NCBI GenBank assembly: GCA_003220315.1 | Contig: QHSA01000103.1 | Location: 1 to 40,101 of the forward strand | DNA from: Candidatus Rokuibacteriota bacterium | GTDB lineage: Bacteria > Methylomirabilota > Methylomirabilia > Rokubacteriales > CSP1-6 | Length of the DNA stretch: 40,101 nt | Reading direction: 5' to 3' | Part shown: one piece after another, positions 1 through 40,101 of the stretch | Position numbering within the stretch: position 1 is the stretch's first letter | How the letters are laid out: each line of letters starts with the position of its first letter | Made by a program: the position numbers and the translations under genes | Notes under the pieces: generated by a model | What the model saw: only the letters and a program-made list of their open reading frames with translations | What the model was told of the DNA's origin: nothing | The model's database searches: none

Positions 1-951
1 GACGGGCTGCCCATCGTCCCGCCGACCGAAGAGCGCGTACGCGCGATGCTGGGCAAGGCGCCGCCGGAGCGGAGCCTCGGGGCGATGCCGCCGCTCTGGC
101 GCCAGGCGACGCTCGAGAAGCTCGCGGTCAACGCCGTCATGGCGGGGTGCGAGCCCGCGTACTTTCCCGTCGTCGTCGCCGCCGTCGAGGCGATGCTCGA
201 GCCCGCCTTCAACCTCTACGGCGTCCAGGCGACGACCCATCCGGTGGCGCCGCTCCTGATCGTCCACGGACCGATCGCGCGCGAGCTCGGCGTGCACGCG
301 GGCTCGGGGTGCTTCGGGCCGGGCTTCCGCGCGAACGCGACGATCGGACGCGCCATCCGCCTGATCCTCATGAACCTCGGCGGCGCGTGGCCGGGCCGAT
401 ACGACATGGCGACCCAGGGGAGCCCAGCGAAGTTCACGTACTGCATCGCCGAGCGCGAGGACGCCTCGCCCTGGGGGCCGCTCCGCGCCGGCGAGAGCGC
501 CGTCACCGTGTTCGGCGGCGAGGCGCCGCACAACGTGAACGACCACGTGTCGACGGGCGCGGCGGGGATCCTCGCCACCGTCGCGGACACGGCCGTGTCG
601 CTCGGCTCGAACGTCGGCTGGTACTTCTCGCAGAGCCAGCTCCTGATCGTCCTCGGCCCCGAGCACGCGGCGACGATCGCGGGCGACGGATTCACCCGCG
701 CCGACGTGCAGCGCTACGTCTTCGAGCACGCGCGACTGCCGCTCCGCACGCTCAAGCTCGGCGGCATGTGGGGGATCCAGGACTGGCCGCGCTGGATGAT
801 GGCGGTCACCGACGACGACGCGCTCCTGCCGCAGGTGCCCTCGCCCGACGACGTCATCGTCATCGTCGCGGGCGGCCCCGGCAAGCACTCCGCGGTCGTC
901 CCCAACTGCACCTTCAGCCGCGCGGTGAGCCGGCCGATCCCGCCGCGCTAG
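1..951 (+). CDS. Conserved protein of unknown function, 5'-truncated by window edge
   Basis: The reading frame is open from base 1 (DGLPIVPPTEERVRAML) and runs to a TAG at 949-951, so the true start lies outside the window; the ATG at 46 is internal. The opening resembles the N-terminal part of UGSC-type (seleno)protein relatives and other soil-bacterial conserved proteins. The segment NAVMAGCEPAYFPVVVAAVEAML and several Gly-rich stretches follow. There is no transmembrane segment or signal peptide in the visible part. The single conserved-looking Cys in MAGCEP and a second in GSGCFGPGF could be functional. I do not recognise a catalytic function, and the family assignment is from memory of the N-terminal motif only. 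It is followed by 135 bp without a gene. Confidence 0.75.
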   Translation, partial: DGLPIVPPTEERVRAMLGKAPPERSLGAMPPLWRQATLEKLAVNAVMAGCEPAYFPVVVAAVEAMLEPAFNLYGVQATTHPVAPLLIVHGPIARELGVHAGSGCFGPGFRANATIGRAIRLILMNLGGAWPGRYDMATQGSPAKFTYCIAEREDASPWGPLRAGESAVTVFGGEAPHNVNDHVSTGAAGILATVADTAVSLGSNVGWYFSQSQLLIVLGPEHAATIAGDGFTRADVQRYVFEHARLPLRTLKLGGMWGIQDWPRWMMAVTDDDALLPQVPSPDDVIVIVAGGPGKHSAVVPNCTFSRAVSRPIPPR

Positions 952-1086
952 CGGAGAGGCGACTCGTCACGGGCCTGCGTCACGCGGAGGCTCCGCTCGT
1001 AGAACGTGTCACTCACGACGGGCAACACTGGAGCAGGATTCGGAGCATCGATTGACGGCGTAAACCGAAATCCAAGAGGACTCAAC

Positions 1087-1470
1087 ATGGCAACCGTCAG
1101 CGTTCGTTACATCGTCGACGACGTCAGTGCGGCGAGTGCATTTTACACCCAGCATCTCGGCTTCGGCATTGAGCGCCAGCCGGCCGCGGGCTTTGTCATC
1201 CTCGCGCGCGGGGACCTACGGCTCTTGCTGAGCGCGTCGGCCGGTGCTGGAGGGGCCGCTCAACCCATGCCAGATGGGCGCAAACCTGAGCCAGGTGGCT
1301 GGAACCGCATCCGACTCGAGGTCCAGGATCTCGCCAGTGAGGTCGAGACTCTGCGTAAGGCGGGAGCCCGCTTTCGCAACGATATCGTCACGGGTTTCGG
1401 CGGAAAGCAGATCCTTCTCGACGATCCTGCGGGCAACCCGGTCGAGCTGTTCGAACCTCCACGGAAGTGA
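1087..1470 (+). CDS. VOC-superfamily (glyoxalase/bleomycin-resistance fold) protein
   Basis: A 127-residue single VOC module (MATVSVRYIVDDVSAASAFYTQHLGF at the N-terminus, ending LDDPAGNPVELFEP), the usual length for a one-domain glyoxalase/dioxygenase-fold protein. The DPAGNPVELFE motif carries the typical C-terminal metal-ligand Glu. I chose the ATG at 1087 because AAGAGGA lies just upstream and homologues begin close to this Met; a longer in-frame extension to 1006 has no ribosome site. Its base composition looks less GC-rich than its neighbours, which could mean recent acquisition. The substrate cannot be read from the sequence. It is convergent with the EamA gene, 30 bp away, with no clear terminator between them. 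Confidence 0.85.
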   Translation: MATVSVRYIVDDVSAASAFYTQHLGFGIERQPAAGFVILARGDLRLLLSASAGAGGAAQPMPDGRKPEPGGWNRIRLEVQDLASEVETLRKAGARFRNDIVTGFGGKQILLDDPAGNPVELFEPPRK

Positions 1471-1500
1471 TGGCCGGATGGAGAGATCCCCTGCCGGGTC

Positions 1501-2469
1501 CTAACGCGCGAGACGTCCGCTGAAGGCGTCTGGCGGGCCGAGCACGAGGCCGAGCGCCGCGCACAGCAGCAGAGCGCCGAGGACCCCGGTGACGCCGAGC
1601 CGCTCGCCGAACAGCAGCACGCCGAGGAGCGTCGCGGTGAAGGGCTCCGTGAGCGTGACGATGCCGGCCACCGACGCAGGCACGTGGCGCAGGCCGAGCG
1701 CGTAGATCGCGTACGCACCCGCCGTCGCGACGCCACCCAGGTAGAGGAGCCAGGGCCAGCCGAGGGCGAGCTGCCGAAGGGGTGCCTCGGACGACAGCAC
1801 CGCGGGGGTGAGGAGCACGGCGCCCACGGTGAAGGTGAGCGCGGTGAGCCGGAGCGGCGCCATTCGCGCGAGCGTCGCCTTCGCGAGCACGACGTAGAGC
1901 GCGTACGCGAGCCCCGCGGCGAGTGCCAAGAGCGCGCCGGCGCCGAGCCGCGCCGTGAGGTCGAGCGCGCCGTGCGGCGCCAAGACGAGGAGCGCCGTCC
2001 CGACGACCCCGAGCGCCAGTGCCACGCGGACGCGCGGCGTGAGCCGCTCGCCGAGTGCCCACGGCGCCAGCGCCGCGATCATGAGCGGCGCCGAGCAGAT
2101 CGCGACGAGCGCCGTGACGGCGATCCCGCTCAGCGTGACGGCGGTGAAGTACGCCGCCTGGTAGCCCGCCATGCACCCGCCCATCAGGACGCATCGCCCG
2201 AGATTGCTGTAACGAGATCCGTGAGGCCGGCTCGGACCGTGGGTGGCCTGAGAGAGGCGCGGGTGGCTCCGGTCCGCGGTCAGGAGCAGTGCGACGAGTA
2301 ACAATACGGCGGCGATCCAGAGCCGCGCCGCGCCGACCAGGAGGGGGCTCGCCGCCGCCCTCGCGGCGAGCACGGTCATGACCGATCCCGTCGTCCCCCA
2401 CGCGACCGCGGCGAGCGCGATCAGGACGAGGCCGAGGGACGCGGAGGGGGCTTGACGGGCCTGGCCCAC
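1501..2469 (-). CDS. EamA/DMT-family transporter (RhaT/YdcZ-like exporter)
   Basis: A 322-residue hydrophobic protein with about ten membrane segments in two EamA repeats. The first begins GLVLIALAAVAWGTTGSVMTV; the second includes LAAGLAYALYVVLAKA and ends in LTEPFTATLLGVLLFGERL, a hallmark of the second repeat. Proteins of this family export small metabolites or amino acids; the substrate here is unknown. The start is GTG at 2469, directly preceded by GCGAGG. A TATCAT box six bases upstream suggests a leaderless transcript. The loop between the second and third membrane segments (SHPRLSQATHGPSRPHGS) is unusually long and polar, and its DNA matches the 83-bp repeat found between hpnG and hpnA, so it looks like an in-frame insertion. 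Confidence 0.9.
   Translation of the reverse strand: MGQARQAPSASLGLVLIALAAVAWGTTGSVMTVLAARAAASPLLVGAARLWIAAVLLLVALLLTADRSHPRLSQATHGPSRPHGSRYSNLGRCVLMGGCMAGYQAAYFTAVTLSGIAVTALVAICSAPLMIAALAPWALGERLTPRVRVALALGVVGTALLVLAPHGALDLTARLGAGALLALAAGLAYALYVVLAKATLARMAPLRLTALTFTVGAVLLTPAVLSSEAPLRQLALGWPWLLYLGGVATAGAYAIYALGLRHVPASVAGIVTLTEPFTATLLGVLLFGERLGVTGVLGALLLCAALGLVLGPPDAFSGRLAR
2225..2270 (-). repeat. Relic of the 83-bp hpnG/hpnA repeat family inside the EamA gene
   Basis: Read on the minus strand, this stretch contains GGAGCC, then GCGCCTC, then TCTCAGGCCACCCACGG (a 17-base exact match at 2237-2253), in the same order and nearly the same spacing as in each unit at 34404-34655. It codes for the extra polar loop between membrane segments 2 and 3 of the transporter. 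The reading frame differs from that used by the mini-ORFs. The similarity is visible by eye; common origin is inferred. Confidence 0.55.
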
Positions 2470-2475
2470 CTCGCG

Positions 2476-2481
2476 ATGATA
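2476..2481 (-). promoter_or_regulatory. Candidate -10 box for the EamA gene (leaderless start)
   Basis: On the minus strand TATCAT (5 of 6 to consensus) is followed by six bases and then the GTG start at 2469. This spacing would put the first transcribed base at the start codon. No convincing -35 box is visible. Confidence 0.35.
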
Positions 2482-2515
2482 GCTCGCCCGTCAATTTCCC
2501 AGGGGGAGTCCGTTC

Positions 2516-3418
2516 ATGAAAATCGGATTCATCGGGACCGGCACCATGGGCCAGCCGATGCTGTCGAACCTCGTGAAAAAGGGCCACAGTGTCGTCGCCT
2601 ACGACGTCGTCGAGCCCGCGCTCGAGGGCGCCGTGAAACGCGGCGCCGTCCGCGCGGGCTCGGCGGCGGAGGCCGCGAAGGCGAGCGAGCTCGTGATCAC
2701 GATGCTCCCGTCCTCGTCGCACGTTGAAGCGGCCTACCTGGGAGCGGCCGGAATCCTCGACGGGATCGGCAGGGGCCGGCTCTGCGTGGACATGTCCACG
2801 ATCGACCCGGCCGCGTCCCGTCGCGTGGCCGAGGCGGCGACGAAGCGCGGGGTGCGCTTCATCGACGCGCCGGTCTCCGGGGGCGTGCCGCGGGCGGAGG
2901 ACGCCACGCTCGCGATCATGGTCGGCGGCGACGCGCGCGATGTCGAGGAGGCGCGTCCGGTCCTCGCGTGCCTCGGCGCCAACATCATCCACGTCGGGCC
3001 CACGGGGAGCGGCGAGGTCGCGAAGATCTGCAACAACCTGATCGCCGGCGTCGCCGCGGTGGCGGTGAGCGAGGCGTTCAGGATCGCGGAAGGGTTCGGC
3101 GTGGATCCGAAGACCCTCACCGACGTTATCTCGAAGTCCTCCGGCAACACCTGGGTCATGGAGCACATGCACCCGGTGCCCGGCATGGTCGCCAAGGCGC
3201 CGGCGAACCGCGACTACGCGCCCGGCTTCATGACGGACCTCATGACCAAGGACCTCGGGCTCGCGGTGAGCGCGGCGCGCGACCTGCGCGTGCCCGTCTT
3301 CGTGGCGCCGGCGGCACAGCAGGTGCTCCGCCTCGCGTCCTCGCACGGCCTCGGGCGGAAGGACTTCTCGGTCGTGTACCGGTTCCTCACGCCGTCGAGC
3401 AGCCAGGCGCCTGTGTAG
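2516..3418 (+). CDS. NAD(P)-dependent beta-hydroxyacid dehydrogenase (HIBADH family)
   Basis: A 300-residue oxidoreductase of the 3-hydroxyisobutyrate / 2-hydroxy-3-oxopropionate (tartronate semialdehyde) reductase family. Seen: Rossmann motif GTGTMG with glycines 7, 9 and 12; substrate motif DAPVSGG at about 117-123; catalytic Lys170 in GEVAKICNN; C-terminal helical domain with KDLGLAVSAARDL. Full family length. The ATG at 2516 has GGGGGAG upstream. It oxidises or reduces a short beta-hydroxyacid with NAD(P); the exact acid is not determined. It lies end to end (9 bp gap) with the IlvD/Edd dehydratase on the other strand. A second family member lies at 9725. The neighbouring dehydratase suggests sugar-acid or branched-acid catabolism, which is inference. 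Confidence 0.9.
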   Translation: MKIGFIGTGTMGQPMLSNLVKKGHSVVAYDVVEPALEGAVKRGAVRAGSAAEAAKASELVITMLPSSSHVEAAYLGAAGILDGIGRGRLCVDMSTIDPAASRRVAEAATKRGVRFIDAPVSGGVPRAEDATLAIMVGGDARDVEEARPVLACLGANIIHVGPTGSGEVAKICNNLIAGVAAVAVSEAFRIAEGFGVDPKTLTDVISKSSGNTWVMEHMHPVPGMVAKAPANRDYAPGFMTDLMTKDLGLAVSAARDLRVPVFVAPAAQQVLRLASSHGLGRKDFSVVYRFLTPSSSQAPV

Positions 3419-3427
3419 CGACGCGCG

Positions 3428-5161
3428 TCAGAGGTGGGTCGGGCGTGCCGACTCCTCTGGCGTGACGGGGCGACGGCCGCGCAGCACGTCGAAGTCGCAC
3501 CCCTCGTTCGCCTGGAGCACATGGTCGAGGAAGATCCTGCCGTAGCCGCCGGTGAAGTGGGGCGCGGGCGGCGTCCACGCCTCGCGGCGCCGCGCCAGCT
3601 CCGCGTCGCTCACGCGGAGCGTGAGCTTCCGCTTCGGCACGTCGAGGTCGATCTCGTCGCCGTCGCGTACGAGCGCGAGCGGCCCGCCGATCGCCGCCTC
3701 GGGCGCGACGTGGAGGACCACGGTGCCGTACGACGTCCCGCTCATCCGTGCGTCGGAGATTCTCACCATGTCCTTGACGCCTTGCTTCAGGAGCCGCGCC
3801 GGGATCGGCGCCGCGCCCCACTCCGGCATGCCGGGTGCGCCCTTGGGCCCCGCGTGCTTGAGCACGAGCACGGAGGTCGCGTCGATCGCGAGCGCGGGGT
3901 CGTCGATGCGGCGCGCGAGGTCGTCATGGCTCTCGAAGACGACGGCGCGGCCGCGGTGGGTCAGGAGATGCGGCGACGCGGCGGACTGCTTGAGCACCGC
4001 GCCGTCGGGACACAGGTTGCCGAACAGGATGACCGTGCCGCCCTCCGGCGCGAGCGGTATCGCGAGCGGCCGGATGACGTCCTCGTTCCAGCACCGGGCG
4101 TCCCGGACGTTGTCGGCGAGCGTGCGGCCGTTGACGGCGAGGGCGTCCCCGTGGAGCAGCGGCAGCAACTCCTTGAGGACCACGGGGAGGCCGCCGGCGT
4201 AGAAGAAGTCCTCCATCAGGTACTTCCCCGACGGCTTGCAGTTGACGAGGAGCGGTGTCGAGCGCGACAGCGCGTCGAAGCGTGCGAGCGGCAGCGGGAC
4301 GCCGGCACGCCCAGCGAGGGCGACCAGGTGGACGATCGCGTTGGTCGAGCCGCCGATCGCCATGTCGCCGCGGATCGCGTTGTCGAAGGCCTTCGCCGTC
4401 AGGATCTCAGAGGGCCGAGGCCCGCCGCGGAGCGCCATCTCGACCGCCCGGCGTCCCGTCAGCTCGGCCAGCGCCAGGCGCCGGGAGTCGGGCGCGGGGA
4501 TCGCGGCGTTACCGGGAAGCGTCATGCCGAGGGCTTCGGCCATCGAGGCCATCGTGGACGCCGTCCCCATGACCATGCAGTGGCCGGTCGAGCGCGAGAG
4601 GCACGCCTCGACCTCACAGAGCTCCTCGTCGGTGAGCCGGTCGGCGCGCCGCTCGGCCCACAGGCGGCGGACGTCGGTGCCCGAGCCGAGCTCCTCCGTG
4701 CGCCACTTGCCGCGGAGCATCGGGCCTCCCGTGACCATGATAGCGGGGACGTCGGCGGAGGCGGCGCCCATGAGCATGGCGGGTGTGGTCTTGTCACACC
4801 CCGAGAGGAGCACGACCGCGTCGAGCGGATAGGCGCGGATGCACTCCTCGACGTCCATGGCCATCAGGTTCCGGAAGAGCATCGTCGTCGGCTTCATGAG
4901 AATTTCGCCGAGCGAGATGGTCGGGAACTCGAGGGGAAAGCCCCCAGCGCTCCACACGCCCCGCTTGACGGCGTCTGCCACCTGTCTCAGGTGCGCGTTG
5001 CAGTTGGTGAGCTCGGACCACGAGTTGGCGATGCCGATCACGGGACGGCCGTCGAAGACGAGATCGCTGAAGCCCTCGGCGCGGAGGTACGCGCGGTGCA
5101 TCAGCCCGTCGAGGGTGCGGGGCCCGAACCAGTTGCGGCTGCGGAGCGCGTGAGTCGTCAT
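3428..5161 (-). CDS. IlvD/Edd-family dehydratase, probably an aldonic or sugar-acid dehydratase
   Basis: A 577-residue Fe-S dehydratase. The three cluster-binding cysteines are in place: Cys54 (TNCNAH), Cys122 (SGCDKTTPA, with Lys124) and Cys195 (GHCMVMGTASTMA). GDMAIGGSTNAIVHL and the C-terminal SDARMSGTSYGTVVLHVAPEA are family hallmarks. The opening (LRSRNWFGPRTLDGLMHRAYLRAEGFSD) is closer to arabonate/xylonate-type dehydratases than to biosynthetic IlvD, and no valine/isoleucine genes are near, so dehydration of a sugar acid to a 2-keto-3-deoxy acid is more likely than branched-chain biosynthesis. The ATG at 5161 is set by GGAGGGGAGA upstream; the frame stays open much further (to 6424) but that extension is the antisense shadow of other genes. 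A TATAAT box lies about 45 bp upstream inside a repeat relic. Confidence 0.88.
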   Translation of the reverse strand: MTTHALRSRNWFGPRTLDGLMHRAYLRAEGFSDLVFDGRPVIGIANSWSELTNCNAHLRQVADAVKRGVWSAGGFPLEFPTISLGEILMKPTTMLFRNLMAMDVEECIRAYPLDAVVLLSGCDKTTPAMLMGAASADVPAIMVTGGPMLRGKWRTEELGSGTDVRRLWAERRADRLTDEELCEVEACLSRSTGHCMVMGTASTMASMAEALGMTLPGNAAIPAPDSRRLALAELTGRRAVEMALRGGPRPSEILTAKAFDNAIRGDMAIGGSTNAIVHLVALAGRAGVPLPLARFDALSRSTPLLVNCKPSGKYLMEDFFYAGGLPVVLKELLPLLHGDALAVNGRTLADNVRDARCWNEDVIRPLAIPLAPEGGTVILFGNLCPDGAVLKQSAASPHLLTHRGRAVVFESHDDLARRIDDPALAIDATSVLVLKHAGPKGAPGMPEWGAAPIPARLLKQGVKDMVRISDARMSGTSYGTVVLHVAPEAAIGGPLALVRDGDEIDLDVPKRKLTLRVSDAELARRREAWTPPAPHFTGGYGRIFLDHVLQANEGCDFDVLRGRRPVTPEESARPTHL

Positions 5162-5177
5162 GGTCGTTGTCTCCCCT

Positions 5178-5301
5178 CCACAGACTCGCCTCGGCCGGCG
5201 GGGCGCGATTATAGACTCGCCTCGGACGGCGGGGCCCCAGCCCCGCGACGTCCTCCGGCTCGCACTGCGGCCCCGCGACGTCCTGTGGCTCGCACGACCA
5301 C
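5178..5301 (-). repeat. Decayed copy of the GTG...TGA mini-ORF repeat upstream of the dehydratase gene
   Basis: Read leftward, the stretch begins GTGGTCGTGCGAGCCACAGG and encodes a peptide opening VVVRATGRRGAAVRAGG and ending APPSEASL before a TAA. It matches the mini-ORFs at 6187, 28765 and 36526 (shared V-R-A-x-G-R and E-A-S-L-stop). A second partial unit follows (GGCCGAGGCGAGTCTGTG), but its start has changed to ATA and its stop to TGTGGA, so the chain is broken. It sits between divergent genes, not between coupled ones. Confidence 0.65.
5208..5213 (-). promoter_or_regulatory. Candidate -10 box (TATAAT) for the IlvD/Edd gene, within a repeat relic
   Basis: A perfect TATAAT on the minus strand, about 47 bases before the start codon. 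It arises where intact repeats read TCTGTGATC and this copy reads TCTATAATC. No good -35 box is visible 16-18 bases upstream, so strength is uncertain. Confidence 0.5.
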
Positions 5302-5330
5302 TCCCGGAGGCATCCGGTGTGGATAGCGCA

Positions 5331-5339
5331 TGATATACT
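5331..5339 (+). promoter_or_regulatory. Extended -10 promoter for the GYD-ferredoxin-FAD-AOR operon
   Basis: TGATATACT reads as an extended -10 element (TG, one base, TATACT, 5 of 6 to consensus). It lies about 42 bases upstream of the GTG start at 5382, leaving a short leader with GAGGAG as the ribosome site. It is one of few AT-rich spots in this intergenic region. A -35 box is weak, as often with extended -10 promoters. Confidence 0.55.
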
Positions 5340-5381
5340 TCCGACCGCTGTCCGAGCGCGGTGTGTTGAGGAGGCGCGGCC

Positions 5382-5702
5382 GTGGCCCTGTACATCATGC
5401 TGAGCACGCTATCGGAGTCGGGGCGTAAGGTGCTCCGCGAGCGTCCCGGCTGGATCCGCAAGGTGAACGCCGACGTGATGCGCATGGGGGTACGTGTCAT
5501 TTCCCAGTACGCGCTGCTCGGCCCGTACGATTTCCTGTCCGTCATCGAAGCGCCGGACAACGCGACCGTGTCGCGCGTGTCCGTCGAGCTCGGCGCACGC
5601 GGTGGCGCCGCCGGGATGACGATGGCGGCGATCCCGCTCGACGAGTTCATCGGCCGCCTCGAGCGCGGCGCGTCCACGAAACGCGAACGAAGGAAGCGGT
5701 GA
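5382..5702 (+). CDS. GYD-domain protein
   Basis: A 106-residue protein matching the GYD family (a dimeric alpha-beta barrel-like fold of unknown function): MALYIMLSTLSESGRKVL at the start, then LLGPYDFLSVIEAPDNATVSRVSVELGARGG, where GPYD is the position of the family GxYD motif. The GTG start at 5382 is preceded by TTGAGGAGG. It is the first gene of the aldehyde oxidoreductase operon; its stop overlaps the alternative GTG start of the ferredoxin gene. GYD proteins are often found singly beside oxidoreductases, so a regulatory or chaperone-like role for the enzyme is possible but unproven. Confidence 0.85.
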   Translation: MALYIMLSTLSESGRKVLRERPGWIRKVNADVMRMGVRVISQYALLGPYDFLSVIEAPDNATVSRVSVELGARGGAAGMTMAAIPLDEFIGRLERGASTKRERRKR

Positions 5703-5704
5703 CC

Positions 5705-6190
5705 ATGCTCGCGACCACGACGCACGTCCTTCGGATCCACCCCGAGAAGTGCACCGGTTGTCTTCGGTGCGAGCTCGCCTGCTCGTACATGCAGACGGGC
5801 ACGTTCCAACCCGCGAAGTCGGTCATCCGCGTCTCGCCCTTCGAGGGGCACACCTCGTATGCGCCCTACACCTGCACGCAGTGCGCCGAGGGGTGGTGCA
5901 TGACCGCCTGCCCCGTCGGCGCGATCACGATCAACGCGGCCGGCGCAAAGGATGTGCTCGACGACACGTGCGTGGGGTGCAAGCTCTGCACGATCGCGTG
6001 CCCCTACGGGACGATGTTCTACGACCCGGACACCCGCAAGGCCTTCAAGTGCAACCTGTGCGGCGGCGCCCCGGCCTGCGCCGAGGCATGCCCGACCGCG
6101 GCGATCACGTACGAGGCGACGGCGACCGCCGACTGGCTCGGCGAGTTCGCGCGGGAGCGGACCGCCCGGGTGCTCGCGGGGGCGCGGTGA
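5705..6190 (+). CDS. Four-cluster [4Fe-4S] ferredoxin subunit (AorA/HycB-like)
   Basis: A 161-residue electron-transfer subunit with sixteen cysteines in four groups: CTGCLRCELAC (about 16-26), CTQCAEGWCMTACP, CVGCKLCTIACP and CNLCGGAPACAEACP. This matches HycB/CooF/AorA-type polyferredoxins with four [4Fe-4S] clusters. It has no signal peptide, so it acts in the cytoplasm. It probably carries electrons between the tungsten subunit (7619) and the FAD/NAD subunit (6297). AGGAAG lies eight bases before ATG 5705, which I take as the start; GTG 5699, overlapping the previous stop, is an in-frame alternative. A repeat-derived mini-ORF separates it from the next gene. Confidence 0.9.
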   Translation: MLATTTHVLRIHPEKCTGCLRCELACSYMQTGTFQPAKSVIRVSPFEGHTSYAPYTCTQCAEGWCMTACPVGAITINAAGAKDVLDDTCVGCKLCTIACPYGTMFYDPDTRKAFKCNLCGGAPACAEACPTAAITYEATATADWLGEFARERTARVLAGAR

Positions 6191-6294
6191 TGGTCGTGCG
6201 AGCCACAGGACGTCGCGGGGCCGCCGTGCGAGCCGCAGCCGCCAGGCGAGGCGAGTCTGTGACCGCGCCCCCGCCGTCCGAGAGGAGCCTGTGA
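6187..6294 (+). repeat. Composite mini-ORF repeat bridging the ferredoxin and FAD oxidoreductase genes
   Basis: The ferredoxin stop is part of GTGA. The GTG at 6187 opens a 35-codon frame (begins VMVVRATGRRGAAVRAAA, ends APPPSERSL) that closes with TGA at 6292-6294, itself overlapping GTG 6291, an in-frame alternative start of the FAD gene. It shares GTGCGAGCC and GGCGAGTCTGTGA with the arrays at 28662 and 36526 and looks like two fused, slightly decayed units. Either translation-coupling DNA or a mobile repeat that tolerates this junction; it may be translated. Confidence 0.65.
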
Positions 6295-6296
6295 CG

Positions 6297-7622
6297 ATGG
6301 CGACGCGACACCTCATCATCGGCGGCGGCACCGCGGGCATGAACGCGATCCGCACGATCCGCGAGGAGGAGGGCGAGCGCTCGGAGATCGCGCTGGTGAG
6401 CGCCGAGACGCCGTACTCGCGCATGGTCCTCCCGTACTACCTCGACCGCTCGATCGCCGAGTCCCACGTCTTCACCGCGACCCCACGGGTGCTCGCGGAC
6501 TGGGGCGTGAAGCCACACGTCGGGCGCCGCGCGACAGCGCTCGACACCAGGGCCAACGTGTGCACCCTCGACGACGGGACGAGGCTCGAGTACGACGACT
6601 GTCTGATCGCCACGGGCTCGTCGGCGGTGAGGGCGCCGGTGCCCGGCGCCGATGGGCGCGGCGTCCACTCGTTCTGGACCCTCGACGAGGCGCGCGCGGT
6701 CCTCGCCGAGATCGCGCCCGGCAGCCACGTCGTCATGGTCGGCGCCGGCTTCATCGCCTTCACGATCCTGAACTCGATCCTCGCTCTCGGCGCCAAGCTG
6801 ACGATCGTCGAGGTGGCGCCGCGCATCCTGCCGCGCATGGTCGACGACGCGGGGGCGAGGCTCGTGGAGGACTGGCTCACGAAGCACGGCGTCGCGATCC
6901 GAACCGGCGCCAAGCTCACGCGGATCGAGGACGCCAAGGGGCGCAAGCGGCTCCGCTTCGCCGCGGGCGGGGATCTCGTCTGCGACGTCGTGATCATGGC
7001 GACGGGCATCAAGACCAACCTCGAGTGGCTCAAGGGCTCCGGCGTCACGGTCAACCGCGGCGTCGTCGTGGACGACCGTCTGCGCTCGAGCGTCCCGAAC
7101 GTCTACGCCGCGGGGGACATCGCCGAGGGGCGCGACCTGATCACGGGCGAGCCCGCGGTCCACGCGATCGAGCCGACGGCCCAGGAGCACGGGCGGGTCG
7201 TCGGCGCCAACATGGCCGGCAAGGACGTCCACTACCGCGGCAGCCTCATCGTCAACATCGTCGAGGTCTGCCACCTCGACGTCGCGTCATTCGGCGCGTG
7301 GGACGACGAAAGAGCGGAGATCGCGAGCGGCGTGAAGCCCGACCGGCCCGCCTACCGGAAGCTCCTCTGGCGCGGGGACCGGCTGACGGGCGCGATCATC
7401 CTGGGCCCGTCGAGCGACATCTGGACGACCAACGACGTCGGCATGCTCAAGGGGCTCGTGCAGTCCGGCGTGTCGCTCGCCCGCTTCAAGGCGCACCTCA
7501 AGCGCAACCCGTTCGACGTCAAGCCGGTCTTCATCGCGTCGAAGACCACGAGCGCGCTGCTCCCCGAGACCATCCTGGGCCGTCCGTCCAAGGCGCCCGG
7601 GAACACCCCGGTGGCCGTATGA
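6297..7622 (+). CDS. FAD-dependent pyridine nucleotide-disulfide-type oxidoreductase (AorC-like)
   Basis: A 441-residue flavoprotein. FAD-binding motif GGGTAG lies at the N-terminus (HLIIGGGTAGMNAIRTI), the NAD(P)-binding glycine motif GAGFIA in HVVMVGAGFIAFTILNSILALG, and the second FAD motif in VPNVYAAGDIAEG. It resembles NirB-type and rubredoxin-reductase-type proteins and the FAD subunit of NAD-linked aldehyde oxidoreductases. It would pass electrons between NAD(H) and the ferredoxin subunit. ATG 6297 lies nine bases after AGGAG; GTG 6291 is the alternative. The stop overlaps the next start as ATGA, so it is translationally coupled to the large subunit. No redox-active CxxxxC disulfide is visible. 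Confidence 0.9.
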   Translation: MATRHLIIGGGTAGMNAIRTIREEEGERSEIALVSAETPYSRMVLPYYLDRSIAESHVFTATPRVLADWGVKPHVGRRATALDTRANVCTLDDGTRLEYDDCLIATGSSAVRAPVPGADGRGVHSFWTLDEARAVLAEIAPGSHVVMVGAGFIAFTILNSILALGAKLTIVEVAPRILPRMVDDAGARLVEDWLTKHGVAIRTGAKLTRIEDAKGRKRLRFAAGGDLVCDVVIMATGIKTNLEWLKGSGVTVNRGVVVDDRLRSSVPNVYAAGDIAEGRDLITGEPAVHAIEPTAQEHGRVVGANMAGKDVHYRGSLIVNIVEVCHLDVASFGAWDDERAEIASGVKPDRPAYRKLLWRGDRLTGAIILGPSSDIWTTNDVGMLKGLVQSGVSLARFKAHLKRNPFDVKPVFIASKTTSALLPETILGRPSKAPGNTPVAV

Positions 7623-9568
7623 CCACAGCGATCGTTCAGGCTCAGAGCAGGACGACGACCCCGAGCCCGGCGCGCGAGCTGCCCGGCGGCTACGCCGGCA
7701 AGCTCCTGCGCGTCGACCTCACGAAGAAGAAGTGCTGGGCCGAGCCGTGGAGCGCCGACGAGATGCGGGAGCTGCTCGGCGGCGTCGGTCTCGGCGCCAT
7801 GATCCTCTACCGCGAGACCGCGACGAAGGGCGGCCGTGGCAACGTGAGCTGGGACCACCCGGACAACCGTCTGATCCTGGCCACCGGGCCCATGGCCGGG
7901 CTGCCCGCCTGGGGCTCGAGCGGCCTCACCGTCGTGACGATCGGCGCCGGGACCAACGGCCCCACCTCGACGCAGGCGAACGGTTTCTTCGGCACCAACC
8001 TCAAGTACTCGGGGTACGACGCGATCGTCATCCAGGGGCAGTCGCGGGACTGGGTCTACCTCTACATCAACGACGACGCGGTCGAGCTGCGCGACGCGAA
8101 GTTCCTTGTCGGTAAGGATACGTGGGCGACTCAGGACGCCCTCGGCCCTCAGCTGGGACTGTCTGGTCATATGCTCTCGGTCTACTCGATCGGTCCGGCG
8201 GGCGAGAACCTCGTGCGCTTCGCCGCGATCCAAGGCGACTACGGCCACGTCGCCTCCAAGAACGGCTGCGGCGCGGTGATGGGGAAAAAGAAGCTCAAGG
8301 CGGTGGCGATCGTGCGCGGGACGAAGTCGCTGCGGGCGGCGGACCCGCGCGGGCTCGTGCAGGCCGCCGACGATATCGGCTTCGATCTCCGCACCGACCC
8401 CTCCGCGAAGTCGCTCTACGAGTACGGCACGCTGCCGGGCGTCGTGAACCTCTCACGGCTGGGTGCCTTGCCAATCAAGAACTACACGACCAACGTCCCA
8501 CCTGTCGACATGAGTCAGTGGGAGGCCCCGAAACTCCGCGAGGGCTTCGACCATCGTGGCCACCAGTGCAGCGCCTGCGGCATGCACCACTGCCACATGT
8601 CGGTCATCCGGAAGGGCGAACACAAGGGCACGATCGTCGACGAGCCCGAGTACGAAGGCTGGTCAGGCGCCGGCTGGGCCATCGGCGCCATGAGCGACAT
8701 CGACGGCGTGGCCTGGTTGAACACCGAGCTCGACCGTGCGTGCCTCGACGTGAACGAGTTCGGCTGGATCTGCGGGTGGGTGATGGAGTGCCAGGAGAAA
8801 GGGTACCTCACGGAGGCGCAGGTCGGGTTCCGACTCACGTGGGGCGACATCAAGGGGGCCGCGCGGTTGATACAGATGATCAGCCATCGCCAGGGGTTCG
8901 GAAACGTCCTGGCCGAGGGCGTCAAGCGTGCGGCGGAGAAGCTTGGGAGCCCCGCCAAGGACTGCGCCATCTACACGGAGAAGGGCGCGGCCCCGCGCGG
9001 CCACGACCATCGCGCGCGCTGGGACGAGATGCTCGACACCTGCACCTCGGGCACCGGGACGCTGGAGAGCGGGGTGCCCGTGCACCCGGCCGAGATCGGC
9101 CAGCCCACGCGTATCAATACCTTTGACGGCGAGGCCGTCGCGAAGTTCATCGCCGGGATCCGGGGTCGGCGCAACTTCGAGGACTCCCTCGGGATGTGCA
9201 TCTTCACCACGCGCACGCGGCTCGAAAACCTCTGCCGTGTCCTCAACGCGGCCACCGGCTGGGACGTCACCGTGCCAGACACAGTCCGATTCGGTCGCCG
9301 GACGGCGGCCATCCTGCGCGCGGCGTCGCTCCGCTGTGGCCTCACGCCTGACCTCGAACGACCGTCCACGCGGTACGGCTCGACGCCGGTCGACGGCCCC
9401 GCCAAGGGCCAGGCCGTCGGCGAGCAGTGGGAGAAGATGGTCGACACCTGGTACCGTGAGGTCGGCTACGACCGGAAGACCGGCAAGCCCCTGCCGGCGA
9501 CGCTCAAGGCGCTCGGTCTCGACTGGCTCGCCAAGGACCTCTGGGGGAAGCGCGCGTCGCGACGCTGA
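7619..9568 (+). CDS. Aldehyde:ferredoxin oxidoreductase-family tungsten enzyme, large subunit
   Basis: A 649-residue protein of the AOR family (W- or Mo-bis-tungstopterin plus [4Fe-4S]). Seen: N-terminal GGYAGKLLRVDLTKK; GPMAGLPAWGSSG; cluster cysteines C317, C320 and C325 (CSACGMHHC) and Cys527 (LGMCIFTTR). The family more often has C-x2-C-x3-C; here the last gap is four residues. With the ferredoxin and FAD subunits it makes an operon like aorABC, whose enzyme oxidises aldehydes with NAD or ferredoxin and can run acids in reverse. BamB-type benzoyl-CoA reductase subunits share the fold, so another low-potential reaction cannot be excluded. It is the last gene of the operon and is followed by 156 bp without a gene. 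Confidence 0.9.
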   Translation: MTTAIVQAQSRTTTPSPARELPGGYAGKLLRVDLTKKKCWAEPWSADEMRELLGGVGLGAMILYRETATKGGRGNVSWDHPDNRLILATGPMAGLPAWGSSGLTVVTIGAGTNGPTSTQANGFFGTNLKYSGYDAIVIQGQSRDWVYLYINDDAVELRDAKFLVGKDTWATQDALGPQLGLSGHMLSVYSIGPAGENLVRFAAIQGDYGHVASKNGCGAVMGKKKLKAVAIVRGTKSLRAADPRGLVQAADDIGFDLRTDPSAKSLYEYGTLPGVVNLSRLGALPIKNYTTNVPPVDMSQWEAPKLREGFDHRGHQCSACGMHHCHMSVIRKGEHKGTIVDEPEYEGWSGAGWAIGAMSDIDGVAWLNTELDRACLDVNEFGWICGWVMECQEKGYLTEAQVGFRLTWGDIKGAARLIQMISHRQGFGNVLAEGVKRAAEKLGSPAKDCAIYTEKGAAPRGHDHRARWDEMLDTCTSGTGTLESGVPVHPAEIGQPTRINTFDGEAVAKFIAGIRGRRNFEDSLGMCIFTTRTRLENLCRVLNAATGWDVTVPDTVRFGRRTAAILRAASLRCGLTPDLERPSTRYGSTPVDGPAKGQAVGEQWEKMVDTWYREVGYDRKTGKPLPATLKALGLDWLAKDLWGKRASRR

Positions 9569-9659
9569 GGATCGCGGTCCGCGTCCTCGAGACCTGGGTG
9601 GGCGGCGAGCGCGTCCACACCTCTGGGTGACCTTGGACAGACGACCGGTCGCCGGCGGC

Positions 9660-9689
9660 TTGACCCCGAAAGTCGCGCCGTGTTATGTG
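9660..9689 (+). promoter_or_regulatory. Candidate promoter for the second HIBADH gene and its operon
   Basis: TTGACC (5 of 6 to the -35 consensus) at 9660-9665, an 18-base spacer, then TATGTG at 9684-9689 with an upstream TG (extended -10). About 36 bases separate it from the start at 9725. It is the only promoter-like pair I see in the 156-bp gap after the AOR gene, which otherwise holds nothing recognisable. Confidence 0.4.
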
Positions 9690-9724
9690 TCGTTGCTCAT
9701 TTTGCCTTCCTCGACGGGGGTCTT

Positions 9725-10609
9725 ATGGCGCAAGTGACTGGATTCATTGGACTGGGCATCATGGGACGCCCCATGGCGAAGAATCTCCTGAAGGCGGGAT
9801 TCCCCCTCGTCGTCCACAGCCGAAGCCGCGGGCCCGTGGACGAGCTCGTCCAGGCGGGCGCGAAAGCCGCCACCTCGCCGCGCGACGTCGCAGCGCAGTG
9901 CGAGGTGGTGATCACCATGCTGCCCAACTCGCCCGACGTCGAGCTCGTCGCGCTCGGGAAGGATGGCATCATCGAGGGGGCGCGGCGTGGGCTGATCTAC
10001 GTGGACATGTCCACGATCTCGCCGATCGTCTCCCAACGGGTCGGCAAGGCCCTCGCCTCGAACGGCGTCGAGATGCTCGACGCGCCCGTGTCCGGCGGGG
10101 AGAAGGGCGCCATCGACGCGGCGCTCTCGATCATGGTCGGCGGCGAGAAGGTGGTGTTCGACGCGGTGCTGCCGATCTTCCAGGCGATGGGTCGGACGAT
10201 CACGCGTCTCGGCCCGCTCGGGTCCGGCGGGTTCACGAAGCTCGCCAACCAGATCATCGTGGCCGTGAACCTCACGGCGCTCGCCGAGGCGCTCACGCTC
10301 GCGAAGAAGGCGGGGCTCGATCGCGAGCTCACGCTCACCGCGCTCGCGGGCGGGCTCGCCGGGTCCCGGTGCCTCGACCAGAAGCGGCCGAATTACGTCG
10401 CGAACACGTACCCGCCGGGCTTCAAGATCGACCTCCACTACAAGGACCTCGGGCTCATCATGGACTCGGCGCGCGCGCTCGGCGTGCCGCTGCCGGCGAC
10501 GGCCGTCGTCCAGGAGCTGTTCAACGCGCTTCGCGTGAAGGGGCGGGGCGGCCTCGACCATTCCGGCGTGATCACCCTGCTCGAAGACCTCGCCGGCGTG
10601 TCCCCGTGA
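9725..10609 (+). CDS. NAD(P)-dependent beta-hydroxyacid dehydrogenase (HIBADH family), second copy
   Basis: A 294-residue paralogue of the protein at 2516. Rossmann motif GLGIMG near residue 9, DAPVSGGEKGA at 119-129, catalytic Lys172 in GGFTKLANQ, and the C-terminal KDLGLIMDSARALGVPLP. Closest in appearance to 2-hydroxy-3-oxopropionate reductases (GarR/GlxR), but the substrate is not certain. I chose ATG 9725 with GGGGG upstream over an upstream ATG at 9680 that lacks homology. Its stop overlaps the GTG start of the GNAT gene (GTGA). Confidence 0.9.
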   Translation: MAQVTGFIGLGIMGRPMAKNLLKAGFPLVVHSRSRGPVDELVQAGAKAATSPRDVAAQCEVVITMLPNSPDVELVALGKDGIIEGARRGLIYVDMSTISPIVSQRVGKALASNGVEMLDAPVSGGEKGAIDAALSIMVGGEKVVFDAVLPIFQAMGRTITRLGPLGSGGFTKLANQIIVAVNLTALAEALTLAKKAGLDRELTLTALAGGLAGSRCLDQKRPNYVANTYPPGFKIDLHYKDLGLIMDSARALGVPLPATAVVQELFNALRVKGRGGLDHSGVITLLEDLAGVSP

Positions 10610-11637
10610 GGGCCACCGTCGATCGCGCGGGGCTCGATCCGCAGGGGCGCCTGCCGAAGATCCAAGTCCGGCGCGTCCGCAAGGGCGATCTCTCGAAGGT
10701 CCGCGACGTCTTCGAGCAGACCTTCGGCGACTTCCTCGAGCGCCAGCTCGGCACCCGGCCGCGCCAGGCGTTCGGCGGCGCTCAGTACGTCCACCACCGC
10801 TGGCTCATGGAGCCCTGGGGCTGCTTCGTCGCGGAGGAGGACAACGCGAAGATCGTGGGCGCCGCGCTCGCCGTCACGTGGGGCACGGTCGGGATCCTCG
10901 GGCCGGTCGCGGTCCTCACGAACTACCAGAACCAGACGATCGGTCAGCAGCTCATCCGCGCGTCGGAAGAATTCTTCGAGGAGAACAAGGCGGCGCTCCA
11001 CGGGTGCGTCACCTATCCGACGAGCCCGAAGCACCTCTTCCTGTTCCACAAGTTCGGCTACCGGCCCAAAGCGCTCACCGCCGTGATGAGCCGCGCCATC
11101 GACCGGGCTCCGGCCCGCGCGGCCGTCCCCAAGCCGGGCAAGGCGGCCCTCGCGGTCCGCCGGTTCTCGTCGCTCGAGGAGACGAAGAAGAAGGCGACGC
11201 TCGCGCGCATGCACCGGATCACGAACGCGATCTGCCGCGGCATGGACCTGTCGAAGGAGGTCGAGATCGTGGACGGACTCGCGCTCGGCGACACGCTCCT
11301 GCTCGAGCGCGGACGCGACCTCGCGGGCTTCGCGATCTACCACACGCCGGGCGTGAGCGAGGCGCCGTCGGGCGCGCTCTACGTCAAGTTTCTGGCGATC
11401 GACCCGCCGCAGCGGAAGGTCGAGCACCTGACCGAGTTTGTCGCGGCGCTCGAGACGCTGGGCCAGGAGTTGGGGATCCAGCGGGTGATCCTCCCCGTGT
11501 ATTCTCGGTACTGGCTCGCGTACAACACCCTCGTCCAATGCGGATACCAGATCGACTTCACGATGATCCGGATGCAACGGGGCCGGCAGGAGGATTACGA
11601 AGACCCCACCCACCTCGTCCTTGACGACTGGCGTTGA
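10606..11637 (+). CDS. GNAT-family protein with two acetyltransferase-like domains
   Basis: A 343-residue protein. The first half has a GNAT fold: VRRVRKGDLSKVRDVFEQTF, then ILGPVAVLTNYQNQTIGQQLIRASEEFFEEN, in the place of the acetyl-CoA-binding Q-x-x-G-x-G/A loop, then HLFLFHKFGYRP. The second half (about 180-343, with GALYVKFLAID and ILPVYSRYWLAYNTLVQCGYQI) resembles a degenerate second GNAT domain. The start is GTG 10606 overlapping the previous stop; the ribosome site is weak, as expected for coupled translation. The acceptor is unknown. Being coupled to a dehydrogenase and a CopC-like gene gives no clear clue. Confidence 0.8.
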   Translation: MRATVDRAGLDPQGRLPKIQVRRVRKGDLSKVRDVFEQTFGDFLERQLGTRPRQAFGGAQYVHHRWLMEPWGCFVAEEDNAKIVGAALAVTWGTVGILGPVAVLTNYQNQTIGQQLIRASEEFFEENKAALHGCVTYPTSPKHLFLFHKFGYRPKALTAVMSRAIDRAPARAAVPKPGKAALAVRRFSSLEETKKKATLARMHRITNAICRGMDLSKEVEIVDGLALGDTLLLERGRDLAGFAIYHTPGVSEAPSGALYVKFLAIDPPQRKVEHLTEFVAALETLGQELGIQRVILPVYSRYWLAYNTLVQCGYQIDFTMIRMQRGRQEDYEDPTHLVLDDWR

Positions 11638-11996
11638 CGCGTCTCGTCCGTGCGCTCCTCGCCGCGGCCCTCGGGCTGGGCGTCCCGACCCCGGCGCCCG
11701 CCCATTCGCTCTTGCTCGAATCGACGCCCGCCGCCGATTCGACGGTCGCGGTGGCGCCGCCCACGCTCTCCCTCCGGTTCAACAACCGGGTCGAGAAGCT
11801 GCTCTCGCGCCTCCGGCTCTCCACCGCGCACGGTGAGCTGGTACGGCTCGCGACGCCCGCGTCCGACGGGACCGCCGATCGCCTGAGCGTGCCGCTGCCC
11901 GCGCTGGCGCCGGGAGCGTATCGGGTCGAGTGGCAGGTCCTGTCCGCGGACGGCCACGTCGTGCGTGGCCGCTTCACCTTCCAGGTCGCTCCCTGA
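11634..11996 (+). CDS. CopC-domain periplasmic protein (copper-resistance type)
   Basis: A 120-residue exported protein. The signal peptide is visible (MTRLVRALLAAALGLGVPTPAPA, cleaved before HS), leaving the mature N-terminal His typical of CopC copper(II) sites. The core begins HSLLLESTPAADS and ends SADGHVVRGRFTFQV, both CopC hallmarks. It starts on TTG at 11634, overlapping the GNAT stop (TTGA); no other start is in frame nearby. The usual partner CopD is not adjacent, so a role in copper storage or delivery in the periplasm is inferred from the family only. Confidence 0.85.
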   Translation: MTRLVRALLAAALGLGVPTPAPAHSLLLESTPAADSTVAVAPPTLSLRFNNRVEKLLSRLRLSTAHGELVRLATPASDGTADRLSVPLPALAPGAYRVEWQVLSADGHVVRGRFTFQVAP

Positions 11997-12046
11997 CGCG
12001 ATGGCGGGTCGATCGACCCTCCGGCACGGCCGGGAAGGCTGACCCG

Positions 12047-13171
12047 ATGACGACCCTGATGGCCGGCGGCGCAACGGCCGAGGGGACGAAGCGTTATCTG
12101 GCGCGACTCGCCGGCACCGTCGTTCCCGCGCACTTTCGCGAGCTCGACGGGATCAATGTCGCGACGGTCGGCCTCGGCACGTACCTCGGTCGGGAGGACG
12201 GCGCGACCGACGTCATGTACCAGGACGCGATCGCGCGCGCGCTCGAGCTCGGCGTCAACGTGATCGACACGGCGATCAACTACCGTCATCAGCGCAGCGA
12301 ACGTGCGGTGCGAGCGGCCCTGGCGAGCGCGGTCGGTGGCGGGACGGTCCGGCGCGACGAGGTGATCGTCGCGACGAAGGGCGGCTACATTCCCTTCGAC
12401 GGCGCCGTGCCGCGCGACGCGCGCGCGTGGTTCACCCAGACGTACCTGGACACGGGGATCGTGCGGCCCGGCGACGTCGTGGGCGGCTCCCACTGCATGA
12501 CGCCACGCTACCTCGCCGATCAGATCGAGCGGAGCCGGGTCAACCTCGGGCTCGAGACCATCGACATCTATTACGTCCACAATCCCGAGTCCGAGCTCGA
12601 GGAAGTGGACCGCTCGGAGTTTCTCGCGCGCCTCCGCGCGGCCTTCGAGGCGCTCGAGCAGGCCGTGCGCGACGGAAAGATCCGACGCTACGGCACCGCC
12701 ACGTGGAACGGTTACCGGGAGGATCCGGGCGCGCCCGGCTACCTCTCGCTCGCCGAGCTCGTGGGCGCGGCCCGTGCGGTCGCGGGGCCCGATCACCACT
12801 TCCGCGTGATTCAGCTTCCGTACAACCTCGCGATGCCGGAGGCCTTCACCCGCGCCAACCAGAAGGACGACGGGAGCTTCGTCCCCGTCCTCGAGGCCGC
12901 CCGGCGCCTCGGCGTGTACGTCATGGCCTCGGCCTCGGTCTACCAGGGCCACCTCGCGCGGAACCTCCCGCCCGTGGTGGCCGAGCTCCTGCCGGGTTTC
13001 GCGAGTGACGCCCAGCGGGCGCTCCAGTTCGTGCGCTCCACGCCGGGGATTGGCACGGCGCTGGTCGGCATGAAGTCGACGGCGCACGTCGAGGAGAACG
13101 CCGCCGTCGCCCGGCGCCCGCCGACGCCCTGGAGCGACTTTCAGCGGCTGTTCAGCGCGGCGGGAGGGTGA
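12047..13171 (+). CDS. Aldo/keto reductase
   Basis: A 374-residue NADPH-type aldo/keto reductase with the catalytic tetrad in order: Asp74 and Tyr79 (NVIDTAINYRHQRSE), Lys111 (VIVATKGG) and His178 (DIYYVHNP). The barrel continues through RRYGTATWNGY and ends with LQFVRSTPGIGTALVGMKSTAHVEENAAVA, a typical family C-terminus. ATG 12047 has GGGAAGG nine bases upstream. It is somewhat longer than the 280-340 residues usual for the family because of an N-terminal 30-residue extension and an insertion after Lys111. The substrate carbonyl is unknown. Confidence 0.9.
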   Translation: MTTLMAGGATAEGTKRYLARLAGTVVPAHFRELDGINVATVGLGTYLGREDGATDVMYQDAIARALELGVNVIDTAINYRHQRSERAVRAALASAVGGGTVRRDEVIVATKGGYIPFDGAVPRDARAWFTQTYLDTGIVRPGDVVGGSHCMTPRYLADQIERSRVNLGLETIDIYYVHNPESELEEVDRSEFLARLRAAFEALEQAVRDGKIRRYGTATWNGYREDPGAPGYLSLAELVGAARAVAGPDHHFRVIQLPYNLAMPEAFTRANQKDDGSFVPVLEAARRLGVYVMASASVYQGHLARNLPPVVAELLPGFASDAQRALQFVRSTPGIGTALVGMKSTAHVEENAAVARRPPTPWSDFQRLFSAAGG

Positions 13172-13219
13172 CGCCTGGGAAATATTGCGCGAGCGGGCCG
13201 CGTCGGGTAGGTTGGTCGG

Positions 13220-13678
13220 GTGATCACGCTCGAGCCGAACTACGAGCGCGCGCTCGGGATCAGGCCAAGCGTGTCCGCCGTGATCTTCGACCGTCACGGT
13301 CGCCTCCTCCTCCAGCAGCGATCCGACGGGGGGCAGTGGGGACTGCCTGGCGGGTCGGTGGAGATCGGCGAGTCGGTTCGGGACGCCGTACGCCGTGAGG
13401 TCCAGGAAGAGACCGGCCTGATCGTGTCCGTGCGTCGGCTGGTCGGCGTCTATTCGGAGCCCGCCCGGCAGGTCGTTCGGTACCCGGACGGCAACGTCTG
13501 GCATTACATCAACGTGTGCTTCGAATGCGCGGTGCGCGGCGGCGCCCTCGCGACCTCGGACGAGACGTTGGCGCTGGACTACTTCCCCGTTCGCCGGCTG
13601 CCACTCGGCCTCCTGTCCAATCACCGGATCCGTGTCCGCGACGCCGGCATGCGCAGGGTCGCCCCATTCGTCCGTTGA
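13220..13678 (+). CDS. NUDIX hydrolase
   Basis: A 152-residue protein with a complete Nudix box at residues 45-67 (G-x5-E-x7-REV-x-EE-x-GL, in GSVEIGESVRDAVRREVQEETGL). It binds a divalent metal and cleaves nucleoside diphosphates linked to another moiety. The N-terminus (LEPNYERALGIRPSVSAVIFDRHGRLLLQQRS) fits NUDIX proteins of the MutT-like group. The start is GTG 13220 after GGTTGG. Followed 14 bp later by the two-domain VOC gene. The exact substrate cannot be told from sequence. Confidence 0.9.
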   Translation: MITLEPNYERALGIRPSVSAVIFDRHGRLLLQQRSDGGQWGLPGGSVEIGESVRDAVRREVQEETGLIVSVRRLVGVYSEPARQVVRYPDGNVWHYINVCFECAVRGGALATSDETLALDYFPVRRLPLGLLSNHRIRVRDAGMRRVAPFVR

Positions 13679-13692
13679 GGGGATCGCGCGTG

Positions 13693-14442
13693 ATGCGACG
13701 GATTCATCACGTGGGCATCGTGATCAGGGACCTGGCGGCCGCGTATCGGTTCTACCGGGACACCCTCGGCCTCCCGCTCGTCAAGGAGGCGCGGCTCCCC
13801 GATCAGGGCGTGCGCGCCGCGCTGCTCGCGGCCGGTGAAACGGAGATCGAGCTGCTCGAGCCGCTCGATGCGTCGTCGGGCGTCGGCCGCTTCCTCGCCC
13901 GCCGCGGCGAGGGGCTCCACCACCTCTGCCTCGACACGCCGGACATCCACGCGGCGCTCGGGGCCTTGAAGGAAACGCACGTCGAGCTGATCGACACGGC
14001 GCCCCGGCCCGGGCTCGCCGGTCAGATCGCGTTCCTGCACCCGAAGGCGTGCTGCGGGGTCCTGGTCGAGCTCGCGACCCCCGCGGAGGACACGGCGGCG
14101 GAACCGTCCCCGGTGAGGCTCAAGCGGCTCGTGGTCGGCGCTCGCGACGTGAAACAGACGGCGGGCGTCTTCCGGTCCCGCTTCGGCCTCACAGAGGTGG
14201 CAATGAACGACGGCCCGCGCACGATGCTGGGCGTCGGGCGGGGCGCGATCCTGATCGTGCCGTCCGAGGAGGTCGGCGGGACCGAGGGCATGGTGGCGCT
14301 CTCGCTCGTCGCCGAGGATTTCGAGTCGCTCATGGCCGCCTTCGATCGCGCGAGCACGAAGTGTTTGCGGGGCACGGGCGAGGTGACGGTCGAGCCGGAA
14401 TCGAGCCACGGCGTCCACCTGCACATCAGCCGGTATGAGTGA
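13693..14442 (+). CDS. Two-domain VOC protein, methylmalonyl-CoA epimerase-like N-terminal domain
   Basis: A 249-residue protein. Residues 1-133 match methylmalonyl-CoA epimerase and related VOC proteins: RRIHHVGIVIRDLAAAYRFYRDTLGLPL, then EIELLEPLD, then GEGLHHLCLDTPD, where His (start and HH) and Glu are the usual metal ligands. Residues 140-249 form a second, more divergent VOC module (LKRLVVGARDVKQTAGVFRSRFGL). A stand-alone epimerase is only about 135 residues, so this is a fusion and the epimerase label should be treated as fold-level. ATG 13693 lies ten bases after GAGGGG; GTG 13690 is also possible. The stop overlaps the SDR start. Confidence 0.8.
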   Translation: MRRIHHVGIVIRDLAAAYRFYRDTLGLPLVKEARLPDQGVRAALLAAGETEIELLEPLDASSGVGRFLARRGEGLHHLCLDTPDIHAALGALKETHVELIDTAPRPGLAGQIAFLHPKACCGVLVELATPAEDTAAEPSPVRLKRLVVGARDVKQTAGVFRSRFGLTEVAMNDGPRTMLGVGRGAILIVPSEEVGGTEGMVALSLVAEDFESLMAAFDRASTKCLRGTGEVTVEPESSHGVHLHISRYE

Positions 14443-15217
14443 CGGAGAGCTCCGAGGCAAGGTGGCGGTCGTCACGGGCGGTGCCACCGGCATCGGCCTC
14501 GCCGCGTCGCTGGCCTTCGCGCGAGCCGGCGCCGCGGTGGCGGTGAACTACTCGAAGAACGCCGAAGCGGCGAGCGCGGCGGTCAAAGAGATCGGGAAGC
14601 TCGGCGTCGGCGCCGTCGCGATCCGGGCGGACGTGTCGAACGACGGGGAGGTGCGTGCGATGCTGGCGCGCGTCGCCAAGGAGCTCGGCGGCGTCGATAT
14701 CCTCGTCAACAACGCCGGCTGGACCAAGCGCGTCCAGCCCCACTCGGACCTCGACGGCCTCACCGACGACATCTGGGACCGGGTGTGGGCCGTCAACGTC
14801 AAGGGCGCCTTCTACTGCGTCCGCGCGGCCACGCCGCACATGCGCCAGCGGGGCGCGGGGTCGGTCGTCAACGTCACCTCCGTGGCCGCCTTCGCCGGCG
14901 GCGGCTCCTCGATGGCCTACGCCGCCTCGAAGGCCGCGCTGACGACCCTCACGATGTCGCTCGCCCGCGCTCTCGCACCCTCGATCCGCGTCAACGCCGT
15001 GGCGCCCGGCCTGATCCCGACGGGCTTCGGCGGGTGGACCGATGTCCACTGGACAGCGACGTCCGCGCGAACGCCGATCCAGCGCCTGCCCACGGCCGAC
15101 GAGACGGCCGCGGCGATCTTCTACCTCGCGACGACGGGTGGGCTCACGGGCCAGACGATCGTGGTGGACGGCGGCCTCCTGGCGCTCGGCCCGATGGAAA
15201 GCGCTGCGCCGCGCTGA
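14435..15217 (+). CDS. SDR-family oxidoreductase (3-oxoacyl-ACP reductase-like)
   Basis: A 260-residue classical short-chain dehydrogenase: cofactor motif TGGATGIG at 14-21, NNAG at 92-95, catalytic Ser149, Tyr162 and Lys166 (YAASK), and the C-terminal GGLTGQTIVVDGG. Many catabolic and fatty-acid reductases share this pattern, so the substrate is open. It overlaps the previous stop by eight bases (ATG at 14435), so the two genes are coupled. It is the last gene of this rightward run; a double-hairpin element follows before the convergent malate synthase homologue. Confidence 0.88.
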   Translation: MSDGELRGKVAVVTGGATGIGLAASLAFARAGAAVAVNYSKNAEAASAAVKEIGKLGVGAVAIRADVSNDGEVRAMLARVAKELGGVDILVNNAGWTKRVQPHSDLDGLTDDIWDRVWAVNVKGAFYCVRAATPHMRQRGAGSVVNVTSVAAFAGGGSSMAYAASKAALTTLTMSLARALAPSIRVNAVAPGLIPTGFGGWTDVHWTATSARTPIQRLPTADETAAAIFYLATTGGLTGQTIVVDGGLLALGPMESAAPR

Positions 15218-15237
15218 TCCTCAGACCTCCCTTTCGA

Positions 15238-15327
15238 GCGCGGGCTTTGCCCGCGCAACGAACGTCCGGGCCGGGCCGCTGCGGGTGACCGGTGGGGGGT
15301 GTCGGGGGGAGCGGCGCCGCTCCCCCC
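15238..15327. terminator. Double-hairpin repeat element, copy 1, likely bidirectional terminator
   Basis: First hairpin: GCGCGGGC, loop TTT, GCCCGCGC at 15238-15256. Second: a perfect 24-base palindrome at 15304-15327 whose left half is GGGGGGAGCGGC. There is no U-tract. It lies between two converging genes. The same two hairpins, in the same order and similar spacing, recur at 22757-22840, also at a convergent junction, so this is a dispersed repeat and not a chance stem. Confidence 0.6.
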
Positions 15328-15336
15328 TGACGTCTA

Positions 15337-17010
15337 TCAGAAGGCGTCGGGCGCTCGGGCGATCACGTCGAGCTCGGCACGCGAATACGAGCCGAGGCTC
15401 CGGAAGTTCAACTCCGTGTAGTTCTTGACCCAGCGCAGGCCGACCTTCATCGCCTGGCGGTAGCGTGTCTCGACCTCGGCGTGCTGCGGCCGCCGCGACA
15501 GGATGTCCCCCAGCTCCTCCTGGAGGAGCTTCTTCACGAGGGCGAAGTCGTGGGCGACGCCCGCCTGCCCGTCCCGCGCGTGGTGGCGGATGCGCTGGGC
15601 GATCTGCGCGACCGACATGCGGCCGGTGGCGAGATCCTCCATCAGCGCCGGGTGGACGCCGGGCTTGCCCTCGAGGCTGTCGATTCCCTTGGCGCCGCGG
15701 CCGTTGAGCCAGCCCTCGACGTACTCGACGAGCATCCGCGCGTTGCGCCGCGTCCCCTCGAGGGTGACGGCGCCCGCCGGCACCCCGATCTTCACCGGAT
15801 AGGTCTCGGGCTTCGCCATCCCGGGGGTCGGCGTCCAGCCCGAGCCGACGAGCTTCTTGAACGGGTCCGCCGCCGTCTTCATGTGAAAGATGTGGGCCAC
15901 CCAGCCGCGGACGAAGCCCTGCGCGGCCTCCCACTCCTTGTCTGTGGCGATCGCCTCGCCGGCGACGCGGTTCACGACCGGGTCGTTCGAGGGGAGCGCG
16001 GTGGCCATGCCGCCGATCGGAACGGCGCCGCGCTTGAGACAGATCGCGACGAGGCGTCGGAAGATGTTCGCGAGGAAGGCCGTCGTCTTGATGTCCACGC
16101 CGAAGCGGTCGGGCCACACCTGTGTGGGGTCGGCCATGACGAACTCGAAGATCGAGGCCTTGAGGTCCCAGCGCGCGGCGTTGAGCCCGGCGGCGTAGGG
16201 GCCGAGCTCCCACAGCATCTCCTCCATCTCGTACACGCACGGAAGCGATTCCACGAGCACGACCGCGCGGATCGTCGCGTTCCGGAGGCCGGGGAGGTGC
16301 TCGCGCGAGCGGTCGAAGAGGTCCCGGTACCAGCGCGCCTCGGGCGCGTGCTCGAGCTTCGGGAGGTAGAAGTAGATGCCCTGTCCGCGGTCGGCCTGCG
16401 CCCGTCCCGCGAAGAAGAGCGTGAGCGCGGTGCCGAGGATCGCGGCGTTCACCGGCTGGCCGTCGACCGTGACGTCGGGCTCGTCGAGGTGGAGCCCGCG
16501 CTCGCGGTGCATGAAGAACGGGAGCTCGCCCGGCGCGATCCGGTAGCTCCGGCCGCGTTCTCGGTCCTCGAAGGCGAGCTCGCGGTTGACCGCGGCGAGG
16601 CGGTTCTCGGTCGCCCGCACCGTGTCGATGAGCCGGTGGCCGCCTGAGTCTTCGTCGTCGTCCAGGTCGCCCTCGGCGCGCTCGCCCTCGGGCCCCGGGT
16701 TCAGCGCGTTGATGAACATCGAGGTGATCGAGCACGGGCCCGAGATCTCGATCCCGGGCTTCCTGAGCTCGTCGGGAACGGGTGGCACGCGCCAGTCCCC
16801 CGTGGTCGCCGCGCTCGGCGGCGGGTGGCCGGGCATGACGTGGTCGCGGAGCGCGCGCCGCAGCCCCTCGTCGCGTCGGGCGCGGAGCTCGAGGGCGCGC
16901 GCGCCGAGGGCGTCGTGCAAGCGGGCCAGGTACTCGCAGAACGTCGGCGTGAATAGCCGCGCGGCGCCTTCGGCCGGGGCGAACCTCACACGCGTCGCGT
17001 CGGCCGCCAT
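15337..17010 (-). CDS. Malate synthase (AceB-type) homologue, divergent
   Basis: A 557-residue TIM-barrel protein. Clear family matches: FTPTFCEYLARLHDALGARALEL, KPGIEISGPCSITSMFINALNPG, HRERGLHLDEPDVTVDGQPV, GIYFYLPKLEHAPEARWYRDLF, AVVLVESLPCVYEMEEMLWELG, GLNAARWDLKASIFEFV and PIGGMATALPSNDP. The family segment usually reading GHDGTWVAHP is here GFVRGWVAHI, and the DFEDS region is replaced by an acidic insertion (EGDLDDDEDSGG). No isocitrate lyase gene is near. It may condense acetyl-CoA with glyoxylate, or be a related acyl-CoA lyase. ATG 17010 has GGAAGG upstream. Confidence 0.8.
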   Translation of the reverse strand: MAADATRVRFAPAEGAARLFTPTFCEYLARLHDALGARALELRARRDEGLRRALRDHVMPGHPPPSAATTGDWRVPPVPDELRKPGIEISGPCSITSMFINALNPGPEGERAEGDLDDDEDSGGHRLIDTVRATENRLAAVNRELAFEDRERGRSYRIAPGELPFFMHRERGLHLDEPDVTVDGQPVNAAILGTALTLFFAGRAQADRGQGIYFYLPKLEHAPEARWYRDLFDRSREHLPGLRNATIRAVVLVESLPCVYEMEEMLWELGPYAAGLNAARWDLKASIFEFVMADPTQVWPDRFGVDIKTTAFLANIFRRLVAICLKRGAVPIGGMATALPSNDPVVNRVAGEAIATDKEWEAAQGFVRGWVAHIFHMKTAADPFKKLVGSGWTPTPGMAKPETYPVKIGVPAGAVTLEGTRRNARMLVEYVEGWLNGRGAKGIDSLEGKPGVHPALMEDLATGRMSVAQIAQRIRHHARDGQAGVAHDFALVKKLLQEELGDILSRRPQHAEVETRYRQAMKVGLRWVKNYTELNFRSLGSYSRAELDVIARAPDAF

Positions 17011-17120
17011 GACCTTCCGTGGGCGCTCGTGTCCAAAGCGGTTTCTTTTCGCATGGCGGCAGAGAGGCTGTCAATGGCAGAATGGGCCGCGGTCGATTCC
17101 GCGCATCCGGGAGAGCCACG

Positions 17121-17432
17121 ATGGCCACGGTCTTGTTCGTCGTGAAGGCGACCATTCGCAAGGATCGAGAGGACGCGTTCAACCGCTGGTACAACGAGGA
17201 GCACGTTCCGCAAGTTTTACAATTCAAGGGTCTCGTGAGCGCGCGGCGCTACAAGGCGCTCGAGGGTGAGGATCGGTACCAGTACATGGCGGTGTACGAG
17301 CTGCAGGACGAGGCGACCTACCGACGCTTCATCGTCTCGGAGCACATGAAGGCGCTCCGGGCCGACTACGACGCCAAGTTTGGCGCGGCGAGCGAGCGCG
17401 CCCGGTTCGCCTATACGCAGGTCTGGCCATAA
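17121..17432 (+). CDS. Small dimeric alpha-beta barrel protein (EthD/DUF4286-like)
   Basis: A 103-residue protein, MATVLFVVKATI at the start, then RWYNEEHVPQVLQFKGLVSARRYKAL and YQYMAVYELQDEATYRRFI. The W-x-x-E-E-H-x-P-x-x-L pattern and an alternating ferredoxin-like strand/helix order point to an EthD, Dabb or DUF4286 type dimeric barrel. The start at ATG 17121 is chosen from GGGAGAG upstream; the frame is open further (to 17019) but that part has no family match. Function is unknown; such proteins often bind small hydrophobic compounds. Confidence 0.75.
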   Translation: MATVLFVVKATIRKDREDAFNRWYNEEHVPQVLQFKGLVSARRYKALEGEDRYQYMAVYELQDEATYRRFIVSEHMKALRADYDAKFGAASERARFAYTQVWP

Positions 17433-17452
17433 CCGGGCGCCGCTTCCGTGGG

Positions 17453-17839
17453 ATGGGCCGCGGGCGCAAGGTCCGGCGCACCCTCGCACGCGGCGGCGCC
17501 GGCGCCGCGCAGCGCTTGAACGAGACCCTCGGCGCGTGGGAGGGCGTACGCATCACACCGATGTTCGGGCGGTGGGGCTACTTCCTCGGCGAGACGCTCT
17601 TCGCGTGCTTCCCGCTCCGGGAGAAGGAGCGCGACTTGTGGCTCCGCCTCTCGCCGACCGACCAGGCGCGGGCGCTCGGCGACGCGCGCATCCGCCCCCA
17701 CCGGCGCTTCGCGCGGCGGGGCTGGGTCGAATTCGACATCGAAGGACCGGACGACGTCGGGCGCGCGCTCCACTGGCTCCGGTGTGCGCACGCGACGGCG
17801 ACACGAGGCGTGAATGCCCGCGCGGAGGGAGGGGCGTGA
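17453..17839 (+). CDS. TfoX N-terminal-domain / YjbR-like protein
   Basis: A 128-residue protein with the TfoX N-terminal pattern: ITPMFGRWGYFLGETLFACFPLREKERDLWLRLSPTD, where PMFG..G and the F-A-C are typical, followed by RRGWVEFDIEGPDDV. The N-terminus is basic (GRGRKVRRTLARGG). Family members can be DNA-related or of unknown function; this one lacks the C-terminal TfoX domain. It starts at ATG 17453 with a weak ribosome site and its stop overlaps the next start (TGATG). Confidence 0.7.
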   Translation: MGRGRKVRRTLARGGAGAAQRLNETLGAWEGVRITPMFGRWGYFLGETLFACFPLREKERDLWLRLSPTDQARALGDARIRPHRRFARRGWVEFDIEGPDDVGRALHWLRCAHATATRGVNARAEGGA

Positions 17840-18141
17840 TGGCGAACGTGCTGACCGTCGTTGCGAAGCTTTCGGCGAAGCCGGGGAAGGGGGACGAGCT
17901 GGCGACGATCCTGCGCGAGCAGGTGGCGGCGGTGGTCAAGGCGGAGCCCGACTGCCTCGTCTACCGGCTGCACAGGTCGAAGGAGAACCCGGACCTCTTC
18001 CTCTTCTACGAGCAGTACCGTTCGGACGCCGCCTTCGATGCGCATCGAAAGGCGCCCCACCTCGCCGCCTTCCGCGAGCGCCGTGACCCGCTCGTCGCCG
18101 GCCCGGCGGCGGTGGAGTTCTACCTCGCGGCCACGGACTGA
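17839..18141 (+). CDS. Antibiotic biosynthesis monooxygenase (ABM) domain protein
   Basis: A 100-residue cofactor-free monooxygenase-fold protein: LTVVAKLSAKPGKGDELATILREQVAAVVKAEPDCLVYRLHRSKENPDLFLFYEQYRSDAAFDAHRKAPHLAAF. This is the standard ABM layout, with the EQY and the H-x-x-x-P-H motif. ATG 17839 has GGAGGGAGGGG upstream; GTG 17836 is an in-frame alternative. Such proteins oxidise small quinol-like compounds or serve as binding proteins; the substrate is not known. Its 3' end overlaps that of the convergent MFS gene by 22 bp. Confidence 0.9.
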   Translation: MANVLTVVAKLSAKPGKGDELATILREQVAAVVKAEPDCLVYRLHRSKENPDLFLFYEQYRSDAAFDAHRKAPHLAAFRERRDPLVAGPAAVEFYLAATD

Positions 18142-19478
18142 CTCGCCGCCGCGGCGGCCTCGCGCGCCCGGGCCTCCTCGCGCGCCCGGGCCTCGATCCG
18201 GTCGATCCGCACGAGCGGCACGAGCAGCCACGCCGCCGCGGTGAACGCCGTCGAGATGAGCACGAGCGGCGTGTAACCGAAATTGTCGTAGAGCCGCGCG
18301 CCGAGGTTCTGCGAGAGCTGGGAGCCGCCGTTGTAGAAGGACATGAGGAGCGCGAAGAACGTCGCCTCGACCCTCTTCGGGCACGACTTGGCGGCGAGGT
18401 CGAGCAGGGCGAGCTGGGTGATCATGCCGACACAGCCGAAGACGGTGTCGATCATCAGGGCGGAGGCGGCGCCCCGGTAGAGGAGATACGCGAGGGTGCC
18501 CGCGACGCCCAGTCCGATCACCGCATTGACGATCCGCTTGAGAGGGAAGCGCCGCGAGATCGGCGCATAGATCGCCGCTCCGATGACCCCGGCGATCGCG
18601 CTGAGCGAGCCGAGGGTGCCGATGAACTGCTGGCTGAACCCGAGCGTATCGGTCTGGTAGTAGAGGAAGGCCGGGCCGAAGGACGGGCTGAAGGTCCAGA
18701 AGAGGATGAAGCACGCCACGAGCCACATGTCCCGGTGCGCGAGCGCCTCGCGGATGGCGCCCAGCGTCTCTCGGAACGCCTCGCGGTCGAAGGTGGTGCG
18801 CGGCTCACGGACGACGAGCAGGCCCATGAGCATGGAGATCATCGGGAAGCAGGCGGCGAGCAGGAAGGCTGCGCGCAGGCTCCGCGTCTCGGCGAGGCGG
18901 CCGCCCACCACGCCGACGAGGACGGACGCGACCGTGATGCACGCCCACTGGACCGACTGGAACGCGCCGGTGAGACCGCGGGGCCGGCCGTTCTCGACCA
19001 TCATCGCGTCCACCAGGACGTCGGTGAACGCGAGGCCGAGCGCCATGAGTGTGAAGAGCCACACGCCCGCGACGAGCGTGAAGCTCACGGTGCCGACGAT
19101 CGGCAGCGTGACGCCGAGTGTCTCGATCGTCCCGTCGGAGATCGGCGAGCCCGAGGCGAGGAGGAGCCCCGCGAGCGCGGCGAGCCCCGAGGTCACTAGG
19201 AAGTAGCTTTTCCGTCGTCGGCCGAAGAGCGGGACGAAGTCCGAGATGAGGCCGTAGAGTGGCTTGACCAGCCACGGCACGGTGCTGATGAGGAAGAAGT
19301 CGGCGACCTGGCCCGCGGAGAGCCCCCGCTCCTTGAGCACGATGGTGATCGTCTGGTTCGGCAGGTACCACATCCCCTGGGCGAAGTAGACGACGCCGAA
19401 CAGGACGGCCAGACGCTGGGTGTCGGGAGTCTTGAAGGGGTTCAGCCGCACGAGCCAGCCGAACATGGCGGTCGCCAT
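18120..19478 (-). CDS. MFS carrier of the folate-biopterin transporter (BT1/FBT) type
   Basis: A 452-residue membrane protein with about twelve segments. VVYFAQGMWYLPNQTITIVLKERGLSAGQVADFFLISTVPWLVKPLYGLISDFVPLFGRRRKSYFL shows the FBT signature (W-x-x-K-P-x-Y-G, D-F-x-P-x-x-G-x-R-R-K-S-Y). ALGLAFTDVLVDAMMVENGR is the second signature. The C-terminus ends in a basic/alanine tail. It may carry pterin- or folate-like compounds, but AmpG-like carriers look similar. The start at ATG 19478 is set by homology (MATAMFGWLVRLNPF). It lies only 18 bp from the divergent molybdopterin oxidoreductase start; a link to pterin supply for that enzyme is an attractive guess, not shown. Confidence 0.82.
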   Translation of the reverse strand: MATAMFGWLVRLNPFKTPDTQRLAVLFGVVYFAQGMWYLPNQTITIVLKERGLSAGQVADFFLISTVPWLVKPLYGLISDFVPLFGRRRKSYFLVTSGLAALAGLLLASGSPISDGTIETLGVTLPIVGTVSFTLVAGVWLFTLMALGLAFTDVLVDAMMVENGRPRGLTGAFQSVQWACITVASVLVGVVGGRLAETRSLRAAFLLAACFPMISMLMGLLVVREPRTTFDREAFRETLGAIREALAHRDMWLVACFILFWTFSPSFGPAFLYYQTDTLGFSQQFIGTLGSLSAIAGVIGAAIYAPISRRFPLKRIVNAVIGLGVAGTLAYLLYRGAASALMIDTVFGCVGMITQLALLDLAAKSCPKRVEATFFALLMSFYNGGSQLSQNLGARLYDNFGYTPLVLISTAFTAAAWLLVPLVRIDRIEARAREEARAREAAAAASQSVAAR

Positions 19479-19484
19479 GATACC

Positions 19485-19490
19485 TTTAAA
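19485..19490. promoter_or_regulatory. Symmetric TTTAAA, candidate shared -10 for two divergent leaderless genes
   Basis: The 18 bases between the divergent starts (minus ATG 19478, plus ATG 19497) split into six bases, TTTAAA, and six bases. TTTAAA is its own reverse complement and is 4 of 6 to the -10 consensus on each strand. The six-base gap on each side would place both transcription starts at or next to the start codons. No ribosome site is present for either gene. Confidence 0.4.
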
Positions 19491-19496
19491 CGCGGC

Positions 19497-21293
19497 ATGC
19501 TGTCCGTCTGTCCTCACGACTGCCCGTCCGCCTGCAGCCTCGTCGTCACCGTCGAGGATGGCCGTCTCACGAGTGTCACGGGCAACCCCGACCATCCCTT
19601 CACGCAGGGGGTGATCTGCGGCAAGGTGCGCGAGTACGCCGAGCGCGTTCATTCGCCGCTGCGCGTCCTCACCCCGCTCCGGCGCGTGGGCGCGAAGGGG
19701 CGGGGCGAGTTCGAGCCGATCTCCTGGGACGAGGCGATCGATGAGATCGCGCGGCGCTGGCGCGGGATCCTCGGCGCCGACGGCGCCGAGGCGATCCTGC
19801 CGTTCTCGTACGCGGGCTCGATGGGCCAGGTCCAGTACTACGCGGGCCACCCCTTCTTCCACGCGCTCGGTGCGAGCCGCCTGGACCGCACGATCTGCGT
19901 CAACACGGCGTACGCGGGCTGGCGCGCCACCCTGGGCGCCGTCACCGGCAACGACTCGGAGCAGATGGTGGGTGCGGACCTGGTCGTCCTCTGGGGCGTG
20001 AACGCGGCCTACTCGACGATCAACGTGATGACGCTCGTCAAGCAGGCGCGTGCCCGCGGCGCCTTCGTCGTCGTCGTCGATCCGTATCGCACGTCGACCG
20101 CCCAGCAGGCGGACCTCCACCTCATGGTCCGCCCGGGCACCGACGCGGCGCTGGCCCTTTCCGTCATGCACGTCCTGATCGCGGAGGGGCACCTCGACCG
20201 CGACTACATCGAGCGGGCGACGCTCGGCATCGAGCGCCTCGCCGAGCACGTGAAGGCGTATTCCCCGGAGGCGGTCGCGCCGATCGTCGGCCTCGACGCC
20301 GCGACGATCGTCAGGTTCGCCCGGCGCTACGGGGCGGGCCCACGGACGTTCATCCGCATCGGCATCGGGATCTCGCGTCACGACAACGGGGGGATGACGT
20401 GCCGTACCCTCGCGTGTCTGCCGGCGCTCACGGGCGCCTACGCCGATCCGCACGGCGGCGCTCTCCTGTCGTCGACCGCGGGGTTCGGCTTCGACTACGC
20501 GGTCCTGGAGCGGCCCGACCTCATGCCCACGCCGCCGCCGCGGATCGTCAACATGATCCACCTGGGGCGCGCGCTGACCGACCTGCGGCAGGCCCCGGCG
20601 ATCCGCTCGCTCTACGTGTACAGCTCGAACCCGGCCGCCGTGTGTCCGAACCAGACGCTCGTCCTCGCGGGGCTCGCGCGGGAGGACCTCTTCACGGTCG
20701 TGCACGAGCAGATCCTCACCGACACCGCCTTCTACGCCGACCTCGTCCTGCCGGCGACGACCTCGCTGGAGCACCTCGACCTCTACCGCTCCTACGGGCA
20801 GTTCACGCTCCAGCTCGCCCCCTCGGGGAAGGTCGAGTTCTACTCGGAGCGGCTCGCGCGCCAAGGGTTGCCCGCCCTGCCGACGTACGTGCCGCTCGAC
20901 GAGGGGCCCGAGAACCGCGAGCTCACTGCGCGCTACCCGCTCCAGTGCCTCGTGCCGCCGAACCGATTCTTCTTGAACTCGTCCTTCAGTCAGTCGGCGC
21001 TCCTCCGGCGCCGGCAAGGAACGCCGACCGTGATGCTGGCGCCGGAAGACGCGGAGCGGCGCGGGATCGTGGACGGCGCCGCGGTCACCGTCGAGAGCCC
21101 GCGCGGCGCGGCGCGGTTCACGGCCCGGGTGACGGACGCGACCCGGCGGGGCGTGGTCGTGATCGAGGGGATCTGGTGGCACCGCTTTCAGCCGGACGGC
21201 CGGGGCGTGAACGTGCTGACGAGTGACCGCGTGACCGATCTGGGCGGCGGCCCGGCGTTCCACTCGAACCTGGTGGAGGTGTCGCGGGCATGA
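19497..21293 (+). CDS. Molybdopterin (bis-MGD) oxidoreductase, cytoplasmic, [4Fe-4S]-containing
   Basis: A 598-residue member of the DMSO-reductase superfamily. The N-terminus CPHDCPSAC (Cys5, 9 and 13) with GVICGK (Cys41, Lys43) makes the [4Fe-4S] site. The middle has NSNPAAVCPNQ and the ATTSLEHLDLYRSYG segment, and residues from about 480 to 598 (FSQSALLRRRQGTPTVMLAPEDAERRGIVDGAAVTV) form the dinucleotide-binding domain. There is no Tat signal, so it is cytoplasmic. It is shorter than most relatives (650-750). The substrate is unknown. Its stop overlaps the hpnJ start (ATGA), so the pair is translationally coupled and may serve hopanoid modification. There is no ribosome site upstream; a leaderless start is likely. 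Confidence 0.85.
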   Translation: MLSVCPHDCPSACSLVVTVEDGRLTSVTGNPDHPFTQGVICGKVREYAERVHSPLRVLTPLRRVGAKGRGEFEPISWDEAIDEIARRWRGILGADGAEAILPFSYAGSMGQVQYYAGHPFFHALGASRLDRTICVNTAYAGWRATLGAVTGNDSEQMVGADLVVLWGVNAAYSTINVMTLVKQARARGAFVVVVDPYRTSTAQQADLHLMVRPGTDAALALSVMHVLIAEGHLDRDYIERATLGIERLAEHVKAYSPEAVAPIVGLDAATIVRFARRYGAGPRTFIRIGIGISRHDNGGMTCRTLACLPALTGAYADPHGGALLSSTAGFGFDYAVLERPDLMPTPPPRIVNMIHLGRALTDLRQAPAIRSLYVYSSNPAAVCPNQTLVLAGLAREDLFTVVHEQILTDTAFYADLVLPATTSLEHLDLYRSYGQFTLQLAPSGKVEFYSERLARQGLPALPTYVPLDEGPENRELTARYPLQCLVPPNRFFLNSSFSQSALLRRRQGTPTVMLAPEDAERRGIVDGAAVTVESPRGAARFTARVTDATRRGVVVIEGIWWHRFQPDGRGVNVLTSDRVTDLGGGPAFHSNLVEVSRA

Positions 21294-22789
21294 GGACGCT
21301 CTTCCTGCACCCGCCGTCGTACGAGGGCTTCGACGGCGGTGCGGGCTCCCGCTACCAGGCTCGGCGGGAGGTGCGCTCATTCTGGTATCCGACGTGGCTC
21401 GCCCAGCCCGCCGCGCTCGTCTCCGGCTCGCGGCTGGTCGACGCGCCGCCCGACGGTCTCACGCTGGCGGACGTGCGCCCGCTCGCCCGCGACTACGAGC
21501 TCGCCGTGCTCCACACGAGCACGCCGTCCTTCGCGCACGACGTGCGGGTGGCCGAAGCGCTCAAGACGGACAACCCGCGTCTCCGCGTCGGCTTCGTCGG
21601 CGCGCACGTGGCGGTCAACCCGGCGGCATCGCTCGCCGCCTCGCCCGCGATCGACTTCGTCACGCGCAGCGAGTTCGACTTCACGCTCAAGGAGGTGGCC
21701 GAGGGGCGCCCGCTCGGCCGCGTCCTCGGCGTGAGCTACCGGGACGGCGGCGGCGCGATCCGACATACCCCGGAACGGCCGAAGCTCGAAGACATGGACG
21801 CGCTCCCGTTCGTCGTCGACGTCTACCGGCGGGACCTGACGATCGAGAACTACGTCATCGGCTACCTCCTCCACCCGTACGTGTCGCTCTACACGGGGCG
21901 CGGCTGCCGGTCGAAGTGCACCTTCTGCCTGTGGCCCCAGACCGTCGGCGGACACCGGTACCGGACGCGCTCGGTCGAGCACGTCGTGCGCGAGGTCGCG
22001 CTCGCCCAGCGCTATTTCCCACAGGCGCGCGAGGTCTTTTTCGATGACGACACCTTCACCGACGACCTGCCCCGCGCCGCGGCGATCGCGCGCGGGCTCG
22101 GTCGGCTCGGCGTCACATGGTCGTGCAACGCCAAGGCGAACGTCCCGTACGAGACGCTCCGTGTCCTGAAAGACCACGGCCTTCGCCTTCTGCTCGTCGG
22201 CTACGAATCCGGCAACCAGCGCATCCTCAACAACGTGAAGAAGGGGGTCCGCCTGGACGTCGCGCGGCAGTTCACCCGGCACGCCAAGGCGCTCGGCATC
22301 CGGATCCACGGCACGTTCGTCCTCGGGCTTCCCGGCGAGACGCACGAGACGATCGCGGAGACGATCCGCTTCGCCTGCGAGCTCGATCCGGACACGATCC
22401 AGGTGTCGATCGCCGCGCCCTACCCTGGCACGGCGATGCACCGACAGGCCCTCGAGCAGGGCTGGCTCGACGGCCGCGAGCTCGTCGACGGGCGGGGCGT
22501 TCAGCGGAGCGCGCTGAGCTACCCGCACCTCGCCCATACCGAGATCTTCGACTCCGTGGAGACGTTCTACCGACGCTTCTATTTCCGACCGCGGAAGCTC
22601 TTCGCGATTGCGGGCGAGATGGCGCGGGACCGGCGGGTGCTCGCGCGGCGGCTCCGGGAGGGTGCCGAGTTCGTCCGCTTCCTGGCCGCGCGGCGGGCCG
22701 GCGAAAATCGGAGGGGGCCTCGACGGCCCCCTCCGAGCCTCCCCCAAGATCAGGTTGCGCGGGCGAAGCCCGCGCGCGACGGGCGGTAA
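21290..22789 (+). CDS. hpnJ: Hopanoid-modifying B12-binding radical SAM protein HpnJ
   Basis: A 499-residue protein closely matching HpnJ throughout: LFLHPPSYEGFDGGAGSRYQARREVRSFWYPTWLAQPAALV, GFVGAHVAVNP, YTGRGCRSKCTFCLWPQTVGGHRYRTRS (radical SAM cysteines at about 206, 210 and 213), DDDTFTDDLPRA and LLVGYESGNQRILNNVKKG. The N-terminal 150 residues are a cobalamin-binding-type domain. In studied species HpnJ acts with HpnI and HpnK to make the cyclitol-ether head group of bacteriohopanetetrol; neither is in the window. The last about 35 residues (from GENRRGPRRPPPS) are not family sequence: they are encoded by a hairpin repeat that runs into the gene end. Confidence 0.93.
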   Translation: MRTLFLHPPSYEGFDGGAGSRYQARREVRSFWYPTWLAQPAALVSGSRLVDAPPDGLTLADVRPLARDYELAVLHTSTPSFAHDVRVAEALKTDNPRLRVGFVGAHVAVNPAASLAASPAIDFVTRSEFDFTLKEVAEGRPLGRVLGVSYRDGGGAIRHTPERPKLEDMDALPFVVDVYRRDLTIENYVIGYLLHPYVSLYTGRGCRSKCTFCLWPQTVGGHRYRTRSVEHVVREVALAQRYFPQAREVFFDDDTFTDDLPRAAAIARGLGRLGVTWSCNAKANVPYETLRVLKDHGLRLLLVGYESGNQRILNNVKKGVRLDVARQFTRHAKALGIRIHGTFVLGLPGETHETIAETIRFACELDPDTIQVSIAAPYPGTAMHRQALEQGWLDGRELVDGRGVQRSALSYPHLAHTEIFDSVETFYRRFYFRPRKLFAIAGEMARDRRVLARRLREGAEFVRFLAARRAGENRRGPRRPPPSLPQDQVARAKPARDGR

Positions 22790-22840
22790 CTCAGAACAAC
22801 ATGCTCGGCGCCATCGTGGGGGAGCGGCGCCGCTTCCCCC
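22710..22840. terminator. Hairpin cluster including double-hairpin repeat, copy 2
   Basis: Three stems in a row. GGAGGGGGCC, loop TCGAC, GGCCCCCTCC at 22710-22734; GCGCGGGC, loop GAA, GCCCGCGC at 22757-22775; and a near-perfect palindrome at 22818-22840 (left half GGGGGAGCGGC, one bulged base). The last two match the copy at 15238-15327. The first two lie inside the hpnJ reading frame. They separate the convergent hpnJ and hpnN genes and probably end transcription from both sides. Confidence 0.6.
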
Positions 22841-22844
22841 GAGC

Positions 22845-25619
22845 TCAATCCTCGCCGCGTGGGGCCGCGGCGAGGGGCGGCGGCGCGGGCGTCTCGTAGC
22901 GCCAGGTCGGCGGCGCGGCCGGCGCCCGGTGCAGCAGGCGCAGGAGCACCGGTAGCACGACCAGGGCGGCGACGAGGCTCGTCGCCGAGCCCAGCGTGAG
23001 CAGCAGCCCGAGGCCGAAAATCCCGCGGTGGTCCGCGATCATCAGGCTGCCGAACCCGACGATCGTCGTGAGCCCGCTGACGAGGACGCCCATCACCGTG
23101 CTGCGCGCCACGAGGGGCCCGCCGTGGTCGCGCCCCTCCATGTAGCGGAGCACGATGTTCAGCCCGTACTCCGCGGCGGCGCCGAGAATCAACGGCAGGC
23201 CGAAGACGTTCCCCATGTTGAACGTCAGGTCGAAGAAGTACATCAGACCGAACGTCCAGAGCATCCCGAGCGCCAAGGGCAGGAGCGCGAGCAAGATCTC
23301 GCGCGCGCGTCGCAGCATGAGCGCGGTCACGAACGAGACGAGCAGGATCGCGTAGACCGTCCCGTGCTGGTAGGCGCGCTCCATGAAACGGATGGCCTCG
23401 AACGTGATGATCGGGGTCCCCGTGACCTCGGGGTCCACCGACCGGAGCTCGGTGACGAAGCGGAGCGCACCCTCGCGGTCCCAGATATCCACGGCGGGAT
23501 GGATGTGGAGCAGGAAGCGCCCCCGGTCGCTGATGAACTTGCGGCGGAGCTCGGGCGGGATGTCCTTGAGCCCGATCGGCCGGGGCGAGAGGTTCGCCTG
23601 CAGCCGCTGGAAGTTCTTCACGAAGTCGTTGTAGATCTGGGACTGGAGGTACGTCAGCGCGGGCTCGCTCACCTCGGGATCCGTCTGGCGCAGCTTGGTC
23701 AGGAGCCGCTCGATCTTCGAGCTGATGTCGCGGAGCTTCTCCTTGGCCTCGCCCTCGGGCGCCTCGTTCTCCGCGATATCGAAGCGCCGCTTGAGCGTCT
23801 CGAAGGCGGTGGTGAGCCGGTCGAGGTCGACCGGCGTCGGCCGGCCGACCCGCACCGGGGCGATGATCGGCGCGAAGTCCCGGATGATCTTCTGCTTCTC
23901 CGCCTGGTCGTCGGGGATGAGCAGGAGCGCGGAGTCCACCTCGGAGACGGTGGCGAGCCGGCTGAAGGCGGCGTCCTTGCGGCGCAGCTCCGCGAGCGAA
24001 TCCGCACTCGCCAGCGCCGTGAACCCCGACCGGCCGGCGGTCGCGAGGATCTTCCTCTCCCAGACGACCGACTCGGTCCCCTTCGCCTGGAGGTGGAGCA
24101 GGTTGTAGTCGAACTGGATGTACGTGAGCCCCCACGCCGACACGCCCGTGAGGACGACGGTGAAGGCCAGCACCGTCTTCGGGTACGTCATGATGCGCTC
24201 GACGAGCGGCACGTGCACGCGCTCCAGGGCGAGCACCCGAGGGATCGAGCCCGACGGCCGGCGCGCGTGGCGGTGGTCGACGAGGACGAGCGTCGCGGGG
24301 AAGACCGTGATCATCGCCACCCACGACAGGAGGATCGCGGTGCCCGCGATGAATCCGAGCTCCTGGACCCCGCGGAACTCGGTCAGGCAGAGCACGTAGA
24401 ACGTCCCCGCCGCCGTCACGGCGCCCAGCAGCATCCCCGGACCGCTGCGCGCCGCGGTGATCTCGAGCGCCTCCCCGAGGCTCCGCCCGAGGAACAGCTC
24501 TTCCTCGTACCGGAAGAGGAAATAGATGCCGTAGTCGATCCCGATTCCGATCACGATCGAGATGAACATGACCGAGAAGAGCGAGAGATGGCCGATGACG
24601 AGGGTTCCGATGCCGAGCGCCCAGCAGAGACTCGTGGTCAGCACGAGCAGCATGAGCACCGGCTTGCCGAACCGGGCGAAGGCCGCGAGCAGGAGCCCGA
24701 GCGTGAGCGCGAAGGCGAGGAGCGTCGCCCGCTCGCTGTCGCGGAAGGCCGCGGTCATCTCGTCGTTCGAGAGGGCCGGCTTGCCGGTGACGCCCACCTC
24801 GACGTCGGGGAACTCGGGCCGGAGCGATCGGATGACCGCCCGGATGCCCTCGATCGCGCGCCGGTCGCCGGTGAAGCTCCCGCGCTCGCTCTCGGGCTCG
24901 ACCAGGACGAAGAGGAGCCGCTCGTCCCCGGAGAGGAAGTAGCCCGTGCCGGGACCCTCGGTCCCCACGGTGAAGAGCGCGCCCCACGGCGAGCGGTAGG
25001 GCGTCGGCCGATCGAGCCGCGCCGAGATCTGCGCCACCAGGTCGTCGACGAAGCGGATGTCGAGGGCCGGCTTGCTGTCGGAGAGGCCGAGGTCGATGAA
25101 GGCCGTGACGAATGCGGACGCGACCTGGGTCGCGACGCCGTCGACGAGCTGGTCGAGCGTGGGGCGGCCCGCGAACGTCTCGATGAACTCCTGGTAGTCG
25201 AAGATCTTGTCGCGGATGGAGGCGAGCTTTTCCTTGGACAAGAAGAGGAGCGCACGGCCCTCGAACTGCTTGGGGTCGATGCGATAGGCGATGCGGGCGA
25301 GCGGCACGTTCGCGGCACGCAGCTCGCGCACGAGGCGCCGCGCGTAGAGCGTGGCTTCGGGGAGCGAGGGGGCCTGGACGACGATCGCGAGGTCGTCGAG
25401 TTCGCCGAACTCGCGATCGTACTGACGGTACCGCTCGACGTACGGCTGACCGCGGGGGAGGAGTCCGAGCGTCGAGGTCTGGAACGTCAGCGTCGCGAGC
25501 GTGTACAGGACGGACACGGCGGCGAGGCCGACCGCCCCCGCCACCGTGAGGGCCGGGTGCGCGCACGACAGGCGCACCAGCCACCGCAGCGGACGACCGA
25601 TCTGTCGGGCGAGCGCCAC
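22845..25619 (-). CDS. hpnN: HpnN-type RND/MMPL transporter for hopanoids
   Basis: A 924-residue membrane protein of the RND superfamily with two halves, each with a large periplasmic loop and a sterol-sensing-like membrane bundle. The N-terminus (LRWLVRLSCAHPALTVAGAVGLAAVSVLY, then FQTSTLGLLPRGQPYVERYRQYDREFGELDDLAIVVQAP) and the segments FISIVIGIGIDYGIYFLFRYEEELF and LILGAAAEYGLNIVLRYME fit HpnN. In Rhodopseudomonas HpnN moves hopanoids to the outer membrane. The GTG start at 25619 follows the stop of the inositol-phosphate synthase gene with no gap, so it is translated by coupling. It is the last gene of the leftward operon. Confidence 0.85.
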   Translation of the reverse strand: MALARQIGRPLRWLVRLSCAHPALTVAGAVGLAAVSVLYTLATLTFQTSTLGLLPRGQPYVERYRQYDREFGELDDLAIVVQAPSLPEATLYARRLVRELRAANVPLARIAYRIDPKQFEGRALLFLSKEKLASIRDKIFDYQEFIETFAGRPTLDQLVDGVATQVASAFVTAFIDLGLSDSKPALDIRFVDDLVAQISARLDRPTPYRSPWGALFTVGTEGPGTGYFLSGDERLLFVLVEPESERGSFTGDRRAIEGIRAVIRSLRPEFPDVEVGVTGKPALSNDEMTAAFRDSERATLLAFALTLGLLLAAFARFGKPVLMLLVLTTSLCWALGIGTLVIGHLSLFSVMFISIVIGIGIDYGIYFLFRYEEELFLGRSLGEALEITAARSGPGMLLGAVTAAGTFYVLCLTEFRGVQELGFIAGTAILLSWVAMITVFPATLVLVDHRHARRPSGSIPRVLALERVHVPLVERIMTYPKTVLAFTVVLTGVSAWGLTYIQFDYNLLHLQAKGTESVVWERKILATAGRSGFTALASADSLAELRRKDAAFSRLATVSEVDSALLLIPDDQAEKQKIIRDFAPIIAPVRVGRPTPVDLDRLTTAFETLKRRFDIAENEAPEGEAKEKLRDISSKIERLLTKLRQTDPEVSEPALTYLQSQIYNDFVKNFQRLQANLSPRPIGLKDIPPELRRKFISDRGRFLLHIHPAVDIWDREGALRFVTELRSVDPEVTGTPIITFEAIRFMERAYQHGTVYAILLVSFVTALMLRRAREILLALLPLALGMLWTFGLMYFFDLTFNMGNVFGLPLILGAAAEYGLNIVLRYMEGRDHGGPLVARSTVMGVLVSGLTTIVGFGSLMIADHRGIFGLGLLLTLGSATSLVAALVVLPVLLRLLHRAPAAPPTWRYETPAPPPLAAAPRGED

Positions 25620-26693
25620 CTACTCTTCGCCGGCGATGAACCGCTCGAGGCGCTGACGGGCCAGGTCGTCGGACCACTGCTCCGGCGGCGACTTCATGAG
25701 GTAGGCCGACGGCTCGAGGAGCGCCCCCTTCAGGCCGCGGTCCAGCGCGATCTTGCACGCGCGGATCGCGTCGATGACGACCCCCGCCGAGTTTGGCGAG
25801 TCCCACACCTCGAGCTTCAACTCGACGTTGATCGGCTGGTCGCCGAAGCCGCGCCCCTCGAGGCGGATGTGCGCCCACTTACGGTCCAGGAGCCACGGCA
25901 CGTAGTCGCTGGGGCCGATGTGGACGGCGTCAGCCGGGAGGTCGTGGCCGAGCTGCGAGCGGACCGAGTCGGTCTTGGAGATCTTCTTGGACACGAGCCG
26001 CTCGCGCTCGAGCATGTTGTAGAAGTCGGTGTTGCCGCCGAAGTTGAGCTGGCTCGTCCGCTCGAGCCGCACGCCGCGGTCCATGAAGAGCCGCGTGAGG
26101 ACGCGGTGCACGATCGTCGCACCCACCTGGGATTTCACGTCGTCGCCGACCACCGGCAGGCCCCGCTCCTCGAAGCGCCGACGCCAGTAGGCCTCGCGCG
26201 CGATGAAGACCGGGATGCAGTTCACGAACGCGCAGCCCGCGTCGAGCACCTGCTCGACGTACCACTTGGTCGCCATCTCGCTGCCCACCGGAAGGAAGTT
26301 GACCACGATGTGCGTCCGTGTCTCGCGGAGGATGTTCGCGATGTCGGCGGTGGAGCCCGGCGCCTTCCGGATCATCTGCGAGAGATACTGGCCGAGGCCG
26401 TCGTGTGTCATTCCCCGTTGCACGGGCACGCCGAGCGTCTTGACGTCCGCGAACCGGACGGTGTTGTTCGGCTCCTGGACGATCGCCTCGGCCAGGTCGC
26501 GGCCGACCTTGCGCTCGTCGATGTCGAACGCAGCCGAGAACTCGATGTCGCCGACGTGGTAGGGCCCGAGCCGCGTGTGCATGAGACCGGGGACGAACTC
26601 GCCGTCCCGGGCGTTCTTGTAGTACTCCACGCCCTGGACGAGCGCCGAAGCGCAGTTGCCGACGCCGACGATCGCGACCCGAACGGATCCCAC
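25620..26693 (-). CDS. ino1: myo-Inositol-1-phosphate synthase (Ino1)
   Basis: A 357-residue protein: NAD-binding [23 protein letters not shown] at the N-terminus, then [56 protein letters not shown], and [15 protein letters not shown]. These are hallmarks of the compact prokaryotic inositol-3-phosphate synthase. It converts glucose 6-phosphate to inositol phosphate. Here it is embedded between mlaC and hpnN, which is unusual. It may feed phosphatidylinositol-type lipids or a cyclitol head group. The GTG start has GAGGAGGAG upstream. A promoter-like pair lies at 26754-26784. Confidence 0.9.
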
Positions 26694-26753
26694 AGGCTCC
26701 TCCTCAGCGACGTGACGAGTCGAACGCGACTAGCGGAATTGGCTTCCCGCGCC

Positions 26754-26784
26754 AGTGTAGCACACCGGTCCGCGCGCGGGACAA
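26754..26784 (-). promoter_or_regulatory. Candidate internal promoter for ino1-hpnN
   Basis: In the 133-bp gap after mlaC, on the minus strand, TTGTCC (26784-26779), a 19-base spacer and TACACT (26759-26754) preceded by TG-C (extended -10). It would give a leader of about 50 bases. The gap is the longest inside the leftward operon, which supports a separate start. Confidence 0.4.
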
Positions 26785-26826
26785 GGATCCGGTCGAAATC
26801 GGCGCCCGTGGTGCGCCGCGAGGCGG

Positions 26827-27468
26827 TCAGCGCTGCGAGGTCCGCTTCTGCTTCTCGTCCCCGTAGAACTCTTCCTGCTTGTCCCGCATCTTCTTGACGA
26901 GCTCCGCGTAGGACGAGGTGGTGATGATCTTGTTGAACTGGACGCGGTAGTTGGCGACGAGGCTGACGCCTTCGATGATGACGTCGTAGACGAGCCATTT
27001 GTCGCCGCGCTTGCGCATCCGGTAGTCCACCGGAATCTCCGTCCCCTGCCTGGTCGTGATCTTCGTCTTGACGGTCGCGACGTCGCCGTCGATCGTCTCC
27101 CCCACATAGGCGATCTTTTCCCCGCCGTAGAGCTCGATCTTGGAGATGTAGGAGCGCTCGAGGAGGTCGGCGAAGAGCTGGACGAACTCGTCGCGCTCCG
27201 CCGGCGTCCGCGGGGCCCAGTGGCGGGCGAGCGAGCGCCTCGCGGTCTCCTCGAAGTCGAAGATGTCGTTCGCGATTCTGCGGACCTCCGCCCGCCGCTC
27301 GCGGGCGCGGCCCTCCTTCTTCAGCTCCGGATCGTCGAGGACCTTGAGGACCCGGTCGATTTCCGTGCGGAGCTGGTCCGTGGGCTGGCCCGCCCACCCG
27401 GGGGCCGCGACGAGGAGCAGCGCCAGGACGACGGCCGATGCAAGACCGCTACGACCCAGTGTCGCCAT
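26827..27468 (-). CDS. mlaC: MlaC/HpnM-type periplasmic phospholipid or hopanoid-binding protein
   Basis: A 213-residue Ttg2D/MlaC-fold protein. Signal peptide MATLGRSGLASAVVLALLLVAAPGWA; the mature part has IANDIFDFEETARRSLARHWAPRTPAERDEFVQLFADLLERSYISKI and VDYRMRKRGDKWLVYDVIIEGVSLVANYRVQFNKII, which are family hallmarks. It shuttles lipid between the inner and outer membranes. In hopanoid loci the member is called HpnM, and both names fit. ATG 27468 has AGGAGA upstream. It follows mlaD by 10 bp. Confidence 0.88.
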   Translation of the reverse strand: MATLGRSGLASAVVLALLLVAAPGWAGQPTDQLRTEIDRVLKVLDDPELKKEGRARERRAEVRRIANDIFDFEETARRSLARHWAPRTPAERDEFVQLFADLLERSYISKIELYGGEKIAYVGETIDGDVATVKTKITTRQGTEIPVDYRMRKRGDKWLVYDVIIEGVSLVANYRVQFNKIITTSSYAELVKKMRDKQEEFYGDEKQKRTSQR

Positions 27469-27478
27469 CGACGTTCTC

Positions 27479-27922
27479 CTAGACCTTGCCGAAGATGTAC
27501 TTGGACAACAGCTCCTCGAAGTCGACCGGCGCTTCGACCTCTCGGATCCGCCCGCCGGGCGGGATGAGCTTCTCCGATCCGCCCGGACTGATACGCAAGT
27601 ACTTTTCCCCGATCAGCCCCTTCGTCTTGATCGACGCGATCGCGTCGTCCTGCAGCTTGACCCCCGAATTGATCCGGAGGGTCACGAGCGCCTGATAGTC
27701 TTTCAGGGTGATGGACTCCACGCGCCCGATCTCGACGCCCGCGATCTCCACCGTCGAGCCGGGCTTCAACCCCCCGACCGACGGAAACTCGGCGGTGACC
27801 ACGTAGCCGCCCCCACCGAGGAACGAAACGCGTCCGAGGTTAACCGAAAGGTAGCCCAATGCCAAGACGCCGATCAGTACGAACAGCCCGACCGCGACGT
27901 TGACCCGCGTTCGCTCCTCCAT
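27479..27922 (-). CDS. mlaD: MlaD-type MCE-domain protein
   Basis: A 147-residue protein with one membrane anchor (VGLFVLIGVLALGYLSVNLG) and a single MCE domain (VVTAEFPSVGGLKPGSTVEIAGVEIGRVESITL, then TKGLIGEKYLRISPGGS). This is the family's usual short length. It forms a hexameric ring linked to MlaE and MlaF and hands lipid to MlaC. It overlaps the mlaF stop by one base (TGATG). The extreme C-terminus (PVDFEELLSKYIFGKV) fits the family's ring-facing helix. Confidence 0.92.
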   Translation of the reverse strand: MEERTRVNVAVGLFVLIGVLALGYLSVNLGRVSFLGGGGYVVTAEFPSVGGLKPGSTVEIAGVEIGRVESITLKDYQALVTLRINSGVKLQDDAIASIKTKGLIGEKYLRISPGGSEKLIPPGGRIREVEAPVDFEELLSKYIFGKV

Positions 27923-28665
27923 CAGGCTCCCTCCGCGCGTTCCGGTTCCCCGCGGATGAACTGCCGGACGACGGGGTTCGGCGACGCCTGGATGACGGCC
28001 GGCGGCCCGACCTCCGCGATCCGTCCCTCGTGCAGCATGGCCACGGTGTCGGCGATCTCGAAGATTTCAGGAATCTCGTGGCTCACCATGACGGCGGTGA
28101 AGCGGAGCTTCCGATGGAGCTCCAGGATCAGGTGGTGGATGGTGTTGACGAGGATCGGATCGAGGCCCGTGGTCGGCTCGTCGAAGAAGACGATCTCGGG
28201 CTCGGTGACGAGTGCGCGCGCGATGGCGACGCGCTTGCGCATGCCGCCCGAGACCTCGGCCGGGTACTTGCTTCCCATGCCCTCGAGCCCCACCTGGGTC
28301 AGGGCCGCCTCGACTCGCGTCGCGACCTCGGCGGCGCGCAGGCGCAGCTTCTCCCGGAGCGGGAAGGCCACGTTGCCGGCGCACGTCATCGAGTCGAACA
28401 GCGCGCCGCCCTGGAAGACGACGCCGTAGCGCCGCCGGACCTCGTCGAGCGCGCGCCCGTGGAGGCGGGTGACGTCCGCGCCATCCACGAGCACACGGCC
28501 CGCGTCGGGGCGCAGGAGACCGATCAGGTGCCGGAGAAGCACCGACTTACCGCCGCCGCTCCGGCCGATGACGACCGTGATCGAGCCCGTGGCGACGTCC
28601 AGGTCGAGCCCCCGCAACACCTGTTGCCGGCCGAACGCCTTGACGAGCCGCTCGACCTTTATCAT
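27922..28665 (-). CDS. mlaF: MlaF-type ABC transporter ATPase
   Basis: A 247-residue ABC ATPase: Walker A GRSGGGKS (residues 34-41), Q-loop VVFQGGALFDSMT, signature SGGMRKR, Walker B VFFDEPTTGLDP, and the H-loop SHE. These residues and the GGALFDSMTCAGNVAFPL segment fit the phospholipid-transport (Mla/Ttg2A) group. It powers lipid transfer with MlaE and MlaD. The usual MlaB STAS subunit is absent from the window. Its ATG overlaps the TGA of the last mini-ORF of the array at 28662-28865 (ATGA); the GGCGAG before it in the repeat may act as the ribosome site. Confidence 0.93.
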   Translation of the reverse strand: MIKVERLVKAFGRQQVLRGLDLDVATGSITVVIGRSGGGKSVLLRHLIGLLRPDAGRVLVDGADVTRLHGRALDEVRRRYGVVFQGGALFDSMTCAGNVAFPLREKLRLRAAEVATRVEAALTQVGLEGMGSKYPAEVSGGMRKRVAIARALVTEPEIVFFDEPTTGLDPILVNTIHHLILELHRKLRFTAVMVSHEIPEIFEIADTVAMLHEGRIAEVGPPAVIQASPNPVVRQFIRGEPERAEGA

Positions 28666-28865
28666 AGGCTCGCCTCGGCCGGCGGGGCCTCGTTCACAGA
28701 CTCGCCTCGCCTTCGGCTCGCACTGCGGCCCCGCGACGGCCTGCGGCTCGCACCGCCACGCTCACAGACTCGCCTCGGCCGTCGGACGGCCTGCGGCTCG
28801 CACCGCCACACTCACAGACTCGCCTCGGCCGTCGGACGGCCTGCGGCTCGCACCGCCACGCTCAC
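28662..28865 (-). repeat. Four-unit mini-ORF repeat array linking mlaE and mlaF
   Basis: Read leftward from the mlaE stop (TGA 28864-28862, in GTGA) the chain is: GTG 28865 and GTG 28815, two identical 50-bp units coding VSVAVRAAGRPTAEASL; GTG 28765, a 68-bp variant coding VSVAVRAAGRRGAAVRAEGEASL in two halves; GTG 28697, a 32-bp unit coding VNEAPPAEASL. Each stop overlaps the next start as GTGA, and the last overlaps the mlaF ATG as ATGA. Shared core: GTGCGAGCC, a GGCCGTC/GACGGCC stem, GAGGCGAGTCTGTGA. Related to arrays at 6187 and 36526. Confidence 0.8.
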
Positions 28866-29656
28866 GGGAGCACCGTGCCCATGAAGTAGTCCCAGACCAG
28901 GATGAGGACGGAGGACAGGACGACCGCGTCGGTGGTCGCCTTGGCCACGCCCTCGGCGCCGTGGCCAACAGTGAAGCCCTTGTAGGTGCAGACCCACGTG
29001 ACGATCACGCCGAACGAGAGCGACTTCCAGAACCCCGTCATGATGTCGCTGAGATCGACGAAGCTCTGCATCTCGCCGAAATAGGTGCCCTGGGAGAGCC
29101 CGAGGAGCTCGACGCCGACGAGGTAACCCCCGAAGATGCCGACCGCGTCGAAGAGCGCGGTCATGAGCGGGAAGGTCACGAGGCCGGCCAGGATGGACGG
29201 CGCGACCAGGTAGCGGATGGGGCTCAGCGCCATCACGGTGAGCGCGTCGATCTGCTCGGTGATGCGCATGATGCCGATCTCGGCCGTGAGCGCCGATCCC
29301 GCGCGTCCGGTCACCATGAGCGCCGCCAGCACCGGGCCGAGCTCCCGGATGAGCGAGAGCGCGACGGCGGGCCCGAGGTACGCCTCGGACCCGAAGCGGA
29401 CGAGGGTGAAATACACCTGGAGGCCGAGCACCATGCCCGTGAACCCGCCGGTCAGCAGGATGATCAGGAGTGACCGGTAGCCGATGTAGTGGATCCGGTC
29501 GACGAACGCCCAGAACTTGAACGGCGGGGTCAGGATCGTCCCGAGCGCCTGTCCGAGAAACGTTCCGAAGCGGCCCAGCGCCTCGACGACCGCGATCGCC
29601 CACCGCCCGATCGCGTCCAGCGGGCGCAGCGTCAGCGGGAGCGGCCGCTCAGTCAT
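28862..29656 (-). CDS. mlaE: MlaE-type ABC transporter permease
   Basis: A 264-residue permease: FVDRIHYIGYRSLLIILLTGGFTGMVLGLQVYFTLVRFGSEAYLGPAVALSLIRELGPVLAALMVTGRAGSALTAEIGIMRITEQIDAL is the MlaE/Ttg2B core (R-E-L-G-P-V-L-x-A-x-x-x-x-G-R-x-G-S-A). It has about five membrane segments. It is the membrane channel of the lipid transporter. The start ATG 29656 overlaps the SHC stop (ATGA), and its own stop overlaps the first mini-ORF of the array toward mlaF. Confidence 0.92.
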   Translation of the reverse strand: MTERPLPLTLRPLDAIGRWAIAVVEALGRFGTFLGQALGTILTPPFKFWAFVDRIHYIGYRSLLIILLTGGFTGMVLGLQVYFTLVRFGSEAYLGPAVALSLIRELGPVLAALMVTGRAGSALTAEIGIMRITEQIDALTVMALSPIRYLVAPSILAGLVTFPLMTALFDAVGIFGGYLVGVELLGLSQGTYFGEMQSFVDLSDIMTGFWKSLSFGVIVTWVCTYKGFTVGHGAEGVAKATTDAVVLSSVLILVWDYFMGTVLP

Positions 29657-31572
29657 GCCTGAGCGCGGCGGTAGATCCCCAGTGCCCAGAGGGGAAAGTA
29701 CTTCGCGTAGAGGTGATATTTGAGGTAGAAGACGCGCGGGAATCCCGTCCCGTTCCAGAGCCAGTCCTCCCACACGCCGTCGCTCCGCTGCGTCCGGCGG
29801 AGGTATTCGATGCCGCGCTCGACGGCGCGGCCGCTCGTGCGCCCGGCCGCGAAGAGGCCGAGCAGAGCCCAGGCCGTCTGGCTGGGCGTCGACTCGCCGA
29901 CCCCGGCGAACTCGGGGTCGGTGTAGCTCTCGCACGTCTCGCCCCAGCCCCCGTCACGGTTCTGGTGACGCTCGAGCCAGCGCACCGCTCGCTGGACGTA
30001 TTCGTGACGCAGGTCCTCGCCGATCGCGCGGAGCCCGCGGAGGACGGACCAGGTGCCGTAGATGTAGTTCACACCCCAGCGTCCGTACCAGGGGCCGTCG
30101 TGCCGCTGCGTGTGACGGAGGAAGTGGAGCGCACGCTGCGCCGGCTCGAAATCGCTCCGGTACCCGAGCGTGCCGAGGAGCTCGAGGCCGCGCCCGGTCA
30201 GGTCCTCCGTCGACGGGTCGAGCAGGGCGCCGTGGTCGGCGAAAGGAATGTTGTTGAGGTAGAGGCGGTTGTTGTCGGCATCGAACGACGCCCAGCCCCC
30301 GTCCTCGCCCTGCATGCCGAAGAACCAGCCGAGCCCGCGCTCCTTCGCCAATCGCACGGCGTCCCCGTCGAGCCCGCGGACCTTCTCGAGCGCCATCAGG
30401 ACCATCGCGGTGTCGTCGAGGTCCGGGTAGAAGTCGTTGTGGTACTGGAACGCCCAGCCGCCCGGCCGGACGTGGGGCCGCTTCACCTGCCAGTCACCCG
30501 GGACGAGGATCTGGCGATCGATGAGCCACTCCGCCGCACGGCGCAGCGCCGCGTGCTCGGGCGGGAGGCCGCTCTCGATCAGCGCGTTGATCGCGAGCCC
30601 GGTGTCCCACACCGGCGACGGGCACGGCTGGTAGTGGAGCGCGTCGTCCGTCTCGACCCCAAGCGCCTCGATCTCCTTGAGCTGGCCGAGGACCAGCGGG
30701 TGGTCGTCGGGGTAGCCGAGCAGGCGCATCGCGAGGATCGAGTTGGCCATCGCGGGGTAGATGCCGCCGAGGCCGCCGGGGACGGCGAGCCGCTCCTCGA
30801 GCCACACGCGCGCCGCCTCGACCGCACGCTTGCGGAGCGGACGCGTGGTGAAGCGCTCCCAGATCTTGAGGCCGTCGTCCACGGCGATGAAGACGTTCTT
30901 CCAGAAGAGCTTCCGCCAGCTGAACGGCTCGGGCACGCGCGGGAAGCGGAGGCTCGTCTTCTCCCGCGACTCGGGCCAGAGCTCGTCCAGCGAGAGGTGA
31001 GGCGGCAGCCACTTCACCGGCTTCCGGTCCATGATGATCAGGAGCGGGACGATCACCGTCCGCGACCAGTACGAGACCTCGTAGATGTTGAACAGGAAGA
31101 ACGGCCGCGGCAGTAGCATGATCTCGACGGGCATCGCGGGCACGCCGTTCCAGTCGTACTCACCGAAGAGCGCCAGCTGGATCTTGGTGAAGACGTTGGC
31201 CTTCACGGGCCCGCCCATTTCGCGGATGCGCTCGCGCGCCGCGACCAGCGCGGGGTCGTCGACGCTCACGCCGCTGAGCTTCATCGCGAAGTACGCCTTG
31301 ATCGTGGCGGACAGATCTATCGGGCCGCCTGCGAAGAGGCTCCAGCCGCCGTCCGGGAGCTGCTCGCGACGGAGATACTGGACGGCCTTGGCCTCCTTGC
31401 GGCGGTCGATCCGATCGATCAGGTGACCGAGCAAGAGGTATTCGGAGGTGATCGTGGTGTCGGCCTCGAGCTCGCCGATCCAATGTCCGTCTGGCGCCTG
31501 GTGAGCGAGAAGGTAGGCCTGGGCGCGGGCGATGGCGTCGTCGAGGACCGTCACGACGCCAGATGGTAACAT
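29653..31572 (-). CDS. shc: Squalene-hopene cyclase
   Basis: A 639-residue cyclase with the catalytic DxDD motif (DLDD, about residues 384-387, in YPDLDDTAMV) and several QW-type repeats (for example QDGGW, QGEDGGWASF, QNRDGGWGE). The N-terminal QAPDGHWIGELEADTTITSEY and the C-terminal GTGFPRVFYLKYHLYAKYFPLWALG match SHC/HpnF. It turns squalene to hopene and hopanol at the membrane. The exact start is not sure: ATG 31572 gives 639 residues; GTG 31554 is a shorter option; the frame is also open to 31758. It is the first gene of the leftward operon, coupled to mlaE. Confidence 0.92.
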   Translation of the reverse strand: MLPSGVVTVLDDAIARAQAYLLAHQAPDGHWIGELEADTTITSEYLLLGHLIDRIDRRKEAKAVQYLRREQLPDGGWSLFAGGPIDLSATIKAYFAMKLSGVSVDDPALVAARERIREMGGPVKANVFTKIQLALFGEYDWNGVPAMPVEIMLLPRPFFLFNIYEVSYWSRTVIVPLLIIMDRKPVKWLPPHLSLDELWPESREKTSLRFPRVPEPFSWRKLFWKNVFIAVDDGLKIWERFTTRPLRKRAVEAARVWLEERLAVPGGLGGIYPAMANSILAMRLLGYPDDHPLVLGQLKEIEALGVETDDALHYQPCPSPVWDTGLAINALIESGLPPEHAALRRAAEWLIDRQILVPGDWQVKRPHVRPGGWAFQYHNDFYPDLDDTAMVLMALEKVRGLDGDAVRLAKERGLGWFFGMQGEDGGWASFDADNNRLYLNNIPFADHGALLDPSTEDLTGRGLELLGTLGYRSDFEPAQRALHFLRHTQRHDGPWYGRWGVNYIYGTWSVLRGLRAIGEDLRHEYVQRAVRWLERHQNRDGGWGETCESYTDPEFAGVGESTPSQTAWALLGLFAAGRTSGRAVERGIEYLRRTQRSDGVWEDWLWNGTGFPRVFYLKYHLYAKYFPLWALGIYRRAQA

Positions 31573-31600
31573 GGTGACTCGGCTGCCGAAAGCGACTCGT

Positions 31601-32341
31601 ATGGATCTCGTCATCGGTACGCTCGCGCTCCGCCCGTACGTCTTCGCCTTTCTCGCGCTCTTCCTCGTCGCGGGCTTCCTCGACGTCGGCTGGCGACGCA
31701 CGCTCGTCTTCGGGGCCGCGGTCTGGCCGCTGGCCTGGCTCGCGGAGTTCGCGTCCACCCGCGTCGGGTTCCCGTTCGGCCTCTACCACTACACGGGGAT
31801 CACGCGCGGCCGGGAGCTCCACATCGGAAACGTGCCCTTCATGGACTCGCTGTCGTTCACGTTCCTCGCATACGCGTCGTTCTGCCTGGCGCGCGTGGCG
31901 CTCGCCGGCCGCCGCCCGTCCCGGTGGCTTCAGGCGCTCGTCACCGGGCTCCTCATGACGGCCCTCGACGTCGTCATCGACCCGCTCGCGGTGCGGGGCG
32001 ACCGCTGGTTCCTCGGGCGGATCTTCTACTACCCCGACGGGGGCGCGTATTTCGGCGTCCCGCTGTCGAACTTTGCGGGCTGGACGCTCGTCGGCGCCAC
32101 GGGCGTCGGACTGTATCTGGCGATCGCCGGTGGTGCGAGTGCCGGACGTGTGTGGCCGGGAGTCGCGCTATACTACGTGGTGCTCGGATTCAACTTGGCC
32201 GTGACCGCGTGGATCGGCGAGTGGGGGCTGCTGGCCCTCGGCGGACTGCTCCACGCCATAATCACCGTGACGATTCGACTGACGCGCCAGACGCGGGAGA
32301 AGACCCTGGGTTCGGAGCGTCCGGGAGTGCAGCGGGCATGA
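31601..32341 (+). CDS. DUF422 carotenoid-biosynthesis-type membrane protein (CruF-like)
   Basis: A 246-residue membrane protein of the family that includes carotenoid 1',2'-hydratases (PF04240): EFASTRVGFPFGLYHYTGITRGRELHIGNVPFMDSLSFTFLAYASFCLARVAL, MTALDVVIDPLAVRGDRWFL and YFGVPLSNFAGWTLVG. About seven membrane segments. No carotenoid genes are in the window; the hopanoid setting suggests either carotenoid or terpenoid tail hydration, but this is open. I use ATG 31601 (homology start, weak ribosome site); an in-frame ATG at 31571 overlaps the SHC start codon. It is coupled to hpnH by ATGA. Confidence 0.8.
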   Translation: MDLVIGTLALRPYVFAFLALFLVAGFLDVGWRRTLVFGAAVWPLAWLAEFASTRVGFPFGLYHYTGITRGRELHIGNVPFMDSLSFTFLAYASFCLARVALAGRRPSRWLQALVTGLLMTALDVVIDPLAVRGDRWFLGRIFYYPDGGAYFGVPLSNFAGWTLVGATGVGLYLAIAGGASAGRVWPGVALYYVVLGFNLAVTAWIGEWGLLALGGLLHAIITVTIRLTRQTREKTLGSERPGVQRA

Positions 32342-33360
32342 GCGTGCCTCTCTCGCAGATGTGGGCGGTGGCGAGCTACGTGATCAGGCAGCGGCTCGCG
32401 GGCCGTACGCGCTACCCGCTGGTCCTCATGCTCGAGCCCCTCTTCCGCTGCAACCTCGCGTGCGCGGGCTGCGGCAAGATCCAGTATCCGGCGCAGATCC
32501 TCAAGAAGCACCTCACGGTCGAGCAGTGCCTGGGGGCGGTGGACGAGTGCGGGGCGCCGGTCGTCTCGATCCCGGGCGGCGAGCCCTTGATGTATCCCGA
32601 GATCGGGCGGCTCGTGAGCGAGCTGGTCGCGCGGAAGAAGTACGTCTATCTCTGCACCAACGCGCTCCTCCTCAAGGAGAGGCTGACGGCGGGAGTCTTC
32701 GAGCCCTCGAAGTACCTCTCGTTCAGCATTCACATGGACGGGCTCCGCGCGGAGCACGACGAGGCGGTCTGCCGCGAAGGCGTCTACGACGAGGCGGTGG
32801 AAGCAATCCGGGAGGCGCTCCGGCGGGGCTTCCGAGTCACGACCAACACGACGCTTTTCGACGGCGCCAACCCGCTCCGCACGCGCGAGTTCTTCGACGC
32901 GATGATGGACCTCGGCGTCGAGGGCATGATGATCTCGCCGGGGTACAGTTACGCGAAGGCGCCCGACCAGGAGCATTTCCTCCGTCGGCAGCGGGCCAAC
33001 GAGTTGTTCTCGCGCATCCTGGCGGATCCGAAGCGCCGCTGGAAGTTCAACCAGTCGCCCCTCTTCCTCCAGTTCCTCATGGGCACGCGCGACTTCGAGT
33101 GCACACCCTGGGGGAACCCGACCTACAACATCTTCGGCTGGCAGCGTCCCTGCTACCTCCTCCAGGAGGGGTACGCGGCGACCTTCAAGGAGCTGCTGGA
33201 GACCACGCGGTGGGAACGCTACGGCAAGAAGAGCGGCAACGAAAAGTGCCGTGACTGTATGGTCCACTGCGGCTACGAGCCCACGGCCGTGAACCACACC
33301 TTCGCCTCTTGGCGCGGCTTCCGAGATACCGTCACCGCGACGGTCACTGGACGGCTCTGA
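32338..33360 (+). CDS. hpnH: Adenosylhopane synthase, radical SAM protein HpnH
   Basis: A 340-residue radical SAM enzyme. The cluster motif is C38-N-L-A-C42-A-G-C45 (LEPLFRCNLACAGCGKIQYP). Hallmarks: ECGAPVVSIPGGEPLMYPEI, YLCTNALLL, HMDGLRAEHDEAVCREGVYDEAVEAI, GMMISPGYSYAKAPDQEHFL and the C-terminal CRDCMVHCGYEPTAV. HpnH joins a 5'-deoxyadenosyl group to diploptene, giving adenosylhopane, the first step of side-chain extension. Its ATG overlaps the DUF422 stop (ATGA), so both are made together. HpnG, which acts next, lies two genes downstream. Confidence 0.95.
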   Translation: MSVPLSQMWAVASYVIRQRLAGRTRYPLVLMLEPLFRCNLACAGCGKIQYPAQILKKHLTVEQCLGAVDECGAPVVSIPGGEPLMYPEIGRLVSELVARKKYVYLCTNALLLKERLTAGVFEPSKYLSFSIHMDGLRAEHDEAVCREGVYDEAVEAIREALRRGFRVTTNTTLFDGANPLRTREFFDAMMDLGVEGMMISPGYSYAKAPDQEHFLRRQRANELFSRILADPKRRWKFNQSPLFLQFLMGTRDFECTPWGNPTYNIFGWQRPCYLLQEGYAATFKELLETTRWERYGKKSGNEKCRDCMVHCGYEPTAVNHTFASWRGFRDTVTATVTGRL

Positions 33361-33367
33361 GCACGTG

Positions 33368-33718
33368 ATGTCGGACACGGAGAGCCTCGAGGGCTGGGTG
33401 CCCGCGATCGGCCATGGGGTGACGCTCGAGGAGGTCGTCGAGCGCGCCTTCGACTACCGCGGCAACGTCACCGTCGTCAAGGCGGATGGCACCCGGCTCG
33501 AGGGGTACGTCTTCAACCGCAACCGCGACGTCGCGGTCCCCTTCGTCCAGGTGTTCGACCGCGCCGGTGCCGGCCCCTTGGACATCCCCTACGCCGACAT
33601 CCGCACGATCCTGTTCACCGGCAAGGACACGGCGGCCGGCAACTCGTACGCGGCCTGGCTCCGCGCCAAGGAAGCCTCGCAACAGCGTCTCGGCACTCCG
33701 CTCCCCCCGGGCGCGTGA
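33368..33718 (+). CDS. Small conserved hypothetical protein between hpnH and hpnG
   Basis: A 116-residue soluble protein, GHGVTLEEVVERAFDYRGNVTVVKADGTRLEGYVFNRNRDVAVPFVQVFDRAGAGPLDIPYADIRTILFTGKDTAAGNSYAAWL. The predicted layout is beta-rich and small, somewhat like an Sm- or RNA-binding-type barrel (V-T-V-V-K-A-D-G-T-R-L-E-G-Y-V-F); this is fold guesswork. I do not recognise a family. Its position between two hopanoid genes and GTGA overlap with hpnG suggest a shared role. ATG 33368 is used; GTG 33365 is the in-frame alternative. The ribosome site is weak. Confidence 0.7.
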   Translation: MSDTESLEGWVPAIGHGVTLEEVVERAFDYRGNVTVVKADGTRLEGYVFNRNRDVAVPFVQVFDRAGAGPLDIPYADIRTILFTGKDTAAGNSYAAWLRAKEASQQRLGTPLPPGA

Positions 33719-34407
33719 CGCGCGTCGCCGTCTTCACCGCAGTCGACCTCGAAGCCCGGAGCCTCGCGCGCCTGCTCGGGCTCGCGCGCGTCGCCGGTAG
33801 CGAGTGGCCGCATTACCGGACGGGGGCGCTCGAGCTCCTGTGCGTGGGCCCCCGCGCCCGCGCGCTCGACCTGCGCGCGTCGCGCATGGCGCCACCCGCG
33901 TTCGTCGTGTCAGCCGGCGTCTGTGGAGCCCTCTCACCCGACCTCGCCGAGGGCGACCTGGTCGTGCCCGAGACCGTCGTCGGCCCGACGGGCGCGTGCC
34001 ACGCGACCGCGGAGGTGGCGGGCCTCCGGCGGGTGGGGACGCTCGTGACCGTGGACGAGGTCGTGGCGACGCCGAGCGCGAAGGCGCGGCTCTGGGTCGA
34101 GGCCGGCGCGCTCGCGTGTGACATGGAGTCGGCCGTGATCCTCGAGTGGGCCCGGGCGCACGAGATTCCCGCCGCGGTGATCCGCGCGGTGAGCGACACG
34201 GCCGAGCGCGGCGTGCCCGCCGACCTCGCCGCGGTCGTGGAGCCGGACGGGCGGGTGCGAACGCTGCGCGCGGTTCGGGCGGTGCTGGCCCGTCCGCGCG
34301 CCTTCGCCGACGCCCTCGCGCTGCGGAGCGGGACGCACGTGGCTCTCCGGGCCGTGGCGCGCGCGCTCGGCCGCATCGCGAGGGACCCGCGGCCCCCGGT
34401 GAAATGA
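33715..34407 (+). CDS. hpnG: HpnG, hopanoid-associated nucleoside phosphorylase-like enzyme
   Basis: A 230-residue protein of the MTA/nucleoside phosphorylase fold. Seen: FVVSAGVCGALSPDLAEGDLVVPETVV, the Asp-Met-Glu site (ACDMESAVI, Asp136 to Glu138) and the second Asp in AVSDTAE (Asp161). HpnG removes adenine from adenosylhopane, giving (phospho)ribosylhopane. It starts on GTG 33715 overlapping the previous stop. Its C-terminal 40 residues are alanine/arginine rich. Its own stop is in ATGA, where the 83-bp mini-ORF array begins, so the next gene hpnA is linked through three repeats and not directly. Confidence 0.9.
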   Translation: MTRVAVFTAVDLEARSLARLLGLARVAGSEWPHYRTGALELLCVGPRARALDLRASRMAPPAFVVSAGVCGALSPDLAEGDLVVPETVVGPTGACHATAEVAGLRRVGTLVTVDEVVATPSAKARLWVEAGALACDMESAVILEWARAHEIPAAVIRAVSDTAERGVPADLAAVVEPDGRVRTLRAVRAVLARPRAFADALALRSGTHVALRAVARALGRIARDPRPPVK

Positions 34408-34659
34408 ACAGCGCCATGCGGAACGGAGCCGGGTCGCGCCTCGTCTCAGGCCACCCACGGAGTGTGGCGGCCCCGCGGCCGGTGGAATGAAGAGCGCCAT
34501 GCGCAACGGAGCCGGATCGCGCCTCGTCTCAGGCCACCCACGGAGTGTGGCGGCCCCGCGGCCGGTGGAATGAAGAGCGCCATGCGCAACGGAGCCGGAT
34601 CGCGCCTCGTCTCAGGCCACCCACGGAGTGTGGCGGCCCCGCGGCCGCCGGTACAATGA
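34404..34659 (+). repeat. Three-unit 83-bp mini-ORF repeat array linking hpnG and hpnA
   Basis: Units start at ATG 34404, 34487 and 34570 (spacing 83, 83, then 86 to hpnA). Each codes MxSAMRNGAGSRLVSGHPRS then VAAPRP and a short end (VE in the first two, PVQ in the third), 28, 28 and 29 codons. Each TGA overlaps the next ATG (ATGA), and the last ATG is the hpnA start at 34656. The three base changes between units 1 and 2 are all at third codon positions. The third unit is 3 bp longer, keeping the phase. Unrelated in sequence to the 50-53-bp family. Confidence 0.85.
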
Positions 34660-35651
34660 CTGACGCGCTCGTGACCGGTGGCACGGGCTTCGTCGGCGCC
34701 AACGTCGTCCGCGAGCTCCTCGCCCAGCGCCGCCGGGTGCGCGTGCTGGCGCGACCACGCGGAGACCGCCGCGCGCTTGCAGGGCTCGACGTCGAGATCT
34801 GCGAGGGAGACCTGCTGGATCCAGCCTCCGTGCAGCGCGCGGTGAAGGGCGTCGACGTCGTCTTCCACGTCGCGGCCGACTACCGCCTCTGGGCGCCCGA
34901 CTCGGAGGAGCTCCACCGCGTCAACGTCGGTGGCACGCGCGCCGTCCTCGAGGCCGCAGGCGCGGCGGGCGTGAGCCGCGTGGTCTACACCTCCACCGTC
35001 GGCGCGCTCGGGATCCCGGAGGACGGCGTCCCGGGGACCGAGGAGACACCGGTCTCGCTCCGCGACATGATCGGGCCCTACAAGGCCTCCAAGTTCCTGG
35101 CCGAGCAGGTAGCGCTCGGCTTCGCCCACCAGGGCCTCCCGGTCGTCGTCGTGAACCCGTCGGCGCCCGTCGGTCCCTGGGACGTCAAGCCGACGCCGAC
35201 CGGTCGGATGATCGTGGACTTCCTCGAGGGACGGATGTTCGCGACCCTCGACACGGGGCTCAATCTCGTGCACGTGCGCGACGTCGCCCGCGGCCACCTC
35301 CTCGCGGCGGAGCGCGGGAAGATCGGCGAGAAGTACATCCTCGGGAATCGGAACCTCTCGCTCGTCGAGATCGGCGTCCTCCTCTCCGAAATCACGGGGA
35401 TGCGGCCGCCGCGCGTGCGGATCCCCTACTGGGTGGCCTGGGGCGCCGCCCTCGCCATGGAGGCGGCCGCGCGGATCGGCGGGTCGCCGCCGCGAGTGTC
35501 CCTCACGGCGGTGCGGATGGCGAGGAAGCACATGTACTTCAGCCCCGCCAAGGCCGTGCGGGAGCTCGGCCTGCCGCAGACCGACGTCCGTGAAGCGCTC
35601 CGCGACGCGACCGGCTGGTTCCGCGCGCACGGCTACGTGAGCGCCCGATGA
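34656..35651 (+). CDS. hpnA: HpnA, hopanoid-associated NAD(P)-dependent sugar epimerase/reductase
   Basis: A 331-residue extended SDR: TGGTGFVG near residue 8, VDVVFHVAADYRLWAPD, the Tyr-x-x-x-Lys pair in YKASKFLAE, and the HpnA-type C-terminus with HVRDVARGHLLAAERGKIGEKYILGNRNLSL. Its role in hopanoid loci is unproven; the family name is by association. The ATG overlaps the TGA of the third 83-bp mini-ORF. The frame extends upstream through the repeats (to 34545), but that part is in a different phase from the mini-ORFs and is not real. The stop overlaps the hpnD start. Confidence 0.92.
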   Translation: MTDALVTGGTGFVGANVVRELLAQRRRVRVLARPRGDRRALAGLDVEICEGDLLDPASVQRAVKGVDVVFHVAADYRLWAPDSEELHRVNVGGTRAVLEAAGAAGVSRVVYTSTVGALGIPEDGVPGTEETPVSLRDMIGPYKASKFLAEQVALGFAHQGLPVVVVNPSAPVGPWDVKPTPTGRMIVDFLEGRMFATLDTGLNLVHVRDVARGHLLAAERGKIGEKYILGNRNLSLVEIGVLLSEITGMRPPRVRIPYWVAWGAALAMEAAARIGGSPPRVSLTAVRMARKHMYFSPAKAVRELGLPQTDVREALRDATGWFRAHGYVSAR

Positions 35652-36529
35652 TCGCGGACCTCACCGCCCGGCTCACACGGAAGAGCCGCTCGAACTTCTA
35701 CTACGCGTTTCTCACGCTGCCGCGCCCGCGTCGCGAGGCGCTCTACGCGGTGTACGCCTTCTGCCGGACCGTGGACGACATCGCGGATCTCGGCGGCGAG
35801 CGGGGCGTCGACCCGCCGGTCCAGCGCCGGGAGCTCCGGCGCTGGCGCGAGGAGGTGGCGCGCTGCTACGCGCCGGGCGCGGTCCCCGACCACCCGATCG
35901 CGCTCAGGCTCCAGACCGCCGTACGCGCCTACGCGATCCCGCGCGCGGCGCTCGAGGCGATCATCGACGGCGTCGAGATGGACCTCGACCGCGTCGCCTA
36001 CGAGACGGCGGAGGAGCTCTACCCGTACTGCTACCGCGTCGCCTCTGCGGTCGGGCTCTGCTGCATCGAGATCTTCGGCTACACCGACCCCCGCGCGCGC
36101 CAGTACGCGATCAAGCTGGGCCAGGCACTCCAGCTCACGAACATCATCCGCGACGTCGGCGCCGACGCCCGGGCCGGGCGCGTGTATGTGCCGCAGGAAG
36201 ACCTCCGGGCGTTCGGCGTCACCGTCGACGATCTGAAGGGGGCTCGTTACACCGAGCCGTTCGTGCGCCTGATGACCCACCAGGCGGTACGCGCGCGGCA
36301 ATTCTACCGGGTCGCATGGGAGAGCTTTCCCGCGGCCGACGCGCGCTCGCTCGTGCCGGCCGAGATCATGGGGCGGATCTACCTCGCCCTGCTCGACGAG
36401 ATCGAGACGCGACGGTTCCGTGTGTTCGGTGAGCGCGTCACGGTGCCGGTTGCGAAGAAGCTCGCGATCGCGCTCCGCTGCTGGGTTGCCGCCAGGCTCG
36501 GGCGCGCCGCCCGGACGCTCGCCGCGTGA
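35648..36529 (+). CDS. hpnD: HpnD, presqualene diphosphate synthase
   Basis: A 293-residue prenyl-synthase-fold protein: SNFYYAFLTLPRPRREALYAVYAFCRTVDDIAD (first Asp-rich motif Asp43, 44 and 47) and LTNIIRDVGADARAGRVYVP (second, Asp169 and Asp173). In most bacteria HpnD joins two farnesyl diphosphates into presqualene diphosphate, then HpnC and HpnE make squalene; those two are not in this window, so they must lie elsewhere or this enzyme does more. ATG 35648 overlaps the hpnA stop. Its own stop is part of GTGA at 36526-36529, where the 53-bp mini-ORF array starts. Confidence 0.92.
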   Translation: MIADLTARLTRKSRSNFYYAFLTLPRPRREALYAVYAFCRTVDDIADLGGERGVDPPVQRRELRRWREEVARCYAPGAVPDHPIALRLQTAVRAYAIPRAALEAIIDGVEMDLDRVAYETAEELYPYCYRVASAVGLCCIEIFGYTDPRARQYAIKLGQALQLTNIIRDVGADARAGRVYVPQEDLRAFGVTVDDLKGARYTEPFVRLMTHQAVRARQFYRVAWESFPAADARSLVPAEIMGRIYLALLDEIETRRFRVFGERVTVPVAKKLAIALRCWVAARLGRAARTLAA

Positions 36530-36687
36530 TCGGCGTGGTCGTACGAGCCGCAGGCCGTCCGACGGCCGAGGCGAGTCTGTGATCGGCGTGGTCGTACGAG
36601 CCGCAGGCCGTCCGACGGCCGAGGCGAGTCTGTGATCGGCGTGGTCGTGCGAGCCGCAGGCCGTCCGACGGCCGAGGCGAGTCTGTG
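36526..36687 (+). repeat. Three-unit 53-bp mini-ORF repeat array linking hpnD and the first alcohol dehydrogenase
   Basis: GTG starts at 36526, 36579 and 36632, exactly 53 bp apart, each coding VIGVVVRAAGRPTAEASL (18 residues). The first GTG overlaps the hpnD stop, each TGA overlaps the next GTG, and the third TGA overlaps GTG 36685, the start of the dehydrogenase. Units 1 and 2 are identical; unit 3 has one silent change (GTA to GTG). Same family as 28662-28865 on the other strand. GAGGCGAG sits six or seven bases before each next GTG and could serve as a ribosome site. Confidence 0.85.
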
Positions 36688-37692
36688 ATCGCATCTGTGT
36701 ACCGCGGAGACGGAAAGCTCGTCGCCGAGGAATGGCCCCGGCCGACGATCGGCGCCGGCGAGGTGCTGTTGCGCGTCCTGGGCTGCGGGCTCTGCGGCTC
36801 TGACATCGCGAAGATCGTGGACCCGTCGACGCCGGCGCCGCTCGTGCTCGGCCACGAGGTCGTCGGTGAGATCGTCGCGCTTGGCCCGGGCGTGACGGAC
36901 TGCGCGATCGGCGACCGCGTCGTTGCCGCCCACCACGTCCCGTGCGGCGACTGTCACTATTGCCGACGAGGGAGCGAATCGATGTGTCACGCCTTCAAGG
37001 CGTCGAACCTCGACCCCGGTGGCTTCGCGGAGTACGTGCGAGTGCCCGCGCCAAACGTCCGCCACGCGCTGTTCCGGGTGCCCCGCCACGTGACCGACGA
37101 GGCGGCGTCGTTCGTGGAGCCCCTCGCGTGCTGTCTGCGCTCGGTACGGCGCGCGCGCGTCGCGCCCGGCGACACGGTCGTCGTCGTCGGCCTCGGCTCG
37201 ATCGGCTGTCTCTTCGTCCAGCTCCTCCGGCGCGCGGGAGCCGTGGTGGTCGGCTGCGACCCGATCGCCGCGCGCGCCGAGCTCGCCCGACGCCTGGGCG
37301 CGGCCGCCGCGGGGCCCGCCTCCGCGGCCGCGGCCGCGCAGCGCGAGCTCTCTGGCGGACGTGGCGCCGACCAGGTCATCGTCACCGGCGGCGGGACGGA
37401 CGTGCTGCCGTGGGCGGTGGAGAGCCTCCGCGACGGCGGGACGGTCCACTACTTCGCCAGCGGCGGCGACACGCTCCCGCTCCGGCTCGAAACGCTCTAC
37501 CACCGGGAGCTCACCCTGACCGCCACGTACTCGTCGTCGCCCTCTGACCTCGCCGAGGCCTTTCGGCTGATCGTCGCGGGCGAGGTGTCCGTGGACCGGC
37601 TCGTCACCCATCGCGTGACGCTTCCCGGGCTCCACCGCGGCGTGGATTTGATGCGACGGCGCGAGGCGCTCAAGGTGTACGTGACGCCATGA
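36685..37692 (+). CDS. Zinc-dependent medium-chain alcohol dehydrogenase 1
   Basis: A 335-residue MDR enzyme. Catalytic zinc ligands Cys37 (GLCGSD), His57 and Glu58 (GHEVVGE); structural zinc cysteines 87, 90, 93 and 101 (CGDCHYCRRGSESMC); NAD-binding GLGSIG in VVVVGLGSIGCLFVQLL. It oxidises or reduces an alcohol/carbonyl, probably with NAD(H). The GTG start is fixed by the end of the repeat array. It is coupled to a second dehydrogenase (ATGA). Lying after hpnH, hpnG, hpnA and hpnD, it is a candidate for reduction of the ribosylhopane side chain. Sorbitol/threonine dehydrogenase-like subgroup. Confidence 0.88.
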   Translation: MIASVYRGDGKLVAEEWPRPTIGAGEVLLRVLGCGLCGSDIAKIVDPSTPAPLVLGHEVVGEIVALGPGVTDCAIGDRVVAAHHVPCGDCHYCRRGSESMCHAFKASNLDPGGFAEYVRVPAPNVRHALFRVPRHVTDEAASFVEPLACCLRSVRRARVAPGDTVVVVGLGSIGCLFVQLLRRAGAVVVGCDPIAARAELARRLGAAAAGPASAAAAAQRELSGGRGADQVIVTGGGTDVLPWAVESLRDGGTVHYFASGGDTLPLRLETLYHRELTLTATYSSSPSDLAEAFRLIVAGEVSVDRLVTHRVTLPGLHRGVDLMRRREALKVYVTP

Positions 37693-38714
37693 GGGCGATG
37701 GTATTCCACGGGCCTGGCGACCTGCGTGCGGAAGAATTGCCCGTGCCCCGGCCGGAAACCGGCGAGCTGGTGCTCCGGATCGACGCGGCGCTCACCTGCG
37801 GTACGGACGTCAAGACGCTTCGTCGCGGCCACCCGGTCATGATCCCGAAGGTTCCCACGGTGTTCGGCCACGAGTTCGCGGGCACGGTCACGGCGGTCGG
37901 CGCTGGCGTCCGTGGCGTCCGCGAGGGCGACCGCGTCGTCGCCGCCAACTCGGCGCCGTGCGGCGCGTGCCGTCCCTGCCTCGCGGGCCGCTCAAACCTC
38001 TGCGAGGACCTGCTGTTCGTCAACGGCGCGTACGGTGAGTTCATCGCCCTCCCGCCGCGGCTGGTGGCGAAGAACGTCGTGCCGCTCGGGCCCACGCTCC
38101 CGGCCGTGCGCGCGGCGTTCGCAGAGCCCTTGGCCTGTGCGCTCCTCGGCATCGACCGGGCGCGGGTGGAGTCGGGTCAGACCGTGGTCGTCTTCGGCGC
38201 GGGCCCGCTCGGCTGCCTCCTCGGGATGGTGGCGGCGGCGCGGAAGGCCCGCGTCATCATGGTCGGGAAGTCCGGCTGGCGGTTCGCGCGGGTACGGGGG
38301 CTCGGAATCGGCGAGTGCCTCGACGCGACGCAGACCGACGACGTCGTGGCTCTGATCCGCACCGCCACCGGCGGCCCGGGCGCCGACGTCGCGATCGACG
38401 CGACGGGCCGTCCCGAGGTGTGGGAGCAGGCGATCGACGTCACGGGCCGGGGCGGCAGCGTGGTATTCTTCGGTGGCTGTGCACCCGGAACCTCGATCCG
38501 CCTGGATACCCGGCGGGCGCATTACGAGGAGCTCACACTGCTCGGCGCGTTCCACCACACGCCCGAGCTGATCCGGCGGGCCGTGGACCTGATGGAGTCC
38601 GGCGCGCTGGTACCGGACGACCTCATCACGCATCGGATGCGTCTGGACGCGGTCCGGCAGGCGCTCGACTTGATGGCCAGAGGGGACGCGTTGAAAGTGT
38701 TGATCGAACCGTGA
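37689..38714 (+). CDS. Zinc-dependent medium-chain alcohol dehydrogenase 2
   Basis: A 341-residue paralogue of the preceding enzyme. Catalytic ligands Cys37 (TCGTD), His61 and Glu62 (GHEFAG); structural cysteines 91, 94, 97 and 105 (CGACRPCLAGRSNLC); NAD motif GAGPLG. The two sequences share layout but differ clearly, so they probably have different substrates or act as a pair. ATG 37689 overlaps the first gene's stop. Followed by an orphan beta-barrel fragment and ispH. Confidence 0.88.
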   Translation: MRAMVFHGPGDLRAEELPVPRPETGELVLRIDAALTCGTDVKTLRRGHPVMIPKVPTVFGHEFAGTVTAVGAGVRGVREGDRVVAANSAPCGACRPCLAGRSNLCEDLLFVNGAYGEFIALPPRLVAKNVVPLGPTLPAVRAAFAEPLACALLGIDRARVESGQTVVVFGAGPLGCLLGMVAAARKARVIMVGKSGWRFARVRGLGIGECLDATQTDDVVALIRTATGGPGADVAIDATGRPEVWEQAIDVTGRGGSVVFFGGCAPGTSIRLDTRRAHYEELTLLGAFHHTPELIRRAVDLMESGALVPDDLITHRMRLDAVRQALDLMARGDALKVLIEP

Positions 38715-38886
38715 GGGCACGCTCGCTCCGGCTCGCCGGGTGAAGGAGATCGACTCGAGCTTCTCGTTCCTCGCGGTCTACGGCGGCTACCGCCTGGAGC
38801 ACGACTCCAACGGGGACACGTCCAGGCCGAACCGCGGCTGGGAAGGTCATTGGGCCGTAGCCGGAGTGTCGTACTATTTCAGCTGA
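38704..38886 (+). pseudogene. C-terminal remnant of an outer-membrane beta-barrel protein gene
   Basis: Between ADH 2 and ispH an open frame ends in VAGVSYYFS before TGA 38884-38886, the typical last strand of outer-membrane beta-barrels (alternating aromatic residues with a terminal aromatic). Upstream strand-like parts are FSFLAVYGGYRLEHDSNGD and GWEGHWAVAG. The first in-frame start is GTG 38740, giving 48 residues; the frame is blocked by a stop at 38701-38703. The 5' part of the gene is missing. No signal peptide or ribosome site. Probably a deletion leftover; a real mini-gene is less likely. Confidence 0.6.
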
Positions 38887-38899
38887 GGCGGGGGCACGC

Positions 38900-39892
38900 A
38901 TGAGGTCGACCATCTCCGAGATCCTGCTGGCGGGGCCGCGCGGCTTCTGCGCCGGCGTGGAGCGGGCCATCGATATCGTCGAGCTGGCGCTGCGCGTGTG
39001 CCAGCCGCCGGTCTACGTCCGCAAAGAGATCGTCCATAACCGCCACGTTGTCGAAGAGCTCCGCGCCAAGGGCGCCATCTTCGTGGACGAGCTGGACGAG
39101 GTGCCGGACGACGCGACCGTGATCTTCAGCGCGCACGGGATCTCGCCGGAGGTGCGCCAGGAGGCGGTGCAGCGGGGCCTCCGGGTTATCGATGCGACGT
39201 GCCCGCTCGTGACCAAGGTGCACCTCGAGGCGATCCGCTACGCGCGCGAGAACTACTCGATCGTTCTCATCGGCCACCAGGACCACGACGAGGTGATCGG
39301 GACGCTCGGCGAGGCGCCGGACCGCATCTTCGTCATCGCGAGCGCCGAGGGGGCCGAGAAGCTCGAGGTGCCCGATCCGAACAAGATCGCATACCTGACC
39401 CAGACGACGCTTTCGGTCGACGACACGCGCGACGTCATCGACGCCCTCCGGCGCAAGTTCCCGAAGATCCACGGGCCCTCGCGCGACGACATCTGCTACG
39501 CGACACAGAATCGCCAGGCGGCGGTGAAGCGGCTCGCGAGCGATGTGGACGTGCTGCTGGTGATCGGCGCGGCGAACAGCTCGAATGCGAATCGCCTCGT
39601 GGAGGTCGCCCAGACGGCGGGCACGCGCGCCTATCTGATCAACGACGTGGGTGACATCCGCCCGGAGTGGCTCGAGGGGGTCCGGCGCGTCGGCGTCACG
39701 GCCGGCGCCTCGACGCCCGAGGTCCTCGTGACGGAGACCGTCGAGGCGCTCCGCCGCCGAGACGTCGCCGTGCGCGAGGTCCACGTGGTCGAGGAGGACG
39801 TGCGGTTCGCGCTGCCGCCCGAGCTCGACAAGATCGCGCGCGAGCGTGGGACCCCGCTGCCCACACGGCCCGCGGCGCGTCAGTCCCTGTAG
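38900..39892 (+). CDS. ispH: 4-Hydroxy-3-methylbut-2-enyl diphosphate reductase IspH
   Basis: A 330-residue [4Fe-4S] enzyme of the methylerythritol phosphate pathway. Three cluster cysteines: Cys17 (PRGFCAGVERAI), Cys101 (DATCPLVTKVH) and Cys199 (DDICYATQNRQ). His in VHNRHVVEELRAKGA and GHQDHDEVIG are also conserved. It makes isopentenyl and dimethylallyl diphosphate, the precursors of the squalene used by the hopanoid enzymes upstream. The ATG at 38900 has GGCGGGGGCACGC upstream, a poor ribosome site. It closes the terpenoid part of the rightward run. Confidence 0.95.
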   Translation: MRSTISEILLAGPRGFCAGVERAIDIVELALRVCQPPVYVRKEIVHNRHVVEELRAKGAIFVDELDEVPDDATVIFSAHGISPEVRQEAVQRGLRVIDATCPLVTKVHLEAIRYARENYSIVLIGHQDHDEVIGTLGEAPDRIFVIASAEGAEKLEVPDPNKIAYLTQTTLSVDDTRDVIDALRRKFPKIHGPSRDDICYATQNRQAAVKRLASDVDVLLVIGAANSSNANRLVEVAQTAGTRAYLINDVGDIRPEWLEGVRRVGVTAGASTPEVLVTETVEALRRRDVAVREVHVVEEDVRFALPPELDKIARERGTPLPTRPAARQSL

Positions 39893-39933
39893 CGGTCGTT
39901 CCCCGGTCGCTCTCCTCGGGGGGGCGGTGAGCC

Positions 39934-40101
39934 ATGCGACTGGTGACCTACCGGAAGGGATCCGCGAACCCGCGCGTTGGCGCGCTCACCGCCGACGCGG
40001 TCCTCGACCTCGGTGCGCTGGCCGTTGACCTCGCCCGCGAGCGCGGCCTCGCGCGGCCCGTGCCGGGCGGGCGGTTCGGGACGATGCTCGAGCTGATCGC
40101 C
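39934..40101 (+). CDS. Fumarylacetoacetate hydrolase-family protein, N-terminal part only
   Basis: Fifty-six codons before the window edge: MRLVTYRKGSANPRVGALTA then DAVLDLGALAVDLARERG and GRFGTMLELIA. This is the N-terminal cap sequence of FAH-family isomerases/hydrolases (M-R-L-V-T-Y ... R-V-G-A-L ... V-x-D-L). The catalytic domain lies beyond the window. ATG 39934 has a weak GGGGGCGG upstream. Such proteins cleave or decarboxylate beta-diketone-like acids in aromatic catabolism; the specific role cannot be judged here. Confidence 0.75.
   Translation, partial: MRLVTYRKGSANPRVGALTADAVLDLGALAVDLARERGLARPVPGGRFGTMLELIA

Follow-up and report, generated by a model that had tools for sequence, protein, structure and literature searches.

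At this locus, a copy of a mostly intergenic repeat lies within the reading frame of a membrane transporter gene. The window, a 40,101-nt stretch of Candidatus Rokuibacteriota DNA, harbors an EamA-family transporter gene (1501..2469, minus strand) encoding a 322-residue ORF, which was assigned by Pfam (PF00892, E 1.1e-32) and by alignment of orthologues, and which shares a conserved core with an array at 34.4 kb. The EamA insert is likely to represent a single copy of a mobile repeat dispersed in Rokubacteria, the long units of which would form a ribosome relay between genes and the short forms of which reside within genes.

An in-frame repeat copy in the EamA gene

Search with nhmmer revealed a short-form repeat copy at 2202..2277 on the minus strand, in frame within the EamA gene (53.6 bits, E 4.1e-15), which spans positions 24-100 of a profile model of ~103 positions. 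The initial annotation had reported a match of 46 bp at this place; the match is real, but its extent is about 76 bp. The 17-bp conserved core lies at 2237..2253 (minus strand) and recurs exactly, as had been claimed, within the tandem units, at plus-strand positions 34444, 34527 and 34610. The flanking motifs GGAGCC and GCGCCTC, also pointed out at first, are present in conserved order in both the EamA and the array copies. None of 100 dinucleotide shuffles gave four matches to the 17-mer at ≤3 mismatches.

The insert is located between membrane segments 2 and 3, as judged from hydrophobic runs. Alignment of 25 orthologues showed that the loop ahead of “RCVLMGG” in the source genome (G000) is 17 residues longer than that of the congener G003, counted on the alignment, which bears out the longer-than-usual loop noticed earlier. 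The insert is in frame in the congeners G000, G001 and G002 and missing from the congener G003, and most other genera have short loops. Four of the 25 orthologues (G000, G001, G002 and G024) have a profile match and 21 have none; the insert is thus missing from most EamA genes. The copy of G002 is longer, covering model positions 5-100, and indels distinguish the inserts of G000, G001 and G002, with the frame kept in all three.

In G024, which belongs to another genus, the same EamA loop contains the core in inverted form (locus L035; antisense profile match, E 7.8e-12). As another genus has an upright copy at this place, the loop was probably hit twice. A chance or convergent low-complexity origin of the loop might be considered from the GC-rich EamA loops, which differ in length among the aligned orthologues; it is refuted by the 76-bp profile match (E 4e-15), against a reversed control of zero, and has a negligible chance of being right. 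The initial annotation had named two observations that would speak against a repeat origin, and neither was made: no orthologue combined the same loop at the protein level with unrelated DNA, and the 17-mer is not a chance word of the genome, as its reversed pattern was found at 0 places compared to 130 for the core.

Unit structure and distribution of the repeat family

In the full unit, a left end with ATGA is followed by a middle part containing CGGAGCC and GCGCCT, then by the core and a GC-rich stretch; the right end lies near CGCTACAATGA. The 130 core matches, found at ≤2 mismatches in the whole 4.26-Mb genome, answer the earlier call for a search for further copies. A profile built from 67 seed copies, applied at a cut-off of E 1e-3 or better, detected 125 copies in 75 arrays within 316 kb around core matches, and no match in the reversed sequence at the same cut-off; the choice of these stretches by core matches means that copies whose core has diverged are under-represented. 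The arrays comprise one unit in 38 cases, two units in 24 and three units in 13. Direct tandem arrays of ~50-100 bp units at many loci are a trait shared with mycobacterial MIRUs.

The long units are 83-87 bp in length. A terminated ORF opening at a left start codon is present in 38 of 57 full-length copies, and in 25 of these it is 29 codons long. Core-to-core distances leave a remainder of 2 on division by three in 26 cases, of 0 in 19 and of 1 in 2, a mixture that weighs against the relay described below. Among the matches listed for the exact 17-mer, 71 of the 80 named stretches belong to Rokubacteria/Rokuibacteriota and the remaining nine to scattered other taxa, none of them being mycobacterial. 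At ≤1 mismatch, the core occurs in 20 of the 60 relatives searched, chiefly within the same genus and in part of the remaining genera of its family; G024 has 77 places, G006 has 69 and G001-G003 have 21-25 each. No genome from beyond the family contained it.

A stop/start relay between co-directional genes

The array at 34404..34659 on the plus strand, bounded by the ATGA with the upstream stop and the ATGA with the downstream start, is a tandem of three long-form units, which measure 83, 83 and 86 bp (profile matches at 34400-34661). The upstream gene (33715..34407, plus strand), a member of the phosphorylase superfamily (PF01048), has its TGA within the first ATGA, and the downstream gene (34656..35651, plus strand) has its ATG within the last. 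The array forms a perfect relay of three small ORFs with a 4-nt overlap at each step. At the same junction in G003, G006 and G024 there is no repeat and the two genes overlap by GTGA; the site is also variable in unit number, with three in the source genome, a single unit in G001 and over three in G002.

Over the whole set, arrays in co-directional gaps are in the orientation of the genes in 48 cases and opposite in 9 (p 1.5e-7), a bias also expected of MIRUs. Only 11 of the 75 arrays lie within genes, the others being in gaps or at gene ends. The junction statistic covers 38 arrays; besides these 11, it leaves out 10 that lie too distant from any called gene, 12 without a gene of the repeat's own direction on each side and 4 at contig edges. 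The upstream stop lies within ATGA, GTGA or TTGA at 34 of the 38 junctions, and the downstream start within NTGA at 30, a count that depends on the home-made gene finder from which gene starts were taken. A strict relay, in which small ORFs each start in a 4-nt stop overlap and the last ends 4 nt into the downstream start, was found at 23 of the 38 junctions, compared to 10.2 expected when the gap sequence was shuffled with its ends kept, another MIRU-type trait. A relaxed relay was found at 32, compared to 16.4 expected, and 15 junctions have no strict relay.

The long form, which reaches the left ATGA, accounts for 35 of the 48 same-orientation gaps, compared to 2 of the 20 arrays that are intragenic or opposite (p 2e-6), and the EamA copy is a short form without the left ATGA. 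This distribution suggests that an own start is favored where the unit acts as a cistron, and that loss of the left end accompanies its use as a protein segment.

In the proposed mechanism, long units are placed mostly between co-directional operon genes and in gene orientation, with the ATG of the small ORF overlapping the upstream stop and its TGA overlapping the downstream start (ATGA or GTGA). A ribosome that finishes one gene would translate the unit, restart and continue, a passage suggested by the ORFs and overlaps seen in the sequence; arrays of two or three units would act as a relay. Short forms without the left ATGA occur within genes or against the gene direction, the EamA copy among them. 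A non-mobile regulatory or translation-enhancing leader, selected at certain genes, would account for the orientation and the stop-to-start placement, but hardly for the unrelated genes, the empty orthologous sites, the changes of copy number and the intragenic and inverted copies, which makes it very unlikely.

Empty sites and mobility

For seven same-orientation junctions the counterparts in G001-G003 were examined, and for one of these also those in G006 and G024; at all seven, the array is missing in at least one relative. MIRUs are said, by Supply in 1997, to insert at DTGA sites. In the repeat-free relatives, a 4-nt NTGA gene overlap was found at five of the seven junctions, namely GTGA at the 34.4-kb site in the three genomes given above, GTGA at J256c in G001, ATGA at J256b in G003, GTGA at C90d in both G001 and G002, and GTGA at C90c in G001, where the downstream start was judged by eye. 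The two exceptions are J256a in G002, with TAG followed by GTG at a spacing of +1, and C90a in G003, with a spacing of +7. As the -4 overlap occurs in 53 of 200 repeat-free co-directional gene pairs, five of seven is an enrichment of modest significance (p 0.017). The array C90b, of opposite orientation and outside the seven, is empty in G002 and G003.

Since the empty sites are mostly NTGA overlaps, insertion there would spare both genes, which the comparison indicates are kept intact. The initial annotation had supposed that the 83-bp element moves, and empty and filled orthologous sites were indeed found. Judged from these sites, in EamA and two more genes, the repeat is a mobile element that enters genes in frame. 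The internal boundaries of arrays are often GTGGAATGA and the final unit ends with CTACAATGA; this difference suggests that recombination or slippage, rather than a series of insertions, may account for array growth.

Copies within other genes

Of the 11 intragenic arrays, 4 are in the orientation of the gene and 7 against it; the set rests on called genes, and the C64 calls look doubtful. EamA and eight other repeat-bearing genes have clear Pfam domains. Three of these nine, namely EamA, the RumA-type gene and HolB, were compared with relatives. The in-frame copies occur in unrelated genes and in both orientations, and only in-frame, stop-free copies were seen within genes.

The RumA-type RNA methyltransferase has a loop after “NKMEFTI” built of 16-residue units, three in G000 and four in G002, with about one unit each in G001 and G003 and none in the remaining rows; across relatives the unit number is thus 0, 1, 3 or 4. 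The insert of HolB (DNA polymerase III delta prime) is present only in G000 and G002 among 23 rows. Empty relatives therefore exist for the EamA, RumA-type and HolB inserts, as is expected of the in-frame entry known for Rickettsia palindromic elements (RPEs). The tolerated copies sit in loops in all three proteins.

The RumA-type gene of L228 (G011) has an unrelated long insert, with no profile match, at the loop where genus g1 has its repeat-coded inserts. At L065 (2662-3438) and L066 (1639-2655), the repeat ORF seemingly runs in frame into the downstream gene at its start, giving it an N-terminal extension, and several other genes terminate in repeat-coded tails.

Tests of fold, peptide and mobilizer

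A palindromic element of the Rickettsia type should form a hairpin, have protein genes as its niche and encode a conserved peptide. The in-frame copies in unrelated genes and in both orientations agree with such an element, as described in a review of RPEs (PMC10969869). However, no conserved hairpin was found in 57 copies: RNAalifold gave -0.88 and -5.03 on the two strands, and the mean fold z-scores were +0.44 and +0.19 (40 of the 57 copies), so that the palindrome expected of RPEs is missing and the hairpin reading was rejected. The consensus fold of the 57 copies also showed no terminal pairing, and hence no terminal inverted repeats as in MITEs, and Rfam gave no family in the window.

The differences per pair at the three codon positions of the small ORF are 9.57, 8.51 and 8.47 (295 pairs, 25 copies). 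As they are spread evenly, there is no sign of purifying selection on the peptide, which speaks against a peptide under selection and departs from the conserved peptide of RPEs. With just 11 of 75 arrays intragenic in addition, a Rickettsia-type element is very unlikely here. The initial annotation had drawn a likeness to the in-frame palindromic insertions of Rickettsia. Of this, the in-frame entry holds and the palindromic nature does not, and the likeness captures only half of the matter, as most copies lie between co-directional genes, where they would act as translationally coupled mini-cistrons. Taken together, the relay statistics and the absence of any sign of selection on the peptide favor passage of the ribosome as the constraint, and the small ORF seems to serve as a ribosome path and not for its peptide.

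REP/BIME elements with RAYT transposases are numerous small dispersed copies, which the Rokubacteria repeat resembles. An element of the REP/RAYT type, moved by a Y1 (tyrosine) transposase, would fit its high copy number, small size and mostly intergenic position. However, the Y1 transposase (PF01797) has 0 matches in the repeat-bearing G000, G001, G002, G003 and G006, which speaks against it as the mobilizer there, whereas 14 of 36 genomes do have a match, and no hairpin is present. This origin is therefore highly improbable.

Comparison with MIRUs and other known repeats

To our knowledge, no mobilizer of MIRUs has been identified. According to a review, MIRUs seem to be mobile elements that target start codons, with their ORF coupled at -4 spacing (PMC12548453); another paper gives lengths of 77 and 53 bp and restricts MIRUs to M. 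leprae and the M. tuberculosis complex (PMC4213456). The Rokubacteria repeat is alike in its short tandem units between co-directional genes, with an internal ORF coupled to the flanking gene at -4. The unit lengths of 83, 86, 65 and 53 bp seen in Rokubacteria are 2 mod 3, as are the 77 and 53 bp of MIRUs. It differs in its host, which is of another phylum, and in its sequence context, and the family also occurs in frame within protein genes. The repeat is termed MIRU-like here rather than a MIRU, the likeness being one of design.

It is RPE-like as well, sharing with RPEs the in-frame insertion into unrelated genes described in the review (PMC10969869), whereas it is not palindromic, shows no sign of peptide conservation and is mainly intergenic. 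Unlike REP/BIME with RAYT, it has no hairpin, and its hosts G000-G003 and G006 have no Y1 transposase. We know of no stop/start relay in ERIC or RU elements. A paper on these enterobacterial repeats (PMC2759123) describes them as small and mobile, with ORFs and some intragenic copies, and the Rokubacteria repeat is similar in these respects. No earlier description of Rokubacteria repeats or of translationally coupled repeats was found in the open-licence literature, which is weak evidence that none exists; the one match to “MIRU-like” was a Trichodesmium species name and irrelevant.

Second and third repeat families

A separate family with the core CGAGGCGAGTCTGTGA has 95 core matches at ≤1 mismatch in G000 and 95 in G002. 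In the window, three 53-bp units, running from GTGA to GTGA, lie between two co-directional genes at 36526..36688 (plus strand) and form a relay of three ORFs with 4-nt overlaps. A relay of four ORFs with 4-nt overlaps likewise occupies 28662..28865 (minus strand), where units measuring 50, 50, 68 and 32 bp connect the GTGA of the upstream stop with the ATGA of the downstream start. One long unit at 6187..6298 (plus strand) has a single ORF that opens in the GTGA of the upstream stop and terminates 2 nt before the called start, and a further copy lies at 5179-5300. The spacing of this 53-bp family is 2 mod 3 in 36 of 37 cases, with 67 as the exception, and this is the spacing that a relay requires. 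The tally was made by hand for places in G000 and omits the distances 106 and 136, taken to be two units, along with all long ones.

One genome thus contains two families (~83 and 53 bp) with unrelated cores that both relay, as mycobacterial MIRUs do. From this we tentatively propose, with slightly less than even confidence, that repeats transparent to ribosomes form a general class that arose independently more than once, one family of which both bridges cistrons and remodels protein loops. In the first family, loss of the start end would have given a short form able to enter genes in frame. If this were true, the MIRU design would be no peculiarity of mycobacteria but a recurrent solution by which small mobile DNA persists in dense operons with translation unbroken, and one repeat family would show mobile DNA becoming protein parts. 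The numerous empty and filled sites in close relatives make the insertion rule, array growth and the effect on translation directly testable, and a second lineage would be available in which to look for the mobilizer of MIRUs.

A third, hairpin-rich repeat (TCATCGAAGGGGGCC...) is nested in 83-bp copies at L068 (~2648-2741) and L010 (~1581-1674), with parts of the core on both sides. At L090 (~9249-9299), a copy of the 53-bp family is nested within a copy of the 83-bp family.

Follow-up and report, generated by a model that had tools for sequence, protein, structure and literature searches.

In an uncultured soil bacterium whose MlaE has its nearest relatives in Candidatus Rokubacteria, the junction between mlaE and mlaF is filled by short units of a dispersed repeat family, and these units form a chain of mini-ORFs leading from the stop codon of the one gene exactly to the start codon of the other. 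We consider it probable (about 0.75), judging from the sequences compared here, that a family resembling the mycobacterial interspersed repetitive units (MIRUs; Supply et al. 1997, as cited in PMC12548453 and PMC4473831) enters NTGA stop/start overlaps, keeps the neighboring genes coupled by termination–reinitiation and is later duplicated in tandem.

Mini-ORF Chain between mlaE and mlaF

The window, by which we mean the whole 40,101-nt stretch analyzed, is one complete contig of a 4.26-Mb genome in 301 contigs. On its minus strand, the permease gene mlaE (28862..29653; Pfam MlaE, 1.5e-78; start at GTG 29653 as shown, with ATG 29656 as the alternative) lies upstream of the ABC ATPase gene mlaF (27922..28665; Pfam ABC_tran, 4.9e-32), the ATPase occupying the MlaF position of an mla operon in which MlaD and MlaC were also confirmed by Pfam. 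The mlaE stop TGA falls within a GTGA (28865-28862), and four mini-ORFs of the same strand follow. The first (28812..28865, 54 nt) and the second (28762..28815, 54 nt) both translate to VSVAVRAAGRPTAEASL before the stop, their units differing at 1 of 50 positions. The third (28694..28765, 72 nt, peptide VSVAVRAAGRRGAAVRAEGEASL) is a hybrid unit with a period of 68, the first 31 nt of which are common to units 1 and 2. The fourth (28662..28697, 36 nt, peptide VNEAPPAEASL) is a short module with a period of 32 that recurs dispersed through the genome; it ends in ATGA at the start of mlaF, which itself begins ATGA with the ATG at 28665. The peptides predicted from such mini-ORFs include the VRAAGRPTAEASL type.

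The preliminary description of this DNA had the geometry exactly right, from the coordinates and the periods of 50, 50, 68, and 32 to the 4-nt overlap (GTGA or ATGA) at each step and the E-A-S-L-stop ending of all four mini-ORFs. It had also argued that such unequal units are hard to explain by simple recent duplication. We explain them by several module types of one family together with tandem duplication: units 1 and 2 are near-identical and unit 3 shares 31 nt with them, and recent duplication therefore accounts for part of the chain.

Repeat Family across the Genome

The assignment of the units to one repeat family held up genome-wide: the 15-base unit end GAGGCGAGTCTGTGA, allowing up to two mismatches, had 142 matches in the 4.26-Mb genome compared with 4 for the reversed control. 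With at most one mismatch, one congener was about equal (96 versus 95), other congeners had few matches, and counts in genomes outside the family were close to the control. As the units occur throughout the genome, the coupling device proposed earlier is not specific to the mla locus, and we rejected that version of it.

To characterize the copies, we used 20 stretches of 20 kb and the window (440 kb; the contigs were picked among motif-bearing ones and are only roughly unbiased), with genes called by a small codon-usage script. The modules are of several types, with lengths of 32, 44, 47, 50, 53, 65, 68, and 74, mostly multiples of 3 apart, and the unit length is 2 modulo 3 in 36 of 42 array/period entries from this genome, entries that are not independent. 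Copies are mostly intergenic, lying within operons between genes of the same direction, and among about 51 scorable copies between same-strand genes, 49 were oriented with transcription and 2 opposite to it (counted by hand). One unit type shows paired changes across a palindromic stem (CA/TG 6, GC/GC 4, GA/TC 2), its palindromic core being fully paired in 14 of 18 copies. The folding energies of the repeats are nevertheless no better than those of dinucleotide shuffles (z from −1.5 to +1.1), for which reason we rejected strong RNA structure in the units, and an Rfam search of the window matched no known RNA family.

Three further copies lie in the window. A second array (36526..36688, plus strand), with three mini-ORFs of 57 nt and a period of 53, sits between a squalene/phytoene synthase gene and an alcohol dehydrogenase gene (SQS–ADH). 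The third copy, a single 108-nt mini-ORF (6187..6294, plus strand) between genes that, as read from the sequence, are of the ferredoxin type and the FAD-type oxidoreductase kind, relays to GTG 6291, which shares its frame with ATG 6297. The fourth (5178..5301, minus strand) lies between divergent genes, ahead of the one that starts at 5161; it has no relay, the start/stop overlap having gone (GTGG), and one unit end carries a TATAAT-like stretch.

A relay of the same kind is also built by repeats unrelated in sequence: three tandem copies of 83 bp (34396-34659, plus strand) give steps of 87, 87, and 90 nt that lead from the stop at 34407 to the gene at 34656. In five 68-bp units between convergent genes (L044:1755-2041), the GTG start codon has become GTA. 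A further intergenic repeat that is dispersed, rich in G+C, and hairpin-like, GCGGGCTTTGCCCGC ... GGAGGGGGCC ... GGCCCCC, was found at L236, L238, L246, L247, and L248 and in the own genome at L034 and L038.

The mlaE–mlaF Junction in Relatives

Our comparison covered 38 junctions from Rokubacteria, namely those of the window and of L076-L112, with L143 in addition. The commonest state, seen in most of the empty relatives and carried by the deep branches, is a direct 4-nt GTGA overlap of mlaE and mlaF, and as read from this distribution the ancestral junction is such an overlap. Units are found in 11 of the 38 genomes, the window and 10 others, and vary in type, length, and number, from 1 to at least 4; the assemblies, being MAG or short-read, may miscount tandem units, and L097 contains an N gap. 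The upstream stops of the filled junctions vary as well, being TGA within GTGA or TGATG or TAG within TAGTG, and the relay is kept despite TGATG and TAGTG (L084, L085). In every one of the 11 filled junctions the relay is unbroken and lands exactly on the mlaF start. The junctions thus show an empty ancestral state, repeated fillings, and retention of the relay together with its sequence architecture.

Random indels of 1–2 nt would leave an expected 2.4 of the 11 relays (the null reaching up to 0.65 at mla), and shuffling gave an expectation of 4.3; at SQS–ADH, 1.9 relays were expected from shuffles and 6 of 6 observed. With several units in an array, frames resynchronize, which makes the random-indel null lenient; single-unit junctions are the cleaner case. 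The fillings also have ancestry in common: on the tree of MlaE and MlaF, 3 changes suffice for presence of the element by itself, and the starred branches force only 1.

Alignment of the related junctions, a check suggested by the preliminary description, gave a mixed result for its coupling device: the unbroken chain, found in all filled junctions, would couple mlaE to mlaF, but the coupling overlap predates the units. Because the ancestral junction was already a GTGA overlap, the units would preserve coupling across an insertion and not create it.

Relay at Overlapping and Loose Gene Pairs

The follow-up set consisted of two relaying and two nonrelaying junctions from this genome, the ancestry of which was then looked up in relatives. 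As these junctions were chosen partly by their relay state in the own genome, the own-genome rows are not blind, unlike those of the other genomes; whether a junction is filled was in part decided by eye (L273, L280, L287). Outside this set, the SQS–ADH genes mostly overlap directly in relatives, and the filled junctions relay in all six cases. In one of them (L193), a tandem duplication with a period of 59 nt took in the first 7 ADH codons and the relay was retained; L211 likewise retains it with an extra in-frame TTA. Two of the six, from genomes of another genus (L216 and L217), have a differently built repeat with GGTGAAATGACC-type ends that also relays. For the two relaying pairs of the follow-up set, many empty relatives overlap by 4 nt: strict relay was found in 6 of 7 filled junctions of the first (L046), the seventh coming after a 5-nt gap, and in 2 of 2 of the other (L016).

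By comparison, the two nonrelaying pairs, ancestrally gapped or variable and often with TAG as the stop, had no exact relay in four (L037) and nine (L049) filled junctions, although four of the latter reach the frame of the gene further upstream. The single elements at mlaF–mlaD (L089), a pair that overlaps in many but not most relatives, and at mlaD–mlaC (L109) also lack an exact relay; their random nulls were left out as meaningless, since taking the downstream start from the alignment made them zero. In total, exact relay was seen in 25 of 26 filled junctions at four ancestrally overlapping pairs and in 0 of 15 at four pairs without clear ancestral overlap (Fisher P = 2.5e-10), and a lenient criterion gave 25/26 versus 4/15 (Fisher P = 4.6e-6), the rows being treated without correction for shared ancestry in both tests. 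Among the overlapping pairs, NTGA forms the overlap of empty junctions and stands at both ends of filled ones. The preliminary description had reasoned that relatives with a direct overlap, combined with copies out of phase with genes elsewhere, would refute its coupling device: such relatives exist, but elsewhere the copies are only partly out of phase, namely at the loose pairs.

Genome-wide, 19 of 51 element junctions have a strict relay, compared with 30 of the 115 junctions that lack an element and have gaps of 31–300 nt. We therefore rejected a universal relay and take it to characterize certain junctions and not all copies. Its success is to some extent inherent, as arrays whose period is 2 modulo 3 return to the frame after a few units.

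Proposed Mechanism and Alternative Explanations

In the mechanism that we propose, a copy of the dispersed repeat would have entered the ancestral GTGA overlap of mlaE and mlaF, and the units would then have been duplicated in tandem. Since the overlap sequence ends up flanking the insert on both sides, the mlaE stop and the mlaF start are both kept. Duplicated ends are seen in L297, CGC[ATGAACA]ATGCAG...GTCT[ATGAACA]TGG, and in L079, [TGATC]; those of L297 suggest that insertion duplicated a short target, so that both neighbors would stay intact. In the insert, the first start codon overlaps the stop of the gene before it, the frame is open over a length of 2 modulo 3, GAGG lies 7 nt ahead of the last start codon, and the closing stop overlaps this last start. 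With these parts in place, a ribosome could pass from mlaE to mlaF: on ending mlaE it would restart on the mini-ORF, stop at the next NTGA, and continue step by step into mlaF. Termination–reinitiation needs an overlap or a very short gap, and 38-nt gaps lower it by 80–90% in two gene pairs of Escherichia coli and eliminate it in another (PMC10666635); because gaps of that size already cut reinitiation, an insert of 40–266 nt without a relay should uncouple mlaE from mlaF. We infer that the mini-ORFs are translated, that reinitiation occurs between them, that selection on coupling holds their frame, and that the element transposes.

A selfish repeat could produce much of this pattern in the absence of any selection on coupling: with lengths of 2 modulo 3, NTGA ends, and a preference for NTGA targets, it would relay automatically by descent, an account that we regard as possible, if short of probable. 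Consistent with it, the element types are few, their ends are duplicated at insertion, and a period of 2 modulo 3 is common even in arrays that abut no gene (33/46, compared with 29/33 for gene-abutting arrays; P = 0.10), so whole-array phase, not being significant, was rejected as a sign of selection. Part of the contrast between overlapping and loose pairs would also arise if entry into an NTGA site by itself set NTGA at both ends. The remaining requirement, a length of 2 modulo 3 and no stop, has roughly a one-third chance per independent event, and one third raised to the 7 to 13 events that we estimate by unit type and lineage, with no formal count, is 5e-4 to 6e-7. Module lengths that differ mostly by multiples of 3, making off-frame indels scarce, count against a purely selfish element, as do the secondary changes at ancestrally overlapping junctions that keep the relay (L083, L104, L193, L211, and a 24-nt third ORF in L192). 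Chance alone, by which small ORFs chain easily where a G+C-rich genome has few stops, could draw on the relays across element-free gaps (30/115), but we rejected it as the sole cause and give it hardly any credence, given the genome-wide family (142 versus 4 matches) and the 11/11 and 6/6 relays at ancestrally overlapping junctions, for which shuffles gave expected values of 4.3 and 1.9.

The palindromic cores, with their paired stem changes and the 14 of 18 fully paired copies of one unit type, could point to a REP-type element that works through an RNA or DNA hairpin, its reading frames being incidental, and REPs near stop codons are reported to influence translation (PMC12306157). Shuffle-like folding energies, the absence of the Y1 transposase from the genus, and the frame retention that it leaves unexplained make this explanation unlikely. 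Quite unlikely, too, is a dosage device, in which the number of units would set the MlaE:MlaF ratio as each reinitiation step loses or gains ribosomes. The range from 1 to at least 4 units at one junction and the GAGG at a suitable distance before each start would suit it, but the same family occupies unrelated junctions, the same operon occurs in relatives with zero units, and short-read assembly may have miscounted the units (as with the N gap in L097). It seems just as doubtful that the array is an evolvable rheostat, in which slippage in unit number would shift the protein ratio of coupled genes such as MlaE and MlaF with coupling intact and be used by selection. Occurrences of one gene pair with 0, 1, 2, 3, or more units are natural replicates for gauging the strength of selection on translational coupling, and the mlaE–mlaF chains allow a direct test of ribosome handover across several consecutive mini-ORFs.

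Comparison with Known Systems

Termination–reinitiation at ATGA and GTGA overlaps, the mechanism that we propose for each step of the chain, is known from other systems (PMC6728339, PMC10666635); a stop/start overlap of −4 or −1 nt is present at each relay step, and the difference is that coupling here would run through inserted mini-ORFs that are not genes. Synthetic short ORFs placed upstream, as in bicistronic designs, are similar in that a nonsense mini-ORF with an internal RBS near its stop delivers ribosomes downstream (PMC13255528), but they are engineered, whereas the Rokubacteria units are natural and repeated. REP/BIME elements with their RAYTs are also short, dispersed, intergenic, partly palindromic, and often placed right after stops (PMC3733652, PMC12306157), yet a reading-frame relay is not a REP feature, and mobilization by a RAYT was rejected as the Y1 (IS200-like) REP-type tyrosine transposase, PF01797 (Y1_Tnp), had 0 matches in the genome and the genus (G000-G003). 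Rickettsia palindromic elements (RPEs) are short repeats whose insertion respects reading frames (PMC10969869); they enter genes in frame and make the protein longer, whereas the Rokubacteria copies are mostly intergenic, with mini-ORFs of their own, and we rejected an identity with RPEs on these grounds.

The closest likeness is to MIRUs: in both, short dispersed intercistronic repeats, oriented with the genes and variable in tandem copy number, carry mini-ORFs with stop/start overlaps. The Rokubacteria family has exact relays at mlaE–mlaF, SQS–ADH, and other junctions, and NTGA at empty overlaps and at both ends of filled junctions. The 1997 work of Supply is said to place MIRU insertion at DTGA stop/start sites. 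According to a 2025 review, MIRUs are mobile and insert at start codons, with an internal ORF coupled at −4 nt that probably limits the cost of insertion, expression being little affected (PMC12548453). They are described as containing small ORFs that overlap the adjoining ORFs, as having the same orientation, and as without dyad symmetry (PMC4473831). The palindromic cores of the Rokubacteria units, shuffle-like as their folding is, may be a difference, and the units are of modular types of 32–74 bp in a nonmycobacterial host. In this comparison by description, we file the family beside MIRUs and not as a MIRU: as described, it closely resembles them and would be a different family in an unrelated phylum. 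The resemblance suggests that repeats inserting into gene overlaps with a bridging mini-ORF of their own have arisen in more than one bacterial phylum.
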